From contig CM034130.1 of NCBI GenBank assembly GCA_019914995.1, positions 4,216,001 to 4,280,000 on the forward strand: a stretch of DNA of 64,000 bases, written 5' to 3'. Numbering within the stretch: the stretch's first letter is position 1; every line of letters begins with the position of its first letter. This document shows, piece by piece, positions 1-64,000 of the stretch. The notes below the pieces were generated by a model that was not told where the DNA came from, did not search any database, and worked only from the letters and a program-made list of their open reading frames with translations. The DNA comes from Acanthochlamys bracteata. Taxonomy: Eukaryota; Streptophyta; Magnoliopsida; Pandanales; Velloziaceae. The translations under genes were made by a program, and so were the position numbers.

Positions 1-491
1 AGAAGTTTTATAGGATTGAGCGAGTGGCATAGGTGGCTCTGATAGGTGGTCAATTAAGATGTTAATATCCTGTGAAATAAGAACTAAACACGGAGGGCTA
101 ATTGAGTTATGACAAATTAAATTTTAAAAAGCTTTTTATTAAAAAATCAGTTCATGCTTAGCCGATTGGATCATCACTGTTCCCTATATAAAAAATTGTT
201 GGCACAGTATATCACAATCAGAATAGTGAAGTAAATTAACTAGACAACACATACAAATTTTTATTGCTTCAGTAATCTCGTCGTCTGCGTTCACAACACT
301 TGAAAAGCTGCAAGTGATTCCACTATCATTAGATAACAATCACAACTCAAAGACTCGATGGTTCGCCGAACACCTTCGCCTCAATGAGAACACTCTCTAG
401 CATTCTAAGTTTCACTAAGTCCTTCCAGCTGTAACCTCACAAGCTTTGCTAAGGTTTTTCGGAAACCGTTAGCCTACGCCTATGGTAACAC
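1..491. other. Unassigned sequence, possibly old LTR material
   Basis: No coding exon is recognisable. The stretch at about 180-490 has a TATA-like tract near 184 and continues on the far side of the hAT element after 1356, so the two flanks were once contiguous. Its mix of short C-rich and T-rich runs resembles Copia LTR/leader sequence, but no paired LTR or primer site is visible, so this is only a guess. Confidence 0.2.
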
Positions 492-1348
492 TAGAGGTGA
501 CAATTTGGATTGCTGGATCAGTTTCGAATCGATTTATTTAATAGTCGGGTCAAATTCGTTTAACCTTAATCCACTTCATAAATTTATACGGATCAAAATT
601 GTCAATTCTAACCCAATCTATTAATAACCATGTCAAATTGGATCGATCTTTAATAATTAAAATTATTAATTTTTAATTCTATACTTTTAAGCTTCAACGA
701 ATTATAAAATTAATTGGAATGAAAATGCACGATATTCTTGGCGATGAGATATAATGAATGCCCGTCAAATTTTTACATTCCTTAGTATCTTCATCAATCT
801 TTAAAAATCTACAAAAGGTTTTATTTTTATTTTGAAAATGTGCGGTGACAACTGAAATTTTATTAATTATAAATTTATAATACAATTTTCGATAAAAATT
901 TTAATAAATATATCTATCTAACAAAATTTTGATAAAATTTTTTATACGAAATTCAAATTCCAAATTAATGAAACACTTACATAGTAATACTTTCGATAAT
1001 ATTATAATTTTATTTTATGCTATTTTATTGAGATATAAAAATAAACGATTAGTTACAAATAGAGTATAATTTAATAAGTTATAAATTAATATTATCGATT
1101 ATTTTTATTATCCATATTTTATATACGGTAAGAAAAAACGAAAAGTTGTTCCTTTAAAAGGTGACAGTTCGAATTGGTGGATCAATTTCAGATTAATCCT
1201 GGTCGATCCATTTAATAATTGGGTCAAATTCGTTCAATCCTAATCTAACTCATATATTTATATAGGTCAGATTTTCTACTCCTAGATATAATTAAATGGG
1301 TTGGTTTTGGATTGAGTTTTTTGGTCGGGTCATATATTTTCACCTGTA
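492..1348. mobile_element. Non-autonomous hAT element, copy A
   Basis: An 857-bp element flanked by a perfect 8-bp target duplication GGTAACAC (484-491 and 1349-1356). The ends are TAGAGGTGACAAT and ATTTTCACCTGTA, imperfect inverted repeats of each other. The outer ~150 bp on each side hold diverged inverted copies of a GGTCGACCCG / GGGTCAAATTCG-type subterminal repeat; the middle is AT-rich without an ORF. An 8-bp duplication is the mark of the hAT superfamily. It belongs to the same family as the copies at 4216, 6784 and 34820. Confidence 0.85.
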
Positions 1349-1780
1349 GGTAACACCCGAGAACATGCAAGGTCCCACTAACCTTTCAAGAAAGGTTACA
1401 AGTAGTAGAACACTCGGTCGCGTAGTGATATTTCTACTACACCAAGTAATCTCACAACTACAAAACTCAGAAGGAATCACAAAAATTATGCTAAACTCTT
1501 TGAAGCTTGTAATCTGCAAATATATGCAGCAAGTTAGGCACAGTAAGCTAATCTCTTTTTTTTCTTTAATTTACGTTCTTCTGCAATGTTGCAAATATAT
1601 GCAATCTCCCTTGATTGTAAATGAAATCTGCCAGTCATAGGATTATGACCAGATCTCATAAAACAACTATTTTGAATCTGCTAGTCGTAGGGTTTCCTTC
1701 AACAGCTTCCTTTGTGATTTTCTTTGTATGTTAATTGCAAAATTTTGAAGTAGATTTCTTCAATAGAGTCGAAAGATTAA
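1349..1780. other. Unassigned sequence
   Basis: Apart from the right copy of the hAT target duplication (1349-1356), nothing recognisable. A short ORF at 1365-1640 has no domain and poor codon structure. It is the continuation of the segment before 492. Confidence 0.25.
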
Positions 1781-2037
1781 GGGCATGTTTACTTACCATA
1801 CAAAACCACTTTTTTCTAAAAAAACTTCAATTCCAACTCACATTCAAAACAAAGTAAACACAAAAAACTAAACTGAGCTCCCGTAAAAAACTCAATTTTC
1901 AAATTTTAAAACTAAAAATTTACTTTGAAGCTCACTTTTAATGCAAAGGTAAACACAAAAACTCACTTTAAAACGCCAAACTCACTTTTTACAAACACCC
2001 ATTCAAAAAATGAGTTTAAAGTTAGGTAAACACGCCC
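1781..2037. mobile_element. Tourist-like MITE (PIF/Harbinger type)
   Basis: A 257-bp element bounded by the 3-bp target duplication TAA (1778-1780 and 2038-2040). Its inverted ends are GGGCATGTTTACTTACC and GGTAAACACGCCC; the interior is a run of short A/T-rich motifs such as AACTCACTTT repeated in both orientations. Length, target site and the GGGC-TGTTTAC end fit Tourist MITEs mobilised by PIF/Harbinger transposases. No ORF is present. Confidence 0.75.
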
Positions 2038-2040
2038 TAA

Positions 2041-2630
2041 GTCTTTAACATCTTATGAGTTGAGATCTCATGTAATAGCTTGAATAAATTGAATGACTCT
2101 GTGTATGTTGTGATCTATTAGTGCTAGCTTTGTCTGCATGAATATCTTCAAGATTCACCTGATTCACCCGAATTTTCCTAGGGTTAGCTGCTAGGCTTTC
2201 ATTTCTTTCTTTGTCTAGTTCTGCTTCATTTAAGCTTGGATCATCAACATAAGAACGGTTGCTTAGTTCCTTAGACCTTCAAATTATGAGGTTATCCTTT
2301 GATGTGCTTTTGTAATGGAATTATTGAAATTAATTAAGGTTACTTACTAGCCACTTGTCAATGTTGGAAGACAGATGTTTCATTACAAAGTCCACTGTAA
2401 GAGGTTCTTCTGATATAAAGTAACGTGATGCATTCATTCTAAAAGCAAAACAAAATGTTTACAGTACTGCTCGATGTGGTTGTTTAACTGGATATTGTAT
2501 TAGTAGGATTTAGCATTTAGTGTTAATAGATTTCTATCATAGTGTGTAGTGACACTCTCCTAGTAATGCATCTTTCTAATCTCGTTTGAAGCTTTTGTGA
2601 TTGACCTTTGATGCTAAAAAAACCTTCCAG
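2041..2630 (+). other. Probable intron sequence upstream of the C2-protein last exon
   Basis: No exon is recognisable here. The stretch ends in a pyrimidine-poor but usable acceptor (CCTTCCAG at 2623-2630) directly before the coding exon. The preceding exons must lie left of the window, or the locus is a gene fragment; the sequence cannot decide. Confidence 0.35.
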
Positions 2631-3104
2631 GCAACATACCATCCTTTCACAAAGGAAGAGCAATTGAAGGCTCTCAAAGAAGAGAAGAGGAGCATGGAAG
2701 AAAGAAGGAAAATGAAGGATGCAGGAATGATAGGGAGCACAATGGATGCACTTGGTGGAGCAGCATCCATGGTGGGCTCTGGTGTGGGTGCTGGTGTAGG
2801 AATGGTTGGCTTAGGCATTAGTACTGGGGTGGGAATCGTAGGCACTGGCGTTAATGCTGGAGTGGGAATGGTAGGTACTGGCATTGGTGCTAGTGTCGGT
2901 GCAGTTGGCACTGGCATCAGTGCTGGAGTCGGCATTGTAGGCACAGGTCTAGGGGCTGGTGTTGGTCTTGTGGGCAGTGGGATTGGTGCTGTGAGCAGTG
3001 GGTTAAGCAGGGCCGGAAAGTTTATGAGCAAAAATGTTGCTCCATTCAGCAGTGCTAGAAGGACTGATAGGTCGGACAGTGCTTCTCCTGGACGACAGGC
3101 ATAA
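2631..3104 (+). CDS. Terminal exon of a C2-domain (NTMC2 type 6-like) protein
   Basis: This looks like the last coding exon of a larger gene. Its reading frame is open leftwards past the AG acceptor at 2629-2630 and stops at 3102-3104, giving about 157 residues. It begins ATYHPFTKEEQLKALKEEKR, a charged helix, then a Gly-rich block of roughly 80 residues built from units such as GVGMVGTGI and GAGVGLVGSG, and ends with a basic, Ser-rich tail. In my memory this arrangement matches the C-termini of Arabidopsis At1g53590/At3g14590, SMP- and C2-domain proteins related to synaptotagmins that act at membrane contact sites; no C2 or SMP domain lies in the window, so the assignment rests on the tail alone. 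The Gly pattern could form a hydrophobic hairpin or membrane-associating segment. The in-frame sequence before 2631 is intron. The large open frame on the other strand (2576-3031) is a Pro-rich shadow of this repeat. Confidence 0.55.
   Translation, partial: ATYHPFTKEEQLKALKEEKRSMEERRKMKDAGMIGSTMDALGGAASMVGSGVGAGVGMVGLGISTGVGIVGTGVNAGVGMVGTGIGASVGAVGTGISAGVGIVGTGLGAGVGLVGSGIGAVSSGLSRAGKFMSKNVAPFSSARRTDRSDSASPGRQA
2770..3005 (+). repeat. Coding minisatellite for Gly/Val repeat
   Basis: About seven degenerate copies of a 33-bp unit (11 residues, roughly G-V-G-x-V-G-T-G-I-x-A) inside the exon. Many differences between copies are in third codon positions, so the repeat appears to be kept at the protein level. 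Confidence 0.7.
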
Positions 3105-4099
3105 CCAGGATTTTGCTAAACCGTGCTCTGGTCTCTATTGTTGCTGGAGTGCGCTTGTTTGGGGGTGCTTGTGGCTTTTTTTTTTCATTTCTGTTTCGGA
3201 TAGAAATAGGATTCCAGTTCTTTTCAGCTTTTTGCTTTTCTTTTCTCGCTTTCTTTCTTTTTTGGTGCAAGCCATCCCAATTCCTTTTTATACATTTGTT
3301 AACAAACTATCATTGGTTATCCTTTCATTTAATGATCTATTAGTAGAGATAAACAATCTCATCTCAATTTTCTTCTGCTTGAGTAAGCCGTATGGTGAGA
3401 TACAACAGCTGTAATTTGTCTTCTAACATTGTGAGATTACTATGCAGTATCATAATTATGAGTTGTTATTGAAACGGTTGTTTGCTCTTTAAAAAAGCGG
3501 TAGTCTTGAAATTTCACCGACGTGGATGCATCTATTTGGAAAACTGTTTGGAAGATTTCACAATCATTGTTCGCTTATTGTGTAATTTTGTTTAGTACTT
3601 GGTTTGTTTTGTTAGTTGGGTGTCTTCTTTGGAAGTTTAGTATAATCTCAATTACATCGTAGTGGATTCAACGTGGCTTCGACATTGACACATTATTGAA
3701 CTAGGAGCAATGTTCATTAATGGATTTTTTCTCTCTATATCAATACTCCGAAATTTTAGTAGGTTTATTATGATATTCCGAAATCTTATGCACATATCTC
3801 TACCGGTTAAATGCATAATGGAGATGCCTAATACTTTTATCATGCTTGTGGGTATGTTTTGCTGATATGGCTTTTTCAGTCCAAGTTGTATGCTTCAGAC
3901 TGTTGTGATGGAATCATGGAACTGGATTTAAATAAAATGTTTAGGTCAACCCGTCTAAGCAATTCATTTCGTAGGTCGCAGTTTTCAATAAACTTCACTG
4001 GGTATAACATAAGGGCTCCCGTCTGTCCGTAAAAGGGGCAAGGAAGTAGGATGCTTGTTTTTTTGAATATAAAGATTTGTTCCACATTTTATGGCTGAC
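3105..4099 (+). other. 3' flank and probable 3' UTR of the C2-protein gene
   Basis: No further coding sequence is visible. T-rich stretches at 3175-3290 fit a plant 3' UTR; short ORFs here lack domains. The stretch ends with CTGAC (4095-4099), which precedes the Gypsy LTR and recurs at 11717. Confidence 0.35.
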
Positions 4100-6250
4100 T
4101 GATGTGGCTAAAATCATTTAAGAAAACTTTAAAATGTTATCTTATTTTATCCCGAAAATACACAATTGTCATCATCGTGTAGCAAATGCAAGTTTGATCC
4201 ACACAGGTACTAAGTTAGGAGTGGCAATTTTCATGATTGGGTTAGTTTCGGATAGATCCATTTAATAATTAGATCAAAATTTATTCAATTCTAATCCAAT
4301 ATATGAATTTATACAGATCAAAAGTGTCAATTCTAATCCAACTTATTAGTAATCAATCAAATTGGGATTAATTCATTTAATAATTAAAATTATTAATTTT
4401 TAAATCTATACTTTTAAGCTTCAGTGAAATTATAAGATCAGTTAGAATGAAAGTGCACAATATTTTTAATGACGAGATATATTGAATGCCCATCAAAATG
4501 TGCATTCCTTAATATCTTTGTCGGTCCTTAAAATATCCAAAAAAAGTTTTTTTATTTTGAAAATATGTGGTGACAGCTATAAATGTTATGATTATACATA
4601 TATACTAAAATTTTCGATAAAAATTTTGATAAACATACATATTTAACAAAATTTTATAAAAATTTTTATAAAAAATCTAAATTCGTTATTATAAAAAAGG
4701 ACATAGTAATACTTTCGATAATATTATAATTCTCATATTACACTATTTTACTAAAGTATGAACATAAACGACTAATTAAAAATATAATATACATTAATAA
4801 TTTATAAATTATTATTATTAGTTATTTTTATTTTCTAATATTTTATTATACGGTAAGGAAAAATCAAGAATTATTCCTTTAAGAAATGGCAATTCAGATG
4901 GAAGGTCAATTTCGGGTTAATCCGGATCGACACATTTAATAATCAGGTCAAATTCGTTCAATCCTAACCCAATCGATATATTTATATAGGTCAACTCTTC
5001 TAACCCTAATTTTAATAGATATATTTCGAATTGAGTTTTCGGATCGGGTCATATATTCCATTCTAACTGAAGTTAACTTTAATTCAAACCAATCCTCACA
5101 AATATGTACATAGAATAATGACTGTTTATCAAACTACAATTTTGTATAAGTAAGCAAATAATCAATAGTAAAATTTTCAAACAACAGAGATGATAAAATA
5201 ACTGAAATTTTAGAATCCACCACTAGTATCATTTGCTTGAAGCCTCAAACAGGTGTGAGTTTTATTATTGACTCTTGTGAAGATTTAGTACCTAATACAT
5301 TGGTCCAATTGTTAGGTCAGATTTCAAATTATGATCCTAATTTTGGTCTAATCTATAATCACCTATCTCTAATTTGTTTTACATTTGGTCCTGTTTAGAA
5401 TTACATAAGAAATGCATTAAGAATTGGAAAATCAGAAATCATATAATTAAGTTAACTTTGGTATAGAAAATATTAATCATTAATCACAAAACTATTTTAT
5501 TGGTAAATAATTCTCCTAATTTACCTAGTTTATGTTCAAAATACACGTGCAACATATTAGAAGGAAGTCTAGAATTCAAAATCTATAAGTTCGTTAGGAA
5601 ATCATCTCTCCACTGCTCACAATTTCTAGAGATTCACAAATAATTTTAAAGGTTGTAATGAATGCAATCAAACTTAAGAAGTCGTTAAAATACAAAGAAG
5701 TCAAGAGCACTTTTAACATAAAAAAAACAAGGTATATCTGAGCATTGGCCCAATTTTGCGGCTCTTTTGTTTTTATCAACTACCATTTCTTTACCCTCGC
5801 ACTTTATAAGATATACTCGAGCTTTTTTCTTTCTTTTTTTCCCTCTTTCTTTACCGTTGCACTTTGGATGGCTTTTGATAACTCTGTTGTAAAGTATCCC
5901 TACGAATTGAAAACAAAAACAATACAACACGAAGTAAATACTGAGATAATCTTTAAGCCTCACATTGCATGGTGATAGATATCATAACTCACTATAAAAT
6001 ATGAAGTCAAAATCCTCTTTATAAGAGTATTCAATTGCACTATCTAGAATGGCCAAGGATTTTATCAACTTAATTATATGCAACATGATTTAAAAGAGAG
6101 TGTAGACTTAGGTGGCAAGGATATTAGACAAACAAATTCAATATTGATTATGGTCTCAAAAGCTATGCTAGAAAGAAAGTTCAAATCCATCATTGAAAAA
6201 TAGAAGGACTAGCAATTAAAATATTTAGCACAGCACAAGTATTAGATTTT
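4100..6250 (-). mobile_element. Probable 3' LTR of Athila/Tat-like Gypsy element (with nested hAT)
   Basis: The segment starts TGATGTGGCTAAAA, exactly as the LTR at 10808, and the two share recognisable blocks (for example around ACAGGTGTGAGTTTTATTATT at 5251 and 11094) until about 5490; the plus-strand relative at 28120-29463 has the same blocks in reverse. Beyond 5490 similarity to the 10808 copy is lost. The right limit is set by the purine-tract candidate at 6252-6275, which would make the LTR about 1.3 kb without the nested hAT (4216-5065). Read on the minus strand it ends AGCCACATCA. The exact right end is uncertain. Confidence 0.5.
4216..5065. mobile_element. Non-autonomous hAT element, copy B, inside Gypsy LTR
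   Basis: About 850 bp, beginning TAGGAGTGGCAAT and ending ATTCCATTCTA, with the same subterminal GGTCAAATTCGTTCAATCC-type blocks and internal sequence as copy A. The flanking 8-mers TACTAAGT and ACTGAAGT are only similar, so the target duplication has decayed. The LTR sequence resumes immediately on the right (TTCAAACCAATC), which confirms that the hAT is an insertion into the LTR. Confidence 0.75.
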
Positions 6251-6251
6251 C

Positions 6252-6275
6252 TACTCCCCCTCACCCCTCCAAAAG
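6252..6275 (-). other. Candidate polypurine tract of the Gypsy element
   Basis: On the minus strand this is an almost unbroken purine run (rich in GGAGGGG and GAGGGGGAG), placed where the plus-strand primer of a minus-strand element would sit, just inside its 3' LTR. The sequence supports it only by composition and position. Confidence 0.4.
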
Positions 6276-6783
6276 CTTAAATCCAACATTATCCTCAATG
6301 TTGAAGAGATAGAAATAATAAAGCTTTCAAGAAAATAAACTTGAGTGGTAAGAGGAACTCCCCTTGTTTGTTGCATGTTGGAATTATTGTAAGCTTTCTG
6401 TTCTCTCTAATTTGAGTTGAAACAACTTGACGCTAGTAGCACACACTTTTCAACTGGGACTTTTATCTCAATTACATATTTTCTCTTGCTGTTGTCCTGA
6501 AGTGCTAATCAGATTCATTGATGGTCTCTCCAATTTGGAGGTGCAGGCTAAAGTATCCTTCTTTTGTGACTTCCAGTGTGTTGGCTTTAAACGCCTTTGA
6601 CTTCCAGTGCAACTCCCTTCTCCTATTCAGCTTAACTCATCCACTTGTCAGTATACAATATCAATTCATTATCAGCTTTCCCATAACAAGCATTTCCAAG
6701 AAAACATACCAAAAACATATTAATGCATCTAGTTTCATTTAAAGCACTTGTTACAACAACCTTCAATAACTAATACCAACACC

Positions 6784-7643
6784 TAGGGGTGGCAATATAT
6801 GATCTGATCCGAAAATTTAATCCGAAATCGACCTGTTTAATCAGGGTTAGGGTTAAAAATTTTGACCCGTATAAATATATGGGTTGGGTTAGGGTTGAAC
6901 GAATTTGACTCGATTATTAAATGGGTCGACTCGGATTAACCCGAAATTGACCCACCAATCCGAAATGTCATCTTTTGAAGGAACAATTTTTGATTTTTTC
7001 TTACGTTATAATAAAATATTGACAATAAAAATAATCGATAATAGTTATTTACAAACTATTAAATTATATTCTATTTATAATTAATTTTTTATTTTTATAC
7101 TTTAGTAAAATAGTGTAAGATGAAAATTAGAATATTATCGAAAGTATTACTCTGTAGGTATTTTTAATGACGATTTTAGATTTCGTATAAAGATTTATAT
7201 AAAAATTTTGTTAGATAAATATGTTTATCAAAATTTTTATCAAAATTATTAATATGTATTTATAATCATAAATTTCAGTTGTTATCATATATTTTCAAAA
7301 AATAAAAAAAATAATTTTTTTAGATATTTTAAAGACCAATAAAGATATTAAGGAATGCATATTTTGTTGGATATAATTATATCTCGTCAATAAGAATATC
7401 GTGCACCTTCGTTCGAACTGATTTTATAATTTCGTTGAAGCTTAAAAATATAAAATTAATAAATAATAATTTTAATTATTAAATGGGTCGACCAAAATTT
7501 GACCCGATTATTAGTAGGTTGGGTTAGGGTCGACAATTTTGACCCGTATAAATTTATGGGTTGGATTAGGGTTGAAAAAATTTGACCCGATTATTAAATG
7601 GATCGACCCGAAACCGACCCACCAATCTATATTGCCACCCCTA
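6784..7643. mobile_element. Non-autonomous hAT element, copy C
   Basis: An 860-bp element with 13-bp perfect inverted ends TAGGGGTGGCAAT/ATTGCCACCCCTA and a perfect 8-bp target duplication CCAACACC (6776-6783, 7644-7651). The first and last ~170 bp carry GGGTTAGGGTT, GACCCGTATAAAT and AATGGGTCGACC blocks in inverted arrangement, and the AT-rich middle is collinear with copies A and B. No transposase remains. This is the best-preserved family member here. Confidence 0.92.
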
Positions 7644-7925
7644 CCAACACCACATAATTGTATTCTTAAAACTTCATAGCAGAACCTTTTTAGACATCAA
7701 TTTACAAATATCAAGCTCTCAGAATGCAGGTTTTGTAAGCAGTAAAATCATGAGGCACAGCAACAAAACTACAGTATGCACTTCCATTACAATTTCATGC
7801 ATAAGTAACTTACAGCAGTAAGTGCAATTTATTATAATGCATGAGCAGATCTAGTTTCAGCAAAGCAGTTTCTGTATTTCTAGATTTCTTCTGTAGTAAA
7901 GAATGTATCTAAAAGTTATGCTTAC

Positions 7926-8606
7926 CTGGTTAGAGAGAGGACAAATGAAACCAGAAGGTGTTTGTAGGTTGGCTCTAACTTCATTAACCAGGCAACAGAA
8001 GCATCCTGCTTTTCTAGTCTATTGACATTACGTGTATATTTGTAGCTTCATTGTTCTCTTGGTTACTTTTTACCTCACTTCTTGCAAGTACAAGATTTAT
8101 TTTGAACATGTATCAGCCATCATAAGCCCTCTAGTTGACTCAATGCTGCATAGAAACTTCAATAGCAATAAAGGTGTCAGTCATTCTAAACAATTCATAA
8201 GTACGTTACTCATAGCGTCATCCTGTCATTCATACATAACAAATAGTAACTGTATAGTCATATAATCTTCTGCTTTTTTGAATGCCAATCACCTCCAAAC
8301 TTGATCAGAAAATAGTCATGTTGATTGTCAAACCAACTTTTCTAGTCTCAAAGAACTTCAGTGTCAACATCGAATTCCCTTATTTATGTAACCAACCATC
8401 AAGTAGTATGCATAACTTAAACTCACATGTAATGATTTTGAATTGCTTACCTGAGCAGAAAACTCATTCCAAATAGGTTACTTTCCTCTATGCCAAGTTG
8501 ATATTGGATGTTCTGCTTACTGCCAAAATTCTTGAGGCATCTAATACCCTCAGCCATAATCATTAGAAATCTTTCCTTCCAAACAGCTCCTCCTGGAACT
8601 CCAGTT
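7926..8606 (-). pseudogene. Two-exon gene fragment of unknown identity
   Basis: I do not recognise the protein. Two segments look like real exons on the minus strand. Exon a (8606-8451, 156 bp) follows a T-rich acceptor TTTGTTTAG and encodes a peptide containing TGVPGGAVWKERF and GIRCLKNFGSKQN, ending at a GTAAGC donor. Exon b (8013-7926, 88 bp) follows a CTAG acceptor, encodes a Cys-containing peptide with NEVRANLQTPSGF, and also ends in GTAAGC. The phases agree: exon a leaves two bases, exon b supplies one. No start or stop is seen. The segment lies between the pol remnant and the 3' LTR of the Gypsy element, on the element's own strand, so it may be captured host sequence, env-position sequence, or a host exon exposed by truncation of the element. 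Confidence 0.4.
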
Positions 8607-8660
8607 CTAAACAAAAAAAAAAGTAAACCTACATTTGAATCCACATGCTACTAAAACTTT

Positions 8661-9990
8661 CTTGGGTTGCCTCCTAAGTAGCACTAAGTTTAATGTTTTC
8701 AGCCAGACGGAAGTAATTTCTAGAGATAGATGGGATCTAACAACTTAAAAGTTGCCTCGTCGTTTATTTAGAAAGCAGCTTCTAAATATGGTTTCAAACG
8801 ATGCCCATTAACTTTGAATTGCATTCTAGATTGTGGATCTCTAATCTCCACAGCTCCATGAGGAAAAACTTCAACAACTTTATAAGGTCCATACCATTTA
8901 GATTTAAGCTTTCTAAGAAAAAGCTTCAATCTCAAATTATATAACAAGACCTTTTGTGCACATTCAAAAGATTTCTTAATAATACCCTATCATGCAATGC
9001 TTTAGTTCTATCCTTATAAATCTTAGCATTCTGGTATGCCTTAACCTAATTTCTTCTAGCTCACTCAATTATAATTCTCACTTTTCCAGCTTCTTGAAGA
9101 TCAAAGTTGAGTTTCTTATTGGCCCAACAAGCTTCACGCTCTAACTCAACAGAGAGATGACAAACTTTTCCATAGACAAACGATAAGGGGACACTCCTAT
9201 AGGAGTTTTGTAAGCTATTCTATAAGCCCACAAAGCATCATGAAGTTTTCTATTTGTAAGCTATTCTAAAAGACTGTCGATTGTACTTGACACTCAATAG
9301 TCTTTTCCAAGATATGCTTACTCTTTCTACTTGACACTTCTACTTGACCACTAGTTTGAGGGTGATAAGGCGTAACCACTTTATGAGTTACATTATATTT
9401 CTTTATCAAAGTTTCAAATGGCTTATTACAAAAATGAGATTCCCCATCACTAATTATAGCTCTAGGTGTACCAAAACATGCAAAAGACAAAATCTTTCAA
9501 AAATTTCAGTACTATCTTATGGTCATTAGATATACAAGCTGTAGCTTCAATCCATTTGGCAACATAGTCAACTGCAACTAGGATATAGAGATAGCCAAAA
9601 AAAATAGAAAAATGTTCCATGAAATCTACACCCCAAACATTAAACAATTCAATCACTAAAGTATTAGTAAGAGACATTTGATTCTTAAAAGAAATACTTT
9701 CCATTCTTTGACTCCTATCACAGTATTTACAAAAATTATAAGCAAATCTTTAAAGAAAGTTGGCTAAAAGAAACCAACTCTGTAATACTTTTGTTTCAGT
9801 TTTTTTAGTTCAAAACTGTCCTCCACATGCATAACAATGTCAAATTTTGAGGATACTTAGAAACTCACTCTTTGGGACACATCTCCTAATAATTTGATTA
9901 GCACAATGTTAAAACAAGTTAGGATCATCCCAGAACTAATACTTTGCATCAGCTAGCAACTTTTTCTGCTCTTATCTGGATTTGTCCGTA
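8661..9990 (-). pseudogene. Ty3/Gypsy integrase remnant (Athila/Tat-like)
   Basis: Reading leftwards: a FWDDPNLF-like block and an IIRRCVP block near 9850-9960, the zinc-binding region with FCKYCDRSQR near 9720, then the catalytic core with FNVWGVDFM (about 9630), a VDYVAKW block and [12 protein letters not shown] (about 9450) and [12 protein letters not shown] (about 9360). This order is that of plant Ty3/Gypsy integrases. Frames are broken by several stops. The post-integrase region ends with GGAGGCAACCCAAG (8661-8674 on the minus strand), a block commonly seen after pol in Athila/Tat-type elements. Protease, RT and RNase H, which should lie between gag and integrase, are missing: gag joins integrase near 10000. 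Confidence 0.8.
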
Positions 9991-10019
9991 AGCAACATTT
10001 TGAGGATGCTTGCTTTAAT

Positions 10020-10620
10020 GGAATACACCCACATAAAAATGCTCTATAATTCTCCACTTCGCAAAACCATAGTGAGCGCATTTTTGTAAGATCTTTAAAA
10101 CGATCTGATGCATCATAGAACAACTCACCATCTCCCTACTGAAAATTTTGAATTTCCCTACTTAGGGCTTGGTTTTTCTGGGTAGGAAACAACTTTGGTA
10201 AGAATTTCTGCGACAACTAATCCCAAGTATAAATGGAATCTGCTTCAAGAGTATTGGATCACACTTTTGCTTTCTCTTTTAATAAAAAAGAAAGGGACGA
10301 AGTCGGATTCCCTAATCTGAGACTCTATTAATCTTCAAAGTTGCACAGATTTCATAAAAATTCTTAACATGTAGATAGGGATCCTCATTTGCTTGCCCAT
10401 AGAAAGAAGGGAGGAGTTGAATCATATAGGGCTTGAATTCAAAATATTGAGCAGTTATGTTAGGCAATACAATATAAGGTGTGGCATTAGTTTGGGGAAG
10501 GGAATAAGATCTCAAAGGTCTAAGTTGCTGATCAATTTCTTGGTTTCAGTCCATGATGTTCAACTAATCTCCACACTCATGCCTAATTCGTCTAACAGTT
10601 CTCTCGAGTTCAATCAAATT
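10020..10620 (-). pseudogene. Gypsy gag remnant (Athila/Tat-like)
   Basis: Minus-strand frames contain MIQLLPSFYGQ, DPYLHVKNFYEI and TLKINRVSD (10320-10515), then, after a stop and frame change, a HHGF-like block near 10060. These are typical of the retrotransposon gag (capsid) domain of Athila/Tat-like elements, and close relatives occur in the plus-strand element at 29870-30010. The protein would have packaged element RNA; it is now interrupted and fused at its end to the integrase region by deletion of the middle of pol. Confidence 0.75.
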
Positions 10621-10787
10621 TAAGAGATGATTGACCTCGAGAGCGGGTTATCTTGCTCTAACGTAAAACCTAAAAGTGAAATACAAATACTAAGATGCTC
10701 TAAATGCAAACAAAAGCAAAACAAATGCAAATCTCAAACAAACCTAAATGATCTAAGAGAGACCGGAATACTCAAATAAAATAATTT

Positions 10788-10801
10788 CGGCAATGGCGCC
10801 A
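10788..10801 (-). other. Primer binding site of the Gypsy element
   Basis: The minus strand reads TGGCGCCATTGCCG, 6 bp inside the LTR. TGGCGCCGTTGCCG-type sites, complementary to the 3' end of tRNA-Asp, are usual in plant Athila-like elements. This fixes the orientation and the inner edge of the 5' LTR at about 10808. Confidence 0.75.
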
Positions 10802-10807
10802 AAAACT

Positions 10808-11716
10808 TGATGTGGCTAAAATTGCTAAAATCACCTAGGAAAACCTATGAATTCTATCATAGTTAATCCCATAATGCGCGGTTGTCATCTACCGTATTAG
10901 CAAATGCAAGTTCGATACACAGGGATTGAAGCTAAGTCTAATTCAAACCAATCTCACAAAATATGTAAATAGAATGATGATTGTTTATCAAGCTACAATT
11001 TTGTATGAAAATCAAAAGCAAATAATTAAATAATCAAACTAAAATTAGAATTCTAGAATGCACCACTAGTGTTCTTTGCTTGGATCCTTATACAGGTGTG
11101 AGTTTTATTATTGACTCTTGAAGATTTCGTACCTAATATCTCGGTCCAGAACTTAGATCAGATTCCAAATTTATAATTCTAGAATCACCTATTTCTAATT
11201 TAACACATTTGGTCCCATATAGACTTAAGCAAGAGATGTATTAAAAATTGTGAAATAAAAAATCATCAATTATATTAATTTTGGTCCAGAAAATATCAAT
11301 TGCGAAACAAGAGTTGAACCCTCTCTGACACTACCCTTATTTCTTTCCTCTAATCTCTAATTCTCTAGCGGGTCCATTTGGAATATTTCTACACATGCCT
11401 CTTTAATTGTATAATTGGTAAAATCAAGGAAATCACAAACATTTTTTATTTTTGTGTTCATTTTCTGAATCCCACGGGAGAGAAGAATGTTTGGCTTTGA
11501 TTCCATTATTTTCTAACTTGGGCTTTAGTCACTTGCATGGACTTGAAGGAAATCAACGCCCTAATGTTTCATCCTTTTCTTGGTTCATCTTCTTAGTTAT
11601 TTTCTTCAATCTTCATCTATCAATCACATAAAGAATATAATTCGCTTAGTTGCATAAAAATTAATATTTAATTGTAACAAAATGAACTAAAAATTTACAC
11701 AATTATACTATTATCA
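10808..11716 (-). mobile_element. 5' LTR of Athila/Tat-like Gypsy element
   Basis: Begins TGATGTGG next to the primer site and shares blocks with 4100-5490 and, inverted, with 28870-29463. A plausible outer end is ATTATCA at 11710-11716, giving terminal TGAT/ATCA, and is followed by CTGAC (11717-11721), the same 5-mer that precedes the LTR at 4100. If that end is right the LTR is 909 bp, shorter than its partner, so one of them has suffered a deletion or the end is misplaced. Confidence 0.5.
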
Positions 11717-11721
11717 CTGAC

Positions 11722-13264
11722 GGCATCCTTTGTTTAATATATTATTTTTAACTGTATTACTATGTATACAAGATGTAATTGGAACCTTACTCATGTGCAA
11801 AAATAATTTGAAAATAATAATTATAGATTGAAAACTTTTTTTCTTCCAAAAAGCATTTTTTGACCAAAACTTTCTAAAAATAAGCACATCTTGGTTTGAG
11901 ATGTTTGAGTCATTAGCTATATGACTAGACATTTTATGTTTAATTACTGATTAATTTGATTATTTAATTCATATTTAATATCTACTAAAATGAGAAATGG
12001 CATTAAAATTTTATCAGATATTTACATTCTCTATCTACTCAAGTTACCATTCTAAATAATCGCAGTTGTCTTAATTCTAATCTTATTTTGATATATTAGT
12101 AAGTGTAGCGAAGAGTAACAATTTGACTATATTTATTTAGAATGACAAAATGAGAGGCTTAAAAAAGACTTTATAGAAAGTGTTAAATCTCCTTTCTCAT
12201 TTATTGCATTGATTAATAATGTTAGATAAAAAGAAAAAGAACCAAATTAGTTGTTAAACACGAAAAAACTGAATCAGCTGTTAAACACAAAATCTATTTT
12301 CAAGAAATATATTTTATAAAATAAACATTCTATAACAATAACCCCTCTATGCCGGACATTTAACTTGCAACAAAAGGCTGTTTCAATTATACTGAATTCA
12401 TGAATGGACTTTCTAAGTACACACAGAATATCTCATTGCTCAAGTAAAAAACCACTTTCTCATTGTGAAAGCAAAGGTATCTTAGTACCTTCCCATTGTT
12501 TACAAATTACCAATTCAACACTCAACTTCAACATACTCTCCAAAAATACTTTCTTTAAACATCAATAACTGGAAGCTAGGGCGTCATCTATAAGAATCTT
12601 GCCTTCTAAAATTGTTGAGACTTGCACAAAGGTAATGTAGAAGCTAATCCAAGCCAGTTGTCATTGAGAGGTCATGAAATTATAGGGATTCCACAAAGTG
12701 CATGAACAAAAATAGAAGATGATGAAAAGCATATTCATATAGAAAATAAGTCAAATTAGGAAAATCAAGAATAAAACCAAATCATTTCCATGGAGCAGTG
12801 CATCATCTTTAGCGGATATACAAAACCCTTCTCAAAATGAAGAACCCTTGCTTTCTCCAAAGTGCACCATCATCTCTAAGCAGTGCACTATCATGGCATT
12901 AACATAGCAGCATCCTTAAATAATAACATGGAACATGTGGATACTTAGTTAGTCTGAGTACGGAATTTAACGTTGTTGTGGAAGAAGTTCTCCTGTCCTC
13001 CAGTTTTGCTATATATACATAAGAAGATGAGATACATAAATCAAACAAAAAAAAAAAAAAAAACCAAAATGAAGAATGCAGCTTCATAGGGCAAAAGTTT
13101 TACACAGTTTGGATTCAAAATAATGAGGAGCAATTGGAAATAAATGAACCAATTACTCTTAATTATTCTTATTGGTAATAAATTTATAAGAATAATGGAA
13201 AAAATTTTACTCCTCATTAATCTCTATTGGGAAGTAACTCCAATAAGGGTGTAACTAAAATGAC
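11722..13264. other. Unassigned AT-rich intergenic sequence
   Basis: No coding exon, repeat pair or TE domain is recognised. It includes a 17-18 nt poly(A) run near 13050. Short ORFs lack domains. Confidence 0.3.
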
Positions 13265-14523
13265 CCATCCATGGTAGAGCTAGCACAAACAGTTGCAGAG
13301 GGTGCAAGGCCTGACCTCAAGTTGTCTAATGGTTTCTTGCTGCACAATGGACGGCTCTGGGTGCCTGCAAATCAATCTCTACGAACATAGCTCTTATATG
13401 AAGCTCATAATTCTATAGAAGATGGGCACAGGAGATAATTTCGCACCTACAAACGATTGGCACAACAATTCTATTGGCCAGATATGTCCAAAGACGTTTG
13501 CAAGTATGTTAATGCATGTGCTATTTGTGCGAAAGCAAAAACATATTGCCTAAAGCTAGCCGGACTGTTGCAGCCTCTACCTATACCGGAAAAAGTGTGG
13601 GCAGTTAATCTATCGATTTTATAGAGGGTCTTCCCTCATCTGGAGGCAAGGATGTGATCCTTATTGTAGTAGATAGGCTCTCCAAGTATGCACACTTTTC
13701 TACTCTTAAACACTCCTATACTGCAGTAGAAGTAGCTCATATATTCACTAAGAAAATTATCCGTGTGCACGGCTGTCCGTAGACGATCGTCTCAGATCGT
13801 GATCCTACTTTTCTTAGCTCCTTCTAGAGGGAACTGAATCGTCTTCAGGGCACCTCCTTACATATGAGCACTGCATACCATCCACAAATGGATGGACAAT
13901 CCGAGGTCGTGAATAGGTGCCTCGATACATATATTAGATGCTTTGTTGGTGAGCATCCAAAAAAATGGTTCAATTGGCTGCATTAGACGGAGTATTCATA
14001 TAACACAAGTACCCAAACAGTCATAAAGATAACTCCTTTTGAAGCAGTGTACGGGTGCCTTCCTCCACCACTAGTGTCGTTCTCTACTATCTCTGCCCGC
14101 TCAGATGAGGTAGGAGCTCAGCTTAGAGAAAGTGATGCAATCATTAGGGAGCTTCGCATGCATCTTTTCATGGCTCAAAATCGTATGAAACAGCTTGTAG
14201 ACAAGCACAGAAGGGAGAAGCAATCTCAGCCAAGTGATTGTGTTTTTATTAGACTCCGTCCTCATAAACAGTCCTCTGTTGCAGAAAGAAGGAACTGCAA
14301 GCTTCGTCATCGCTATTCTGGATCCTTTATCGTCGTAAAAGTCATTGGACCAGCAACCTATAGAGTGGAATTGCCAGTGGGTTCTAGAATTGTCCCGGTG
14401 TTTTATGTTTCACAGCTCAAGGATGCCAATCAAATTCCACAAGGGATCGCTAGTCTACCTGGTTGCTTTGATGATCTGCCTATCCAAAGCATCGAGGACG
14501 ATGCAAATTGTCAAAGGAGGGGA
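13265..14523 (+). pseudogene. Chromovirus (Tekay/Del-like) integrase remnant
   Basis: The plus strand encodes the end of pol of a Ty3/Gypsy chromovirus: the integrase zinc region (FRTYKRLAQQFYWPDM, then CAICAKAK, about 13440-13550), the catalytic core (EGLPSSGGKDVILIVVDRLS about 13625-13685, TIVSDRDPTFLSS about 13780-13825, YHPQMDGQSEVVNRCL about 13880-13925), and a C-terminal open frame from 14047 with DCVFIRLRPHKQSS and RVELPVGSRIVPVFYVSQLK. At least four in-frame stops interrupt the core. The usual C-terminal chromodomain is not evident. Everything upstream (gag, protease, RT, RNase H and the 5' LTR) is absent, so this is a 5'-truncated copy that runs directly into its 3' LTR. The enzyme would have inserted the element's cDNA. 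Confidence 0.85.
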
Positions 14524-14524
14524 A

Positions 14525-15138
14525 TGATATGCATGGCAAGAATAGTGAACAAGTAAAGACTGCAGGAGTGGAACTGAGGAGCTACTTGGGATTGCTGGAC
14601 GCCCTCGCTGGAATCGAAAGTCGGTGACCAGCAATAGGGCATGTCCAGGGTGCCAGGAGTGAACTGGACTAGAGGAGCAGCACTGGAGTGCATTGGTAGG
14701 GGCTAATATACTTTCTCCAAAATAGGTACCTGGGTGTACTTGAAATGCATCCGGACGCCCCTGCTTTGCAACCAGGTTACGTTTTTGTTGCCAAATTAGA
14801 ATTTTAGTTTGTATTCAATTCTTTAAGTTGTTTTCCATTCAATTTAGATCCACTAGGAACTCCTAGAGTTTGTATTTGAATTCAGTTAAATTATTTTTCA
14901 TTCAGTTTAGGTCCACTAAGGATTCCTAAAATTTGTATTTGAATTCAGTTATATTCAAGAGATAATCTTTTAATTTATTATAACTACCTCTTATTATAAA
15001 TAATAGATAGTATAACCTAAAGAGGTATGCACAGTCGACTTTAATCTAGTCTCTAGTTTTAGTTCTAGTTAGATATCTTAGACGTCAATAAGGTATATCA
15101 TTCTTGTTCATTCGTTAACGAACACTGCAGAATCACAT
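14525..15138 (+). mobile_element. 3' LTR of the truncated chromovirus
   Basis: A purine tract AAAGGAGGGGA (14513-14523) closes pol and the LTR begins TGATATGCATGG. A TATA element (TTATAAATAATA, about 14994) lies in its last third. The end is at AACACTGCA (15129) or GAATCACA (15138), both in CA. The host gene's start codon is about 105-115 bp further on, so this LTR occupies the position of the URT1 proximal promoter. Confidence 0.65.
14808..14960 (+). repeat. Tandem ~62-bp repeat inside the LTR
   Basis: Two and a half diverged copies of a unit running from TTTGTATTTGAATTCAGTT through TTTAGGTCCACTAAGGA to TCCTA. Such U3 repeats are common in LTRs and often hold transcription factor sites, but no factor can be named. 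Confidence 0.65.
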
Positions 15139-15242
15139 CGTCATCTTTCTTTCCCGATACAAAAATAAACAACAAAAAATAAAAAAAGGTTGTAGTGAAA
15201 TATCTACCTATCTAATCGTGTTCCGCCACCGCGGTGACTACG

Positions 15243-18200
15243 ATGTCCGGCGGCGGAAACGAATCTCCCATCGACGGCGGCGCTTTCTTGCTTCATCTCC
15301 TCCGGAACCCTCCTCGTCCTTCTCTTGACCTCGGTCCTCATCAACCGCCGCCACAATCGCAATCGCAACCATTACTTCGTGACCCTGCCTTCGTCCATGG
15401 AGTTGGTCCCAATTTCCCCTATTCTCAGCACGAATTCCTTAACCACAATAACAGTAGCATCAACAACTCTCCTGCGCCGCCGCGCGGATTTCTTCACCAG
15501 CATCATTGTGGGCCACCGGGTTTTCCACCACGGGGGCCTCATCAGTTCTCTCCACCAACTGCCGATTTCCGTCCGCTGGAGTTCAATTCCACTGATCGCA
15601 GCAGGAATTCCGATCACATACGAGGAGGCATCGACAGTAGAGAGGAGAGGGTGGCTGTTGTCACGCGGCGGCAGAAAAATCGATACCAGCATGATGAGAT
15701 TGCAGGAGGGCTACATCTTGTGAGGCAGCATAGTAATCAGTACTATCAGAATGAGATTACAGGGGCAACAGCCCTGAGGCAACAGAACAACCATCATAGC
15801 TACAACAATGGTAAGTGGCGAGCAAGTTTGCTGCAGCAGAAGCCAGTCGAGCAAAAGCACTATTACCATAATGAGGAAGTTGAAGGAGGTGGGCGTTCTG
15901 TAGACAGGAAATACAGGCTGGTCAAACCGGTGAATCAAACAGATAATATGGTGATTAGGCAATCTCAGGACTCAGGTGATCGGAGGTTGGAGGTGGTGGA
16001 AGGAAATAGGAGAATGGATGTACATAGGGCTACCATTGTAAGTGGCAGCAGCCATCGTGGAATGATCAAGCAATTGGAAGACTCGGTGGGCGAGCTGCAA
16101 GATAATATTGCTGGGGAAGGGAAAGAGGATGACTTGGCTTGCAAGCTAATGCAGTCTTTGGTTGTTGGGAATGTGTCTGGAGATAATAATAGCGTTCTTG
16201 CAGTGAGAAAGGTCAATACTTCAAGGAGTAAGGTAATCATCTCATAATCTCAGAAGAAACCCGCATTTTCATCCATATTGATGTGAGCACTTTGCAGATG
16301 ATTATGTTTGCTTCCTTAAGCTAGACCAATGCATGACAGTCAATTTATAAGTTGATAGATATAGTTTGATGATTGGGAAAGTTAAGGAGAACTTTGGATG
16401 AAACTCTGTGTATTCTATGTATTAGGATTAGGAAGATAGAGGAAACGACTTAAATAGTGCATACGTTCGGGCAAATTTTGATGGAGCTGTTTCATAAAAA
16501 CTAGTGTGGTTCCCTTCAGTTTGGTTTCTGTTTTAGGAAAAGTCTTCAAATTTGGGAAGTGATAGTTTTCCAATATTTTGGGAAAAATTATCCCGCATAA
16601 TACATGTTATTGTTCACACGTTGAGTGCTGTAAGATGACATATCATGAACCAATGAAGAGCTTCTCCAAATGTAGGATCATTCTGTGGAAATGTAAATAT
16701 GATATGCTCTCTCTGAGTTGGACAAGTGTGAAGACCTTAATAAGTTCACTTTACACTACTTCATAGTTTCTTATTTTCGCAATTTGCATTTTCAGGAAGT
16801 CAGGATTGACGTTTTGAGAGGGCACAATATATCTAGCCAGCGAGTGAGACTTCGGAAGCGGTTAACTCAATGCCCCCGTGATATTGATGCTTTAACACCT
16901 TCTTTGCTTTCACTCTATGAATCTTTAAAGCCTGCTAAAGAAGAAATAGCAAAGCAAAAGCAGCTGATACAAACTTTGGTGAAGCTGGTCAACAAAGAAT
17001 GGTCCAGGGCGGAGCTACACATTTATGGATCATGTGCTAATTCATTTGGGTTCTCAAATAGCGATATAGATGTTTGCCTTTCCATTGATTCCCAAGACAT
17101 GAGCAAATCAGATATTTTGCTTAGATTGGCGGATATATTACAGGCTGACAATTTGCAGAATGTGCAGGTATAATTTGTCTCATCCAGTTTTAGATATTGG
17201 ATTTATAGTAAGTTTGATGTAGCAAACATCTTTTCTAGTTTCACATATGAACTACTTTACGTTGTTTTGTGTTACATTTCGAAACTAAAATTTATTATCT
17301 TATATGAATTTAAATTCATTTGATTCATTACTTTGCTGGTGTCATCTATGCATACTACAATATTCTGAGAGGTTTTCTATGCACAAAAGAACAAGCTGGA
17401 AGAATATACCATCATAAGCTTGCTAGAAAGCAAGTAAGGTACTCTATTGCTTCTGCAACACATGAGATGTGGAACGGCAACATTGCAAGTTGATTGCTTA
17501 TAGTTACAGAATTTCACAATCTAGCTTGATGTATTACCATGCTTTAGACATCACTAGGCTCGTTGCGTTTATGTTGGAAGGATCGGGATGTGGTTGCTTC
17601 GTTAATATCTCTCCTTTTTATTTATGGAACTCCATGTGACATTAATTATATTGTTTTGGAATAACTATGAATCAATTGCCTATACATGTGGAGGACTTTT
17701 GGTTTGGGAGCTTTGTCTTTACTTAGAGCTAGTTGGTTATTGCAGGCATTAACTCATGCTAGGGTTCCAATAGTGAAGCTCATGGATGCAGCTACTGGAG
17801 TTTCTTGTGACATTTGCATTAATAATTTGTTAGCAGTTGTTAATACAAAATTACTGAGAGACTATGCACAAATAGACGACAGATTACAGCAACTGGCCTT
17901 TATAGTCAAACATTGGGCCAAGTCACGTGGAGTCAATGAAACTTACCGAGGGACACTTTCTAGTTATGCGTAAGTACAATTTGCTTATATTTCGTAGAGA
18001 AGCAGACTTGATTTTTTGGGCAATTTAATTTATTTTGTACTTAGCAGGTATGTTATTATGTGCATTCACTTCCTACAACAGCGGCAACCTGCTATTCTTC
18101 CATGTTTACAGGTCCAATATCGTTACGCTTTATCTTTTGTTCTTTTGTTTCCTCCCTGCAGAGAAATACATTCTGGTGGTTCTGTAACACAGGTTCCTTT

Positions 18201-20362
18201 ATTTTTATTTTGTTTTATAGCAGTATGCATGCTGAATGACCATATTATTATATTACCACAAATAAACTGCTTGCATTCATTAAATTTAAAAATGAGAGTG
18301 TAGGATTTCTTTATCTATTTGTTTGTTTATATTTGCACAAATGATTTGGTAACTTAGAAGTTATGTTTATAAGGAAACTAAATTTGCTTTGAGTTTAAGT
18401 TTACTACATAAATTATATTTCCTTTGAGCTAATATTGATTTTCTAATAACATGCCTCGTCAAAGTTTGTCCAGAAATATTAACTCTGTTGCAATTAATAG
18501 TACTTGATTATAAACTGCTTTACTAGAATTCCTCGATTGCTTGGATAGAATACTGTAGCATGTAACGATTATGACTTTGTGGGTTCTACTGCGTGATCAT
18601 GCATTACAATTTTACTCTTTATGACCAGGCAGTAACTGGTAGTTAGGTAATTCTTTATCTCAGCAAAGTTAACATTCCGGGCCAGAAGTTTCTGTTGCAT
18701 TCTAATATTAAGCAACTTCCTTACTTATACGTTCCTTGTAAGGCCTATGTTATAGCTTTTACTTGCCAAATGTGATAGCTTTTACTTGCATTCCTATCCT
18801 GTATTTACTAAGTACTTGTTGATGATAGCCTTTCTTAGTGCAGGAATCTTATGCTCAATCGTCACACCTGCTTGCGTTGATGTAAAATATCAGTCAGCTT
18901 AATATGTCATCACTGCACATCTATCTTTTCTCTTTGATTTAATGCCGTAGTAACCATTTGTGAGTCTCCATGCTGCTTAAAAAGTAATTTTTTTGCATGT
19001 CTATCTTTGTTTAAAATTCTAGATTCATATTTAATTTAATAATAATTTTACTTTTTGTGAACTCTTTCATACTGGAACTAAATCTCTGTTGTTGTCTGCA
19101 TAGGAGCCTTAACCTTTTAGTTCCCTTCTGTATTTTAGAAACATGTGATTCACGAGATTTTCTATCATTATTACTAATTATGATCTACCTTTTTTACTTC
19201 ATTGTAAGTTTCGTTTGTAATTTTTAGGCTTGCTTCATCTAACCAGTGCTACTTATTTATTATAGCAAATGAAACCTACTTATGTTGTAACTGTTGAGGA
19301 TACGGAGTGCGCATTTTTTGATCAAGTAGAAAAGCTTCACAACTTTGGTGCTCAGAATAAGGAAAGCATTGGTCAGTTGTTATGGGCATTCTTTCACTAC
19401 TGGGCATATGATCATGATTATGCAAACAATGTTATTTCTATCCGAACAGGACGCATGCTGAGGTAATACTTTTCTGACTCAATCTCGCTTTATATGTATC
19501 CGATACTAATTATTATTACTTATCTGTTTGTCTACGGGATTGCTAAGAACTTTCTGCCGCTATTAAGAATTATTAGTAAAAAATATACTGACAAAATTTT
19601 AACTCATTAGGAATATGAATGAATATCTATCGAGCTCTTGATCAAATGATATAAATAATAAAATCTGATAAAGATGTTTTTTTTTTCTTTTCTATGTCAT
19701 TTTTATCAAGAGATTTGATGAAAATAGGTCCGATTGAGTTAAAATTTTGTTACTATATTTATAGCTCATAGTTCATATCTAACGATGGAGATTTTATTTG
19801 AAATTTTACGCACCTTTTTTAAAGTGCTCCTAAGGATGAAGAACCCTTGTATATATATATATATATATTTGGCTCTGATGCACATGTAAAGAATAAGGAT
19901 ATTTTGCGAAAGATTGTGTGGTCAACTATCCATCGAGTATTAGAGATATATACTTTCAAAAGCTCTCCATCATCACTAATATTATTGCATAGTTATGAAT
20001 TATTTTGGCTTGGTGAATGCATGATAACTAAAAGAGCTGCTATTTTGGCCTTAGCCTGTTGTTTTTTGCATGTACAATAGCTCTTTTCTAATCAGTCTAT
20101 TTGTAACAGTAAACAATTGAAGGATTGGACGAGACGAGTTGGCAATGATCGGCATCTAATATGCATAGAAGATCCTTTTGAGACATCACATGATCTCGGT
20201 CGTGTGGTTGACAAGTACAGTATAAGAATCCTGAGAGAAGAATTTGAGCGAGCTGCTGACATATTACAATATGATCCAAATCCCTGTGTTACACTTTTTG
20301 AGCCTTATGTACCAACCTCTACCATGAATCCAGACCACGAAGACATGGATCTGTTGAAATAG
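15243..20362 (+). CDS. URT1: Terminal RNA uridylyltransferase URT1
   Basis: Six exons: 15243-16232, 16796-17167, 17746-17969, 18048-18111, 19266-19462, 20110-20362; all introns GT..AG and in phase, 699 residues (Arabidopsis URT1 is about 764). The start is the ATG at 15243 after a T/A-rich leader. Residues 1-330 are a disordered Gln/Asn/Pro-rich region with [13 protein letters not shown] (12-24), like the conserved M1 motif that in Arabidopsis contacts DCP5, and PPGF (91-94). The nucleotidyltransferase core has [16 protein letters not shown] (407-422; Asp420, Asp422) and the third carboxylate in VSCDI (Asp476). The PAP-associated part has [12 protein letters not shown] and [13 protein letters not shown], whose His643 matches the UTP-selecting His of Cid1-type enzymes. 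Known URT1 adds uridines to deadenylated mRNAs in the cytoplasm, limiting 3' trimming and favouring decapping. All key residues are present, so it is probably functional. Confidence 0.93.
19850..19868. repeat. (TA)n microsatellite in URT1 intron 5
   Basis: About ten TA units in the intron between exons 5 and 6 of the uridylyltransferase gene. Likely length-polymorphic; no effect on splicing can be inferred. Confidence 0.9.
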
Positions 20363-21203
20363 ATTTGATCAGTCCAAATAATGCAATTTATGGTTGTAAT
20401 TGTTAATGTTTTAGGTGTTTTAGGGAAAGCACAGCATCACATTGCTTCCCGTACATAGGATGTGTAATTATGTTGGACAATATATTTGCTCTATGATTAA
20501 TGTGATGGGCCACTGAGTTTTGTTTCAACGTCTCCATTTAGTGGTCTTTCGATACGAATAATTTTCAGCTGACATCATCACTCGGCTAATTGTTCAAACT
20601 TTTGCGCTGCTTTGAATAAATTTTATGCAACCTCTTTGGTGCTGTGGTATATTATTGACAGACATGCATGGCAACTACGTATGCAAAAATGTTGACATCA
20701 ATTGGTAATGCGTGCACTGGATTTTCGCCGGCAATTTATCAACAATTTTAAGAAGTTTTTGTAGCTCGCATGTGATAGCATTTAACAATAAGATCTTAAT
20801 GTGTGTAACTAGATTAGAAATCAATTCTCCACATCAGCAACTTCCAGAATCACTTTTAAGTTACTATTGAAAGATTGGTTTCTCACCCCAATTTTGAAGA
20901 GTGCTACGTCAAGTTGATGGAAGAGAAATCAATTGCACACTCTGTTAAATCAACGTATTCTTATTAGAATATTTTTTGGTTATGTAAAAATATGTTACGA
21001 GACATAGCATTCGGACATAGGAGTGCCCTTAAAACATTTTTGTTATTATATCCTGTAGTGTTTATCAATGATACTGAAATGATATTTACAAAAATATAAA
21101 ATCATAAATTTGTCACATAGCATTAGAGCAAGCTGGGTTGAATCGGCTAAAAATTTAGGTTAAATTTAATTTTATTATACACTTTATTCAGCGCTTTCAT
21201 AGT
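20363..21203 (+). other. URT1 3' UTR and intergenic DNA
   Basis: The first ~150 bp after the stop are T- and A-rich with TGTAAT/TTGTAA motifs fitting a plant 3' UTR. No further gene is seen. Confidence 0.4.
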
Positions 21204-21340
21204 CCGCTTTATTTTAGGATAAGTAGCTCGCTTTATTTCATGACAGATAACTCGTTTCGTTTAAAGACAGTTGTTTGCTTCATTATAGAACAAGTAGTCC
21301 ATTTTATTTATGACAGTTAGCACACTTCATTCAAATTCAT
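21204..21340. repeat. Degenerate ~24-bp minisatellite
   Basis: Five to six diverged copies of a unit close to CTCGCTTTATTTAGGACAAGTAG follow one another (for example CCGCTTTATTTTAGGATAAG, CTCGCTTTATTTCATGACAG, TTTGCTTCATTATAGAACAAG). It lies in non-coding DNA and has no open frame through it. Confidence 0.7.
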
Positions 21341-22829
21341 TAAAGGGCAAGGAGCCCGCATCAATTCACTTAACAAAAAAAAAAAAAAACGCTTTAATAG
21401 AGGGCAGATGTTAAGAATGATTTAGTCCAATTGATTTTAAAAAAAATTATAAGTTCGTCACAGTTATATTTACAAATTTGTTATATTTTCAGTCATATAT
21501 CACCATATAAATATATGACTTCAATTGTTTCTTCAAAATAGACTTTATAATAAATAACTTTTAATCCCACTTGAGTTTAGAGCATGTTTTAATTTCATGG
21601 TAGTGAGTTTCACGAATTAAGTTCCATAAAAGTGAATTTTTTTGGAGTAGTTGAGACAAATTGAAACATATAAAGCTACTAAATTATTACGAAAAAATTA
21701 AGTTCTATGAAAATGAATCACGCCATTAATATTTATTAATCAAATTTCACTTACACTAATAGTAATATCAAGATTCTAACCTACTTTTGTGAAAGGTTCT
21801 TACTATTATGGATCTATAAGATTAGTATAATAAAGTTAATTTGTATCACTAGAGTTAATACATAAATTCAGAATTATTGGATTTTGTTCTTTAAAAATTG
21901 ATGTAGTCGCTTGACGTCTTAGGTAATATTAGTTTCTTGATTGAAATTTCTTTTTCCTTGACCAATTCTACTTTTGTTATGAATTAATTGTGCACCGTGA
22001 TGTTCTTAAATATTAAAAGGTATATGGTAAGAACGAGTTTCTTTTGTTTTCTTATATGGATCAAGCATTTGAATTAGATATTACACAAAATTTTCAGAAA
22101 CAATAAAATACAGTGTTCTTCCGATATCTAATACTTTCACTATTGATACTTATATAAATTTATCAAATTAGATAGTAGTTCTTTACATCATTACAAAATT
22201 TTTTTGTCTGAAACTAATAAATAAATATTGACTTTAATCAATAGAACAAGTAGAAATTAAACTTTAGGGCTGAAGTATAGCAGTAATACTGCAAATATCA
22301 TCTTGTTGAACATACGAAAATTAGGTTTTTCAAATTTCAGATGGCTTTACTACCAGAAGGCATCAGTAATTATTGCACCATAAGATATTACCTTTACCGT
22401 TGGTATGTTTGTACAATTCTTGCTTCTTATTCAATTGACTTATGTTGTATCTATTGAGTATTGATAAGGATTACACCACTCCATCAGGAAATGGATAGCC
22501 ATGCATGCTTGTGAATTTTTTTCCAAGTTGTATGCACTTGCATACTGACGGTTGTGTGGGTAAGTGTAACACTAGTATTGTACAGTTGCTTATATGATGC
22601 AATAGGCTCGCTGGAAGGTTTTCATGCATACATAGATAGGCGGTGCTCTTATTCTCTTGGTTTAGGTTTTGGCACATACCACTTGTTTGGCGCTTCTAAG
22701 TCTATGATTCTTCTATGCCATATGGATTTTTTATTGTACTTGTCAGCATGGGTAAGACAAACTGTAGGAAGAAGATTTAGTCCTTAACTAATTTGCTTAA
22801 GAATAAACTAGATAAATAAGGTGTCCATG
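21341..22829. other. Unassigned AT-rich intergenic sequence
   Basis: Nothing coding is recognised. A poly(A) run follows 21375 and possible short inverted blocks near 21590-21830 suggest a decayed MITE, without clear ends. Confidence 0.3.
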
Positions 22830-23400
22830 TATGCTCACAGTAGTATTGTCATGAATCATCCGGACGTATATCCTCAAGATATTGCCATGGATATGGACCA
22901 TCAGGATCTGGCCACCGGAGGTGAACTTCGCCGGAGTCGGCGGTGCCAGAACCAAAATTATCGCCGGCATGTCGGTCTTGTCCAGGCTGCGGGCCTAGCA
23001 GACAGAACTTGGTTGCGCATCTGCACCCAGGCGCAACCAGGCCACTGGGCGCCATTCCTTAGAGCCAAAAATGACCGGGTCACCATTCAAAAGGTAAAAG
23101 GTGACCTGTGTGCAAATAAGTTACCCGGGAAGGCACCCGGGTAACATGGCAAGTTAGCTCTTAAGTTTAAATTGGAATTATTCGTCTTTTGGTTAGTTTT
23201 TGAATCTCTTCCTTAGTTTAGAGAGTTGTTATTCAAGTGGAATTCTCCTTATTTTGGGAAGTTCTTATTATAAATAGACGAATGTCCCTAGTAGAGAGGC
23301 ATGAAAAATCAATAAAATTGTTTCTTTTATTTTCTTCTTAGATTTAGTGTTACAAGCAACTGCAAGGAGCCTTCTTATGGCAGCCAATTAGAATAGAAAT
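22830..23400 (+). mobile_element. LTR-like sequence, probably solitary
   Basis: The segment contains a C/G-rich part with paired ACCCGGG blocks (23121-23145), then an AT-rich part, a TATA box (TTATTATAAATAGACG near 23265) and CAATAAAATTGTTTCTTTTA downstream, an order like that of U3-R in the chromovirus LTR at 14525. The open frame 22821-23144 has no domain and is most likely fortuitous. Neither end nor a partner LTR could be fixed. Confidence 0.35.
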
Positions 23401-26400
23401 GTAGGCTGTCTCAGTGTAGTTTTTGAAGCTTGTAGCTTCATATATTTGGTAATCGGCAATCTTCTGTGCATCTTGCCGTGAAAATGTCTAAGTATCTATA
23501 ACGAAGGGTAACAAATAATCAGTTGTTCAGCTACTTCTCATTCTTGTTGCTTTGTTCAGTTAGTTGTATTACCATCTGTATAGTGGCACTTCATGGCATA
23601 TTAAATGCCATAATGTCGTTATTCTTGCTGGATGAACATTTTTTGGGTAAAAACAGGAGCAAACCTGTGACGATCAATTTTCCATTTATGGATGCCCTCT
23701 TCCGTTATACTCTTGTTAGATCACCTAATCCGGGCGGAAAGCATGCTTGAAACACAGAGAACCCCACATTTAATGATAGGCTCCTAGTAGACAGCATTCT
23801 AATTGTAGTATTGTTTACAGAGAGCTATTGTAAGTTGTAACGATGACATTCAGTTGTTGTCTTTCATAGTGTTTGGTGTATTGTACATTCTTCTTCTGTT
23901 GGTATATGTGATCTCAGAAACTGTGAGTGATCACTTTTGTAGTTGTGCAATATGAAGGTCGCTGAAGATGTGGATGACGAAAATGCTCTAGAAAAGAAGT
24001 TTGTTATTGGATGGAAATGCTTGTATTGGATGGGAACTTGTGGTGGTGGTAGTAGTTGTCAATATATGAACTTAAACTACACCTTATTGTTGTTTGGATT
24101 TATGACTTGAATATTACTAATTAGCTATGATTAGCTGAACTAATAAATGGATATGTGATTTACTATTTAGATATGTTGTAATGTTGTAGCTTTTGCGTTT
24201 TTGAATAATAGATCTCGCTTCTTTGTTCATTATAATATAATAGTTATGGTGGCCGTAAATATTCAGGCTTTGTGTTTGTTTGCATCTATTCATATATTAG
24301 TTGGACTACTACTTCATGTTATTAGGATAAGCAGTTATGATGTATCCCTGTAAAAATTTGGTCATTCTTCTTTGAAACCACATTTTCATTATTTTGAAAT
24401 GTCATACCTAATGCCATATTAGGTCTTCTACTATTTCTCGGTAGATTTGACAAATAAATTTGGACTCAGAGTAAAAATAATTCACTAGAATTCAGCAAGC
24501 GCAACTTTGAGCCCTAGGAGTACGAAATAGTAATCCATAAATAACAAAGGACGTACTCTTGCAGCAGATGTAATGCTATAAAAGACTATTGCTCTCTTGC
24601 TTGAGCTTACTTCTTTTTTTTTTTTTTCTTAACTGTTACAAAAAATATTTAAATAAAACAATTATTATAGTTACAAAAATATTAAAGTAAAAAGTTAAAT
24701 AATATATAAAAAAATTTATAAATTTCACAAATATATCTTCCATTATATTGTCAAAGATTTCAGTCATTTTATACTCTTTTTCAGCTTCTTAACTATTAAA
24801 ACCAAACACCCTTTCAACTTTTTTCATAAAATAGCTAATTTTGATCCACCGACTAGCTCCTCTTTAAGAAAAAGTCCACAGCCACTTATAGAAAGAAATA
24901 GAAAAAAAATATCTTTTTTCAAAAAGTTGAAATTTAAAGCTTAGCCAAATGACTATTAAGTCTTGACTTGATGCTGAAACTCAAAACCCACTAAAGACCA
25001 GGTCAGTCTTGACTTAATGCGATTAACTAGGGTAGTGAGGACTGTTAGCCTTTCGACAAATCCCCTTGTTTCAAATGTAGAGTTCCGGTTTCACGATTGC
25101 TCTCTTAGACTGCTATTGAGTAGACTATTCGGAATTAACTTGAATGACTTATATGCTCGCATGATGGAACCCCAACCTAATATGCCTCTAGTTAGAATAC
25201 GAGATAAGCGAGATCAACCAATAGTTATGATATCCCACAAGCAGCATAGAGAAGGAACTCTAGAAGGTCTTAAGAGTCATTCTATAAGGGCATGATATAA
25301 TGAATGGGTAGGTATGAGTGGTATAATATCCGAGCCGATCAATGATGACTACTGCACTTATAAGAATTGCATCAACTGTCTGGTAGGATGAAGTAGGAAG
25401 GAAGTGGCTCTTCACAAGCTTAACACTGCCCCCTTTCTTGTACGTCCCTACTAGTTCTTCCCATTTCCTCAACTCCTTGTCTTTGGCCTGAGTTATGGGT
25501 GTGTTTACTATGGATTAAACTCACCTTTTAAAAATAAGTTTGAAAAATAAAACTGTTAAATAAAAACTAAAATTTTATTTTATTTTGTATTAAAAGTAAT
25601 TTTAAACTTAAATTTTAAATTTTTTATGGATATACTAGTTCAACCAAGAATAGGTCTACTAGTTCAAATAAGACATAGTTCAATCAACTAAATTTTAGGT
25701 TTCAATTTTTTGTGAGAAAGAAGGGCTAGTTTTACAAGGTCTCAATCATTATATGGACCCAATTCTCATTCCATTTATGGGAATTTGATGATTAATTGAA
25801 TTAGGAAGAGGTCATGTTTGAGCATAATTGATCATTCTGTGCCTACCTCTTACTCATAGGAGAACGAAAAATTGGTCCAAAATCTATATTGGTGGATGAA
25901 TATTCAAGAGCATAAGCATTCCTCGTTTACTATGTTCTAAAAAAGAAGAGATGCTTTTTTTTTCTACTTGAGAAAGACGAGCATGATGAAGTGGCTATAC
26001 ATACAAATCTAGTAAAGGAGCAGCATGTTTCAAATAAAAAGAGTAGCATTTTCAGTATGATTTGAGCGAAAATATTGAGTGATACTTTCAGATATACTAA
26101 TTTGACGACAAATAGTGCATTATTTCATTTGAAGGCATCTTTTCAAAATCATTTTGCAACTTTCAAAATTATGTTTTGATAAATCAATTCAAATTTCAAA
26201 ACATATATGCATCAAGAATTAAAGACTATTAGAATTTAGGTAGATATCTAAACCAATAGAAGGAGGTAGCATCTATAGACAATGTGGAAAAATCATAAAT
26301 AGCTGAAGCATTTAATATGAATCTCACAATTAATGGTTGAGCGTCCAGAATCTGTCAGTTGATCTTATTCTTACACGTTTACTTTCATCGCTTATTATGT

Positions 26401-28119
26401 ATTCTTGTGGGTGACTTATTTCTATTTGAATGGCCTTTGAACAGTTTTGAATTGAATCTCGTTTTGACATGGCGGATATTGCTATTCAACATGGATTCTA
26501 GCCAATTGCTCTGTTATTTTTTTTAAAGTTTTAGAGTTAGTCTAAGAACCAGTCAGCTGCTCATTTGCTTGCACCTTTTCCTTCGTGACAGGTGACTAAC
26601 ACTATATGAACAATGGTCTGCAGCTAGCAGATTATTAGCATAAATGATCCTGAATGACGTGGAAAAGCTACCAAAACAATGCTGGTACAGCAACTTATAA
26701 AGCGTGATTAGAACAAACAGTTGGATGCAGTTATTTTGTCATTAGCGACCCACTACTATAATGATTGATGACTGCTGTCTAAATGGTCGCGGATGCATCT
26801 AAAAATCAACTAGTAGAAAAAAAGGTTGTAGATAATTTACGATGGCAGCCATTGGTACTGCCAGTCGCAATTTTCTAAACACACGTACGACCGTCGTTTT
26901 CCCCTTAGTTACCACAATAGCAACCTTTGTCCATTATGTCTCACTTAGATTAAAAAGTAGTAATTTCAAAGTGATTTGTAACACTTGCATTAATAAGATT
27001 GGAACCTTTGGATATGATTTACAAATTTGATACCATACTTCCATAGTTTCTATTAATTTGCACAAGTATTTGTACTCCAACGTAATAGATTATTGATGAA
27101 GGTATAAGATTTAACAACTTATTAGCATAAATCGGAACACTAAATAATATGAAAATTTATTTGAATAATAATGTGCCAGTACAAAACATACCAAATAGCT
27201 TATATCTTCTATCTAAAATAAAAAAATGAGATACTTTGTATAAATACGGCAAACAAGAGTATAACTACTGTAAAACATAACTTATTACACATCTTGTTGC
27301 TAACTCTTTTAGCTCAATTGACATAATTAGAAGTATTAAATTGACAATTTATACCATTAGATATATTACATTCCCTAGTACTATTATTCACACAAAATTG
27401 AATATATCTACGTATAATTCAGTGCATCAATTAATACTTCAAAAATTTTAAATTGCATAGGTCGACTAATGATTTGAAGCTTTAGCAACATGCTATATCA
27501 AAATCTTAGGTTACATCTAATGGTTTAGAATTTGTGAACAAATTTATATTAATTAGTTTAAATAATTAAATTATTTATATATACCGTGACCATTATGGAT
27601 ACAAGTCACTTGTTTGTAGTATCAGCCTCCAGGGAGTGTATAATTACTGTTCATTAATAGCTACAGCAACCATGAACTGTTGCTGGTGGTAACTATAATT
27701 GCGACTAGTGAGTTTATCCGTCGCAGATATGTTAAAGAAAATTAATTTTAAAATAGCTTGTGATAGATATTTTAATAAGGTTGGAACTGTTGGAAGTTTG
27801 ATTACCATATTGAAGTTTTAGATAATTTATATAATTTTATTCTCCTTCACAAGATACTTAATGGAATTAGATACTAGCAACTGGATAGTCACTGTCGTGG
27901 ATAAACGCGACTCCTAGCAGTTTGAGAACATTCACAACCGCAACATACCAGAATAGATGTATAGATAACATGACTAGAGTGATAGCACATAATAGTGCAC
28001 AATTTTATACATCATTTGAATATTATTTGTTATGCTTATAATCTAAATTATTAATTTTTTTTGGATTTAAGGTAAAGTAGAAAAATGATAAAGAAAACAT
28101 GAAAGAAAGAAGCAAATGA
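23401..28119. other. Gene-poor intergenic DNA with old TE relics
   Basis: No gene is recognised over 4.7 kb. A short exon-like open segment at 23657-23749 follows AAAACAG and encodes a peptide with INFPFMDALFRY before a stop; its identity is unknown. An unrecognised open frame of 92 codons lies at 25017-25295. Segments near 24620-24960 and 26740-27950 carry scattered inverted or subterminal-like motifs (GTCGCGGA, TTGCGACTAG, ACGCGACTC) that suggest decayed class II elements. Confidence 0.3.
25497..25640. mobile_element. Truncated Tourist-like MITE relic
   Basis: Begins GGGTGTGTTTACTATGG after TTAT and continues with AAACTCACCTTTTAAAA, closely resembling the left part of the MITE at 1781-2037. 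The opposite end was not found, so it is an incomplete copy. Confidence 0.4.
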
Positions 28120-29463
28120 AACCAAAGTGAAGTTATTGGGCCCAACATCTAGGCCAACGAGAGAGATAAAAGAAATAATGAATGACGATTATCATGGGCT
28201 AACAGCGAGTTTATGAAGCTATTTTACTTTCTCCCTTTTGAGTTCAGACCAGGACGAAGCAAATAAAATTCCTAGCCATCCATCAGCGAGGGACTCTTGG
28301 GAGGACGGCTATTCACACACAGCTACGTGATCCACACTGGGAAAAGTCTTTCTTCTTTTCTTTCCATCTTTATTTATTGATTTTGAGGTGAAGCGAATTT
28401 CTTCTCTAGAGAGGGATTTTTACGATGAACAAGAATAGGGGATTCGGATTGGCTACCGAGAAATTTGGGGGGTGTTTTGTTTTGCATTTGTCTTATTTTG
28501 ACGAGTGGGATTCCTAAGGAAATTTGGGAAGCTATAAAGGGGTGTAGGACAGATAAGGGGGAGAGCGGACAAAGGTGAACAGAGGGCCGAAGTAGATCCA
28601 GAACGAATATCAGAGTAGGAATTGGAACAGGATAGGTAAACAGAGCTCGACGGCAGACCGGCAGCAAGCATCCAAATTTGATTTTCTTCCAGCCTTATGT
28701 TTCTTTCAATGATATGACTGCTTGTATTATTAATTGTGATAAAACCCTAGTTGAATATGTTTGAGTTCTTGAACATGTGGTGAGAAGTAATTCTTGAATG
28801 CATTGTTGTTAATCTTTATGTTAACTGAAATTTAGACTTTGAATTTAAATGCTTAATCAATATTGAATTTGAAATTTGAATTATTTGTTAAATTTTGTTT
28901 GCGGGAACCAATCAAAATATAAATGATCCTAGGATTAATAAATATTATTATTATTTTTTAAATGAAAGATAATATTATTGCATGATTTATGATTTGGAAA
29001 TCCATTTCTGATTTAATTCTAAACTCGACTAAAGTTAGAACAAATTAGAGATAGGTGATTCTATATTGGATCAAGTTAGAATCATAATTTGAAATTTGAT
29101 CTAAGGATTGGATAAATGTATTATGTACAAAATTTTCACATTAGTCAATATCAAAACTCACAATTGTTTTAAAATTCAAGCCAAGGATACTAGCGATGGA
29201 TTATAGAATTTCAGTTATTCTATCATCTCTATTTACTAAAAGTTTCACTGTTTGAGTATTTGATTTTGGTTTCTATACGTATTTGTAGTTTTGATTAACA
29301 ATCTTTATTCTATTATATACTTTGTGAGATTGGTTTGAGTTATAGTTAGCTTTTATCCCTGTGGATCGAATCTGTTATTTGGTATACGGTAGACGACAAT
29401 CGTGCACTTACGGAATAAACTAGAATAGAATTTCTAGGTTTTCTTGAGATTTTAGCTTCATCA
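28120..29463 (+). mobile_element. 5' LTR of second Athila/Tat-like Gypsy element
   Basis: The right edge ...TTTAGCTTCATCA sits just before a decayed primer site. The segment from about 28870 matches, in inverted orientation, the LTRs at 4100 and 10808 (for example the block around AACAAATTAGAGATAGGTG and GGATCGAATCTGTTATTTGG). A TATA candidate CTATAAAGGGG lies at 28532. The left limit is approximate; a length near 1.3 kb fits the copy at 4100. Confidence 0.55.
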
Positions 29464-29469
29464 AGTTCT

Positions 29470-29484
29470 TAGCACCATTGTAGG
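29470..29484 (+). other. Decayed primer binding site
   Basis: TAGCACCATTGTAGG, seven bases inside the LTR, corresponds to TGGCGCCATTGCCG of the element at 10788 with substitutions typical of CpG and CpNpG decay. Confidence 0.55.
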
Positions 29485-29589
29485 AAATTATTTTTGCTTA
29501 ACTTTGATTTATTTTAGTCTCTCTTAGAAAATTTGGGTTTTGCTTGAAATTTGCATTTAGAGCATTTTAGCATTTGCATTGCACTTTTA

Positions 29590-31420
29590 GGTTTTTTCAT
29601 TAGTGCATGATAACTCACTCTCGAACTTGAGAGAACTTAAGACAACTGTTACGAGGTCAATCATCTCGTAAATTTGGTCTTGAACTTGAGAGAACTGTTA
29701 CGAGAATTACACATGAGCATAGAAATCAGCTGAACATAATGGACCGAGACCAAGAAATTGATCATCTATGTAGACTTTTGAGAACATATTCTCTTCCCGA
29801 AAGCAGTTGTATGCCTTCTTCTTGCATTACTTTACCGGACATAATTGCCTTACATTTTGAACTCAAACCTTCCATGATTCAACTTCTCCCTTCATTCTAC
29901 GTGTAAACAAATTATGAGGGTCCTTATCTTCATGCTAAGAATTTTTATGAAATCTATACAACTTTGAAGATTAATGGAGTCTCAGATGAAGAAATTCGAC
30001 TTCATCTCTTTCCTTTTTTTATTAAAGGAGAAAGCAAATGCGTAGTTTAATACTTTTGAGGCACAATCCATCTAAACTTGGGATCGGTTGTCGTAGAAAT
30101 TCTTACAAAAGTTCTATCTTACGCAGAAAACCCAAGCCTTACATAAGGAAATTAAGAACTTCTAGCAGAGAGAAGGTGAGTTATTCTTTGAGGCATGAAA
30201 TCCTTTTAACGATCTATTATAGAAGTGTCCTCACCATGGTTTTTAAAGAAGAGAACATTTTTATGAGGGTGTCTTACATCAGAGTAGGCAAATTATAGAT
30301 GCTGATTATGGTGGTGTTCTGACGGTAAAACTGAGAAAGAAGTATTTGAATTATTCGAGCGACTTAGTGCTAATTCTCAATAGTGAGATTATATAAGAGA
30401 TCGTGGAGTAGGAAAGAGGGGTGTATCAGATAGGTTTCTCCAATAGTGTTGATGCAAATTTTGATACTTTAGAGAAGAGTTTGACATGATTATCAATCTG
30501 GCGTCCAAAGGTTATAGAAGAGAGGATTGTGAAATTTGTGCTTAACATTGATCATAAGACTCGTAATTGTCCTTGAATGGCTCATATCCATAATTTGTAC
30601 GGGAACAAGCCAATCAAATTAGCAATTATCAAAAATCTAGGAATGATCCTTTTTCTAATACTTATAATCATGGTTGGAGATATCTTCCTAACTTTTCATT
30701 GTCAAACAATAAGAATTTACAAAATCTAATTTCTAAACCTTGGCAAGCATAAGCACCCTTTCAAACTGAACCTACTAAGGAAACAATCGATATATTGCAA
30801 CATCTCATGTAGATGCAATATTAGATTGATTTTCAAAACTCTACAAATGAACCCCTCTTCAACTTGAAACCTTCCAGCATGTGACTCAACAAGTTATTTC
30901 AAAGGTTGAGACACAAGTTAGATAGATTGCATCTCATCTCAGTGAATATGAGAGAGGCAAATTTCCTAGCAACTCGAACTCAATCTAGAAATTATGAAGT
31001 TGCCAAAGCCAAGCTATCGTGATACTTAGAAATGGCAAAAAAGTTGACAATGAGGTGACAGATGTAGATACTGAATCTTCAAATCTCATTTTTCTTCGCT
31101 CCTCATGTCTTCTAAGAAGGAGGATCAGTTAAAGGATTTTATGGAGATGTTTAAAAAGATGGAAATCAGTATAGCTATGTCAATTGTAATTAAGCAAATT
31201 CCAACGTATGCTAAGTTGAATTGGGGAGCGAGCATAAATTTCATACCGTATTCAGTGTATATTAAACGTAGATTGGATAAACTCTCCAACCTCTATGACT
31301 TCGCAACTTGCTGATCGTTTAGTAAAGATGCCTAGTGGTATCTTGAGGATGCATTACTGGAAGTTGTTGAATTCATCAAGCACGCTGATTTTGCTGTGCA
31401 AGAAGGTTATAAAAAATAAT
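29590..31420 (+). pseudogene. Gypsy gag-protease remnant (Athila/Tat-like)
   Basis: Plus-strand frames show MDRDQEIDHLCRL (29740), LKPSMIQLLPSFY and LKINGVSDEEIRLHLFPF (29863-30015), a CEIC-type knuckle near 30533, then EDQLKDFMEMFKKMEI (31120-31167) and IPTYAKLNW (31198-31224), which is the stretch leading into the aspartic protease in these elements, and DALLEVVEF near 31350. Numerous stops and frame changes make it a pseudogene. It is closely related to the gag at 10020-10620. The element stops at about 31420 where minus-strand florendovirus sequence begins; RT, integrase and the 3' LTR are not found in the window. Confidence 0.75.
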
Positions 31421-31429
31421 CTTAGACTA

Positions 31430-32250
31430 GCCACTTGTTTCTCAACACAAGTGGCTACTATTTCTACTATTTTTTTAGCACGAGTAGCTACTGTTCCTAC
31501 AGTTTGTTTTGTCTTCTTAGCAGGTTTGAGGTTCTTTGTTAGATATAATTTAGCCTTACATTTTTGAGTTGTCTACCTAAATTTGCTTTTTTATTGAGAA
31601 GCTGTGCTCTTTCTTGTCTGGGATATGCTACCATGTCATTAAGATTTTTAACTGTTTCTACTGAAGTGGTATAATGATCACAGAAGATGACCTTTTCTGA
31701 AGTGTCCTTAGCGATCTTGTAAGAAATTTGTGGATCTATATGTGCAGTTCTTAATGATGGAGATAAATAAAAACTTTATGCTTAGACGATCTCTGGCTGA
31801 ACCTAATACTTCTATGAATGATTGATACCTACGTATGATGCATTGGGAAGGTCGTTATGCTTTCTAAAACTTCTACTCATGTATGAAAAACTCATGGTAG
31901 TCGACATCTAAATACCACATAAAATGAAAAATTCCTTTTCTCATGCACAAAATGATATATAAGTGCATTCATACTTGCTAAAAAATACTTCTGCTTATAT
32001 TTCTAGAAAGCTTGCCATAAATTATCTTATAAACATTGTTTTTCTTTGGATAAACTCATTTCTTGTCTATCTAAAGGTCTAAAAGTGATATTGTTAGGAG
32101 GAAAACTAATTAATTTATGCTTACCGAGAAGAATCTTTTCTAAGTTATTATATAGAATAGAAGTCTAAAGGCTAGATCTTTGTACTGGATTAGTGGCGTT
32201 CTGAAAACTAGTTCTTACTACTTGCATTGGCGAAATTTTTGGTGGAGGCT
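31430..32250 (-). pseudogene. Region after RNase H, possible florendovirus ORF2 remnant
   Basis: Minus-strand frames give low-complexity, Lys/Gln/Asn-rich peptides with heptad-like spacing (for example RQERAQLLNKKANLGRQLK near 31590), broken by stops. Position downstream of RNase H is where florendoviruses carry a second ORF of unknown function. I do not recognise the sequence; placement is the only argument. Confidence 0.35.
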
Positions 32251-32269
32251 ACATTTGTAGAAAGATAAG

Positions 32270-32700
32270 GGGTTAGAAATCTACTATGAATATCTGCTAG
32301 CGTATTATCTTTACCTTTAATATGTTCTATTTCTATTCGCAAAAAATTATTGTTAATTTATTTATAAAATTAGGCCATTTTTTCATTCATCTTATTATAA
32401 AACTTAACTATAGCTTCACAATCAGTTCTAAGAATTATTTCTGGTTTTGATAAAATAAATAACCTAAATGCATCTAATGCATAATTAATAGCTAATAATT
32501 CAGATTCAATACTGATCTATTTCTCTTTACTTTATATTGACCGCTACTGTATCTAACCACTTTCTTTAGTATTTTTAGGGGAATATTTACTCAATTTTGC
32601 TAATAGAAATGATCCCCAACCAAGATGAGGACCATCAGTTTCAATAATAAGATTATCTTATTCTAATAGTAATTCTAGAGGTAGTATATGTTTTATAAGT
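32270..32700 (-). pseudogene. Florendovirus RNase H remnant
   Basis: Minus-strand frames include IETDGPHLGWGSFLLAKL (about 32600-32655), ESELLAINYALDAF (about 32465-32510), ILRTDCEAIVKFY (about 32400-32440) and IEHIKGKD (about 32310-32330). These correspond to the successive acidic catalytic positions of caulimovirid RNase H, which degrades the RNA of the RNA:DNA hybrid. Several frame changes disrupt it. The first Asp (ETDG) and the central TDCEA residues remain visible. Confidence 0.8.
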
Positions 32701-33192
32701 CCGGAAGAGGCATTACTAACCACTCAAAATATCCTTCTGGACTAGTAAAAGCTGTCCAGGGAATACTATCTTCATGCATTCTAATTTGCCAAAACCTGAC
32801 TTACAATCAAACATACTAAATAATATTCTCTCCTTTATTCTTTCTAACAATTCATTTTTATTAGGAATAAGATTTCCATCATCTATTGTATTATCATTTA
32901 ATCTTTTATAATTTATCACCATTCTAGATTTTTCTCTTACTATTTAACTATGATTTCATACTAAGGCTAGTGATCTATGAGGACTTTCTGGTCTTCGTAT
33001 TACTCCTAATTTAAGTAATTCTTCTTTATGCATCTTAAAATCTTTTCTATCTACTTCAGATGCTTCTATTGTTCCTCCTTTAATAACTAAATTCTCATTC
33101 AATAACCTTAAATGACAACATGCTTTTTCTTTTATACCAATATTTTTGTATGTCTTCTCTTATAATTTCTAATTTTTCTAACTTAGAAATTA
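32700..33192 (-). pseudogene. Florendovirus reverse transcriptase remnant, catalytic core deleted
   Basis: The minus strand has an ESPHRSLALV block (about 32965-33000), then an open frame at 32922-32716 with MVINYKRLND, IPNKNELLERI and SMFDCKSGF (the motif A Asp is in FDCKSG), continuing out of frame to a GYFEWLVMP block near 32710. The next recognisable residues already belong to RNase H, so the segment with the YxDD box, thumb and connection is gone. The junction lies near 32705. The sequence 5' of 33192 continues on the other side of the solo LTR at 34646. Confidence 0.85.
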
Positions 33193-33197
33193 GCTGT

Positions 33198-34640
33198 TGT
33201 TAGGTTTTTCCTGTAAGATTAACTCAAGAGGGAAGGGATGAATTGAGTTAGTCAATAAAAATTTTCGTCAAGCTTAGTTATCCTACTGGTAGCAGGCTTA
33301 CAGCCAGCTGTGTCAATTCTGTAACCTGCAGACAAAGAGAGTTAAAGTGTTTACTGACATATTTAAAAAAGATAGTACTCAGGATATTTAACGTGGTTCG
33401 GCAAACCCCTTTGCCTACATCCACAGTCGCTCTATCACCAGAGCCAAAACTTCACTAAACTTTTAATAAGCTATAAATACACCAAGAGCAAAGTGCTTCA
33501 CCAAGCACACTTATTCTTACCGGGTTTCTTCACCAAGACAACCCCTAACAGCCTACTGGACACATCTGTCCCTCTGGCTAATTTGCTAGCTATTACAAGG
33601 TCTAAGAACTTTCACCAAGCTCCACCTGAGCTTTCTTTTCCAGTGTCCGCAGCACCACCTTCACAAAGTCAGTAATAGGTTACAAGAAAATAAACAGAAA
33701 TTGAGCACAGGATCTATCTCATTAAGATTATGTGTTCATGAAGTGTTTCTAATGAGATGATCAGAGAGGTTGCTGAGAGAGATTTCTTCAGTGTGATCAG
33801 CAGCAAGATTTTTGTTGTTTGCGTAGAGTAGTAGTGTTCTTGTATGTCTCTGTTTTTCTTGTATACTCTCTCTCTTCTTTTTCTTTGTTGCTCTGTCTCC
33901 CTTCTTATAGTGTTTCGTCTCTGTGCAAGAACCGTTGAAGAACGTTGCCGTTTGCGCTCTTTTCCATTGGTGGTTCTTCATGTCAGAAAGGGAGCAGATT
34001 TGCCCAGCGGTTAACCAACCGCTTCCTTAATTGCTTTCGGTTGTCTTTTGTGCAATGTCTCCATATCATTAAATGCATTGTAAAAATTTGAATTTGCCGC
34101 CAGTGATTATAAGCTGAATTTTGCTAAGTTGCTGTCTGAAATAAAAGAGCTGAGTTGGCTTATCCATATTTAATGCATTGCTGGTTGACTGCTTGATTTG
34201 ATTAGAGATCTTGACTTGTATAATGTGCATTCTTCCCTTGATTATAGAGCTTTCCCTTTCTGTGAAAAAGAAGATGATTTTTGCTCGTTGTAGATCTTCT
34301 ATTTGAATTGCTTTAGTGCGTTGTGAGTCTAGAGGATTTTTTAAGCAAGGAAAATTTTGTTACCGTTGAACCCAAAGCTCTGTTTCGAAACAGAGAAGTC
34401 TTCTTGTGCTTCAGTGGTTAAGCAGCTGATTGTAATGTGACTATGGCATCCTCTGTTCCGTATGCTGTTTAATTTGTAGAGGCATAATAGTTGGTTGCAT
34501 GATGGCTGTTATTGTCTGCTGTAAATAAAATGATCTTTGTTTGTCTAATCCTGCAAAACTTGATTTCAGATTATTAGTTTAATATAAATCATAATTTTTA
34601 ATTCTTTATTATCATCAAAATTGTCTTTATGGTTCCAACA
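33198..34640. mobile_element. Solo LTR (Copia, SIRE-like) inserted in the florendovirus
   Basis: A 1443-bp segment begins TGTTAGG and ends CCAACA, and is flanked by the perfect 5-bp duplication GCTGT (33193-33197, 34641-34645). It contains GTGGTTCGGCAAACC followed by CCTACATCCACAG (about 33390-33427), a block I associate with SIRE-type Copia LTRs, and a TATA candidate (GCTATAAATACACC at 33470). No internal region remains, so it is the product of LTR-LTR recombination. Orientation is probably plus from the TATA box. The open frames inside are leader-like and not genes. Confidence 0.85.
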
Positions 34641-34819
34641 GCTGTGTTAAACTTGTTTCTTTCATTGAATTATATGTTAACTATAAGGGTTCTCCTATAA
34701 ATTCTAAAGATTCTAATTGATCTATATCTGTTAAAGCCTCTTCTAATTGAGAAAGATATTCATGTATTGCTGTATGAGGTTCTTCCAATTCTTTTGTAGA
34801 TTCTCCTAATTGACACTAG

Positions 34820-35357
34820 TGGGGGTGGCAAATTTCGACCCGACCTGAAAAGGTCGGGTTCGGATCAAGTCTTAGTCGGGTTCGGATTGATTTTGGATTG
34901 ACCCGAAAATGACCTGAAAAATTTAAACGGATTCGGGTCGACCCGTTTAACCCGTATAACTATTTATATAGTATATACTACTTAATAATTAAAAAATAAT
35001 AGCAAAAAATTTGAATTTAATTTGTATATATATATTTTTAATTTATCTTAATACTAACTAATTTTTATTTAATTCATAAATTTTGTCAAAATTAATATTT
35101 TTTTAAAATATATTATAATTAATAATATATATATATATATATATATATGATTAAAAATTAATATTTATAATTTTTATTTAATAATTTAATTTTTAAATGG
35201 GTCGATCCGAGTTCGATCCGATTATAAATAGGTTGGGTTAGAGTTGACAATTTTGACCCATATAAATAAATGGGTCGGGTTAGGATTGAATAATTTTGAT
35301 TCGGTTATTATATGGGTCGACCCAGAACCGACCCATGAATCCATATTGCCACCCCTA
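34820..35357. mobile_element. Non-autonomous hAT element, copy D, inside the florendovirus
   Basis: A 538-bp element with ends TGGGGGTGGCAA and TTGCCACCCCTA and the perfect 8-bp duplication GACACTAG (34812-34819, 35358-35365). Same family as copies A-C but with a shorter AT-rich middle that includes an (AT)n run at about 35127-35148. It separates the virus protease from the RT-proximal sequence. Confidence 0.92.
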
Positions 35358-35589
35358 GACACTAGCCCTGCCCTGTCTAGGACAAGGAAAAAGTTTTTCT
35401 TGAGTTGTTAGTTTTTGTTGTTGAAAAAGATGTACCATACGCACCACGCTTTTTGGCGTACTTTGATGTAGGGTTAGTTGGACTAACTAAGGAATGTCTA
35501 TGTAATAGAAAAAATCGTTAGCTAGAGTAACACTACCATTATCTTTTAATAAAAAGGAAAACCTAAAATTACATTATGCTTTAAGCTTA

Positions 35590-35870
35590 AACTACAGACA
35601 AGGGTCTGAGTTGTAGGTAATGTATATTCTGTAACAATTAGTCTTAAAAGTAATCTTAGTACCTATTAGAATAATAGTATTACAAGTATAAGTATCTCCA
35701 TTCATTTGTGTAGCAACTAAAGGCTGCTTAGTTTTTCCAAAATATTTTTCTGCGATTATATCTGGAGTTTATATAGTATCAGTACATCCTGTGTCTATCA
35801 TTGCTAAGGTTTCTACTACATAGTTTTCGATACGTATTTAGACATTACTTTTAATGTTCCTATCTCACTA
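35590..35870 (-). pseudogene. Florendovirus aspartic protease remnant
   Basis: The minus strand encodes ETLAMIDTGCTDTI (active site DTG at about 35790), followed after a stop by EKYFGKTKQPLVATQMNGD and further caulimovirid protease-like sequence. The enzyme would cut the viral polyprotein. At least one stop lies within the domain (just after the active-site block). Confidence 0.8.
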
Positions 35871-36010
35871 TAATTATTACAAACAAGTATAGGTTCTTCT
35901 ACTAAATTTAAATTTGCTATTTCTTCTATTTCTGGTGTAGGATTGGGTTCTGGAATTGGCTCAGGAGTAGGCCTAAAACTAAAATCTTCTTGATATTTAC
36001 TACTCTCAGG

Positions 36011-36355
36011 TTAATCTTGATTTGCTTCTAATCTTTTTAATCTTTGGTTTATCCTAAAAACCTGTCCTTGTAAGTAATCAATTCTAGTTTCTATAGTTTC
36101 CTTATATTTAGGATAATTATCTTGTAAACTTAAATATCTTATACAACCTTCTAAGAAACAAAATCCACATCTGGCTTTATTCGTTGTGCTAGGATACCAT
36201 TTACAAAAAAAACATGCAGTACTATCTATTCCTTCATATTTTTTCCAAACATGGTGGCATTCTTCATTCATATATTCTAAATTTTCAGAAAAATAAGGAT
36301 CTAAATCTCCGAATTCATCATCTGACGAATCATAATTAATATTTATTCCTGACAT
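36011..36355 (-). pseudogene. Florendovirus Cys-rich segment between coat protein and protease
   Basis: A 114-codon open frame with an acidic start (DSSDDEFGDLDP) and the run CFFC, 11 residues, CGFC, 4 residues, C, 2 residues, Y. This is the C-2x-C-11x-C-2x-C-4x-C-2x-C arrangement reported for florendoviruses with the last Cys replaced by Tyr. It is followed by a predicted coiled coil (RIDYLQGQVFRINQRLKRL). Its role is unknown; a metal-binding fold is the usual proposal. The start codon may be artificial, because in intact viruses the segment is part of the polyprotein. Confidence 0.75.
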
Positions 36356-36499
36356 TTCTCTAACAAAATCTTCTTGTTGTTCATCTCTATATTTTTCTTC
36401 TGATGATTCATCATCTAAGATTTTAGAATCTTATTCTATTAGTGTTTCATTAACACATTCTAATAATTTTATATTCTTATTATGAAGATTTCTACATTT

Positions 36500-37600
36500 A
36501 GGGGATGCATTACGTAGATGTTCTTCACTATTACATTCAAAACATTTAAACTTCTTTCTATAGTTTCGTTTAGGGTTAACTCTTCCAACATTTTTATTTC
36601 TATCTAAATAAGGTTTCTTCTATTAGACCTTTCTAAATAATACCTCTTTTTAGAATAAGGTCTTCTTCGTGTATATCTCCTTCTAGATTTTGGTTCTCTA
36701 TAATCCTGTTTAGGTACATACATATTATTATAAAAGGCATATTGCCCTTTCTTAAGTTGTGTGGGAGTTTGAATCTCACTATAGTTTCTTGTTAATACTT
36801 TTATAATATGAACTACTCTATGTGTTATAGTCAAAAGTGTATTGGGATTCTCTTTAACGGGTGCTAATTTCTCCCATTCCCTTTCTATTTCTCTACCTAA
36901 TTCTCCTGAAAATTTTCTAAATAATCTTTTACCATATTCTTGGTCAAAACCAGCTCCTGAAACCATATTAACATATTCATTACAAAATCTCTTAGCATTT
37001 CTACATCTCTAAGTTATATTTTTTCTATATATAATAACGCGTCTGCTTACATAGATACTAATCCTAATTAGGATCTTCTCTTATTACTAATTGATGTATC
37101 TGGTTTACGAAATTATAAGTTAGGTCTTGAAGATAAAAGGTGCTTATAACCTTGACGATGTTTTCTTTTGAAACATCCCATAATCCTCTTACTGATTCAC
37201 CTAAGATATTTATAAATATTTAAATGCATTTTCACTAGATGTACAGTCTTTCACATATCTTCAAAAGCTTCCTATTACTAAATTCTTTCAAACGTCTGGA
37301 AATTGTTCTATAATTGAGGTCATGTGATGTACGATTTAAAACTTGAGCTTCCCCTATAGTCTGGAAATTTGGTTCTAATGCTTTTCCCTTAGACTTACTT
37401 AACATTACTAAAGTCTTGATCTGCTAGGATATATCTCTTCTTGGTACATTACAATAACTATAACTTGGTGCTTCTGTTGTAGGTTCGCTTCTCTGAAATG
37501 GGCTAATAGAAGATGAAGGCTAGACTCTGTCGATTCTGTAAGCTCTATTTGACTAATTTCACTTATTGATTCTAACTTTCTCGGACTAAAATACTTTATT
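36500..37600 (-). pseudogene. Florendovirus coat protein remnant with zinc knuckle
   Basis: The open part at 36966-36604 contains FDQEYGKRLFRKF, TQLKKGQYAFYNNMYVPK and an Arg/Tyr/Lys-rich tail, as in caulimovirid coat proteins, then a knuckle KCFECNSEEHLRNAS (about 36505-36552). The knuckle has Cys-x2-Cys-x4-His but Ser where the fourth ligand is expected. Upstream coat sequence to about 37600 is fragmentary. The protein would form the capsid and bind nucleic acid. Confidence 0.7.
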
Positions 37601-37887
37601 TTGAAAATAATTATCTATTTCTTCTAATTTGCTAGTTCTGTTTTAATAAGTGCTACAACATCTAGAAGTTTCTGTTTAATAGGTTGGACATAATCTATAG
37701 TTACCTCACCACTCCTTATTTTTTGAAGAAATATTTATCTTATTCTCAAAATTTCTAATCGTTTTTTCCATAATTCTCTAATTTTATCATGTCTTTCTTT
37801 AAACTTAATGAACACAGTCTTCAGTTAAATTATCTTTACGAATATTTTTTTAGCAATCATAATATAACATTCATTCTCGTCCAAATT

Positions 37888-38091
37888 CTAAGAAATTTCC
37901 ATTCTTAATAATTCTTCAAAAGTTCTAACAGATTCCATGCTGTTTTCTTGAAAGAGAGTTACTAAGGGATCTTCTAAAATATTAGAAAATTCATTCATAC
38001 ATTTTTCTGCCTCATTATCTTCTAAAGTTAAGACTGGATTATAATCTGCAAATCTAACACTAGTGTTATTTCTAGAATTCTTGTACATCAT
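37888..38091 (-). pseudogene. Florendovirus polyprotein fragment between movement and coat regions
   Basis: A 67-codon open piece, acidic, with YNPVLTLEDNEAEKCMNEF. No domain is recognised. It lies in the linker between the movement-protein and coat-protein regions and shares their strand and decay. Confidence 0.5.
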
Positions 38092-38239
38092 ACTAGTTTT
38101 TGGAACGAGAACTTTGATTTTTGATGAAATTCATCAAGAATCCATTCTCTTCAAGCTAAAAGCTGTAGGATCTATCTTATTAGCTTTAATCATTTTTATA
38201 CCTTTCGAGCTAACTAGCTGCGTAACATCATCCATTTCT

Positions 38240-39010
38240 AATTTATACTTTAACTTCTCCATTATTAGTTAATCGACCTATGAATCCTAATAAAATTAAT
38301 AAGTTACTACATGATGTTTTAGCTTCATATCCTTTGGTTTTTTTTCCAATTTTAAGATGTCGCACACCTTTAGTAATACTAGTTAAAAAATTCGGACAAC
38401 AATAAAACATGCTTATGTTTTGGGACATATCTATTTCTATTGTTGCTATGGCTGCTTGTTCTGAACCTGTCCATAAATTATCATAAAAGTAAAGAAATAA
38501 CTTAGTTCCTAGGTAACTTCTATCTAATCTTTGATTCCAATTACTAATAATCCTAAATGCATAAAATTAAACTGTGAGCATCTTAAGGCTTTATAAGCTT
38601 CTAAATTTATATTGTTTAATACTACATATTGACCTCCTAGACATTCTACTTCATCTCGTTTTCTTACAAAGAAATGTGTCTGATTAACAAAGTTTTCTAT
38701 TTTACCTATATGATATAATTCTCTGGAAGAAATAAGGTCCAAACATTTTGTGTTAAATGTTCTAAATTTTGCTCTGGATCTATAATTGAACCTAATTCAA
38801 TTAAATACTTATTGCTTCTATTAAAAAGTTTACTCATAAATGTCTGTTTAGAACTACTAGGAACAATTTTACCTAAACTGCTAATGTTCTGGAACTTCCA
38901 CCAAATGTAGTCATTTTATAGAGGCAATTTTAATTCTCTAGTTGGCCTTGAGGTCTATCAATACCACTGATTTTAGTTATATCAAGACTGTCTACTTTTC
39001 ATATATGGTC
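38240..39010 (-). pseudogene. Florendovirus movement protein remnant
   Basis: Minus-strand frames contain ECLGGQYVVLNN and CSQFNFMHLGLLVIGIKD (38742-38524), then LGTKLFLYFYDNLWTG and TIEIDMSQN (about 38390-38500) and a Lys-rich end. This is the order of the 30K-type movement protein core of Caulimoviridae, which opens plasmodesmata to virus particles. Stops separate the pieces at about 38524 and elsewhere. The sequence further right (39010-40279) is the N-terminal part of the polyprotein and leader, with open fragments such as 39630-39430, but no recognised domain. Confidence 0.75.
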
Positions 39011-40279
39011 GTCTATTTTTTTATTTAACTTGTTCTTTGCTTTTCTTCTAATAATAAATATAGCTTAGTATGTATTTTTAACAAAAGAATAATGATAGTA
39101 TTATTTAGTTTAATTATAGTTTTGTCTTGTGCAGGGTTAGGATCAAACTTACTAAATCCTTCGGCTGGAGACAAATACTGTTCTAATAAAGCTTACATAT
39201 AATCTTTCATAAAGTAAATGATTTTCTAAAGAGTTATGTTAAGTTATCTACCTTAGAGTTTAAAGTCTGAAGTTGTCTTTCTATGGACTGTAAACTAATA
39301 TTCTATTAGAGTAATTATGTATAAATTCTAAACTAAACTGAAAATTATTTTGAAGAAAATATGAATTCGTTCTTATATAGTTCGTATATCTGCAAATAAG
39401 AGAGATAAATCTTCCATTGATTTCTTTACTCAAGAAAATTCTAAATGAGTACAAAAATTTAAGACTAAATCTATTAAATTATTTAATTCAGGGTCAGCAC
39501 TATGGAGGAGATGTTTAAAATCAGTATTATTGTTAAAGTTACACTTAAGTTTACACTTATCAAGCATAATTGCTATCCTAGAACTATGGGAGACTTCTAA
39601 ATCTAAACAATCAAATCTCTTCAGATCCACTTTCTTCTTCTTCAGTAATTTCTGCTAAATTTAAATTTTCAAAAAAGGTTTCAAAATTTACTATATATTC
39701 TTCTCTAACTATAAGGTATGATTTTTCGTCTATTTCTCTGTACTGTGGAACAAGTTGATATAACATTTGAATAGCTTCATAATTTCTTCTCCTATGTCTT
39801 CTTCTAAAGACAATAATTCTTTTAAAGGAAAATAAAATTTTCTTCTAAGAAGTACTGCATCTTCGTTATTTGGTCTAAATCAACAACTATAAAAAATTTG
39901 TCTAAAGTTACACCTGTTGACTGAATACGAAATTCACTTAGTTCTAGAAATTTAGAGTGTTTTACCTTAATAGGTACCGTCATACGCTATTAATTTTGTT
40001 TCTTCAATGTTATGAATAAATTCTCTACTTATTTAGAGCTAAAAAAGATAATGAGTTGTATAAGCTTCACTAAAAGTTATTAATACAAGAGGATCTTCTA
40101 CTTAAGGAACTATTAACTTACGTTCATTCTTTTTATTGATTTTACCAAGAGCAAAGTATCTAATTATTTTAAGAAATTCAAGAATTTTTAAACTTTCTAG
40201 ATCATAGATTTATAAACATTATAATTCTATTACTAGGCTTAATCTAACTATTAATAGTTAAATTAAATGAAGTAATCTA

Positions 40280-40291
40280 GCTCTAATACCA
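40280..40291 (-). other. Florendovirus tRNA-Met primer binding site
   Basis: The minus strand reads TGGTATTAGAGC, one base from TGGTATCAGAGC, the complement of the initiator tRNA-Met 3' end that primes minus-strand synthesis in Caulimoviridae. By convention it marks position 1 of the viral genome, so the integrated copy starts almost exactly at its origin. Confidence 0.8.
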
Positions 40292-41465
40292 AATTGAGAG
40301 GGGGACGTTTACAAAAATTAAAAAGATATAACTATTATAGTTATAATTTTAAAAGCTACATATTTAAAAAGAAGATATAGACTGAGAAAAGCAGAAAACA
40401 GATAAAGTCACCGGATAATTAAAATTTTTGTCCTATCATTGTCACTCCAAATGCTAATCTCCACGAAATATATCCAACTCAATTTGACGAAATTGTCATT
40501 GTAGTGAAAGTTATCCACAGCAAAATCTTGATATATTCTCGCGAATCCTTTCCTATAGAACTTAGTAGAACTGTTGAAAAATCTCTCCTAGATTGTTCCC
40601 TTCCTATTATGGTTAGTTTGAAGAGCACCATTCTCGTGTCTATCATTTTTAGTCTATTCACCCTATCTAACCTAGCGAAACGGAAGGTGCAGGTCCTCCG
40701 TCCCTATTTTGTAATGAAATCTTTTCGCTTGCTCCCGCAGCAAGATGTTGTGGTGAACCGTAGATAATATGTTCGAAGCATGGCTCTTTTTAGCCTATCT
40801 TCAGTTCCCGAGTGTTCGACAGCCTTGCTTCGGATAGTTCTGCGTATTCGATTGAGTGACCAAGATATGATTTTGTTGATAGAATACTCCTCAAATTTTT
40901 TTACTTACTTGCAAGAGACAAACTTTCAGAAGTCAGTGGTTTTGTAACTGTAATTGTCATATTACAAATCCAATCCCAGCTCTCATATTAACAATTTTGG
41001 ACTACAGTCAGCGACCACAATGCTATCAATTACGTCCTACTTTAAGTCAAAATCGTGATCTCGATACTATTGTCTTTAGTTCATTAATAGATTCGACCTG
41101 ACGACGCCGACCTCAAAATCCGAATTGATGCTAACCATTTCATCTAGTCGTTATAATTAAATATACTTATGACCACTCTTGATGAAAAATATAAATCCTA
41201 TGAGTGAAAGCGAACTTGAAAGGAAAGAGCGCAACATAGCTAACTTATCGACCTCATACAAGTAAAATGGAACCATGAACTAAATTATCGAACACTATGT
41301 AACAACTATGACCTAGATATAACTTAGTAGACATTGAGTCAAACCTACGACCGGGCTTTGGAAAATCAGGCTAACGTTGTTTGATTTCCGCATATCTCAG
41401 TCTCATGTAGTGGAAATCAGGCTAACAATGTATGATTTCCACATGAAGTCGTTACCTTAAAGCCA
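40292..41465. other. Unassigned sequence right of the florendovirus
   Basis: The first ~150 bp may be viral leader upstream of the primer site. The open frame 40504-40767 (+) has a hydrophobic middle but no recognised domain. A short duplicated block, AAATCAGGCTAAC followed by TGATTTCC, occurs at about 41365 and 41416. Confidence 0.3.
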
Positions 41466-42380
41466 ACTTCTGAGAGCAACCTTAAAATGCCAACTATCAA
41501 TCTTACGAGTGAACTTTAATTATCCGGAACTTTATGACCGGCACCACACACGCTGAAAACATTTATGAGGTTCATATAAGAAAATACTTTTTGCCCTGAA
41601 GTCCTTTTTCTGAGCCATAATGCGAGAGTTAGACAAATCGAAAGTGAAGGTCGATGGCGAAAGCCATCACCAACCACTGTGGTCACTGTCGAAAGGCAAT
41701 CGAAATTGAAAATTAGATGAAAAAAATGGAACACTTTTTGAAGCAAAAACGAAATAGATTTGGTGCTGCGGCATGATTTTGCAACATTATGCATGGTTTC
41801 AAGCACTTTGGAAGCAATAATAGTGGCATTTCAAGCTCAAAAATTTATAAAATACTTTTTTAATATTCGAAGAGACATTTTTACTGCCCAATTTCTAATG
41901 CGTGAATTTAGAATTAACCACAATGCAACAATTACGTCCTACGTTTTAGCTCAAGTAACAACGATTTGAAGTCGACTATGTTGTGAACGAATCTCCTAGG
42001 TTGCAAGCAATCGCATGGAGTGCACAAAATGGACATGTATAGACCTATATTGAACTGAAATACTATCTATTTAGAGTTGACTATTTTTATGAAGAAATCT
42101 CGTGTGTCGCATGCGGTCACATACGTTGGACCTGTTGCGATCAATTTTGTGCTGAGATATTGACCAGAATGTAGCAATTACGACCCATTTTGTAACTCAG
42201 TTAACGATTAGTTGAGTCGACATTGTATTGTAGATCCCATTGTGTTGACCGCATGCAGTGGAGTTAACAAAATCATGATTAGAAATGGAATTCCAGGTAA
42301 TGACTTAATGTCTACTATCAATTGTACGAGTAAAAATTAATTGAGATGGATGGAAGACATTTACTCTCGACCCATATGTT
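41466..42380. repeat. Diverged direct and tandem repeats
   Basis: Related blocks recur: ACTATCAATCTTACGAGTGAA near 41490 and ACTATCAATTGTACGAGTAAA near 42318; CAATTACGTCCTAC near 41032 and 41931 and CAATTACGACCCA near 42176; and the series with GTCGACTATG...GCATGGAGT, GTTGACTATT...GCATGCGGT and GTCGACATTG...GCATGCAGT at 41972-42290. This suggests direct repeats about 0.83-0.9 kb apart with ~125-bp subrepeats, perhaps old LTR or satellite-like material. No coding sequence accompanies them. Confidence 0.45.
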
Positions 42381-45300
42381 CTGGGATAGAGTCACCGTGC
42401 ACACTACGACGACGACATTGTAAAGTTCACGGAAGAAAAGTAACTACCTTTTGTTGCGATTTTCTTTATTCCTATGTCGCGAGGGTTGTACAAGTACAGG
42501 TTTATCGATTGAGGCTATAGCAGAATTAAGAGAATAGTCAAAGTTTAAAAGAAAGGATTGATTGAAAAATAGTTGCAGTAGGAGAGAAATTGTTCTAGGA
42601 TTGAGAGATGATCTTTGGAATTTTTGAGAAATCATCACTCGATTTGAAATTTTGTAGTGATTGCGACATTTTAAATTTAAATAAGTCAAAAAGTTTTTCT
42701 TTTTAAAAGATGTGTCTACCCTGTTCTCGGGCCTAAATTATAAAAGTAAATTTTTAGACTAAATAGACGTGTTTTGCCCAGCAAGAGCCTAGCACAAAAT
42801 GGTGCACGATAGAAAGACAGCCTTGCCCCAATACAACCCTATGGCGCAAAAGTTGATCGCATTAACGGAAGCCGTTAGATGGTGGATTCAATAGCTGAGT
42901 GTGAGGCACAGCGCACAATGGGTAGCGGTGGCTATGCCGCTATCCCCTCCCATATGGGTGGGATAGGAGCACCACGTATATGTTGAATCGCCCACTTAAA
43001 ATGTTTGAAACTCAATCTCCACTGGTTTGTTAAAATCAATTCTAGAAAGAATAGCTTTTTTAAAAAATAAAGAAAAAGAATGTGCAAATAAAGATATCAT
43101 CTTATTGAGTGTAGGAAATAGCGGTCGAACTTAGTACACCTTGGCATGGGTAATTTTTGCCCTTACCTTAATAACAATGACTAATTTTCTTAAAACTCAT
43201 CGATAATCGGCTCAAAATTCTTACCTATTTCAAGTAAGTCGTTATACACCCAAAATTGCAACAATTGCCCAAAAATAAATATAAAATTAATGATATTTAC
43301 TAACAATTTAATCCTACAAATAAAATAATAGCACATGTGCTATGATTGTGTAGGGGAGTCCCATTAATGAATATGTCTTCATTGACGTAGTTACATCACC
43401 TTTTCGCTTACAACTAACAGTGCCACAAAAGAGCCTTCCAACGTTGGGAAATCATCCAGCAAGTGTGTCACCGCTAAGTTAAACGATCAACTTTTGCGAC
43501 TCCCTAAAAGTTTCAACTTCCAAATTATGCCAAGCTTAATTTGAAGGAATCTTCATCCTGATTCTCAAAAAGATCCTTATATACATTTTCTAATTAGAGT
43601 CCTACTCAACTTACTAACTCGTTAAATTCTAGAGATATATCTCCTATATCACTCCCTTAATGCTATCTACAACTTCCAGGAGACAGTCACCACCTTCCTC
43701 ACTTATGAGTCCAATAGTCCTGTAGATCACCTTAAGATCGAACTCCAAGGTTCTGCCCCATATTTTAAAAATAACATATCGTATTTTCTGCCTTCAATAT
43801 TTTTCCCCTATAGCACTTGGTGAATATGTTGCGAAGTAGTTGCAAGATCTTCAGGTAGACCTAAGATAGTCTGTCAAAACAATGTTCAATATTTTAAGGT
43901 TGATCTTATTTTTATCGATATTTTTTCTGAATTATCACAGACTTTCTAGAAATTCGAACTGAGGTCACCTTTATCTCTACAGGAATTTACTCTTCTAATC
44001 CTTTATACCCAGCAACATTTTTAGTGTACAACTGATCAATCAAACAAGCAACCTAAAAACGATGTAATGAGTAAATCCTGACAACTTTGTGACTTACGAT
44101 CAAATTATGACCAAAATACAAAAACTTTATGACCTTTCTACATAATTACAACAGTATTATGAGCAAAGTATTACAACTTTACGACATTACGACCAAATTA
44201 TGACACCCTTACTACCACATTACGACAACTTTAAGACGATATGACAAAGTTACGACAATAGGAAGGCAGTAAGACATGATGATGACATGACGATCTTACG
44301 ACGATGTTATGACTTAAAATGTAACAAAACATAACAATATAGACATAAAGAAGAGTAGACGAGATTTTGATGGCTGACAAGATGGATTTCGCTAGAGAGT
44401 AGACGGGATCTATAGCTAATGTGTTGATTTGGCTGAAGAGTAGATGGGTTCAAGAGCTGAAGGGTTTGATTTTGCTCAAGGGACAATGAGAATAATGGCT
44501 ACAGCTGTGAATTTTGTGGATGATACTGGGGTTTGAGTAAGGAAATAGAAGGTTCATGGTCACTGAGTAGGAGCCACAAAGAGATCCTATTAAAAATAAT
44601 GATCGAACGGAGAAAGATTCCCTGTAATAAGATAAGAATATTTTTATCAATTTAAGTTGAAAATAGGTTAGAAAAGTCTACTTTGAAAACTAGGTTATAA
44701 ACACAAAGTTAGAAGAAAAAGGGTTATTACAGCAAGAACCCTTTAAATGTACTTGTAAGCGGCTTATTTCATGAAAAAAGAAGCACTGCATTCAAATTGG
44801 TTACTATTGTGCAGTACTTATAAAAAGATTGTTTAGAATATATTAGTTAGCTAAACGTTGATATAACGGTAAACTTGTGCAAAAGAGAAAACAAATATTA
44901 AAGATAATCTATAAACATATGAAATAAGTCCATTTCTCTTACAACTAGTTTATATATATGATTTTGACCAATTAATTATGAAAATATTACTTATTTTCTA
45001 AGTAGTCATGATATGCCGCCATGGTGGATGGTCAAAAATTAAGAATATCCATTACTAATTTTGGTTTTACTTCAATATTCTTTTGTGAAATGACAAAGTC
45101 TTTTATATAAGGAATACTTTGAAGAAGAACTTGTAAAGTATCACGAGTCTGGTCTTCTTACATTGGACCCTACGGCATTGAACCACATCTCCTATACTAA
45201 TCCTTTTTTCTGAAAACTGGTTAGAAAGGATGTTCAGAATCTTTTACAAGTTAGAGATTTGAGGGAACGGAAGAAGAACACTCAAAAGATAGCTTTAAAA

Positions 45301-46136
45301 GAAAGCTGTTACAATGCTCAGCATTGTTAAAACTCTTTCTATATAGTTACAAGTAAGAGCTTCTTTTCAGGTATTTATAACATTTTCAGTTTCTTAACAT
45401 ACGGTGAATACTGTTTTTAATCAGAAGGTTCAAAATACCTTTTAAGAAGATTCTTCTATCATATCTTTCAAGTCCCAAATACCTCCTATAAATATCTATA
45501 CTATTCTGCACAAGTTCATAAAGTTTTATTGGTTTCTTAAAACATTCTGAATTATTTAAAATACTCTTCTACCATATAGAATATTGTATATGCTTGTAAC
45601 AGCTTCTTAAATAATTTGAGAACATTCCAAATGATACTAAAACCTTTTATAATCTTCTACATTGATACATATATAGTACATTCTTTTAAGTAAATGGGTG
45701 ACAAGTAATAAGATAATGAGCATACCGTGACAAAAAGCTTCGGAAACAAGAAGAGTCGGTCATAAATTTGCTTTGCAATGGCTTCAACTACAACACCAGC
45801 TACATGTTCTTACCTCTCCCCTACACTAAGCCAGGCCAATAATAATTAAAAGAGTTTTAAAATCCAACTCGATCTTTGACCCGTAAAAGTTATCGAGTCA
45901 CGGTTAACCGAGTGGGTCACGAAATGGACCCACTGAGTCAAAATTTAGTTTATCAAATAAATATTAATACAATAATCATAGTATACACATTACATAATAT
46001 TTATAGTAGCAATTATTCAAAAATAATTTTTAAATATCAATGTATAAGAAATTTTGAATATAGTTTAAACTTATTCTTTCATATTTTTGAAGCAATATAT
46101 TACACATTGTGCAGGTCACACCATAGCAGTGGTTAG
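42381..46136. other. Gene-poor DNA with degenerate simple-sequence tracts
   Basis: No gene is recognised. Around 42780-43000 the base composition is higher in G+C and includes a short hairpin-like GCGGTGGCTATGCCGC (42923-42938), as in some LTR or leader sequences. Around 44050-44310 many ACGAC/ATGAC-like motifs recur at irregular spacing. At 45850-45960 blocks such as GAGTGGGTCACGAAATGG and ACCCACTGAGTC form an imperfect inverted pair, maybe one end of a MITE. Confidence 0.3.
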
Positions 46137-46500
46137 GGGCCGTTCACTTCGTCAACGTAAGCCATTTAAGAGCTGCACCAGCTGCCTAGATGTAATATAG
46201 ACCAGTTTTGGTGGCTGACTAGATGATAATGTCAAATAAAGACTCTAGTATCTTATTTACTTTCTTTATTAGTGTTAAACTAAGATTGTAGTATCTTATT
46301 GACTTGCTTAAGTTATTCTTATACATGAGTTGTATTAGGATACAAACTCTAGTAGCGAGCTATAAATAGTCTTACATTGATGTATTGTGGGAGGAGGAAA
46401 GACAATAAAGTTATTTCTTTTACTTTAGGTTAGCCTCTGTATAAGTTCTTTTAGCTTTTATAGTTTCATAATGCAACACATAGTCTTCAAAACAATAGCC
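46137..46500 (+). mobile_element. LTR-like sequence, probably solitary
   Basis: Contains AGCTATAAATAGTC (about 46360), then GGGAGGAGGAAAGACAATAAAG and TTATTTCTTTTACTTTAGG, matching the order TATA box - AATAAA - T/C-rich tract seen near 23265-23340. No paired copy, primer site or target duplication was found, so the call rests on resemblance only. Confidence 0.3.
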
Positions 46501-46983
46501 AAAAGGCTCAAATATAGTAGATCTTTATGTTTTAAGCATTAAAAATTAGCTACAATATATCTATAAGCCTATAGCTGCTTGTACATACAGCCATGGTATC
46601 CTAACCAGACCTATCTATAAATTGCTATATTGTTGGTAAATTAGGTTTGGTGATTTATTGTAATGCAAAGTTTATAATTAAAAGTTCTCTTCATCTATGC
46701 TCTTGAGTCTTTTTAAGTAGTATTAAGAACTAGAGTAATTAATTGATGAAGTTCAATATGTGATGGTTATTGAGAAATAATGTCATTATCAAAATTTTTC
46801 ATCTATATTTATCATTTGTTGATATCTTAGGGGTCTAATCCTGTTAAAATATTTTATCATGGACTGAAGAAGTGGGAAGAAATTCCGAAACATGCCAATC
46901 AAGAAAAAGAAAGCTCTTTAATTCGGACACATTCGCTTGCTGCAGAAAACTTTCAGCTTTTCCTGAAGACTTCTTTAATTCCC

Positions 46984-47094
46984 ATGGCTTCTTCATGGGC
47001 AGCGATCTTGTTACTACTGCTCTTTCAGCTTTCTTCATCTCACTTTCACTTGCTCAATCCAATAACAAAAACAGTAGTCCAAAATAATATGTAA
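46984..47094 (+). CDS. Short ORF or first exon with signal peptide
   Basis: I do not recognise this gene. An ATG at 46984 opens 36 codons: MASSWAAILLLLLFQLSSS, which is a textbook signal peptide, then a short tail (HFHLLNPITKTVV). The frame closes at 47092, but a good donor (GTAAGC) overlaps the end at 47091, so it could be the first exon of a secreted protein whose later exons are not recognisable before 48110. A longer frame on the other strand covers the same bases. Could be chance. Confidence 0.3.
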   Translation: MASSWAAILLLLLFQLSSSHFHLLNPITKTVVQNNM

Positions 47095-48110
47095 GCAAGC
47101 TTCAACCCATCCACGGCGATTGTGATAGTTGTTTTAATTAGCGCCTTCTTTTTTTATTGCATTTTTTTCTATATACATTCGAAACTCTTCCGGAGAATCA
47201 AACAGCACCGTCAAAGAAATCTCTCTATCGGAAATGTCTAGATAAATCGATTTTGGAGACGTTTCTGGTGTTGGTTTATTCAAATATGCGATGAAGAACA
47301 AAAACTTTATAAATTTTACTTTTTAATAACAGCACCGGATCGATCTGTCTAGCCGGATTATTGGATTGACTCAGAAACCGGCCGGATCTATTAGGATTTT
47401 ACTGAATTAATTGTATGGTCCATTTTAGCATTGATTTAGATTCAAAATTACTGCCAGATCGTTAATTTTTATCTGATTTGATCGGTTCGAGTCGAATTTT
47501 AAGACACCGAAAAGAACTCATTTTTAAATCACCAATGCACGGCAATTTAATTGATTGACGCACCCCTTTGTCCTCTTTCAATTCTCCATGTGCGTTTCTT
47601 CAATAGAAAGACAAAAGAAATACAATTGCTTTTCAAAGAAGTAACATTTTTTAAGTAAATAAGCAGAAGTCATTTTCTTAATCAGAAATTTTGTAAAGAA
47701 ATAACCTTCTTTGGAATGCCCACTACACTGGCTATTGCAATTTTCTTACACAGGTGAATACCTCGGATTATTTAACTCTTTAACTATTGTTCCGTTACCA
47801 AAGGAAGATGCTACTTCTGAAAACAAAATTGGCAATAACGGGCAAAGCAAAGAGGGTCTTTATCTCTCAAAGGAAGATGCTCTTTATCTATTATATATCT
47901 AAGTAAAAAATAATGAAGCAACGGGCAAAGCAAAGAAGCAATTAACATAAACAGAGATATTTGACTTTTCTCGAATCCACACAAATGCCCTGACAGTACA
48001 TAGAGAAACATACATTATTGTTGACAAACAAAATGAACAAAAGTAAAGAAAACATAAACAAAATAAACAAATGCAAATCGATAACCAGTTAATATTAACG
48101 CGCTTAATCA
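47095..48110. other. Intergenic sequence 3' of the carboxylesterase
   Basis: No second gene is visible. A local duplication of about 80 bp is suggested by ACGGGCAAAGCAAAGA at 47837 and 47919 and AAGGAAGATGCT at 47800 and 47872. GGTTCGAG and CCGGATC-type blocks at 47330-47520 resemble TE subterminal sequence. The part next to 48110 is the probable 3' UTR of the minus-strand gene. Confidence 0.35.
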
Positions 48111-49109
48111 TCAAGCATAAACGAACTCCTTGACTTCATCAATCAACGCCCGTGCTTTCGCTGGATCGAACAGTTCGACCGCGTGGAACCCTTGGTCATC
48201 TAACCGCAGCACAAGATCAACTCCGGCGCTATCCAGAATCTTCGCGAACTCTTTCTGCCTGTCAAGCAATGGGTCACCGGCATAACCCTTGACCAAACAC
48301 TTCGGCAGCTTTTGATCAAGCTGAAGATCGGCGGCAACCGTCCTCGGATCGCAGAACTCGTGACTTTTGTCACAGTCTTTCGGTAAAGTTAGACGCCACA
48401 TATTGTCGCAAGAACGAAGCGGCAATATTGCGTCCTCTTCTGAATCAAGCTCTGATTGTGTTCTCTCTACTCCTCCGAAGAAGGGCTGGTTGAGAACCAG
48501 CCCGGCGAGAACGACAGGTTTCTCCTTCAGATTAAAGAGTTCAGCTGCACGAATAGTAGAGTGGTAAGCCATGTTGGCTCCAGAGCTATGACCCATGATA
48601 AAACACTTGGAGAAATCAGCATGGCCAGTTAGCCATGGCTCACGGTGGTTTTCATCTGTAGCCAAGCCTTGGTTTCTGATCCAAGTCAAAGCTTCAACAG
48701 CATCATCGTAAGCAGCAGGGAGACGGTGTTCTGGAGAGAGACGGTAATCAAGAGAGATAACGATAGCAGGGAGAGCTTCCGCAAGTTGCTCACAGAAACG
48801 GTGGTAGAATATAGAAGCTGCGCTGAAGAGAATGAATCCGCCGCCGTGGAGGTATAGCACTACAGGAAGCTTTCTGTTGCTGTTGATTTCTTCGCTAATT
48901 ATATTCGAAGGAAGGAAAGCACGGAGCCACGTGTTGTTGGTTGAGTTGAGTATGATGTCTTTTGACCGGACAACAACGTCGTTGTCATCGACGGCAGCGG
49001 AAATAGGGACTGTAGGACGGGTGAGAGTTCCGTCGGGGTTCTCCATGATATGGAGAAAGAGGCTGTCGCTCTTCTTGGTGGCTTCCGGTTCATTGCCAGC
49101 GGCGCCCAT
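48111..49109 (-). CDS. Carboxylesterase of the plant CXE family
   Basis: A single-exon gene of 332 residues, the usual size for class I plant carboxylesterases (alpha/beta-hydrolase fold, related to GID1 and hormone-sensitive lipase). Visible parts: oxyanion-hole motif HGGGF (88-92), YRLSPEHRLPAAYDDAVEAL (122-141), nucleophile motif GHSSG (Ser175), GDPLLD (Asp279) and QGFHAVELF (His309), so the triad Ser-Asp-His is complete. Such enzymes hydrolyse esters of small metabolites or volatiles in the cytosol; the natural substrate cannot be read from the sequence. The HGGGF plus intact His separate it from the GID1 receptors. Best guess is an orthologue of Arabidopsis CXE8/CXE9, which I recall as neighbours of URT1. 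The ATG at 49109 is the first in frame. A Copia element begins about 100 bp upstream. Confidence 0.93.
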   Translation of the reverse strand: MGAAGNEPEATKKSDSLFLHIMENPDGTLTRPTVPISAAVDDNDVVVRSKDIILNSTNNTWLRAFLPSNIISEEINSNRKLPVVLYLHGGGFILFSAASIFYHRFCEQLAEALPAIVISLDYRLSPEHRLPAAYDDAVEALTWIRNQGLATDENHREPWLTGHADFSKCFIMGHSSGANMAYHSTIRAAELFNLKEKPVVLAGLVLNQPFFGGVERTQSELDSEEDAILPLRSCDNMWRLTLPKDCDKSHEFCDPRTVAADLQLDQKLPKCLVKGYAGDPLLDRQKEFAKILDSAGVDLVLRLDDQGFHAVELFDPAKARALIDEVKEFVYA

Positions 49110-49205
49110 GTTTCCGTTTCTCTGGAATTTGGTGTGTATACAGCAAGGCGGGGGTTGGAATTATAAGACGAGAAGAAGAAATGGTGAGTGACGGGAGCAA
49201 AATAT

Positions 49206-49742
49206 TAGAACTATAGCAGTGTACCCGAACGAAAAATAATATATTAGAATATATATCACAAGTTAGAATCTTATAATTTAAGTTGAAATTATTAAAAGTA
49301 AATAAAGCAATAACACAAACACAAAAATATATATAAAAAAAAAAAAAAACTTATACGATGGTGTGATCATAAAAAAATTATATCACTATACGACGTGATT
49401 ATAATATACGTTTACGGATTTACTTTTTTACTTGCATTCAATTTGCATTCTTCTTTTGCATAATTCTTTCAAATTCTACACATTATTTGGGACATATATA
49501 TAAAATATAAGAAAATTCTTTAATAGCTAGTATACTAAATAACTAACTTTTCAAATCAACTCTTTAGCTTTGGTTCTTTGGCATACCTTTTATAGTAGTT
49601 AGAGTGAATCTGGACATAAGTTTTTCATAAATCTGAACATAACTTTTTTATAAATCTGGACATACTATCATAGCAGCTATATTGAACTAAATAGTAAACT
49701 ACTACTAGTTATTTGTGTACTGCTTGATTAAAAGCTCATCTA
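49206..49742 (-). mobile_element. 3' LTR of deleted Copia element
   Basis: Aligns along its length with 52528-53043 (shared landmarks: CCCGAACGAAAAATA, AATAGCTAGT, CTAAATAACTAACT, TCTGGACATAA, CTTGATTAAAAG). It lies directly upstream of the carboxylesterase start. Left end set by alignment, so accurate only to a few bases; clear divergence from the other LTR indicates an old insertion. Confidence 0.8.
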
Positions 49743-49829
49743 AGTGTTTTTGTATTCAGCACATCTCTCATTTAAGACAAAGCAGAGCAAGGGCTAGTAT
49801 ACTTAGTTGCTGACTTTCAAAGTTTATAA

Positions 49830-52460
49830 TATCTTAGTCAATTTTCTCCCAACTCCATTACTTTCTTGAGATGTTTTCTTAAAATACCTGTGACCACTAT
49901 CATTTCTGTACATGCTATTGTCTTTTGTGATCACATAAAAAGTTCTGCAAAATTCAAGCTTGTCAAGAAAAACTGCATTCGTTAAGATATCCGTGGGATT
50001 CTCCTTTGTAGAAATCTTGAGTAAATTAATACTTCCACTAAAAACTACATCACGAATAAAGTGATATTGCACTTCAATGTGTTTTGTTCTGGAGTGAAAT
50101 GCTGAATTTTTTGTAAGATATAGAGCACTTTGGCTATCACAGAATAGAGTCAATGACTCTTGTTTGTGCCCGAGTTCCTCCAGCAATCTCTTCATCCATA
50201 TGTATTCCTTGCATACTTGTGTTGCTGCCATATACTCTGCTTTTGTTGTGGAAAGAGCTACACCAACTAACAGCACCACCTGCAAAGGTGAACACATAAT
50301 CAGAATTAGATTTCCTCCTATCAAGATCACTTGCATAATCCGAGTCCACAAAACTTTTGACATCACATTTAAATCCTTTATAACACAATGCAGCATCTAG
50401 AGTGCCGTTAATATATCGAAGTACTCTCTTGACAGCCATCCAGTGTTCATTGTCTAGATTTGCTATGTATCTACTCACCACTTTCACTATTTAGGCAATG
50501 TTTGGTCGAGTGTATACCATGTCATACATAAGTTCTTTCACTATAGACGTATATGGTACCCAAGACGTTTCCATCTTTTTCTTGTTTTGGCTAGTACATC
50601 CCAAAGAAGATAACTTAAGACTAATAGAGAAAGGGTTAGACACCGACTTATTAGTTTGAATGCCAAACTGCTGCAACACCTTCCTCGGATAACCATAGTT
50701 GAATTTTTTTATTGTCTTTGTCTCGCCATATCTGTATTTCAAGAATTTTGTTTGCTGGACCCAAGTCCTTTGTATCAAATTCACTGGCTAGTGGAGCCTT
50801 AAATTGTTGGATGTGTTCCATGCTTTGGCTCACCATAAGCATATCATCCACATACATCAACAAAATGACATAGTCATCTCCTTCAAACTGCTTGATATAA
50901 GCACAAGAGTCCGAGACTAGCTTGCTGTATCCGGAGCTTCCGATACAATCATCAAACCTCTTATACCAGCATCTTGGTGCCTGATTAAGGCCATAAAGAG
51001 ATATGACTAATCGGCAAACCAAGTTCTCTTTACCTACCTCGGCAAAACCTTTAGCTTGTACTATGTATATCTCCTCTTTGAACTCACTGTGCAAGAATGC
51101 CGTCTTCCCGTTAAGTTGTTCAAAATAGAGATCCGATGATTCGCACAATGCCAAGACTACACAAATTGTTGCCAAACAAACCACCAAAGAGAAGATTTCA
51201 TCAAAATCGATTCCTTCCTTTTATGCATATCCTTTTACAACCAATCGAGCACGAAACCATTTGACTTGATCATTGCTACCACGCTTGATCTTGTAGACCC
51301 ATTTGTTACCAATAGCTTTGCATTCTTAAGGAAGTGAAACTAATTCCCAAATCCTATTCTTATGGAGTGCCTCAATTTCTTCTTTCATAGCTTCCATCCA
51401 ACGAGCAGCACTTGAATTATCCAATGCTTTCTTAAGACTTGTTGGCTCTCCCTTTTCAGCAAAAAGACAATATATAAAGTTAGCCATAGGCTCCAAATAA
51501 TAATTCTCGTACGTCTCAACTTTTTTTTTTCTTACGAGTTGAACGCTTAAGGGTTGGATGGCTAAAAACTTCTTCCTCATGCCAATCACTTGGTTCATAC
51601 ACAAAATCTGAGTTTTCTTTCTTATCTTCTGTCTCCTCCGGATTAACTATTGTCTTATCCTGAAGCAAGTTTTGCTTTCTAGTGGCATATTTAGTGGCAT
51701 CATCACATTCTGATGTCTTTTGCAGCTAGTCTTCTACAAAGATTACATCCCTACTGAAGAAAATCTTACGAGCAGTGGGATCCCATAAATGACATCCGTA
51801 ACATCTTCAGTATATCCCTAAAATATGCACTTTTTGGACTTAGGATCCAACTTGGGTCTCTCCAGTGATTTATACATCATAAATACTAGATAATCAAAAA
51901 TATAAAAGCGAAAATAATCAACAACATTAGCAGTCCACAATTTCATTCGCACTTTCAATTCAATAGTAGTTAGAGGGATGCGGTTCAATACATAAGAAGC
52001 CATCTTGGCTGTCTCTGCCCAAAAAGATTTAGACAAACCAGCCACCTTAATCATAGCCCTTACCCGCTCAAGTAATGTCCTATTGAACCGCTTCGTAACT
52101 CCATGTTGCTTTGGAGAATAAGGTACAGTGGACTGTCGTTTGATATTCGGCTAAAAAAATAATGAATTCATCATGTTGTATTCTCCTCCGTTGTCCGATC
52201 GTAGTCACTTGATCCTACTGCTGGAATCAAGTTTCATCGGAGCTTTAAAGTATTTGAACACACCAAAGACCTCTGACTTCCTTCAGATTGGATATATCCA
52301 GCTTCATCGAAAAAAATTATCAATAAATGTTAACAAATATTTAGCGCCTACAAGTGAAAGCTGCGGTGACTCCCACACATCCGAGTGAACCAAATCAAGA
52401 ACGGCTTTGGCTCTGGAGAATAATCTTCCAAAATCTTCATCCTCCATAGTAGGTAGTTGT
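49830..52460 (-). pseudogene. Copia pol remnant: integrase core, RT and RNase H
   Basis: From right to left on the minus strand: integrase core with HSDVWESPQLS (about 52365), LRSDNGGEY (about 52190) and RFNRTLLERVRAM (about 52060), integrase end (52054-51818), the RT N-terminus (51604-51326), RT with EQLNGKTAFLH (51100-51120), SLYGLNQAPRCWYKRFD and the MYVDDML box (about 50845), then RNase H with FVDSDYASDLDRR, STTKAEYMAATQ and KHIEVQYHFIRD. Gag, protease and the zinc end of integrase are absent. Several frameshifts are present, and the first RT catalytic Asp (family QLDVKTAFLH) is Asn here. The element cannot move by its own proteins. Confidence 0.88.
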
Positions 52461-52509
52461 TCCCATTGAATTTTCAATCTCAAACTTGTTTGCCAACAGA
52501 AAAACCATA

Positions 52510-52521
52510 AGCTCTAATATT
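52510..52521 (-). other. Decayed primer binding site of the Copia element
   Basis: Minus-strand TAATATTAGAGC lies a few bases inside the 5' LTR and differs at three positions from TGGTATCAGAGC, the tRNA-Met site used by most plant Copia elements. Confidence 0.5.
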
Positions 52522-52527
52522 ATTTAT

Positions 52528-53043
52528 TGAAAATATAATAATGTGCACGAACGAAAAATAGCACAGCAAAATATATAGCACAAATTAGGATCTTTCAATC
52601 GAAGTTGAGATTGTTAAAGATAAATAAGGCAATCTCATAAACACAAAAATATACGTGAAAAAAATGAGAAAAATCTCATGGTAGTATGATCACAAAAAAA
52701 AAAATATCATTATACGATGAAATTACTATATAGAATTACAACTGTACTTTCTTGCTTGCATTCTCCCTTTGCATATTTTTTCTAAATTCCACATATTTAG
52801 AACATTTATATAAGATGCAATAAAATTTTTTGATAGCTAGTTCACTAAATAACTAACTCTCTAAAATAATTCTTTAGTATTAGTTTTGGCATAATCTTTT
52901 ATGATAGTTAGAATAAATTTGGACATAAATTTTTTATGAATCCGAACATAAGTTATTGATAAATCTAGATATGACTTTTTTATGAATCTGAACGTACCTC
53001 CTATTAATAGTTATTTGTGAATTGGTTGATTAAAAGTTCTTCA
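52528..53043 (-). mobile_element. 5' LTR of deleted Copia element
   Basis: A 516-bp direct repeat of 49206-49742. Read on the minus strand it starts TGAAGAAC and ends TATTTTCA, so the canonical TG..CA ends are kept. No matching 5-bp target duplication was found between GATTA on the right and the left flank. Confidence 0.8.
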
Positions 53044-54158
53044 GATTATCTTTATATCCAAAAGAGGCTGTAGGTAAGAAAAGCTGTAGGTAAGAAAGGT
53101 CAAAATAAGTTTTTAAGAATACTGATCACTTTGCATTTGTATTTCAGGATGTGTTGGCAGCTTTTCAGTTGGGACCACTCGCAGAGTAGGGAGTACCCGC
53201 CTTGGTCAAATGTAATAGAGTCATTAAGGACTTGTTTTCTTTGAAGTCTCCTAGACTGCATAATTATGCGGTTACATTAATTACTCAAAAAATTCTTTTC
53301 TAGATTTTATTTAGTATGTTTAGTAATACTTATATAGTATTCTCTTTTATTAAAAAAATTATATTTTCTAATAAAACTTTTATAAAGTTATAAATTTTTT
53401 ATTAAAATTAAAAAATAGAAAAAAATTTTATTAAAATTTTATTATGTATAACTTATACATATATAATTATTTTTTAAGAAAAAGATTGAGCTTGTTATTT
53501 AAAAATTTCAAAGTAAATTTTATTTTAAAATCTTTTCTCATTTGAAGTACTTTGAGTATTTTCTTAGTGTAGTCAAGATTGAGATTTTTATCATCAATTA
53601 AATTTTATTTTTGGAAAACCTAAATTTACATAAGCTAGCGTTTTTGTTGAACCTTATATTTTAGGCGATAATTTGATATGATTCTGTAATGTGCAATGAT
53701 ATATGCTTTTGTTCACTAATGTATAACGCCAGTCAAAACAAGATCGAATTATTTGATCTGATGGATAAAATTTAATGTGCTATGAGTTCGTATGTGTGTG
53801 CTTTTATTTTAGTTCATATATATAAAGGGCGGCAACTTGCTATTTTCAATAATATTCACGCAATGGTTATTCATAGTCGGTCATTAAGATTAATATATTG
53901 ATCTCTCACTTTAATGCCTTCAACTTGCTTAGGATGTCAACTTAGGCATAAGCCTTCATAATATCAAAGGACATAATAAACGATTAACATATTGCTTGTT
54001 ATAAACCAAAACGCTGTTGATAAATTGATAGTTTTGAAATGATGCCAATGGTATTAAATGTCAGCAACACCAACAACCTCGAATTAATTAGTGCCTCTAA
54101 ACATGCCCGCCCAAGAATTCCAACGTACGAACTGCAAATTGTTCGACAGGTAAATAAA
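53044..54158. other. Unassigned AT-rich intergenic sequence
   Basis: No gene or repeat pair recognised. Very AT-rich between 53280 and 53560. Confidence 0.3.
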
Positions 54159-54160
54159 TT

Positions 54161-54268
54161 GAACCTGCTCCAGAAGAAAGTAGAGGAAGTCCTTTATATG
54201 CTCTTGTTGGATTTGAACCTGCTCCAGAAGAAAGCAGAGGAAGTCCTTTATATGCTCTTGTTCGATTT
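54161..54268. repeat. 54-bp tandem duplication spanning the Copia LTR border
   Basis: Two copies (54161-54214, 54215-54268) of a unit from GAACCTGCTCCAGAAG to GCTCTTGTTSGATTT, differing at two or three positions. The unit's last ten bases correspond to the first ten of the LTR (TGTTCGATTT) and the five before them are the target duplication GCTCT. The duplication therefore seems to include both flank and LTR sequence. Confidence 0.75.
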
Positions 54269-54967
54269 TTCTCCTTTGTGAATGTGGTTCAAAACTCATA
54301 TGATTAAAATCTATATGAAGAGGTAAGAATATTTTTATTTTTTTCTTCTTAAATGAATTTTTTAGGATTTGTAAATCCTATGCTGCAGCCACCATCAAAA
54401 ACAACAAAAAAATAATTTAAAAAAAAAAATAGAAGAAGTTGTTGTCTTATTGTCCAGTTTGATTAAACGCCGGATGAACGTCGATTTGACGTCCGATTGA
54501 GATGAAATTTGGTCAGCGTGTTTCCGGTAGATAGTTCTTCAATCTGAACGGTGAAAATCGTATTCGGAGTTCTCTACGTGTAGATCCGTACGTATTTATG
54601 AAGCCATTGATTTGGATAAGATCTCTCCAATTTCTTTTACGGTTTGCCAAAATTGTTTAATCTTAAAATATATAGTTTGTATGCCTCTAATTTTACCTAG
54701 AGAGAACTTGTGTATTCCCATATTGTGATAGTGGAGATTTGTTAGTTGTCGTGATTTTACTCCTTACGTTGAGAATGTTTTCCAAATAAATTGCTTGTGT
54801 TGATGTGCTTGCGATTGTAGAGATTTTCGTGCATTAGGTATTTGTCGAAAGTATTACTCTATTTGGTGGTTTTCTATTAGGTTCACACAAAAGAGTGATA
54901 AGTTTTATTTCTGCTGCATGCTTTACATATTGTGTTGAATATTGATAAATACGGTTTTATTCTATCA
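54259..54967 (+). mobile_element. 5' LTR of full-length Copia element
   Basis: 709 bp, starting TGTTCGATTTTT and ending TTCTATCA, directly repeated at 58991-59706 (shared landmarks: AAACGCCGGATGAACGTCGA, TTCGGAGTTCTCTACGTG, TTATTTCTGCTGCATGC). The target duplication GCTCT precedes it at 54254-54258. Confidence 0.92.
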
Positions 54968-54970
54968 AAG

Positions 54971-54983
54971 TGATACCAGAGCC
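54971..54983 (+). other. Primer binding site of the Copia element
   Basis: TGATACCAGAGCC, three bases after the LTR, matches the tRNA-Met-complementary TGGTATCAGAGC with two changes. Confidence 0.75.
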
Positions 54984-55016
54984 TTGGTTTTAGTTGATTT
55001 GTGTCTTGTGGTGAAC

Positions 55017-55790
55017 ATGGAAGCTAATATAAGTAGAATGATTAATTTGAATTGTTCAAATTACCATCTTTGGAAAGAAAAGATGGAGGATTTGTTATAT
55101 GTGAAAGATTATTATCTATCAGTATTTAGTGAAAAAAGCCTACCAATAAAACTGATGCTTAATGGAACTTAGCTCATCAGCAAGTGTGTGATTTTATTAG
55201 ACAGTGGGTAGATGATAATATTTTGAACCATGTTAGCGATGAAAAAAATGTAAGCATTTTATGGAACAAGCTTGAGCAATTGTATGCTAAAAAAACTGGA
55301 AATAATAAACTGTTCTTGATTAAGCAGATGATGAATTTAAAATATCAGGATGGAACTCCTATGACAGATCATTTGAATGCATTTCAAGGTATTATTAATC
55401 AGTTGGCTAGTATGAATATTAAGTTTGATGATGAAGTGCAGGGTTTATGGCTTTTTTGTATATTGCCGTCATCGTGGGAGACGTTTACGACATCTTTGTC
55501 TAACTCAGCCCCAGATGGTGTCATCACTATGGATTTGACAAGAGTAGTGTTCTGAATGAGGAAATGAGAAGAAAGTCACAAGGTTTCTCTTTGCAATCAG
55601 AGTTCTTGGTTACAGAAGGAAGGGGAAGGAGTAAGAGCAGAGGTCCGAAGAACAGAGACAGAAGTAAAAGCAAATCTAACAAATTTGCTGATGTTGAGTG
55701 TCATTACTGTGGTCTAAAGGTGCAACATAAAGAAATACTGTCGTAAGTTGAAAAGGGACAACAAAAATGATAAGAGCAAGGAAACGAAAA
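55017..55790 (+). pseudogene. Copia gag
   Basis: Starts at ATG 55017 ([20 protein letters not shown]), with the typical LNxxNYxxWKxKMEDLL opening of Copia gag. A stop follows at 55171, then a second frame (55184-55555) continues with NILNHVSDEKNVSILWNKLE, LFLIKQMMNLKYQDG and FCILPSSWETF. The zinc knuckle begins ECHYCG at 55697 but a small indel shifts the frame before its last Cys. The protein would form the virus-like particle. Confidence 0.85.
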
Positions 55791-55799
55791 AGGTTGATG

Positions 55800-56095
55800 G
55801 TAATGAGCTTGATAAAGTTGCTACTGTCACAGATGACTTTCTTATCTTGTATGATGATGATGTTGTCAATTTTGCTTCTCATGAGACTAGTTGGGTGATT
55901 GACGGTGGTGCCTCTATTCATGCTACATCTCGGAAGGATTACTTTGCATCTTACACATCTGGTGATTTTGGAAGTGTTAGAATGGGTAACGATGGCTTAG
56001 CTAAAACTATTGACGTAGGAGATGTATGCTTGGAGACAAATAATGGTACCGTTCTGACTCTGAAAAATGTTAAGCATATTCCTGACCTTCGATGA
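55800..56095 (+). pseudogene. Copia aspartic protease with altered active site
   Basis: The frame 55748-56095 contains SWVIDGGASIHATSRKDYF. In this family the active site is Asp-Ser-Gly (IDSGAS); here it reads Asp-Gly-Gly (55901-55909), which removes the conserved hydroxyl. The rest of the fold (GSVRMGNDGLAKTIDVGDV, LKNVKHIPDLR) is well kept, then the frame stops at 56093 before the integrase. Confidence 0.85.
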
Positions 56096-56189
56096 GGGAT
56101 TTTGTAACACCTTTAGTGATGGTCAGTGGAAACTAACTAAAGGCTCTATGGTTATGGCTACAGACAAAAAGTGTTCGTCACTTTATTTG

Positions 56190-57465
56190 ATGCAAGTAAA
56201 GATATCTGATTCTATTGTCAATGCAGTTGATAATGATGTTACGGTTGAGCTTCGGCACAACAGACTTGGTCACATGAGTGAGAAAGGTTTGCGGATTTTG
56301 GCTAAGAAGAATCTCCTTTCTAGAATGAAGAATGCACCGCTGAGGAAGTGTCGCATTGCTTGCAGAAAAGTAAACTATAGTTGCCTTTAAGACCTCCGCT
56401 CCTTTAAGAAAACCAGGTATACTTGATTTAGTATATTCTGATGTTTGTGGCCCTATGAAAACAAAAACACTTGGTGGTTCTTATTATTTTGTGACTTTTA
56501 TTGATAATCATTGAAAGAAGACGTGGGTCTATACCTTGAAACGAAAGACCAAGTATTGGATGTTTTTAAACAATTTCATGCTTTAGTTGAAAGAAAAATT
56601 GGTTTGAAGTTGAAATGCATTAGAACTGATAATGGGGGTGAGTATTCTGGACCTTTTGATGAGCATTGTAGACAGCAGGGCATTAGACATCAAAAGACAC
56701 CTCATAAGACTCCTCAGTTAAATGGTTTAGCTGAGAGAATGAACAGGACACTAGTTGAAAGGGTGAGATGTTTACTTTCACAAGCACAGTTATCAAATTC
56801 TTTTTGGGGCGAAGTTTTTGAGTACAGTTGTGCATGTTCTAAATCTCACACCATGTGTTTTTTTAGATTTTGATGTTCCAGATAAAGTTTGGTCAGACAA
56901 GAATGTCTCTTATGATCACTTGCACGTCTTTGGATGTTTAGCTTTTGTGCATATTCTCAAATATGAAAGGTCTAAGCTTGATGCGAAGACAAGACAATGT
57001 GTGTTTCTCGATTATAGACATGATGAGTTGGGTTACAAATTTTATGATCCTATACAGAAGAAACTTGTTAGAAGCCGAGATGTTGTGTTTGTAGATAATC
57101 AAACCATACGTGATATCAAGAAAACAGATATATCAGTTTCTCGATGTACTGATGATTTAGTTGAGTTGTATCTAATTCCTCCAACGCATGTGCCTGCACA
57201 GATTGGAGAAGAAGTTCAGGAGAACCACCATGACATAGGTGATATTAGTATGCCTACACAGATTGAGGTGAATGATGTTATTCACGAGCAGTCACCAGTG
57301 TTACATGTTCCAGTAGAGGTAACAACAGAGATTCCACTCAGGAGGTCTAGTAGAGACCGACAACTTTTCAATCGGTATTCTGTTGATGAGTATGTCTTAC
57401 TGACTAACGGGGGAGAGCCCGAATGTTATGTAGAGGACATGAAAGATGAACATAAAAAAGAGTGA
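56190..57465 (+). pseudogene. Copia integrase
   Basis: Zinc-binding part HNRLGHMSEKGL (about 56256) with a frameshift in the CxxC end, catalytic core starting DVCGPMKTKTLGGSYYF (about 56440), a stop near 56512, IRTDNGGEYSGPF (about 56620) and HKTPQLNGLAERMNRTL (about 56704-56753), then a frameshift near 56840 and the C-terminal extension (56818-57465) with VFGCLAFVH and FLDYRHDELGYKFYDP. The three catalytic acidic residues can be located (DVCG, TDNG, ERMN). Confidence 0.88.
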
Positions 57466-57486
57466 TTTGAGGCTATGTAAGATGAG

Positions 57487-58172
57487 ATGAAGTCGTTATA
57501 TGAGAATAACACTTTTGAACTAGTGAAATTACCTAAAGAAAAAAGAGCTTTAGAGAACAGGTGGGTGTACAAAGTGAAGCAAGAAGAACCCTCTTCCCAA
57601 CCACGTTACAAAGCTAGATTGGTTGTCAAGGAATTCAGACAAAAGAAAGGTATTGATTTTGATGAAAATTTTTCTCCCGTTGTTAAGATGTCATCTATAC
57701 GTGTGGTTTTGGGTTTAGCAGCTACTCTTAACTTAGAGATTGAGCAGATGAACGTGAAGACTGTTTTTCTACATGGTGATTTAGACAAAGAAATTTACAT
57801 GCAGCAACCAGAAGGTTTCGAAGTAAAAGGAAAAAAGGATTATGTGTGCAAGTTGAACAAAAATCTTTATGGACTGAAACAGGCACCGGAACAGTGGTAT
57901 AAGAAGTTGAGTCAATTATGGGTGAGCAAGGCTACCGGAAAATAACTTCTGATCACTGTGTTTTTGTTCAGAGATTCTCTGATGATGATTTTATTATATT
58001 GTTGCTTTATGTTGATGACATGTTGATTGTTGGTAGGAATGCTTCTAGAATTGACAGGTTGAAGAAGCCATTGAGTAAATTCTTTACTATGAAGGATTTA
58101 GGGCCAGCAAAGCAAATTCTTGGTATTCGAGTTGATCGAGACAGAGTAGCCAAGAAATTATATATGTTATAG
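57487..58172 (+). pseudogene. Copia reverse transcriptase
   Basis: ATTLNLEIEQ leads into MNVKTVFLHGDL (about 57748), where the family has MDVKTAFLHGDL: the first catalytic Asp is Asn (57751-57753). LYGLKQAPEQWYKK (about 57870) precedes a frameshift near 57930, after which LLYVDDMLIVG carries the intact YVDD box (58008-58019). A stop ends the frame at about 58170. Confidence 0.88.
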
Positions 58173-58190
58173 AAGCAATATATTGATAAG

Positions 58191-58974
58191 GTGCTTGAAA
58201 GATTTAATATGAATCAGGCTAAAGTGGTTGGCTCTCCTCATGCTACTCACTTTAAGTTAAGCGCCGAGCAGTGCCCTTCTACAGATCAGGAGAAGGAAGA
58301 CATGGAAAGAGTTCCATATGCTTCAGCAATAAGAAGTTTGATGTATTCAGTGGTGTGCACGAGACCCGACATTGCTTATGCAGTTGGTGTTATTAGCCGC
58401 TTTTTGTCGAATACAGGAAGGGAGCATTGGGATGCAGTTAAGTGGATTATGAGATATCTACGAGGTACTACTGATTTGAGACTCACCTTTGGAGGTGGAA
58501 AATCAGTGCTTGTGGGTTATACAGATTCAGATATGGCGTGAGATGTTGATTCTCGAATTTACTTCAAATTATTTGATTACATTTTCAGGTGGAGCTGTAT
58601 CTTGGCAATCGAGACTGCAGAAATGTGTTGCACTTTTTACGACTGAGGCTGAGTATATTGCAGCAACTGAAGCTGGTAAGGAGTTGTGGTTGAAGAAGTT
58701 TATTTAGGAGTTCGGTTTCAAGCAACAATGTTATGTGCTACTTTGTAATAATCAAAGTGCAATTCACCTTGGTAAGATTTCTACTTTTCATGCAAGATCA
58801 AAGCACATTGATGTGAGGTATCATTGGTTAAGAGATGCTCTCAATGATAACTTATTTAAACTTGAGAAGATTCATACCGATCTCAATGGCTCTGATATGT
58901 TGACGAAAACACTACCAAGAGAAAAGCTTGAAGTTTGCTGTTTGATCCCCAGAATGGCGATTCCCTCCACATAG
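58191..58974 (+). pseudogene. Copia RNase H
   Basis: Frames hold VPYASAIRSLMYSVVCTRPD (about 58310), GREHWDAVKWIMRYLRGTTD, GYTDSDMA, then after a frameshift TFSGGAVSWQSRLQKCVAL, TTEAEYIAATEAGKELWLKK and SKHIDVRYHWLRDAL, ending LTKTLPREKLEVC. This is the connection and RNase H of Copia pol. Breaks occur near 58541 and 58707. Confidence 0.88.
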
Positions 58975-58977
58975 TCG

Positions 58978-58990
58978 AAAAGAGGGAGAT
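58978..58990 (+). other. Polypurine tract of the Copia element
   Basis: GAAAAGAGGGAGA lies immediately before the 3' LTR, where plus-strand DNA synthesis is primed. Confidence 0.7.
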
Positions 58991-59706
58991 TCGTCAGATT
59001 TTTTCCTCCTTTGTAGAGGTGGCCTAAAATCCATATGATTAAAACCCATATGAAGAGGTAAGGATATTTTTATCTTTTCTTTTTAAATGAACTTTTTAGG
59101 GTTTGTAAATCCTATGCTGCAGCCACCACCAAGAACAACAAAAAAACAAAAGAAAAAAGAAAAAAATAGAAGAAGTTGTTGTCTTGCTGTCCAGTTTGAT
59201 TAAACGCCGGATGAACGTCGATTTGACGTCCGATTGAGATGAAATTTGGTCAGCATGTTCCCAGCGGATAGTTCTTCAGTCTGAACGGTAGAGATCGTAT
59301 TCGGAGTTCTCTACGTGCAGATCCGTACGTATTTGTGAAGCCATCGATTTCGGTGAGACCTCTCCAATTCTCTTTTACGGTTTGCCAAAATTGTTGAATC
59401 TTGAGATATATAATTGTATGCCTCTAGTTTTAGTTAGAGAGAACTTGTGTATTCCCATTACTGTGATAGTGGAGATTTGTTGGTTGCCGTAGTTTTTACT
59501 CCTTACGTTGAGGAGGTTTTTCACGTAAATTGCTTGTGTTGATATGCTTGCGATTATGGTGATTATCGTGCATTTAGTATTTGCCGAAAGTATTACTTTA
59601 TTTGGTGGTTTCTTATTAGATTCACACAAAAAAAGAATATGTTTTATTTCTGCTGCATGCTCTACATATTATGTTGAATATTGGTAAAAACAGTTTTATC
59701 GCATCA
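58991..59706 (+). mobile_element. 3' LTR of full-length Copia element
   Basis: 716 bp, starting TCGTCAGATTTTTT (so the first TG has mutated) and ending TTATCGCATCA, followed by the target duplication GCTCT (59707-59711). Many substitutions and small indels separate it from the 5' LTR, so the insertion is not recent. Confidence 0.92.
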
Positions 59707-59711
59707 GCTCT

Positions 59712-61529
59712 GCTCTTTCGTTTTTATACATTCGATTACCTTTTTATGGTGATATTATATTATACTTTCATATCGGTTAACAATGTTTAGCAGGATTTAG
59801 ATCCAAGTACTTGGACAACATTGGCTCTGAAAAAGAAAAATTTTGTGCTTTTTTTTTCTCTTCTTTTTTTATACTTTAAGAAACAAGAGAGAGCCAGATT
59901 TTCGTTGGAAAATTTTAATTGTGATCGTTTAATAAGTGTTCTATTTTTCTACCTACCTATCCGTCTGTTTCGCATCGATGTATAATATGTTAAATTAAAA
60001 TATACACTACCGGGTAGAACATCAAATGAAATTTTAAGTAGAGCTTGTAATATTGCTAGTTTTATGTATTCTACGTATTCATTCTAATTTTAAAATCGCC
60101 TTTGAAGTCAATCCGTTTTCATCATCACATCATAAATAAGAGTGGGAAGCTTCCGCCACTGAATTTAGTGAAACATAAATTATTTTTGCTATTATGAAGT
60201 GCAACTTTTACTTGCGATAATCATAGCTCCTATACGTATATGTGTGTAAGCATGTTTTGTGAAGTATGCATATATTCGATTGTAAATATAGAAATTAAAT
60301 CTATTTTTTAATTCTACAACTGATGTCATACGAGAAAAAAGATAGCAGAGTTTACATACAAGTGTTTAGCCTAGAATGTTCAGGTGTCATTTTCATATGC
60401 TTCAGAAGTAGCAAATAAGAATGATATTTCAAAATGTCAAATTGATGGTAGTGTGAGGTTGCTTTCTGATAGACAATAATATTATCAGAGTAATAATTTC
60501 TTTTCTGTAATCAGACGTTTTTTGAGTGAGATGAATAAGATACAACGACAGCGTTGACTATGAGTTGCAATAATGATGTAGAGGCTGTCTTCGTAAAGTT
60601 TGTTTACATTTATTGAAGACGAACTCCATCATAATGAATGTAATCCAGCTATATCTGAGTTTGTATAACAAAGCTACGAAGGTCAATTGGAATCTTTCTT
60701 TTACTTTCATTCACTTAAAACATTTTCTCATTTTTTTGAATAGTTAAAGAAATTTCCACAGTTCTTTTTTATTAGGTAGTTCAAAGAGCATAAAAGTAAA
60801 TAAGTTCTTAATAATAAAACGATTTCTTTACAAAATTTATATCTCTGGAAGAAAATAAAGACTCAGTTAAATACTTTCAATGTGAAAAATCTAAGAACCC
60901 ATTAAAATGAACCAAATTAAAATAAGTAATTCGAACTTAAATAAATGTTTCTTTTTTAAAATTTATAACGGATCCATCCAATGGGTTCTTAATATGCGTG
61001 GATTTTTTAATTTTATAAATGGTAAAAGTTTCCCTTTATAAAGAAACTAAATTTTTAGAAAATGAAAATCCACTAAATTTAATCTTCCCTTTTGAATGAA
61101 TATAATCAAGTATTATATGAATGGAGAAGATATGAAGAGCCTCTAAAACATTTTATATACTATATATTTAGGCTTTGAGAATTATGCCTTCAGTTTTACA
61201 TTTATTCTATTCAAAAAATTAAATATAAATTCCCAAAAATGAGGAGGACAATTTTACACTAAATATCTATAGAATAAATTGTATAAAGCCACTAATTGTT
61301 TATGTAATATGATATTTACTCATTTTTTCCCTCACTGCTTTAATTTCAATTATTTTAATATTTTTTTAAAAAGTCGTGATATTAGTTATTTTTATATTAT
61401 ATTTGGTGCTGATTGTAATTCGTTAGAACACAAAAAATTTTACTTCACATTAATAGGTTTTCTGAATAAGATACATACAATATATATAGGATACAACTTT
61501 ACTTTAACTAGGAAACTATCAAACTAGAA
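59712..61529. other. Unassigned AT-rich intergenic sequence
   Basis: No gene, repeat pair or TE domain recognised. Short ORFs have no domain. Confidence 0.3.
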
Positions 61530-61880
61530 TATATCAAAAAAGATCTCAACACACCCATTTAAGTTGGTGCATAAAGTCAGTAATGTCGAACTTGTCTGAA
61601 AAATTTTAGAATATATATTTTGAGATTGCTTTGGTGAAAATATCGGCCAACTGGTCTTCTAATTGAAATCTTAAGCGATTCTAAAATCTTTTCATGCAAA
61701 TTCTCTTTAATGAAAACTCTGTCTACCTCAATATATTGATTATATATTATACCACATGCTATTTTATTATCACAATAGAGTCGAACTAATTACTTGCATA
61801 TGAAACCTATACTTCACAAAGTCCTTGTTAAGCCTCTAAATTCAGTTTCTACATTTGAGTGAGCTACAATATTTTAGATT
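61530..61880 (-). pseudogene. Relic of Copia RNase H
   Basis: On the minus strand, pieces in two frames read EFRGLTR, LVRLYCDNKIACGII, YIEVDRVFIKENLHEKI, QLADIFTKAISKYIF and FDITDFMHQLKWVC. They correspond, in order, to the AEFRGLT, LYCDNKAA, HVEVDRHFIKEK and DQLADIFTK blocks at the end of Copia pol. No other element parts are seen; it is a short fragment. Confidence 0.7.
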
Positions 61881-63317
61881 TTATTTTTTTCATATAACTA
61901 AATTACCCCTTGTTGGTACTCCAAGGTTGAGTTTGACTATAACAATAATTAAGAATTATAGTTTATGATTTAGAATGAACTAATCAGCTACAATCAAGTT
62001 CTAGAAGATCTTATAAACAAGATTTATCATACACCTAATATACAATGAACTAGCTATGCTATAAGGAGACCTTTCACCTACACATAGCCACCTAACCGCA
62101 CCTACTTGAGTGTTACCTGTATATGGAATTCCTTCAGAGGTGTATAAACAGTAGCTAGAGCACAGGGCACATATAGACAAAAGAGTAGTCAGCTGTATAG
62201 ATGTTACATCCTTGGCATTAAGCCTGAAACAGAACAGAGGATTACTACAATCACTGGGACTATAAAATTTAGTCGATAGCTCAGGATTCAGATGCTTACA
62301 ATACTAGAGAAGTTTACATAAGTCAAACTACGAAAGTTAAGATTATTATCTCAACACAAGTGAAAAGATAAACAACAAATCAACCTTCAAATCTAATCAC
62401 TAAAGAGCACAAGTTTCCCGTCATGAATATAATAGCAAGTTCACTCATCTACGAAAAAATTGGCAACCTAATCAGAGGAGATTCACCATCCAAATCAGCT
62501 CCAAGTCAGAAAATAAGACATTAGTTGCTGGGATCCACATTAAATGAAAGAAGCCAACTCAGTAAGAGCAAGTGGGCACCGATAAGGCGGGAGTTTTAGT
62601 TTTCCTTCTCTCTTGCATTTAATGCTAATGGAAAAAATTTGCACTAGACTAGCTAAAGGAAATCATGAGGTAGCCAGAAAACTATTGGATATTTTTCACA
62701 CAGCCATAAAGAATGGGAGCTTCAAGGCAGCTACTGAAATCATCTTGACATCTGCTGTTGATGTCTGGTGAAGTATTCGTTTTCTTTAAGTGTAGCTTGT
62801 TAATAGTCTGGTGAAATTTCAGTTCATGTGATACAGCATTCGTGGACGTAGGTAAATAGATTTACCTAACCATATAAATCTCCTGAGTAGTTTTGATTTA
62901 TTGTTAAACTTTCTTACTATAAAAATCAAATCAAAATATTTACCTCAAAATATTTGTAAAATATTTGTCCTCTTTAATATGCTAATAGAAATCAAATCAA
63001 AATTCAAACGTTCGGAAGATATGAAGGTTTGAATTGAATCGAATAATACTTGTCTTCACACTAATTTTACATCATTAAAGATTTATCAAATATTTTCCAA
63101 TATTCACTCCATAGAATCTACAAATAAATATTATGGAAGTCTTCTGAAGATGTCGTATAATTTCTAAATTTATTTGCAACTGATTGGCACATCTAAAAAA
63201 TCAGACAACTGATTTGGCACAAGTACATGTCACAATTTTGTCCATTAGTTGACTTAGTTGGAGTTTATAGATAGCTTATCATATTTACTTTCAAAATAGT
63301 AGAGCTTTCTGATTTGT
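61881..63317. other. Unassigned intergenic sequence
   Basis: No gene recognised. The sequence right after the Copia relic could be its LTR in decayed form, but there is no second copy to compare. Confidence 0.3.
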
Positions 63318-64000
63318 CACTACAAGAGCATGCGATTGAGATCGAAAAAGACAGCCAAAAATTAAAGTAAATGATCGCTGATTGTACCCATGACAGTAAG
63401 AGCAGCTCCTCAAATCGATTGCGATTTAGCAATCGCCGAAATAGTTGCCATAATTTTGTAAATAGTCGTAAGTCCTATATATATCCACGAGCAACACATA
63501 GAAATCAAGTACGATTAGGTTGACGTTGTCACTGTAGTAGTATGTATAAACGATCAGCTCTATAAGGTTGCAGATATTTGGTTAGTGGCAATTGCTTTTG
63601 CTCAATGTTAAGCATATCAATGACCCTAGAGCGCTGGTTCCTACCTACATAAAAGCGACTAAGTTGCTACTAGTCTCTTGTAAGGATTCAGCGACTATTG
63701 CCACTACATAGCTACTTTACTTAGTAGCGCTAAGATTTAAGACACTAGCCACTAATAACCTTCTAATCAATAATTATTTTTTATTTTTAATATTATAATT
63801 TAAAATATTAAATTTACACACATAACAAAATTATAGTATCTACTACCAATAATTACTAACATTAACTAATTTAATTATATTTGTTTTGGTATAAAAACTA
63901 AAAATATTAAAAAAAGTACTACATTGTATATTATTTTAATATAATAAAATATTTATTAGTAAAAGCACCAAGCGTTGAGGACGCACTTTTCTCCAAATAC
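63318..64000 (+). mobile_element. Possible left end of a CACTA element
   Basis: CACTACAAGAGC at 63318 resembles the CACTACAAGAAAA terminus of CACTA transposons. The next ~450 bp carry short motifs in both orientations (GCGATT, AATCGC, AGTCG, GCGACT), as subterminal repeats of such elements do. No transposase and no right end are in the window, which may cut through the element. Confidence 0.35.

What the first reader, a model, noticed from the sequence alone, without database searches (positions are those of the whole stretch)
31430..40291. Near genome-length endogenous florendovirus starting at its own primer site
The sequence shows a tRNA-Met primer site followed by movement, coat, Cys-rich, protease, RT and RNase H regions in viral order. 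The C-2x-C-11x-C-2x-C-4x-C segment assigns it to Florendovirus. The right boundary coincides almost exactly with position 1 of the viral genome, which points to integration of a linear replication product opened at the minus-strand discontinuity.
Basis: partly seen in the sequence, partly recalled or inferred. Interest (0 to 1): 0.75.

Follow-up and report, generated by a model that had tools for sequence, protein, structure and literature searches.

The report
Decayed plant pararetrovirus fossil, florendovirus-like
This stretch of a plant genome is an old, broken copy of a florendovirus-like DNA virus; it does not stop at the virus's own start point as first thought, but its sister copies often do, and they carry a gene with a nucleic-acid-binding domain that published descriptions of such viruses do not mention.

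Summary
The element is real: a decayed endogenous caulimovirid on the minus strand, about 40397 to 31425, with primer site, movement, coat, Cys-rich, protease, partial RT, RNase H and partial ORF2 in viral order. A 1443-bp solo LTR and a 538-bp MITE interrupt it, and a ~0.46-kb deletion removes the RT active site. The right-boundary claim fails: viral sequence shared with nine sibling places continues 101-106 bp past 40291, and ~1.4 kb of the circular genome is missing at the other end. The Cys motif is one a review gives for badnaviruses, so it does not prove Florendovirus. Florendovirus remains likely from gene order, an RT outside the badnavirus and caulimovirus sets, and an ORF2 homologue in rice and wheat elements, but no labelled reference could be compared. 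Two sibling results go further. Ends pile up at the primer site (11 of 22 independent leader-side ends, 12 of 28 intergenic-side ends), so opening at the minus-strand discontinuity is plausible for the family, not for this copy. And ORF2 carries an RNase H1 N-terminal/Cauli_VI domain (11 of 11 stop-free copies tested), where published accounts report no homology.

The parts
40436..42600 (-). right flank: fragment of a dispersed host repeat (family A)
   Evidence: 10 of 10 fetched copies match up to 40436 (one of them to 40427) and go on past that point in a conserved way where the window does not
40398..40435 (-). right junction, up to 38 bp assigned to neither side (filler or decayed)
   Evidence: between the last viral and last host match
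40292..40397 (-). end of the viral intergenic region/leader upstream of the primer site; contradicts an end at 40291
   Evidence: nine sibling places match to 40392-40397, a tenth to 40379
40280..40291 (-). tRNA-Met primer binding site (viral position 1), 1 mismatch
   Evidence: exact in siblings
39985..40177 (-). ~193 bp in the leader, absent from most sibling copies
38423..39844 (-). N-terminal part of ORF1 and movement-protein region (MP core ~38879-38423)
   Evidence: tblastn to siblings; a sibling piece has PF01107 at 3.8e-4, below its cut-off
36607..38130 (-). coat protein region; conserved domain in 37008-36607
   Evidence: PF22909 2.2e-12
36434..36619 (-). zinc-knuckle-like stretch (no Pfam match above cut-off)
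   Evidence: reading; conserved in siblings
36014..36430 (-). Cys-rich segment CX2CX11CX2CX4C; sixth Cys lost here, present in 3 siblings
35416..35816 (-). aspartic protease region
   Evidence: PF21024 0.003 in the window; 5.3e-16 in sibling L108, which aligns here
34820..35357 (-). nested hAT-type MITE, 538 bp, with 8-bp target-site duplication CTAGTGTC at 35365-35358 and 34819-34812
   Evidence: the class is recalled from terminal sequence and duplication length
33198..34640 (-). nested solo LTR, 1443 bp, TG...CA, 5-bp duplication ACAGC at 34645-34641 and 33197-33193
32693..33196 (-). N-terminal half of reverse transcriptase; ~0.46-kb deletion at 32693-32708 removes the YIDD site
32295..32696 (-). 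RNase H domain
   Evidence: PF17917 3.2e-5
31426..32023 (-). 5' part of ORF2, with a remnant of the RNase H1 N-terminal/Cauli_VI domain at about 31924-31800
   Evidence: Pfam PF01693 in siblings
31398..31424 (-). left junction, ~27 bp assigned to neither side
30000..31397 (-). left flank: fragment of a different dispersed host element (family B)
   Evidence: 21 copies at 82-84% over ~1.08 kb, more at lower identity; six of six fetched copies continue past the junction, and not into family A

Best explanation
A decayed endogenous caulimovirid, most likely a florendovirus. A piece of viral DNA of about 80% of a genome, starting ~105 bp before the primer site and ending in mid-ORF2, was captured at a chromosomal break between two unrelated transposon fragments by end joining that left ~30-bp unassigned stretches at both joints. 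It then took a MITE, a solo LTR, an RT deletion and many stops, and codes for nothing now. Shown: content, order, both ends, inserts, flanks, copy family. Inferred: capture by end joining, the genus, and that the source molecule was linear.
For: Coat, RNase H and RT matches. 40 places, its own included, for the Cys-rich piece in the same genome (40 of 59 candidates scored). Siblings give full AP, RT and RNase H domains. Both viral ends fixed against siblings and against host copies. Nested inserts with target-site duplications. RT tree: the sibling RT lies outside a 38-row set holding three badnaviruses (99) and a 28-row set holding two caulimoviruses (99), in a 19-row set (86) with elements of dandelion, pigeonpea and Ancistrocladus; it is 57% identical to a rice element and 42-46% to named badnaviruses. 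ORF2 homologues in rice, wheat and dandelion proteins, as expected if ORF2 is florendovirus-specific (PMC4241990, Results part 1 read). ORF2 follows the RT-RNase H stretch in another frame in two siblings.
Against: No labelled florendovirus or petuvirus sequence could be compared: seven scans of viral contigs gave none, so the genus rests on inference. The tree does not resolve whether the query's 19-row set is nearer to the rice-wheat-ryegrass set (16 rows, 100) or to the badnavirus set: all three hang from one weak, open fork (82), and the program warns of long branches. The window's own pieces discriminate poorly: RTb ranks a caulimovirus (strawberry vein banding virus) fifth, and RHa ranks two badnaviruses 11th and 12th. 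The estimated genome, ~8.5-8.8 kb, is at or above the top of the published 7.2-8.5 kb. No (TA)n lies near the ends within 29000-42500; the only one is inside the MITE. The empty site was not found.
Confidence: 0.72

Rival explanations
1. One reading: a linear genome opened exactly at the minus-strand discontinuity was integrated here, so that the copy begins at viral position 1.
For: Sibling copies do show an excess of ends at the primer site: 11 of 22 independent leader-side ends within -16..+7 and 12 of 28 independent intergenic-side ends within -16..+13.
Against: In this copy viral sequence runs 101-106 bp past position 1, and the other end lies ~1.4 kb short of it.
Confidence: 0.03
2. The virus is not a florendovirus but another endogenous genus with a P6/TAV-type gene after the RT, or a petuvirus-like one.
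For: ORF2 has a Cauli_VI domain, while PMC5902531 says no TAV homologue is recognisable by protein BLAST in Florendovirus or Petuvirus (passage seen). No genus reference was available, and the RT tree leaves the deeper forks open.
Against: ORF2 homologues, with the same domain some 40-100 residues after RNase H, occur in rice and wheat proteins; a passage of PMC5766536 lists Florendovirus (with Yendovirus, Badnavirus and Orendovirus) for monocots and Petuvirus for dicots. The layout MP-CP-AP-RT-RNase H then ORF2 is that given for florendoviruses.
Confidence: 0.25
3. The copy arose by break-up of a longer tandem or rearranged viral array, so that its present ends are later deletion points and not integration ends.
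For: Sibling clusters on C11, C12 and C3 hold head-to-tail and inverted viral pieces. The two flanks are different transposon fragments that do not continue into each other.
Against: This copy stands alone in the window: viral pieces find nothing else in the 64 kb apart from one 29-bp match.
Confidence: 0.2

Closest known systems
Florendovirus (tentative genus, Caulimoviridae; Geering et al. 2014, PMC4241990)
   Same: polyprotein order MP-CP(zinc finger)-AP-RT-RNase H, then a separate ORF2; tRNA-Met site as position 1; many decayed copies in a plant genome; ORF2 homologue in rice proteins
   Different: ORF2 here has an RNase H1 N-terminal/Cauli_VI domain, whereas the papers say ORF2 lacks homology; genome estimate ~8.5-8.8 kb against 7.2-8.5 kb; no (TA)n at this locus; genus not tested against labelled references
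Badnavirus
   Same: six-Cys motif CX2CX11CX2CX4CX2C
   Different: a further gene after RNase H with a Cauli_VI domain; RT outside the set that holds the badnaviruses
Caulimovirus P6/TAV (gene VI)
   Same: Cauli_VI domain (by Pfam name) in the gene that follows the RT gene; the place of gene VI is recalled
   Different: no similarity beyond the ~45-residue domain was shown here; RT outside the set that holds the two caulimoviruses
Endogenous cotton pararetroviral element (PMC10458927)
   Same: its locus is described as delimited on both sides by the Met-tRNA site, as many siblings here
   Different: this window's copy is not so delimited; in the cotton element several separate ORFs precede the RT and it has a fuller transactivator gene (passages seen)

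Membership tests
Caulimoviridae | caulimovirid coat domain, RT nearer to a caulimovirid than to Ty3, tRNA-Met primer site | tested here: met
   PF22909 2.2e-12; window RT piece 3.2e-11 to 8r0s_A against 0.027 and 0.16 to Ty3-type RTs, sibling RT 5.4e-108 against 2.9e-57; primer site
Florendovirus | RT/RNase H (AP-RT-RH1) inside the florendovirus clade | tested here: inconclusive
   sibling RT outside badnavirus and caulimovirus sets, with plant endogenous elements; relation to the rice-wheat-ryegrass set unresolved; no labelled florendovirus or PVCV in the tree
Florendovirus | domain order MP-CP/ZnF-AP-RT-RH1 followed by ORF2 | tested here: met
   MP and zinc finger are below Pfam cut-offs
Florendovirus | one unbroken ORF1 and an ORF2 in another frame | tested here: inconclusive
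   ORF2 in another frame than the RT-RNase H stretch in two siblings; continuity of ORF1 not tested
Florendovirus | ORF2 without homology to known domains | tested here: not met
   PF01693 above its cut-off in 11 of 11 stop-free copies tested. This may correct the published description rather than exclude membership
Florendovirus | ORF2 homologue shared with rice elements | tested here: met
   blastp of sibling ORF2 to rice P0035 2e-9 and P0011 2e-6, wheat P0014 5e-7, in a set of 120 proteins, without composition correction; that these rice proteins are the published rice florendovirus was not tested
Florendovirus | genome of 7.2-8.5 kb | tested here: inconclusive
   ~8.5 kb unit read from one sibling array (positions), ~8.8 kb from the window with its losses added back in length only
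Florendovirus | frequent (TA)n at insertion sites | tested here: not met
   none near either end; the published share is 14-51% of loci in five genomes (passage), so this is weak
Badnavirus | second Cys motif CX2CX11CX2CX4CX2C | tested here: met
   three siblings; five of six Cys in the window
Badnavirus | RT inside the badnavirus clade | tested here: not met
   the 38-row set with the three badnavirus rows excludes the query (support 99)
Petuvirus | RT inside the petuvirus clade | not testable with these tools
   no labelled petuvirus sequence obtained

The most novel reading that the evidence does not exclude
ORF2 of this florendovirus-like lineage, and of its monocot relatives, is a P6/TAV-type protein built on an RNase H1 N-terminal (hybrid-binding) domain, so the virus group described as lacking a TAV homologue has one; and florendovirus DNA enters genomes chiefly as linear molecules opened at the minus-strand discontinuity, joined to each other and to host DNA by end joining.
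Probability: 0.4. Interest if true: 0.62.

Novelty: new member of a known kind. Interest (0 to 1): 0.45.

Why it matters
The window's copy is an ordinary virus fossil. Its family in the same genome makes two open points testable. First, how viruses without an integrase get into plant chromosomes: the review PMC10377300 calls the mechanisms speculative (section 3.1 read), and a pile-up of ends at the gap of the minus strand points to the molecule that is captured. Second, what florendovirus ORF2 is: reviews call it unknown and without homologues, whereas it has the domain that Pfam shares between RNase H1 and caulimovirus gene VI protein, in the gene that follows the RT.

Tried and rejected
Reference caulimovirids in IMG/VR: seven scans, with window coat, RT and Cys-rich pieces, two small alignments, sibling ORF2 and sibling RT, found no relative. 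Protein searches with the window coat piece and the sibling ORF2 found nothing. Structure prediction was not used: siblings fetched from the genome are not on its list of allowed inputs, and a lone 134-residue piece seemed poor value.

Empty site: the continuation of right-flank copies was compared with the window's left flank, and of left-flank copies with the right flank; only short weak matches of one locus (L017) appeared. Poly(A) or RNA-derived ends at about -226: seven hits end near an A-rich tract; I take them as alignment ends and count those examined as background. Splicing as the cause of the ~193-bp leader difference: no GT...AG was seen at its edges by eye. Raw match ends are not proof of breakpoints: in the coat control 13 of 41 rows end together at query 374, apparently through divergence of one sub-group, and five of the nine interior ends in the movement-protein control fall at 363-387; so the primer-site ends were looked at in sequence.

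Full report
What is there. The element lies on the minus strand. Sense runs from about 40397 down to 31425. The primer site is 40291-40280 (TGGTATTAGAGC, one mismatch to the tRNA-Met site); six sites with up to two mismatches in 64 kb are not unusual by themselves (3.45 expected), but sibling copies in the same genome show the exact site at the homologous place. Pfam finds the caulimovirus coat domain in 36607-37008 (2.2e-12) and an RNase H fragment in 32373-32516 (3.2e-5, just under its cut-off), and a sub-threshold protease in 35595-35768. An RT piece matches PDB chain 8r0s_A ('Enzymatic polyprotein'; I recall it as the cauliflower mosaic virus enzyme) at 3.2e-11 and Ty3-type RTs only at 0.027 and 0.16. 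Unaltered open stretches of siblings L107 and L108 give Peptidase_A3B (5.3e-16), RVT_1 (4.3e-37) and RNase H (1.8e-13) domains and align in order to the window. The movement protein is the weakest assignment: a sibling piece scores 3.8e-4 to PF01107, under its cut-off.

Decay and later inserts. A solo LTR (34640-33198, TG...CA, duplication ACAGC) and a hAT-type MITE (35357-34820, duplication CTAGTGTC) sit in the protease-RT region. The LTR family has 39 further scored places at 89-94%, three of them shorter (40 of 3253 candidates scored). Between 32708 and 32693 about 460 bp present in four siblings are missing, and in sibling L107 that stretch holds YIDD. Only two ORFs of 100 aa or more overlap 29500-42500, of 114 and 120 aa.

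The right boundary. It does. Nine sibling places match the window up to 40392-40397, immediately upstream of their own primer sites or at their intergenic ends. Host sequence starts at 40436: 10 of 10 fetched copies of that dispersed repeat match up to there (one to 40427) and continue beyond it together, while the window does not. The junction is thus in 40398-40435.

The left boundary. 15 of 16 sibling loci stop matching at 31422-31427, one at 31522. Siblings with a continuous intergenic region place about 1.4 kb between that point and the sequence at 40393 (1363, 1400, 1426, 1446 and, in one, 2109 bp; from coordinates). Host sequence resumes at ~31397 as another repeat family. The copy therefore holds about 7.0 kb of virus. 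One sibling array on C1 gives a unit of ~8.5 kb (Cys-rich, primer site and coat positions, if it holds no inserts); the window's own lengths plus the missing 1.4 and 0.46 kb give ~8.8 kb. Neither end of the copy is at the discontinuity.

What the siblings say about integration. One search examined 36 leader rows, the window among them. 12 (11 independent; L070 and L073 share their flank) break within -16..+7 of the primer site, 11 break farther up (-27 to -525, the window among them), 10 go on as shared viral sequence to about -1 kb, the limit of the comparison, and 3 are otherwise (L047, L075, L076). Left out of the 36: L059 and L066, which lack most of the leader, and L046 and L078, whose matches begin at about +148 and +173; these would add ends outside the interval. 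On the intergenic side, one search took 31 loci, mostly and chosen as lacking a continuing leader, so that an end was expected in each; they give 28 independent ends, 12 of them within -16..+13 (L082, L083 and L086 of the 12 are less sharp). Binomial values of 7e-10 and 2e-5 are descriptive only, since the intervals were chosen after seeing the data. Several joints are plainly real: leader joined directly to a distant, mostly inverted viral piece in L045, L050, L058, L065 and L070 (L058, with its joint at about -6, was counted among the farther ends to be cautious), and intergenic ends followed within 20-110 bp by RT or ORF1 N-terminal pieces in L025 (both ends), L080 and L084. L028, L049, L051, L056 and L072 show no viral match in the 1.5 kb upstream. 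A search with a sibling query spanning the site shows starts at 196-211 and ends at 190-218 around the site at 206, though some of those rows proved on inspection to continue. The movement-protein and coat controls show clusters of raw match ends too (five at 363-387; 13 at 374), which is why raw ends alone were not trusted; I did not inspect those control ends in sequence. Rival readings of the excess are template switching at the primer site and recombination with host LTR elements that share it; L056 has a second primer-like site 34 bp upstream. Prior art: PMC10458927 describes a cotton locus delimited on both sides by the Met-tRNA motif (passage seen), and PMC4241990 a peach 1.2-mer running through the site (passage seen). 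The review PMC10377300, section 3.1 (read), does not name the discontinuity.

ORF2. In sibling L044 a 345-residue frame follows the RT-RNase H frame of L107 in another phase. It carries Pfam PF01693 (name Cauli_VI, described as RNase H1 N-terminal domain) at 1.8e-10. The other stop-free pieces tested do too: L042 and L108 (the same copy), and nine of nine; 11 of 11 distinct copies, all above the curated cut-off. Copies with stops in the domain were not tested; one search lists the matches, and the window is one of them, with a remnant of two stops (2.4e-16 to L044). The only PDB matches, both weak (0.016 and 0.06), are N-terminal domains of RNase H1, over the same residues. Blastp links ORF2 to the end of RT-RNase H proteins of rice (P0035, P0011), wheat (P0014) and dandelion (P0020, beyond the domain) (small subject set, no composition correction). 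The wheat protein has a sub-threshold PF01693 hit (0.059) after RNase H, the rice protein P0011 none up to E 1, and a database search with the sibling ORF2 found no protein at E 0.001. PMC4241990, PMC5902531 and PMC10377300 say that ORF2 has no recognised homologue, in the passages I saw. My searches for a report of this domain in florendoviruses showed none in their listings or in the passages read; only open-access text is covered. Function by analogy, not shown: binding of RNA:DNA hybrid or dsRNA during reverse transcription or in a viroplasm. Whether it descends from P6 or was taken from a host RNase H1 is open.

Genus. The tree (quick method, SH-aLRT only) used the sibling RT and 111 of the 120 listed hits (538 found); 9 were dropped for short overlap. 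The query sits in a five-row set (95) with a dandelion protein and three unnamed ones, inside a 19-row set (86). It is outside the 38-row set with the Dioscorea and sweet potato badnaviruses (99) and the 28-row set with strawberry vein banding and horseradish latent viruses (99); the genus of these named viruses is recalled. The rice-wheat-ryegrass set (100), the query's set and the badnavirus set meet in an open fork, so their order is unresolved. By identity the sibling RT is 57% to rice P0011, 42-46% to the named badnaviruses and 40-46% to the two caulimoviruses. With ORF2 and gene order this makes Florendovirus likely, not proven. The Cys motif does not decide it: it is complete in three siblings and is the motif given for badnaviruses in PMC4926197.

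Verdict. A true but ordinary florendovirus-like fossil whose claimed special feature, an end at viral position 1, is absent. The siblings make the wider idea plausible, and their ORF2 domain is the more surprising result.

Noticed in passing
L044:90-1124, L042, L041, L030, L109, L111 and others; window 31924-31800: ORF2 of the virus family has an RNase H1 N-terminal/Cauli_VI domain, where reviews report no homology.
   Followed up: yes
L028, L045, L048-L051, L053, L056, L065, L070, L072; L022-L026, L041, L079-L084, L086: Viral ends and viral-viral joints pile up at the tRNA-Met primer site in sibling copies.
   Followed up: yes
window 39985-40177: About 193 bp between primer site and first ORF are present, whole or in part, in this and seven or eight other places and absent from most; possibly a separate viral lineage.
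   Followed up: partly
G000 C11 1.60-1.65 Mb, C12 4.97-5.14 Mb, C3 6.46-6.63 Mb, C4 6.70-6.85 Mb: Dense clusters of viral copies, some head-to-tail, some inverted.
   Followed up: partly
L060, L061, L063, L064, L067, L069: A second viral sub-group with 92-96% identity among the pairs shown over the 1 kb before the primer site, closer to each other than the window is to any copy.
   Followed up: no
L056, 34 bp upstream of its primer site: A second primer-site-like sequence, perhaps from an LTR retrotransposon.
   Followed up: no
window 30135-30242 (-): Rfam snoR71 match just over the gathering score (41.9 against 40), inside the left-flank dispersed repeat.
   Followed up: no
P0058: A record labelled Corynebacterium holds an RT 61% identical to this plant virus RT over half its length; probably plant contamination of a bacterial assembly.
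   Followed up: no
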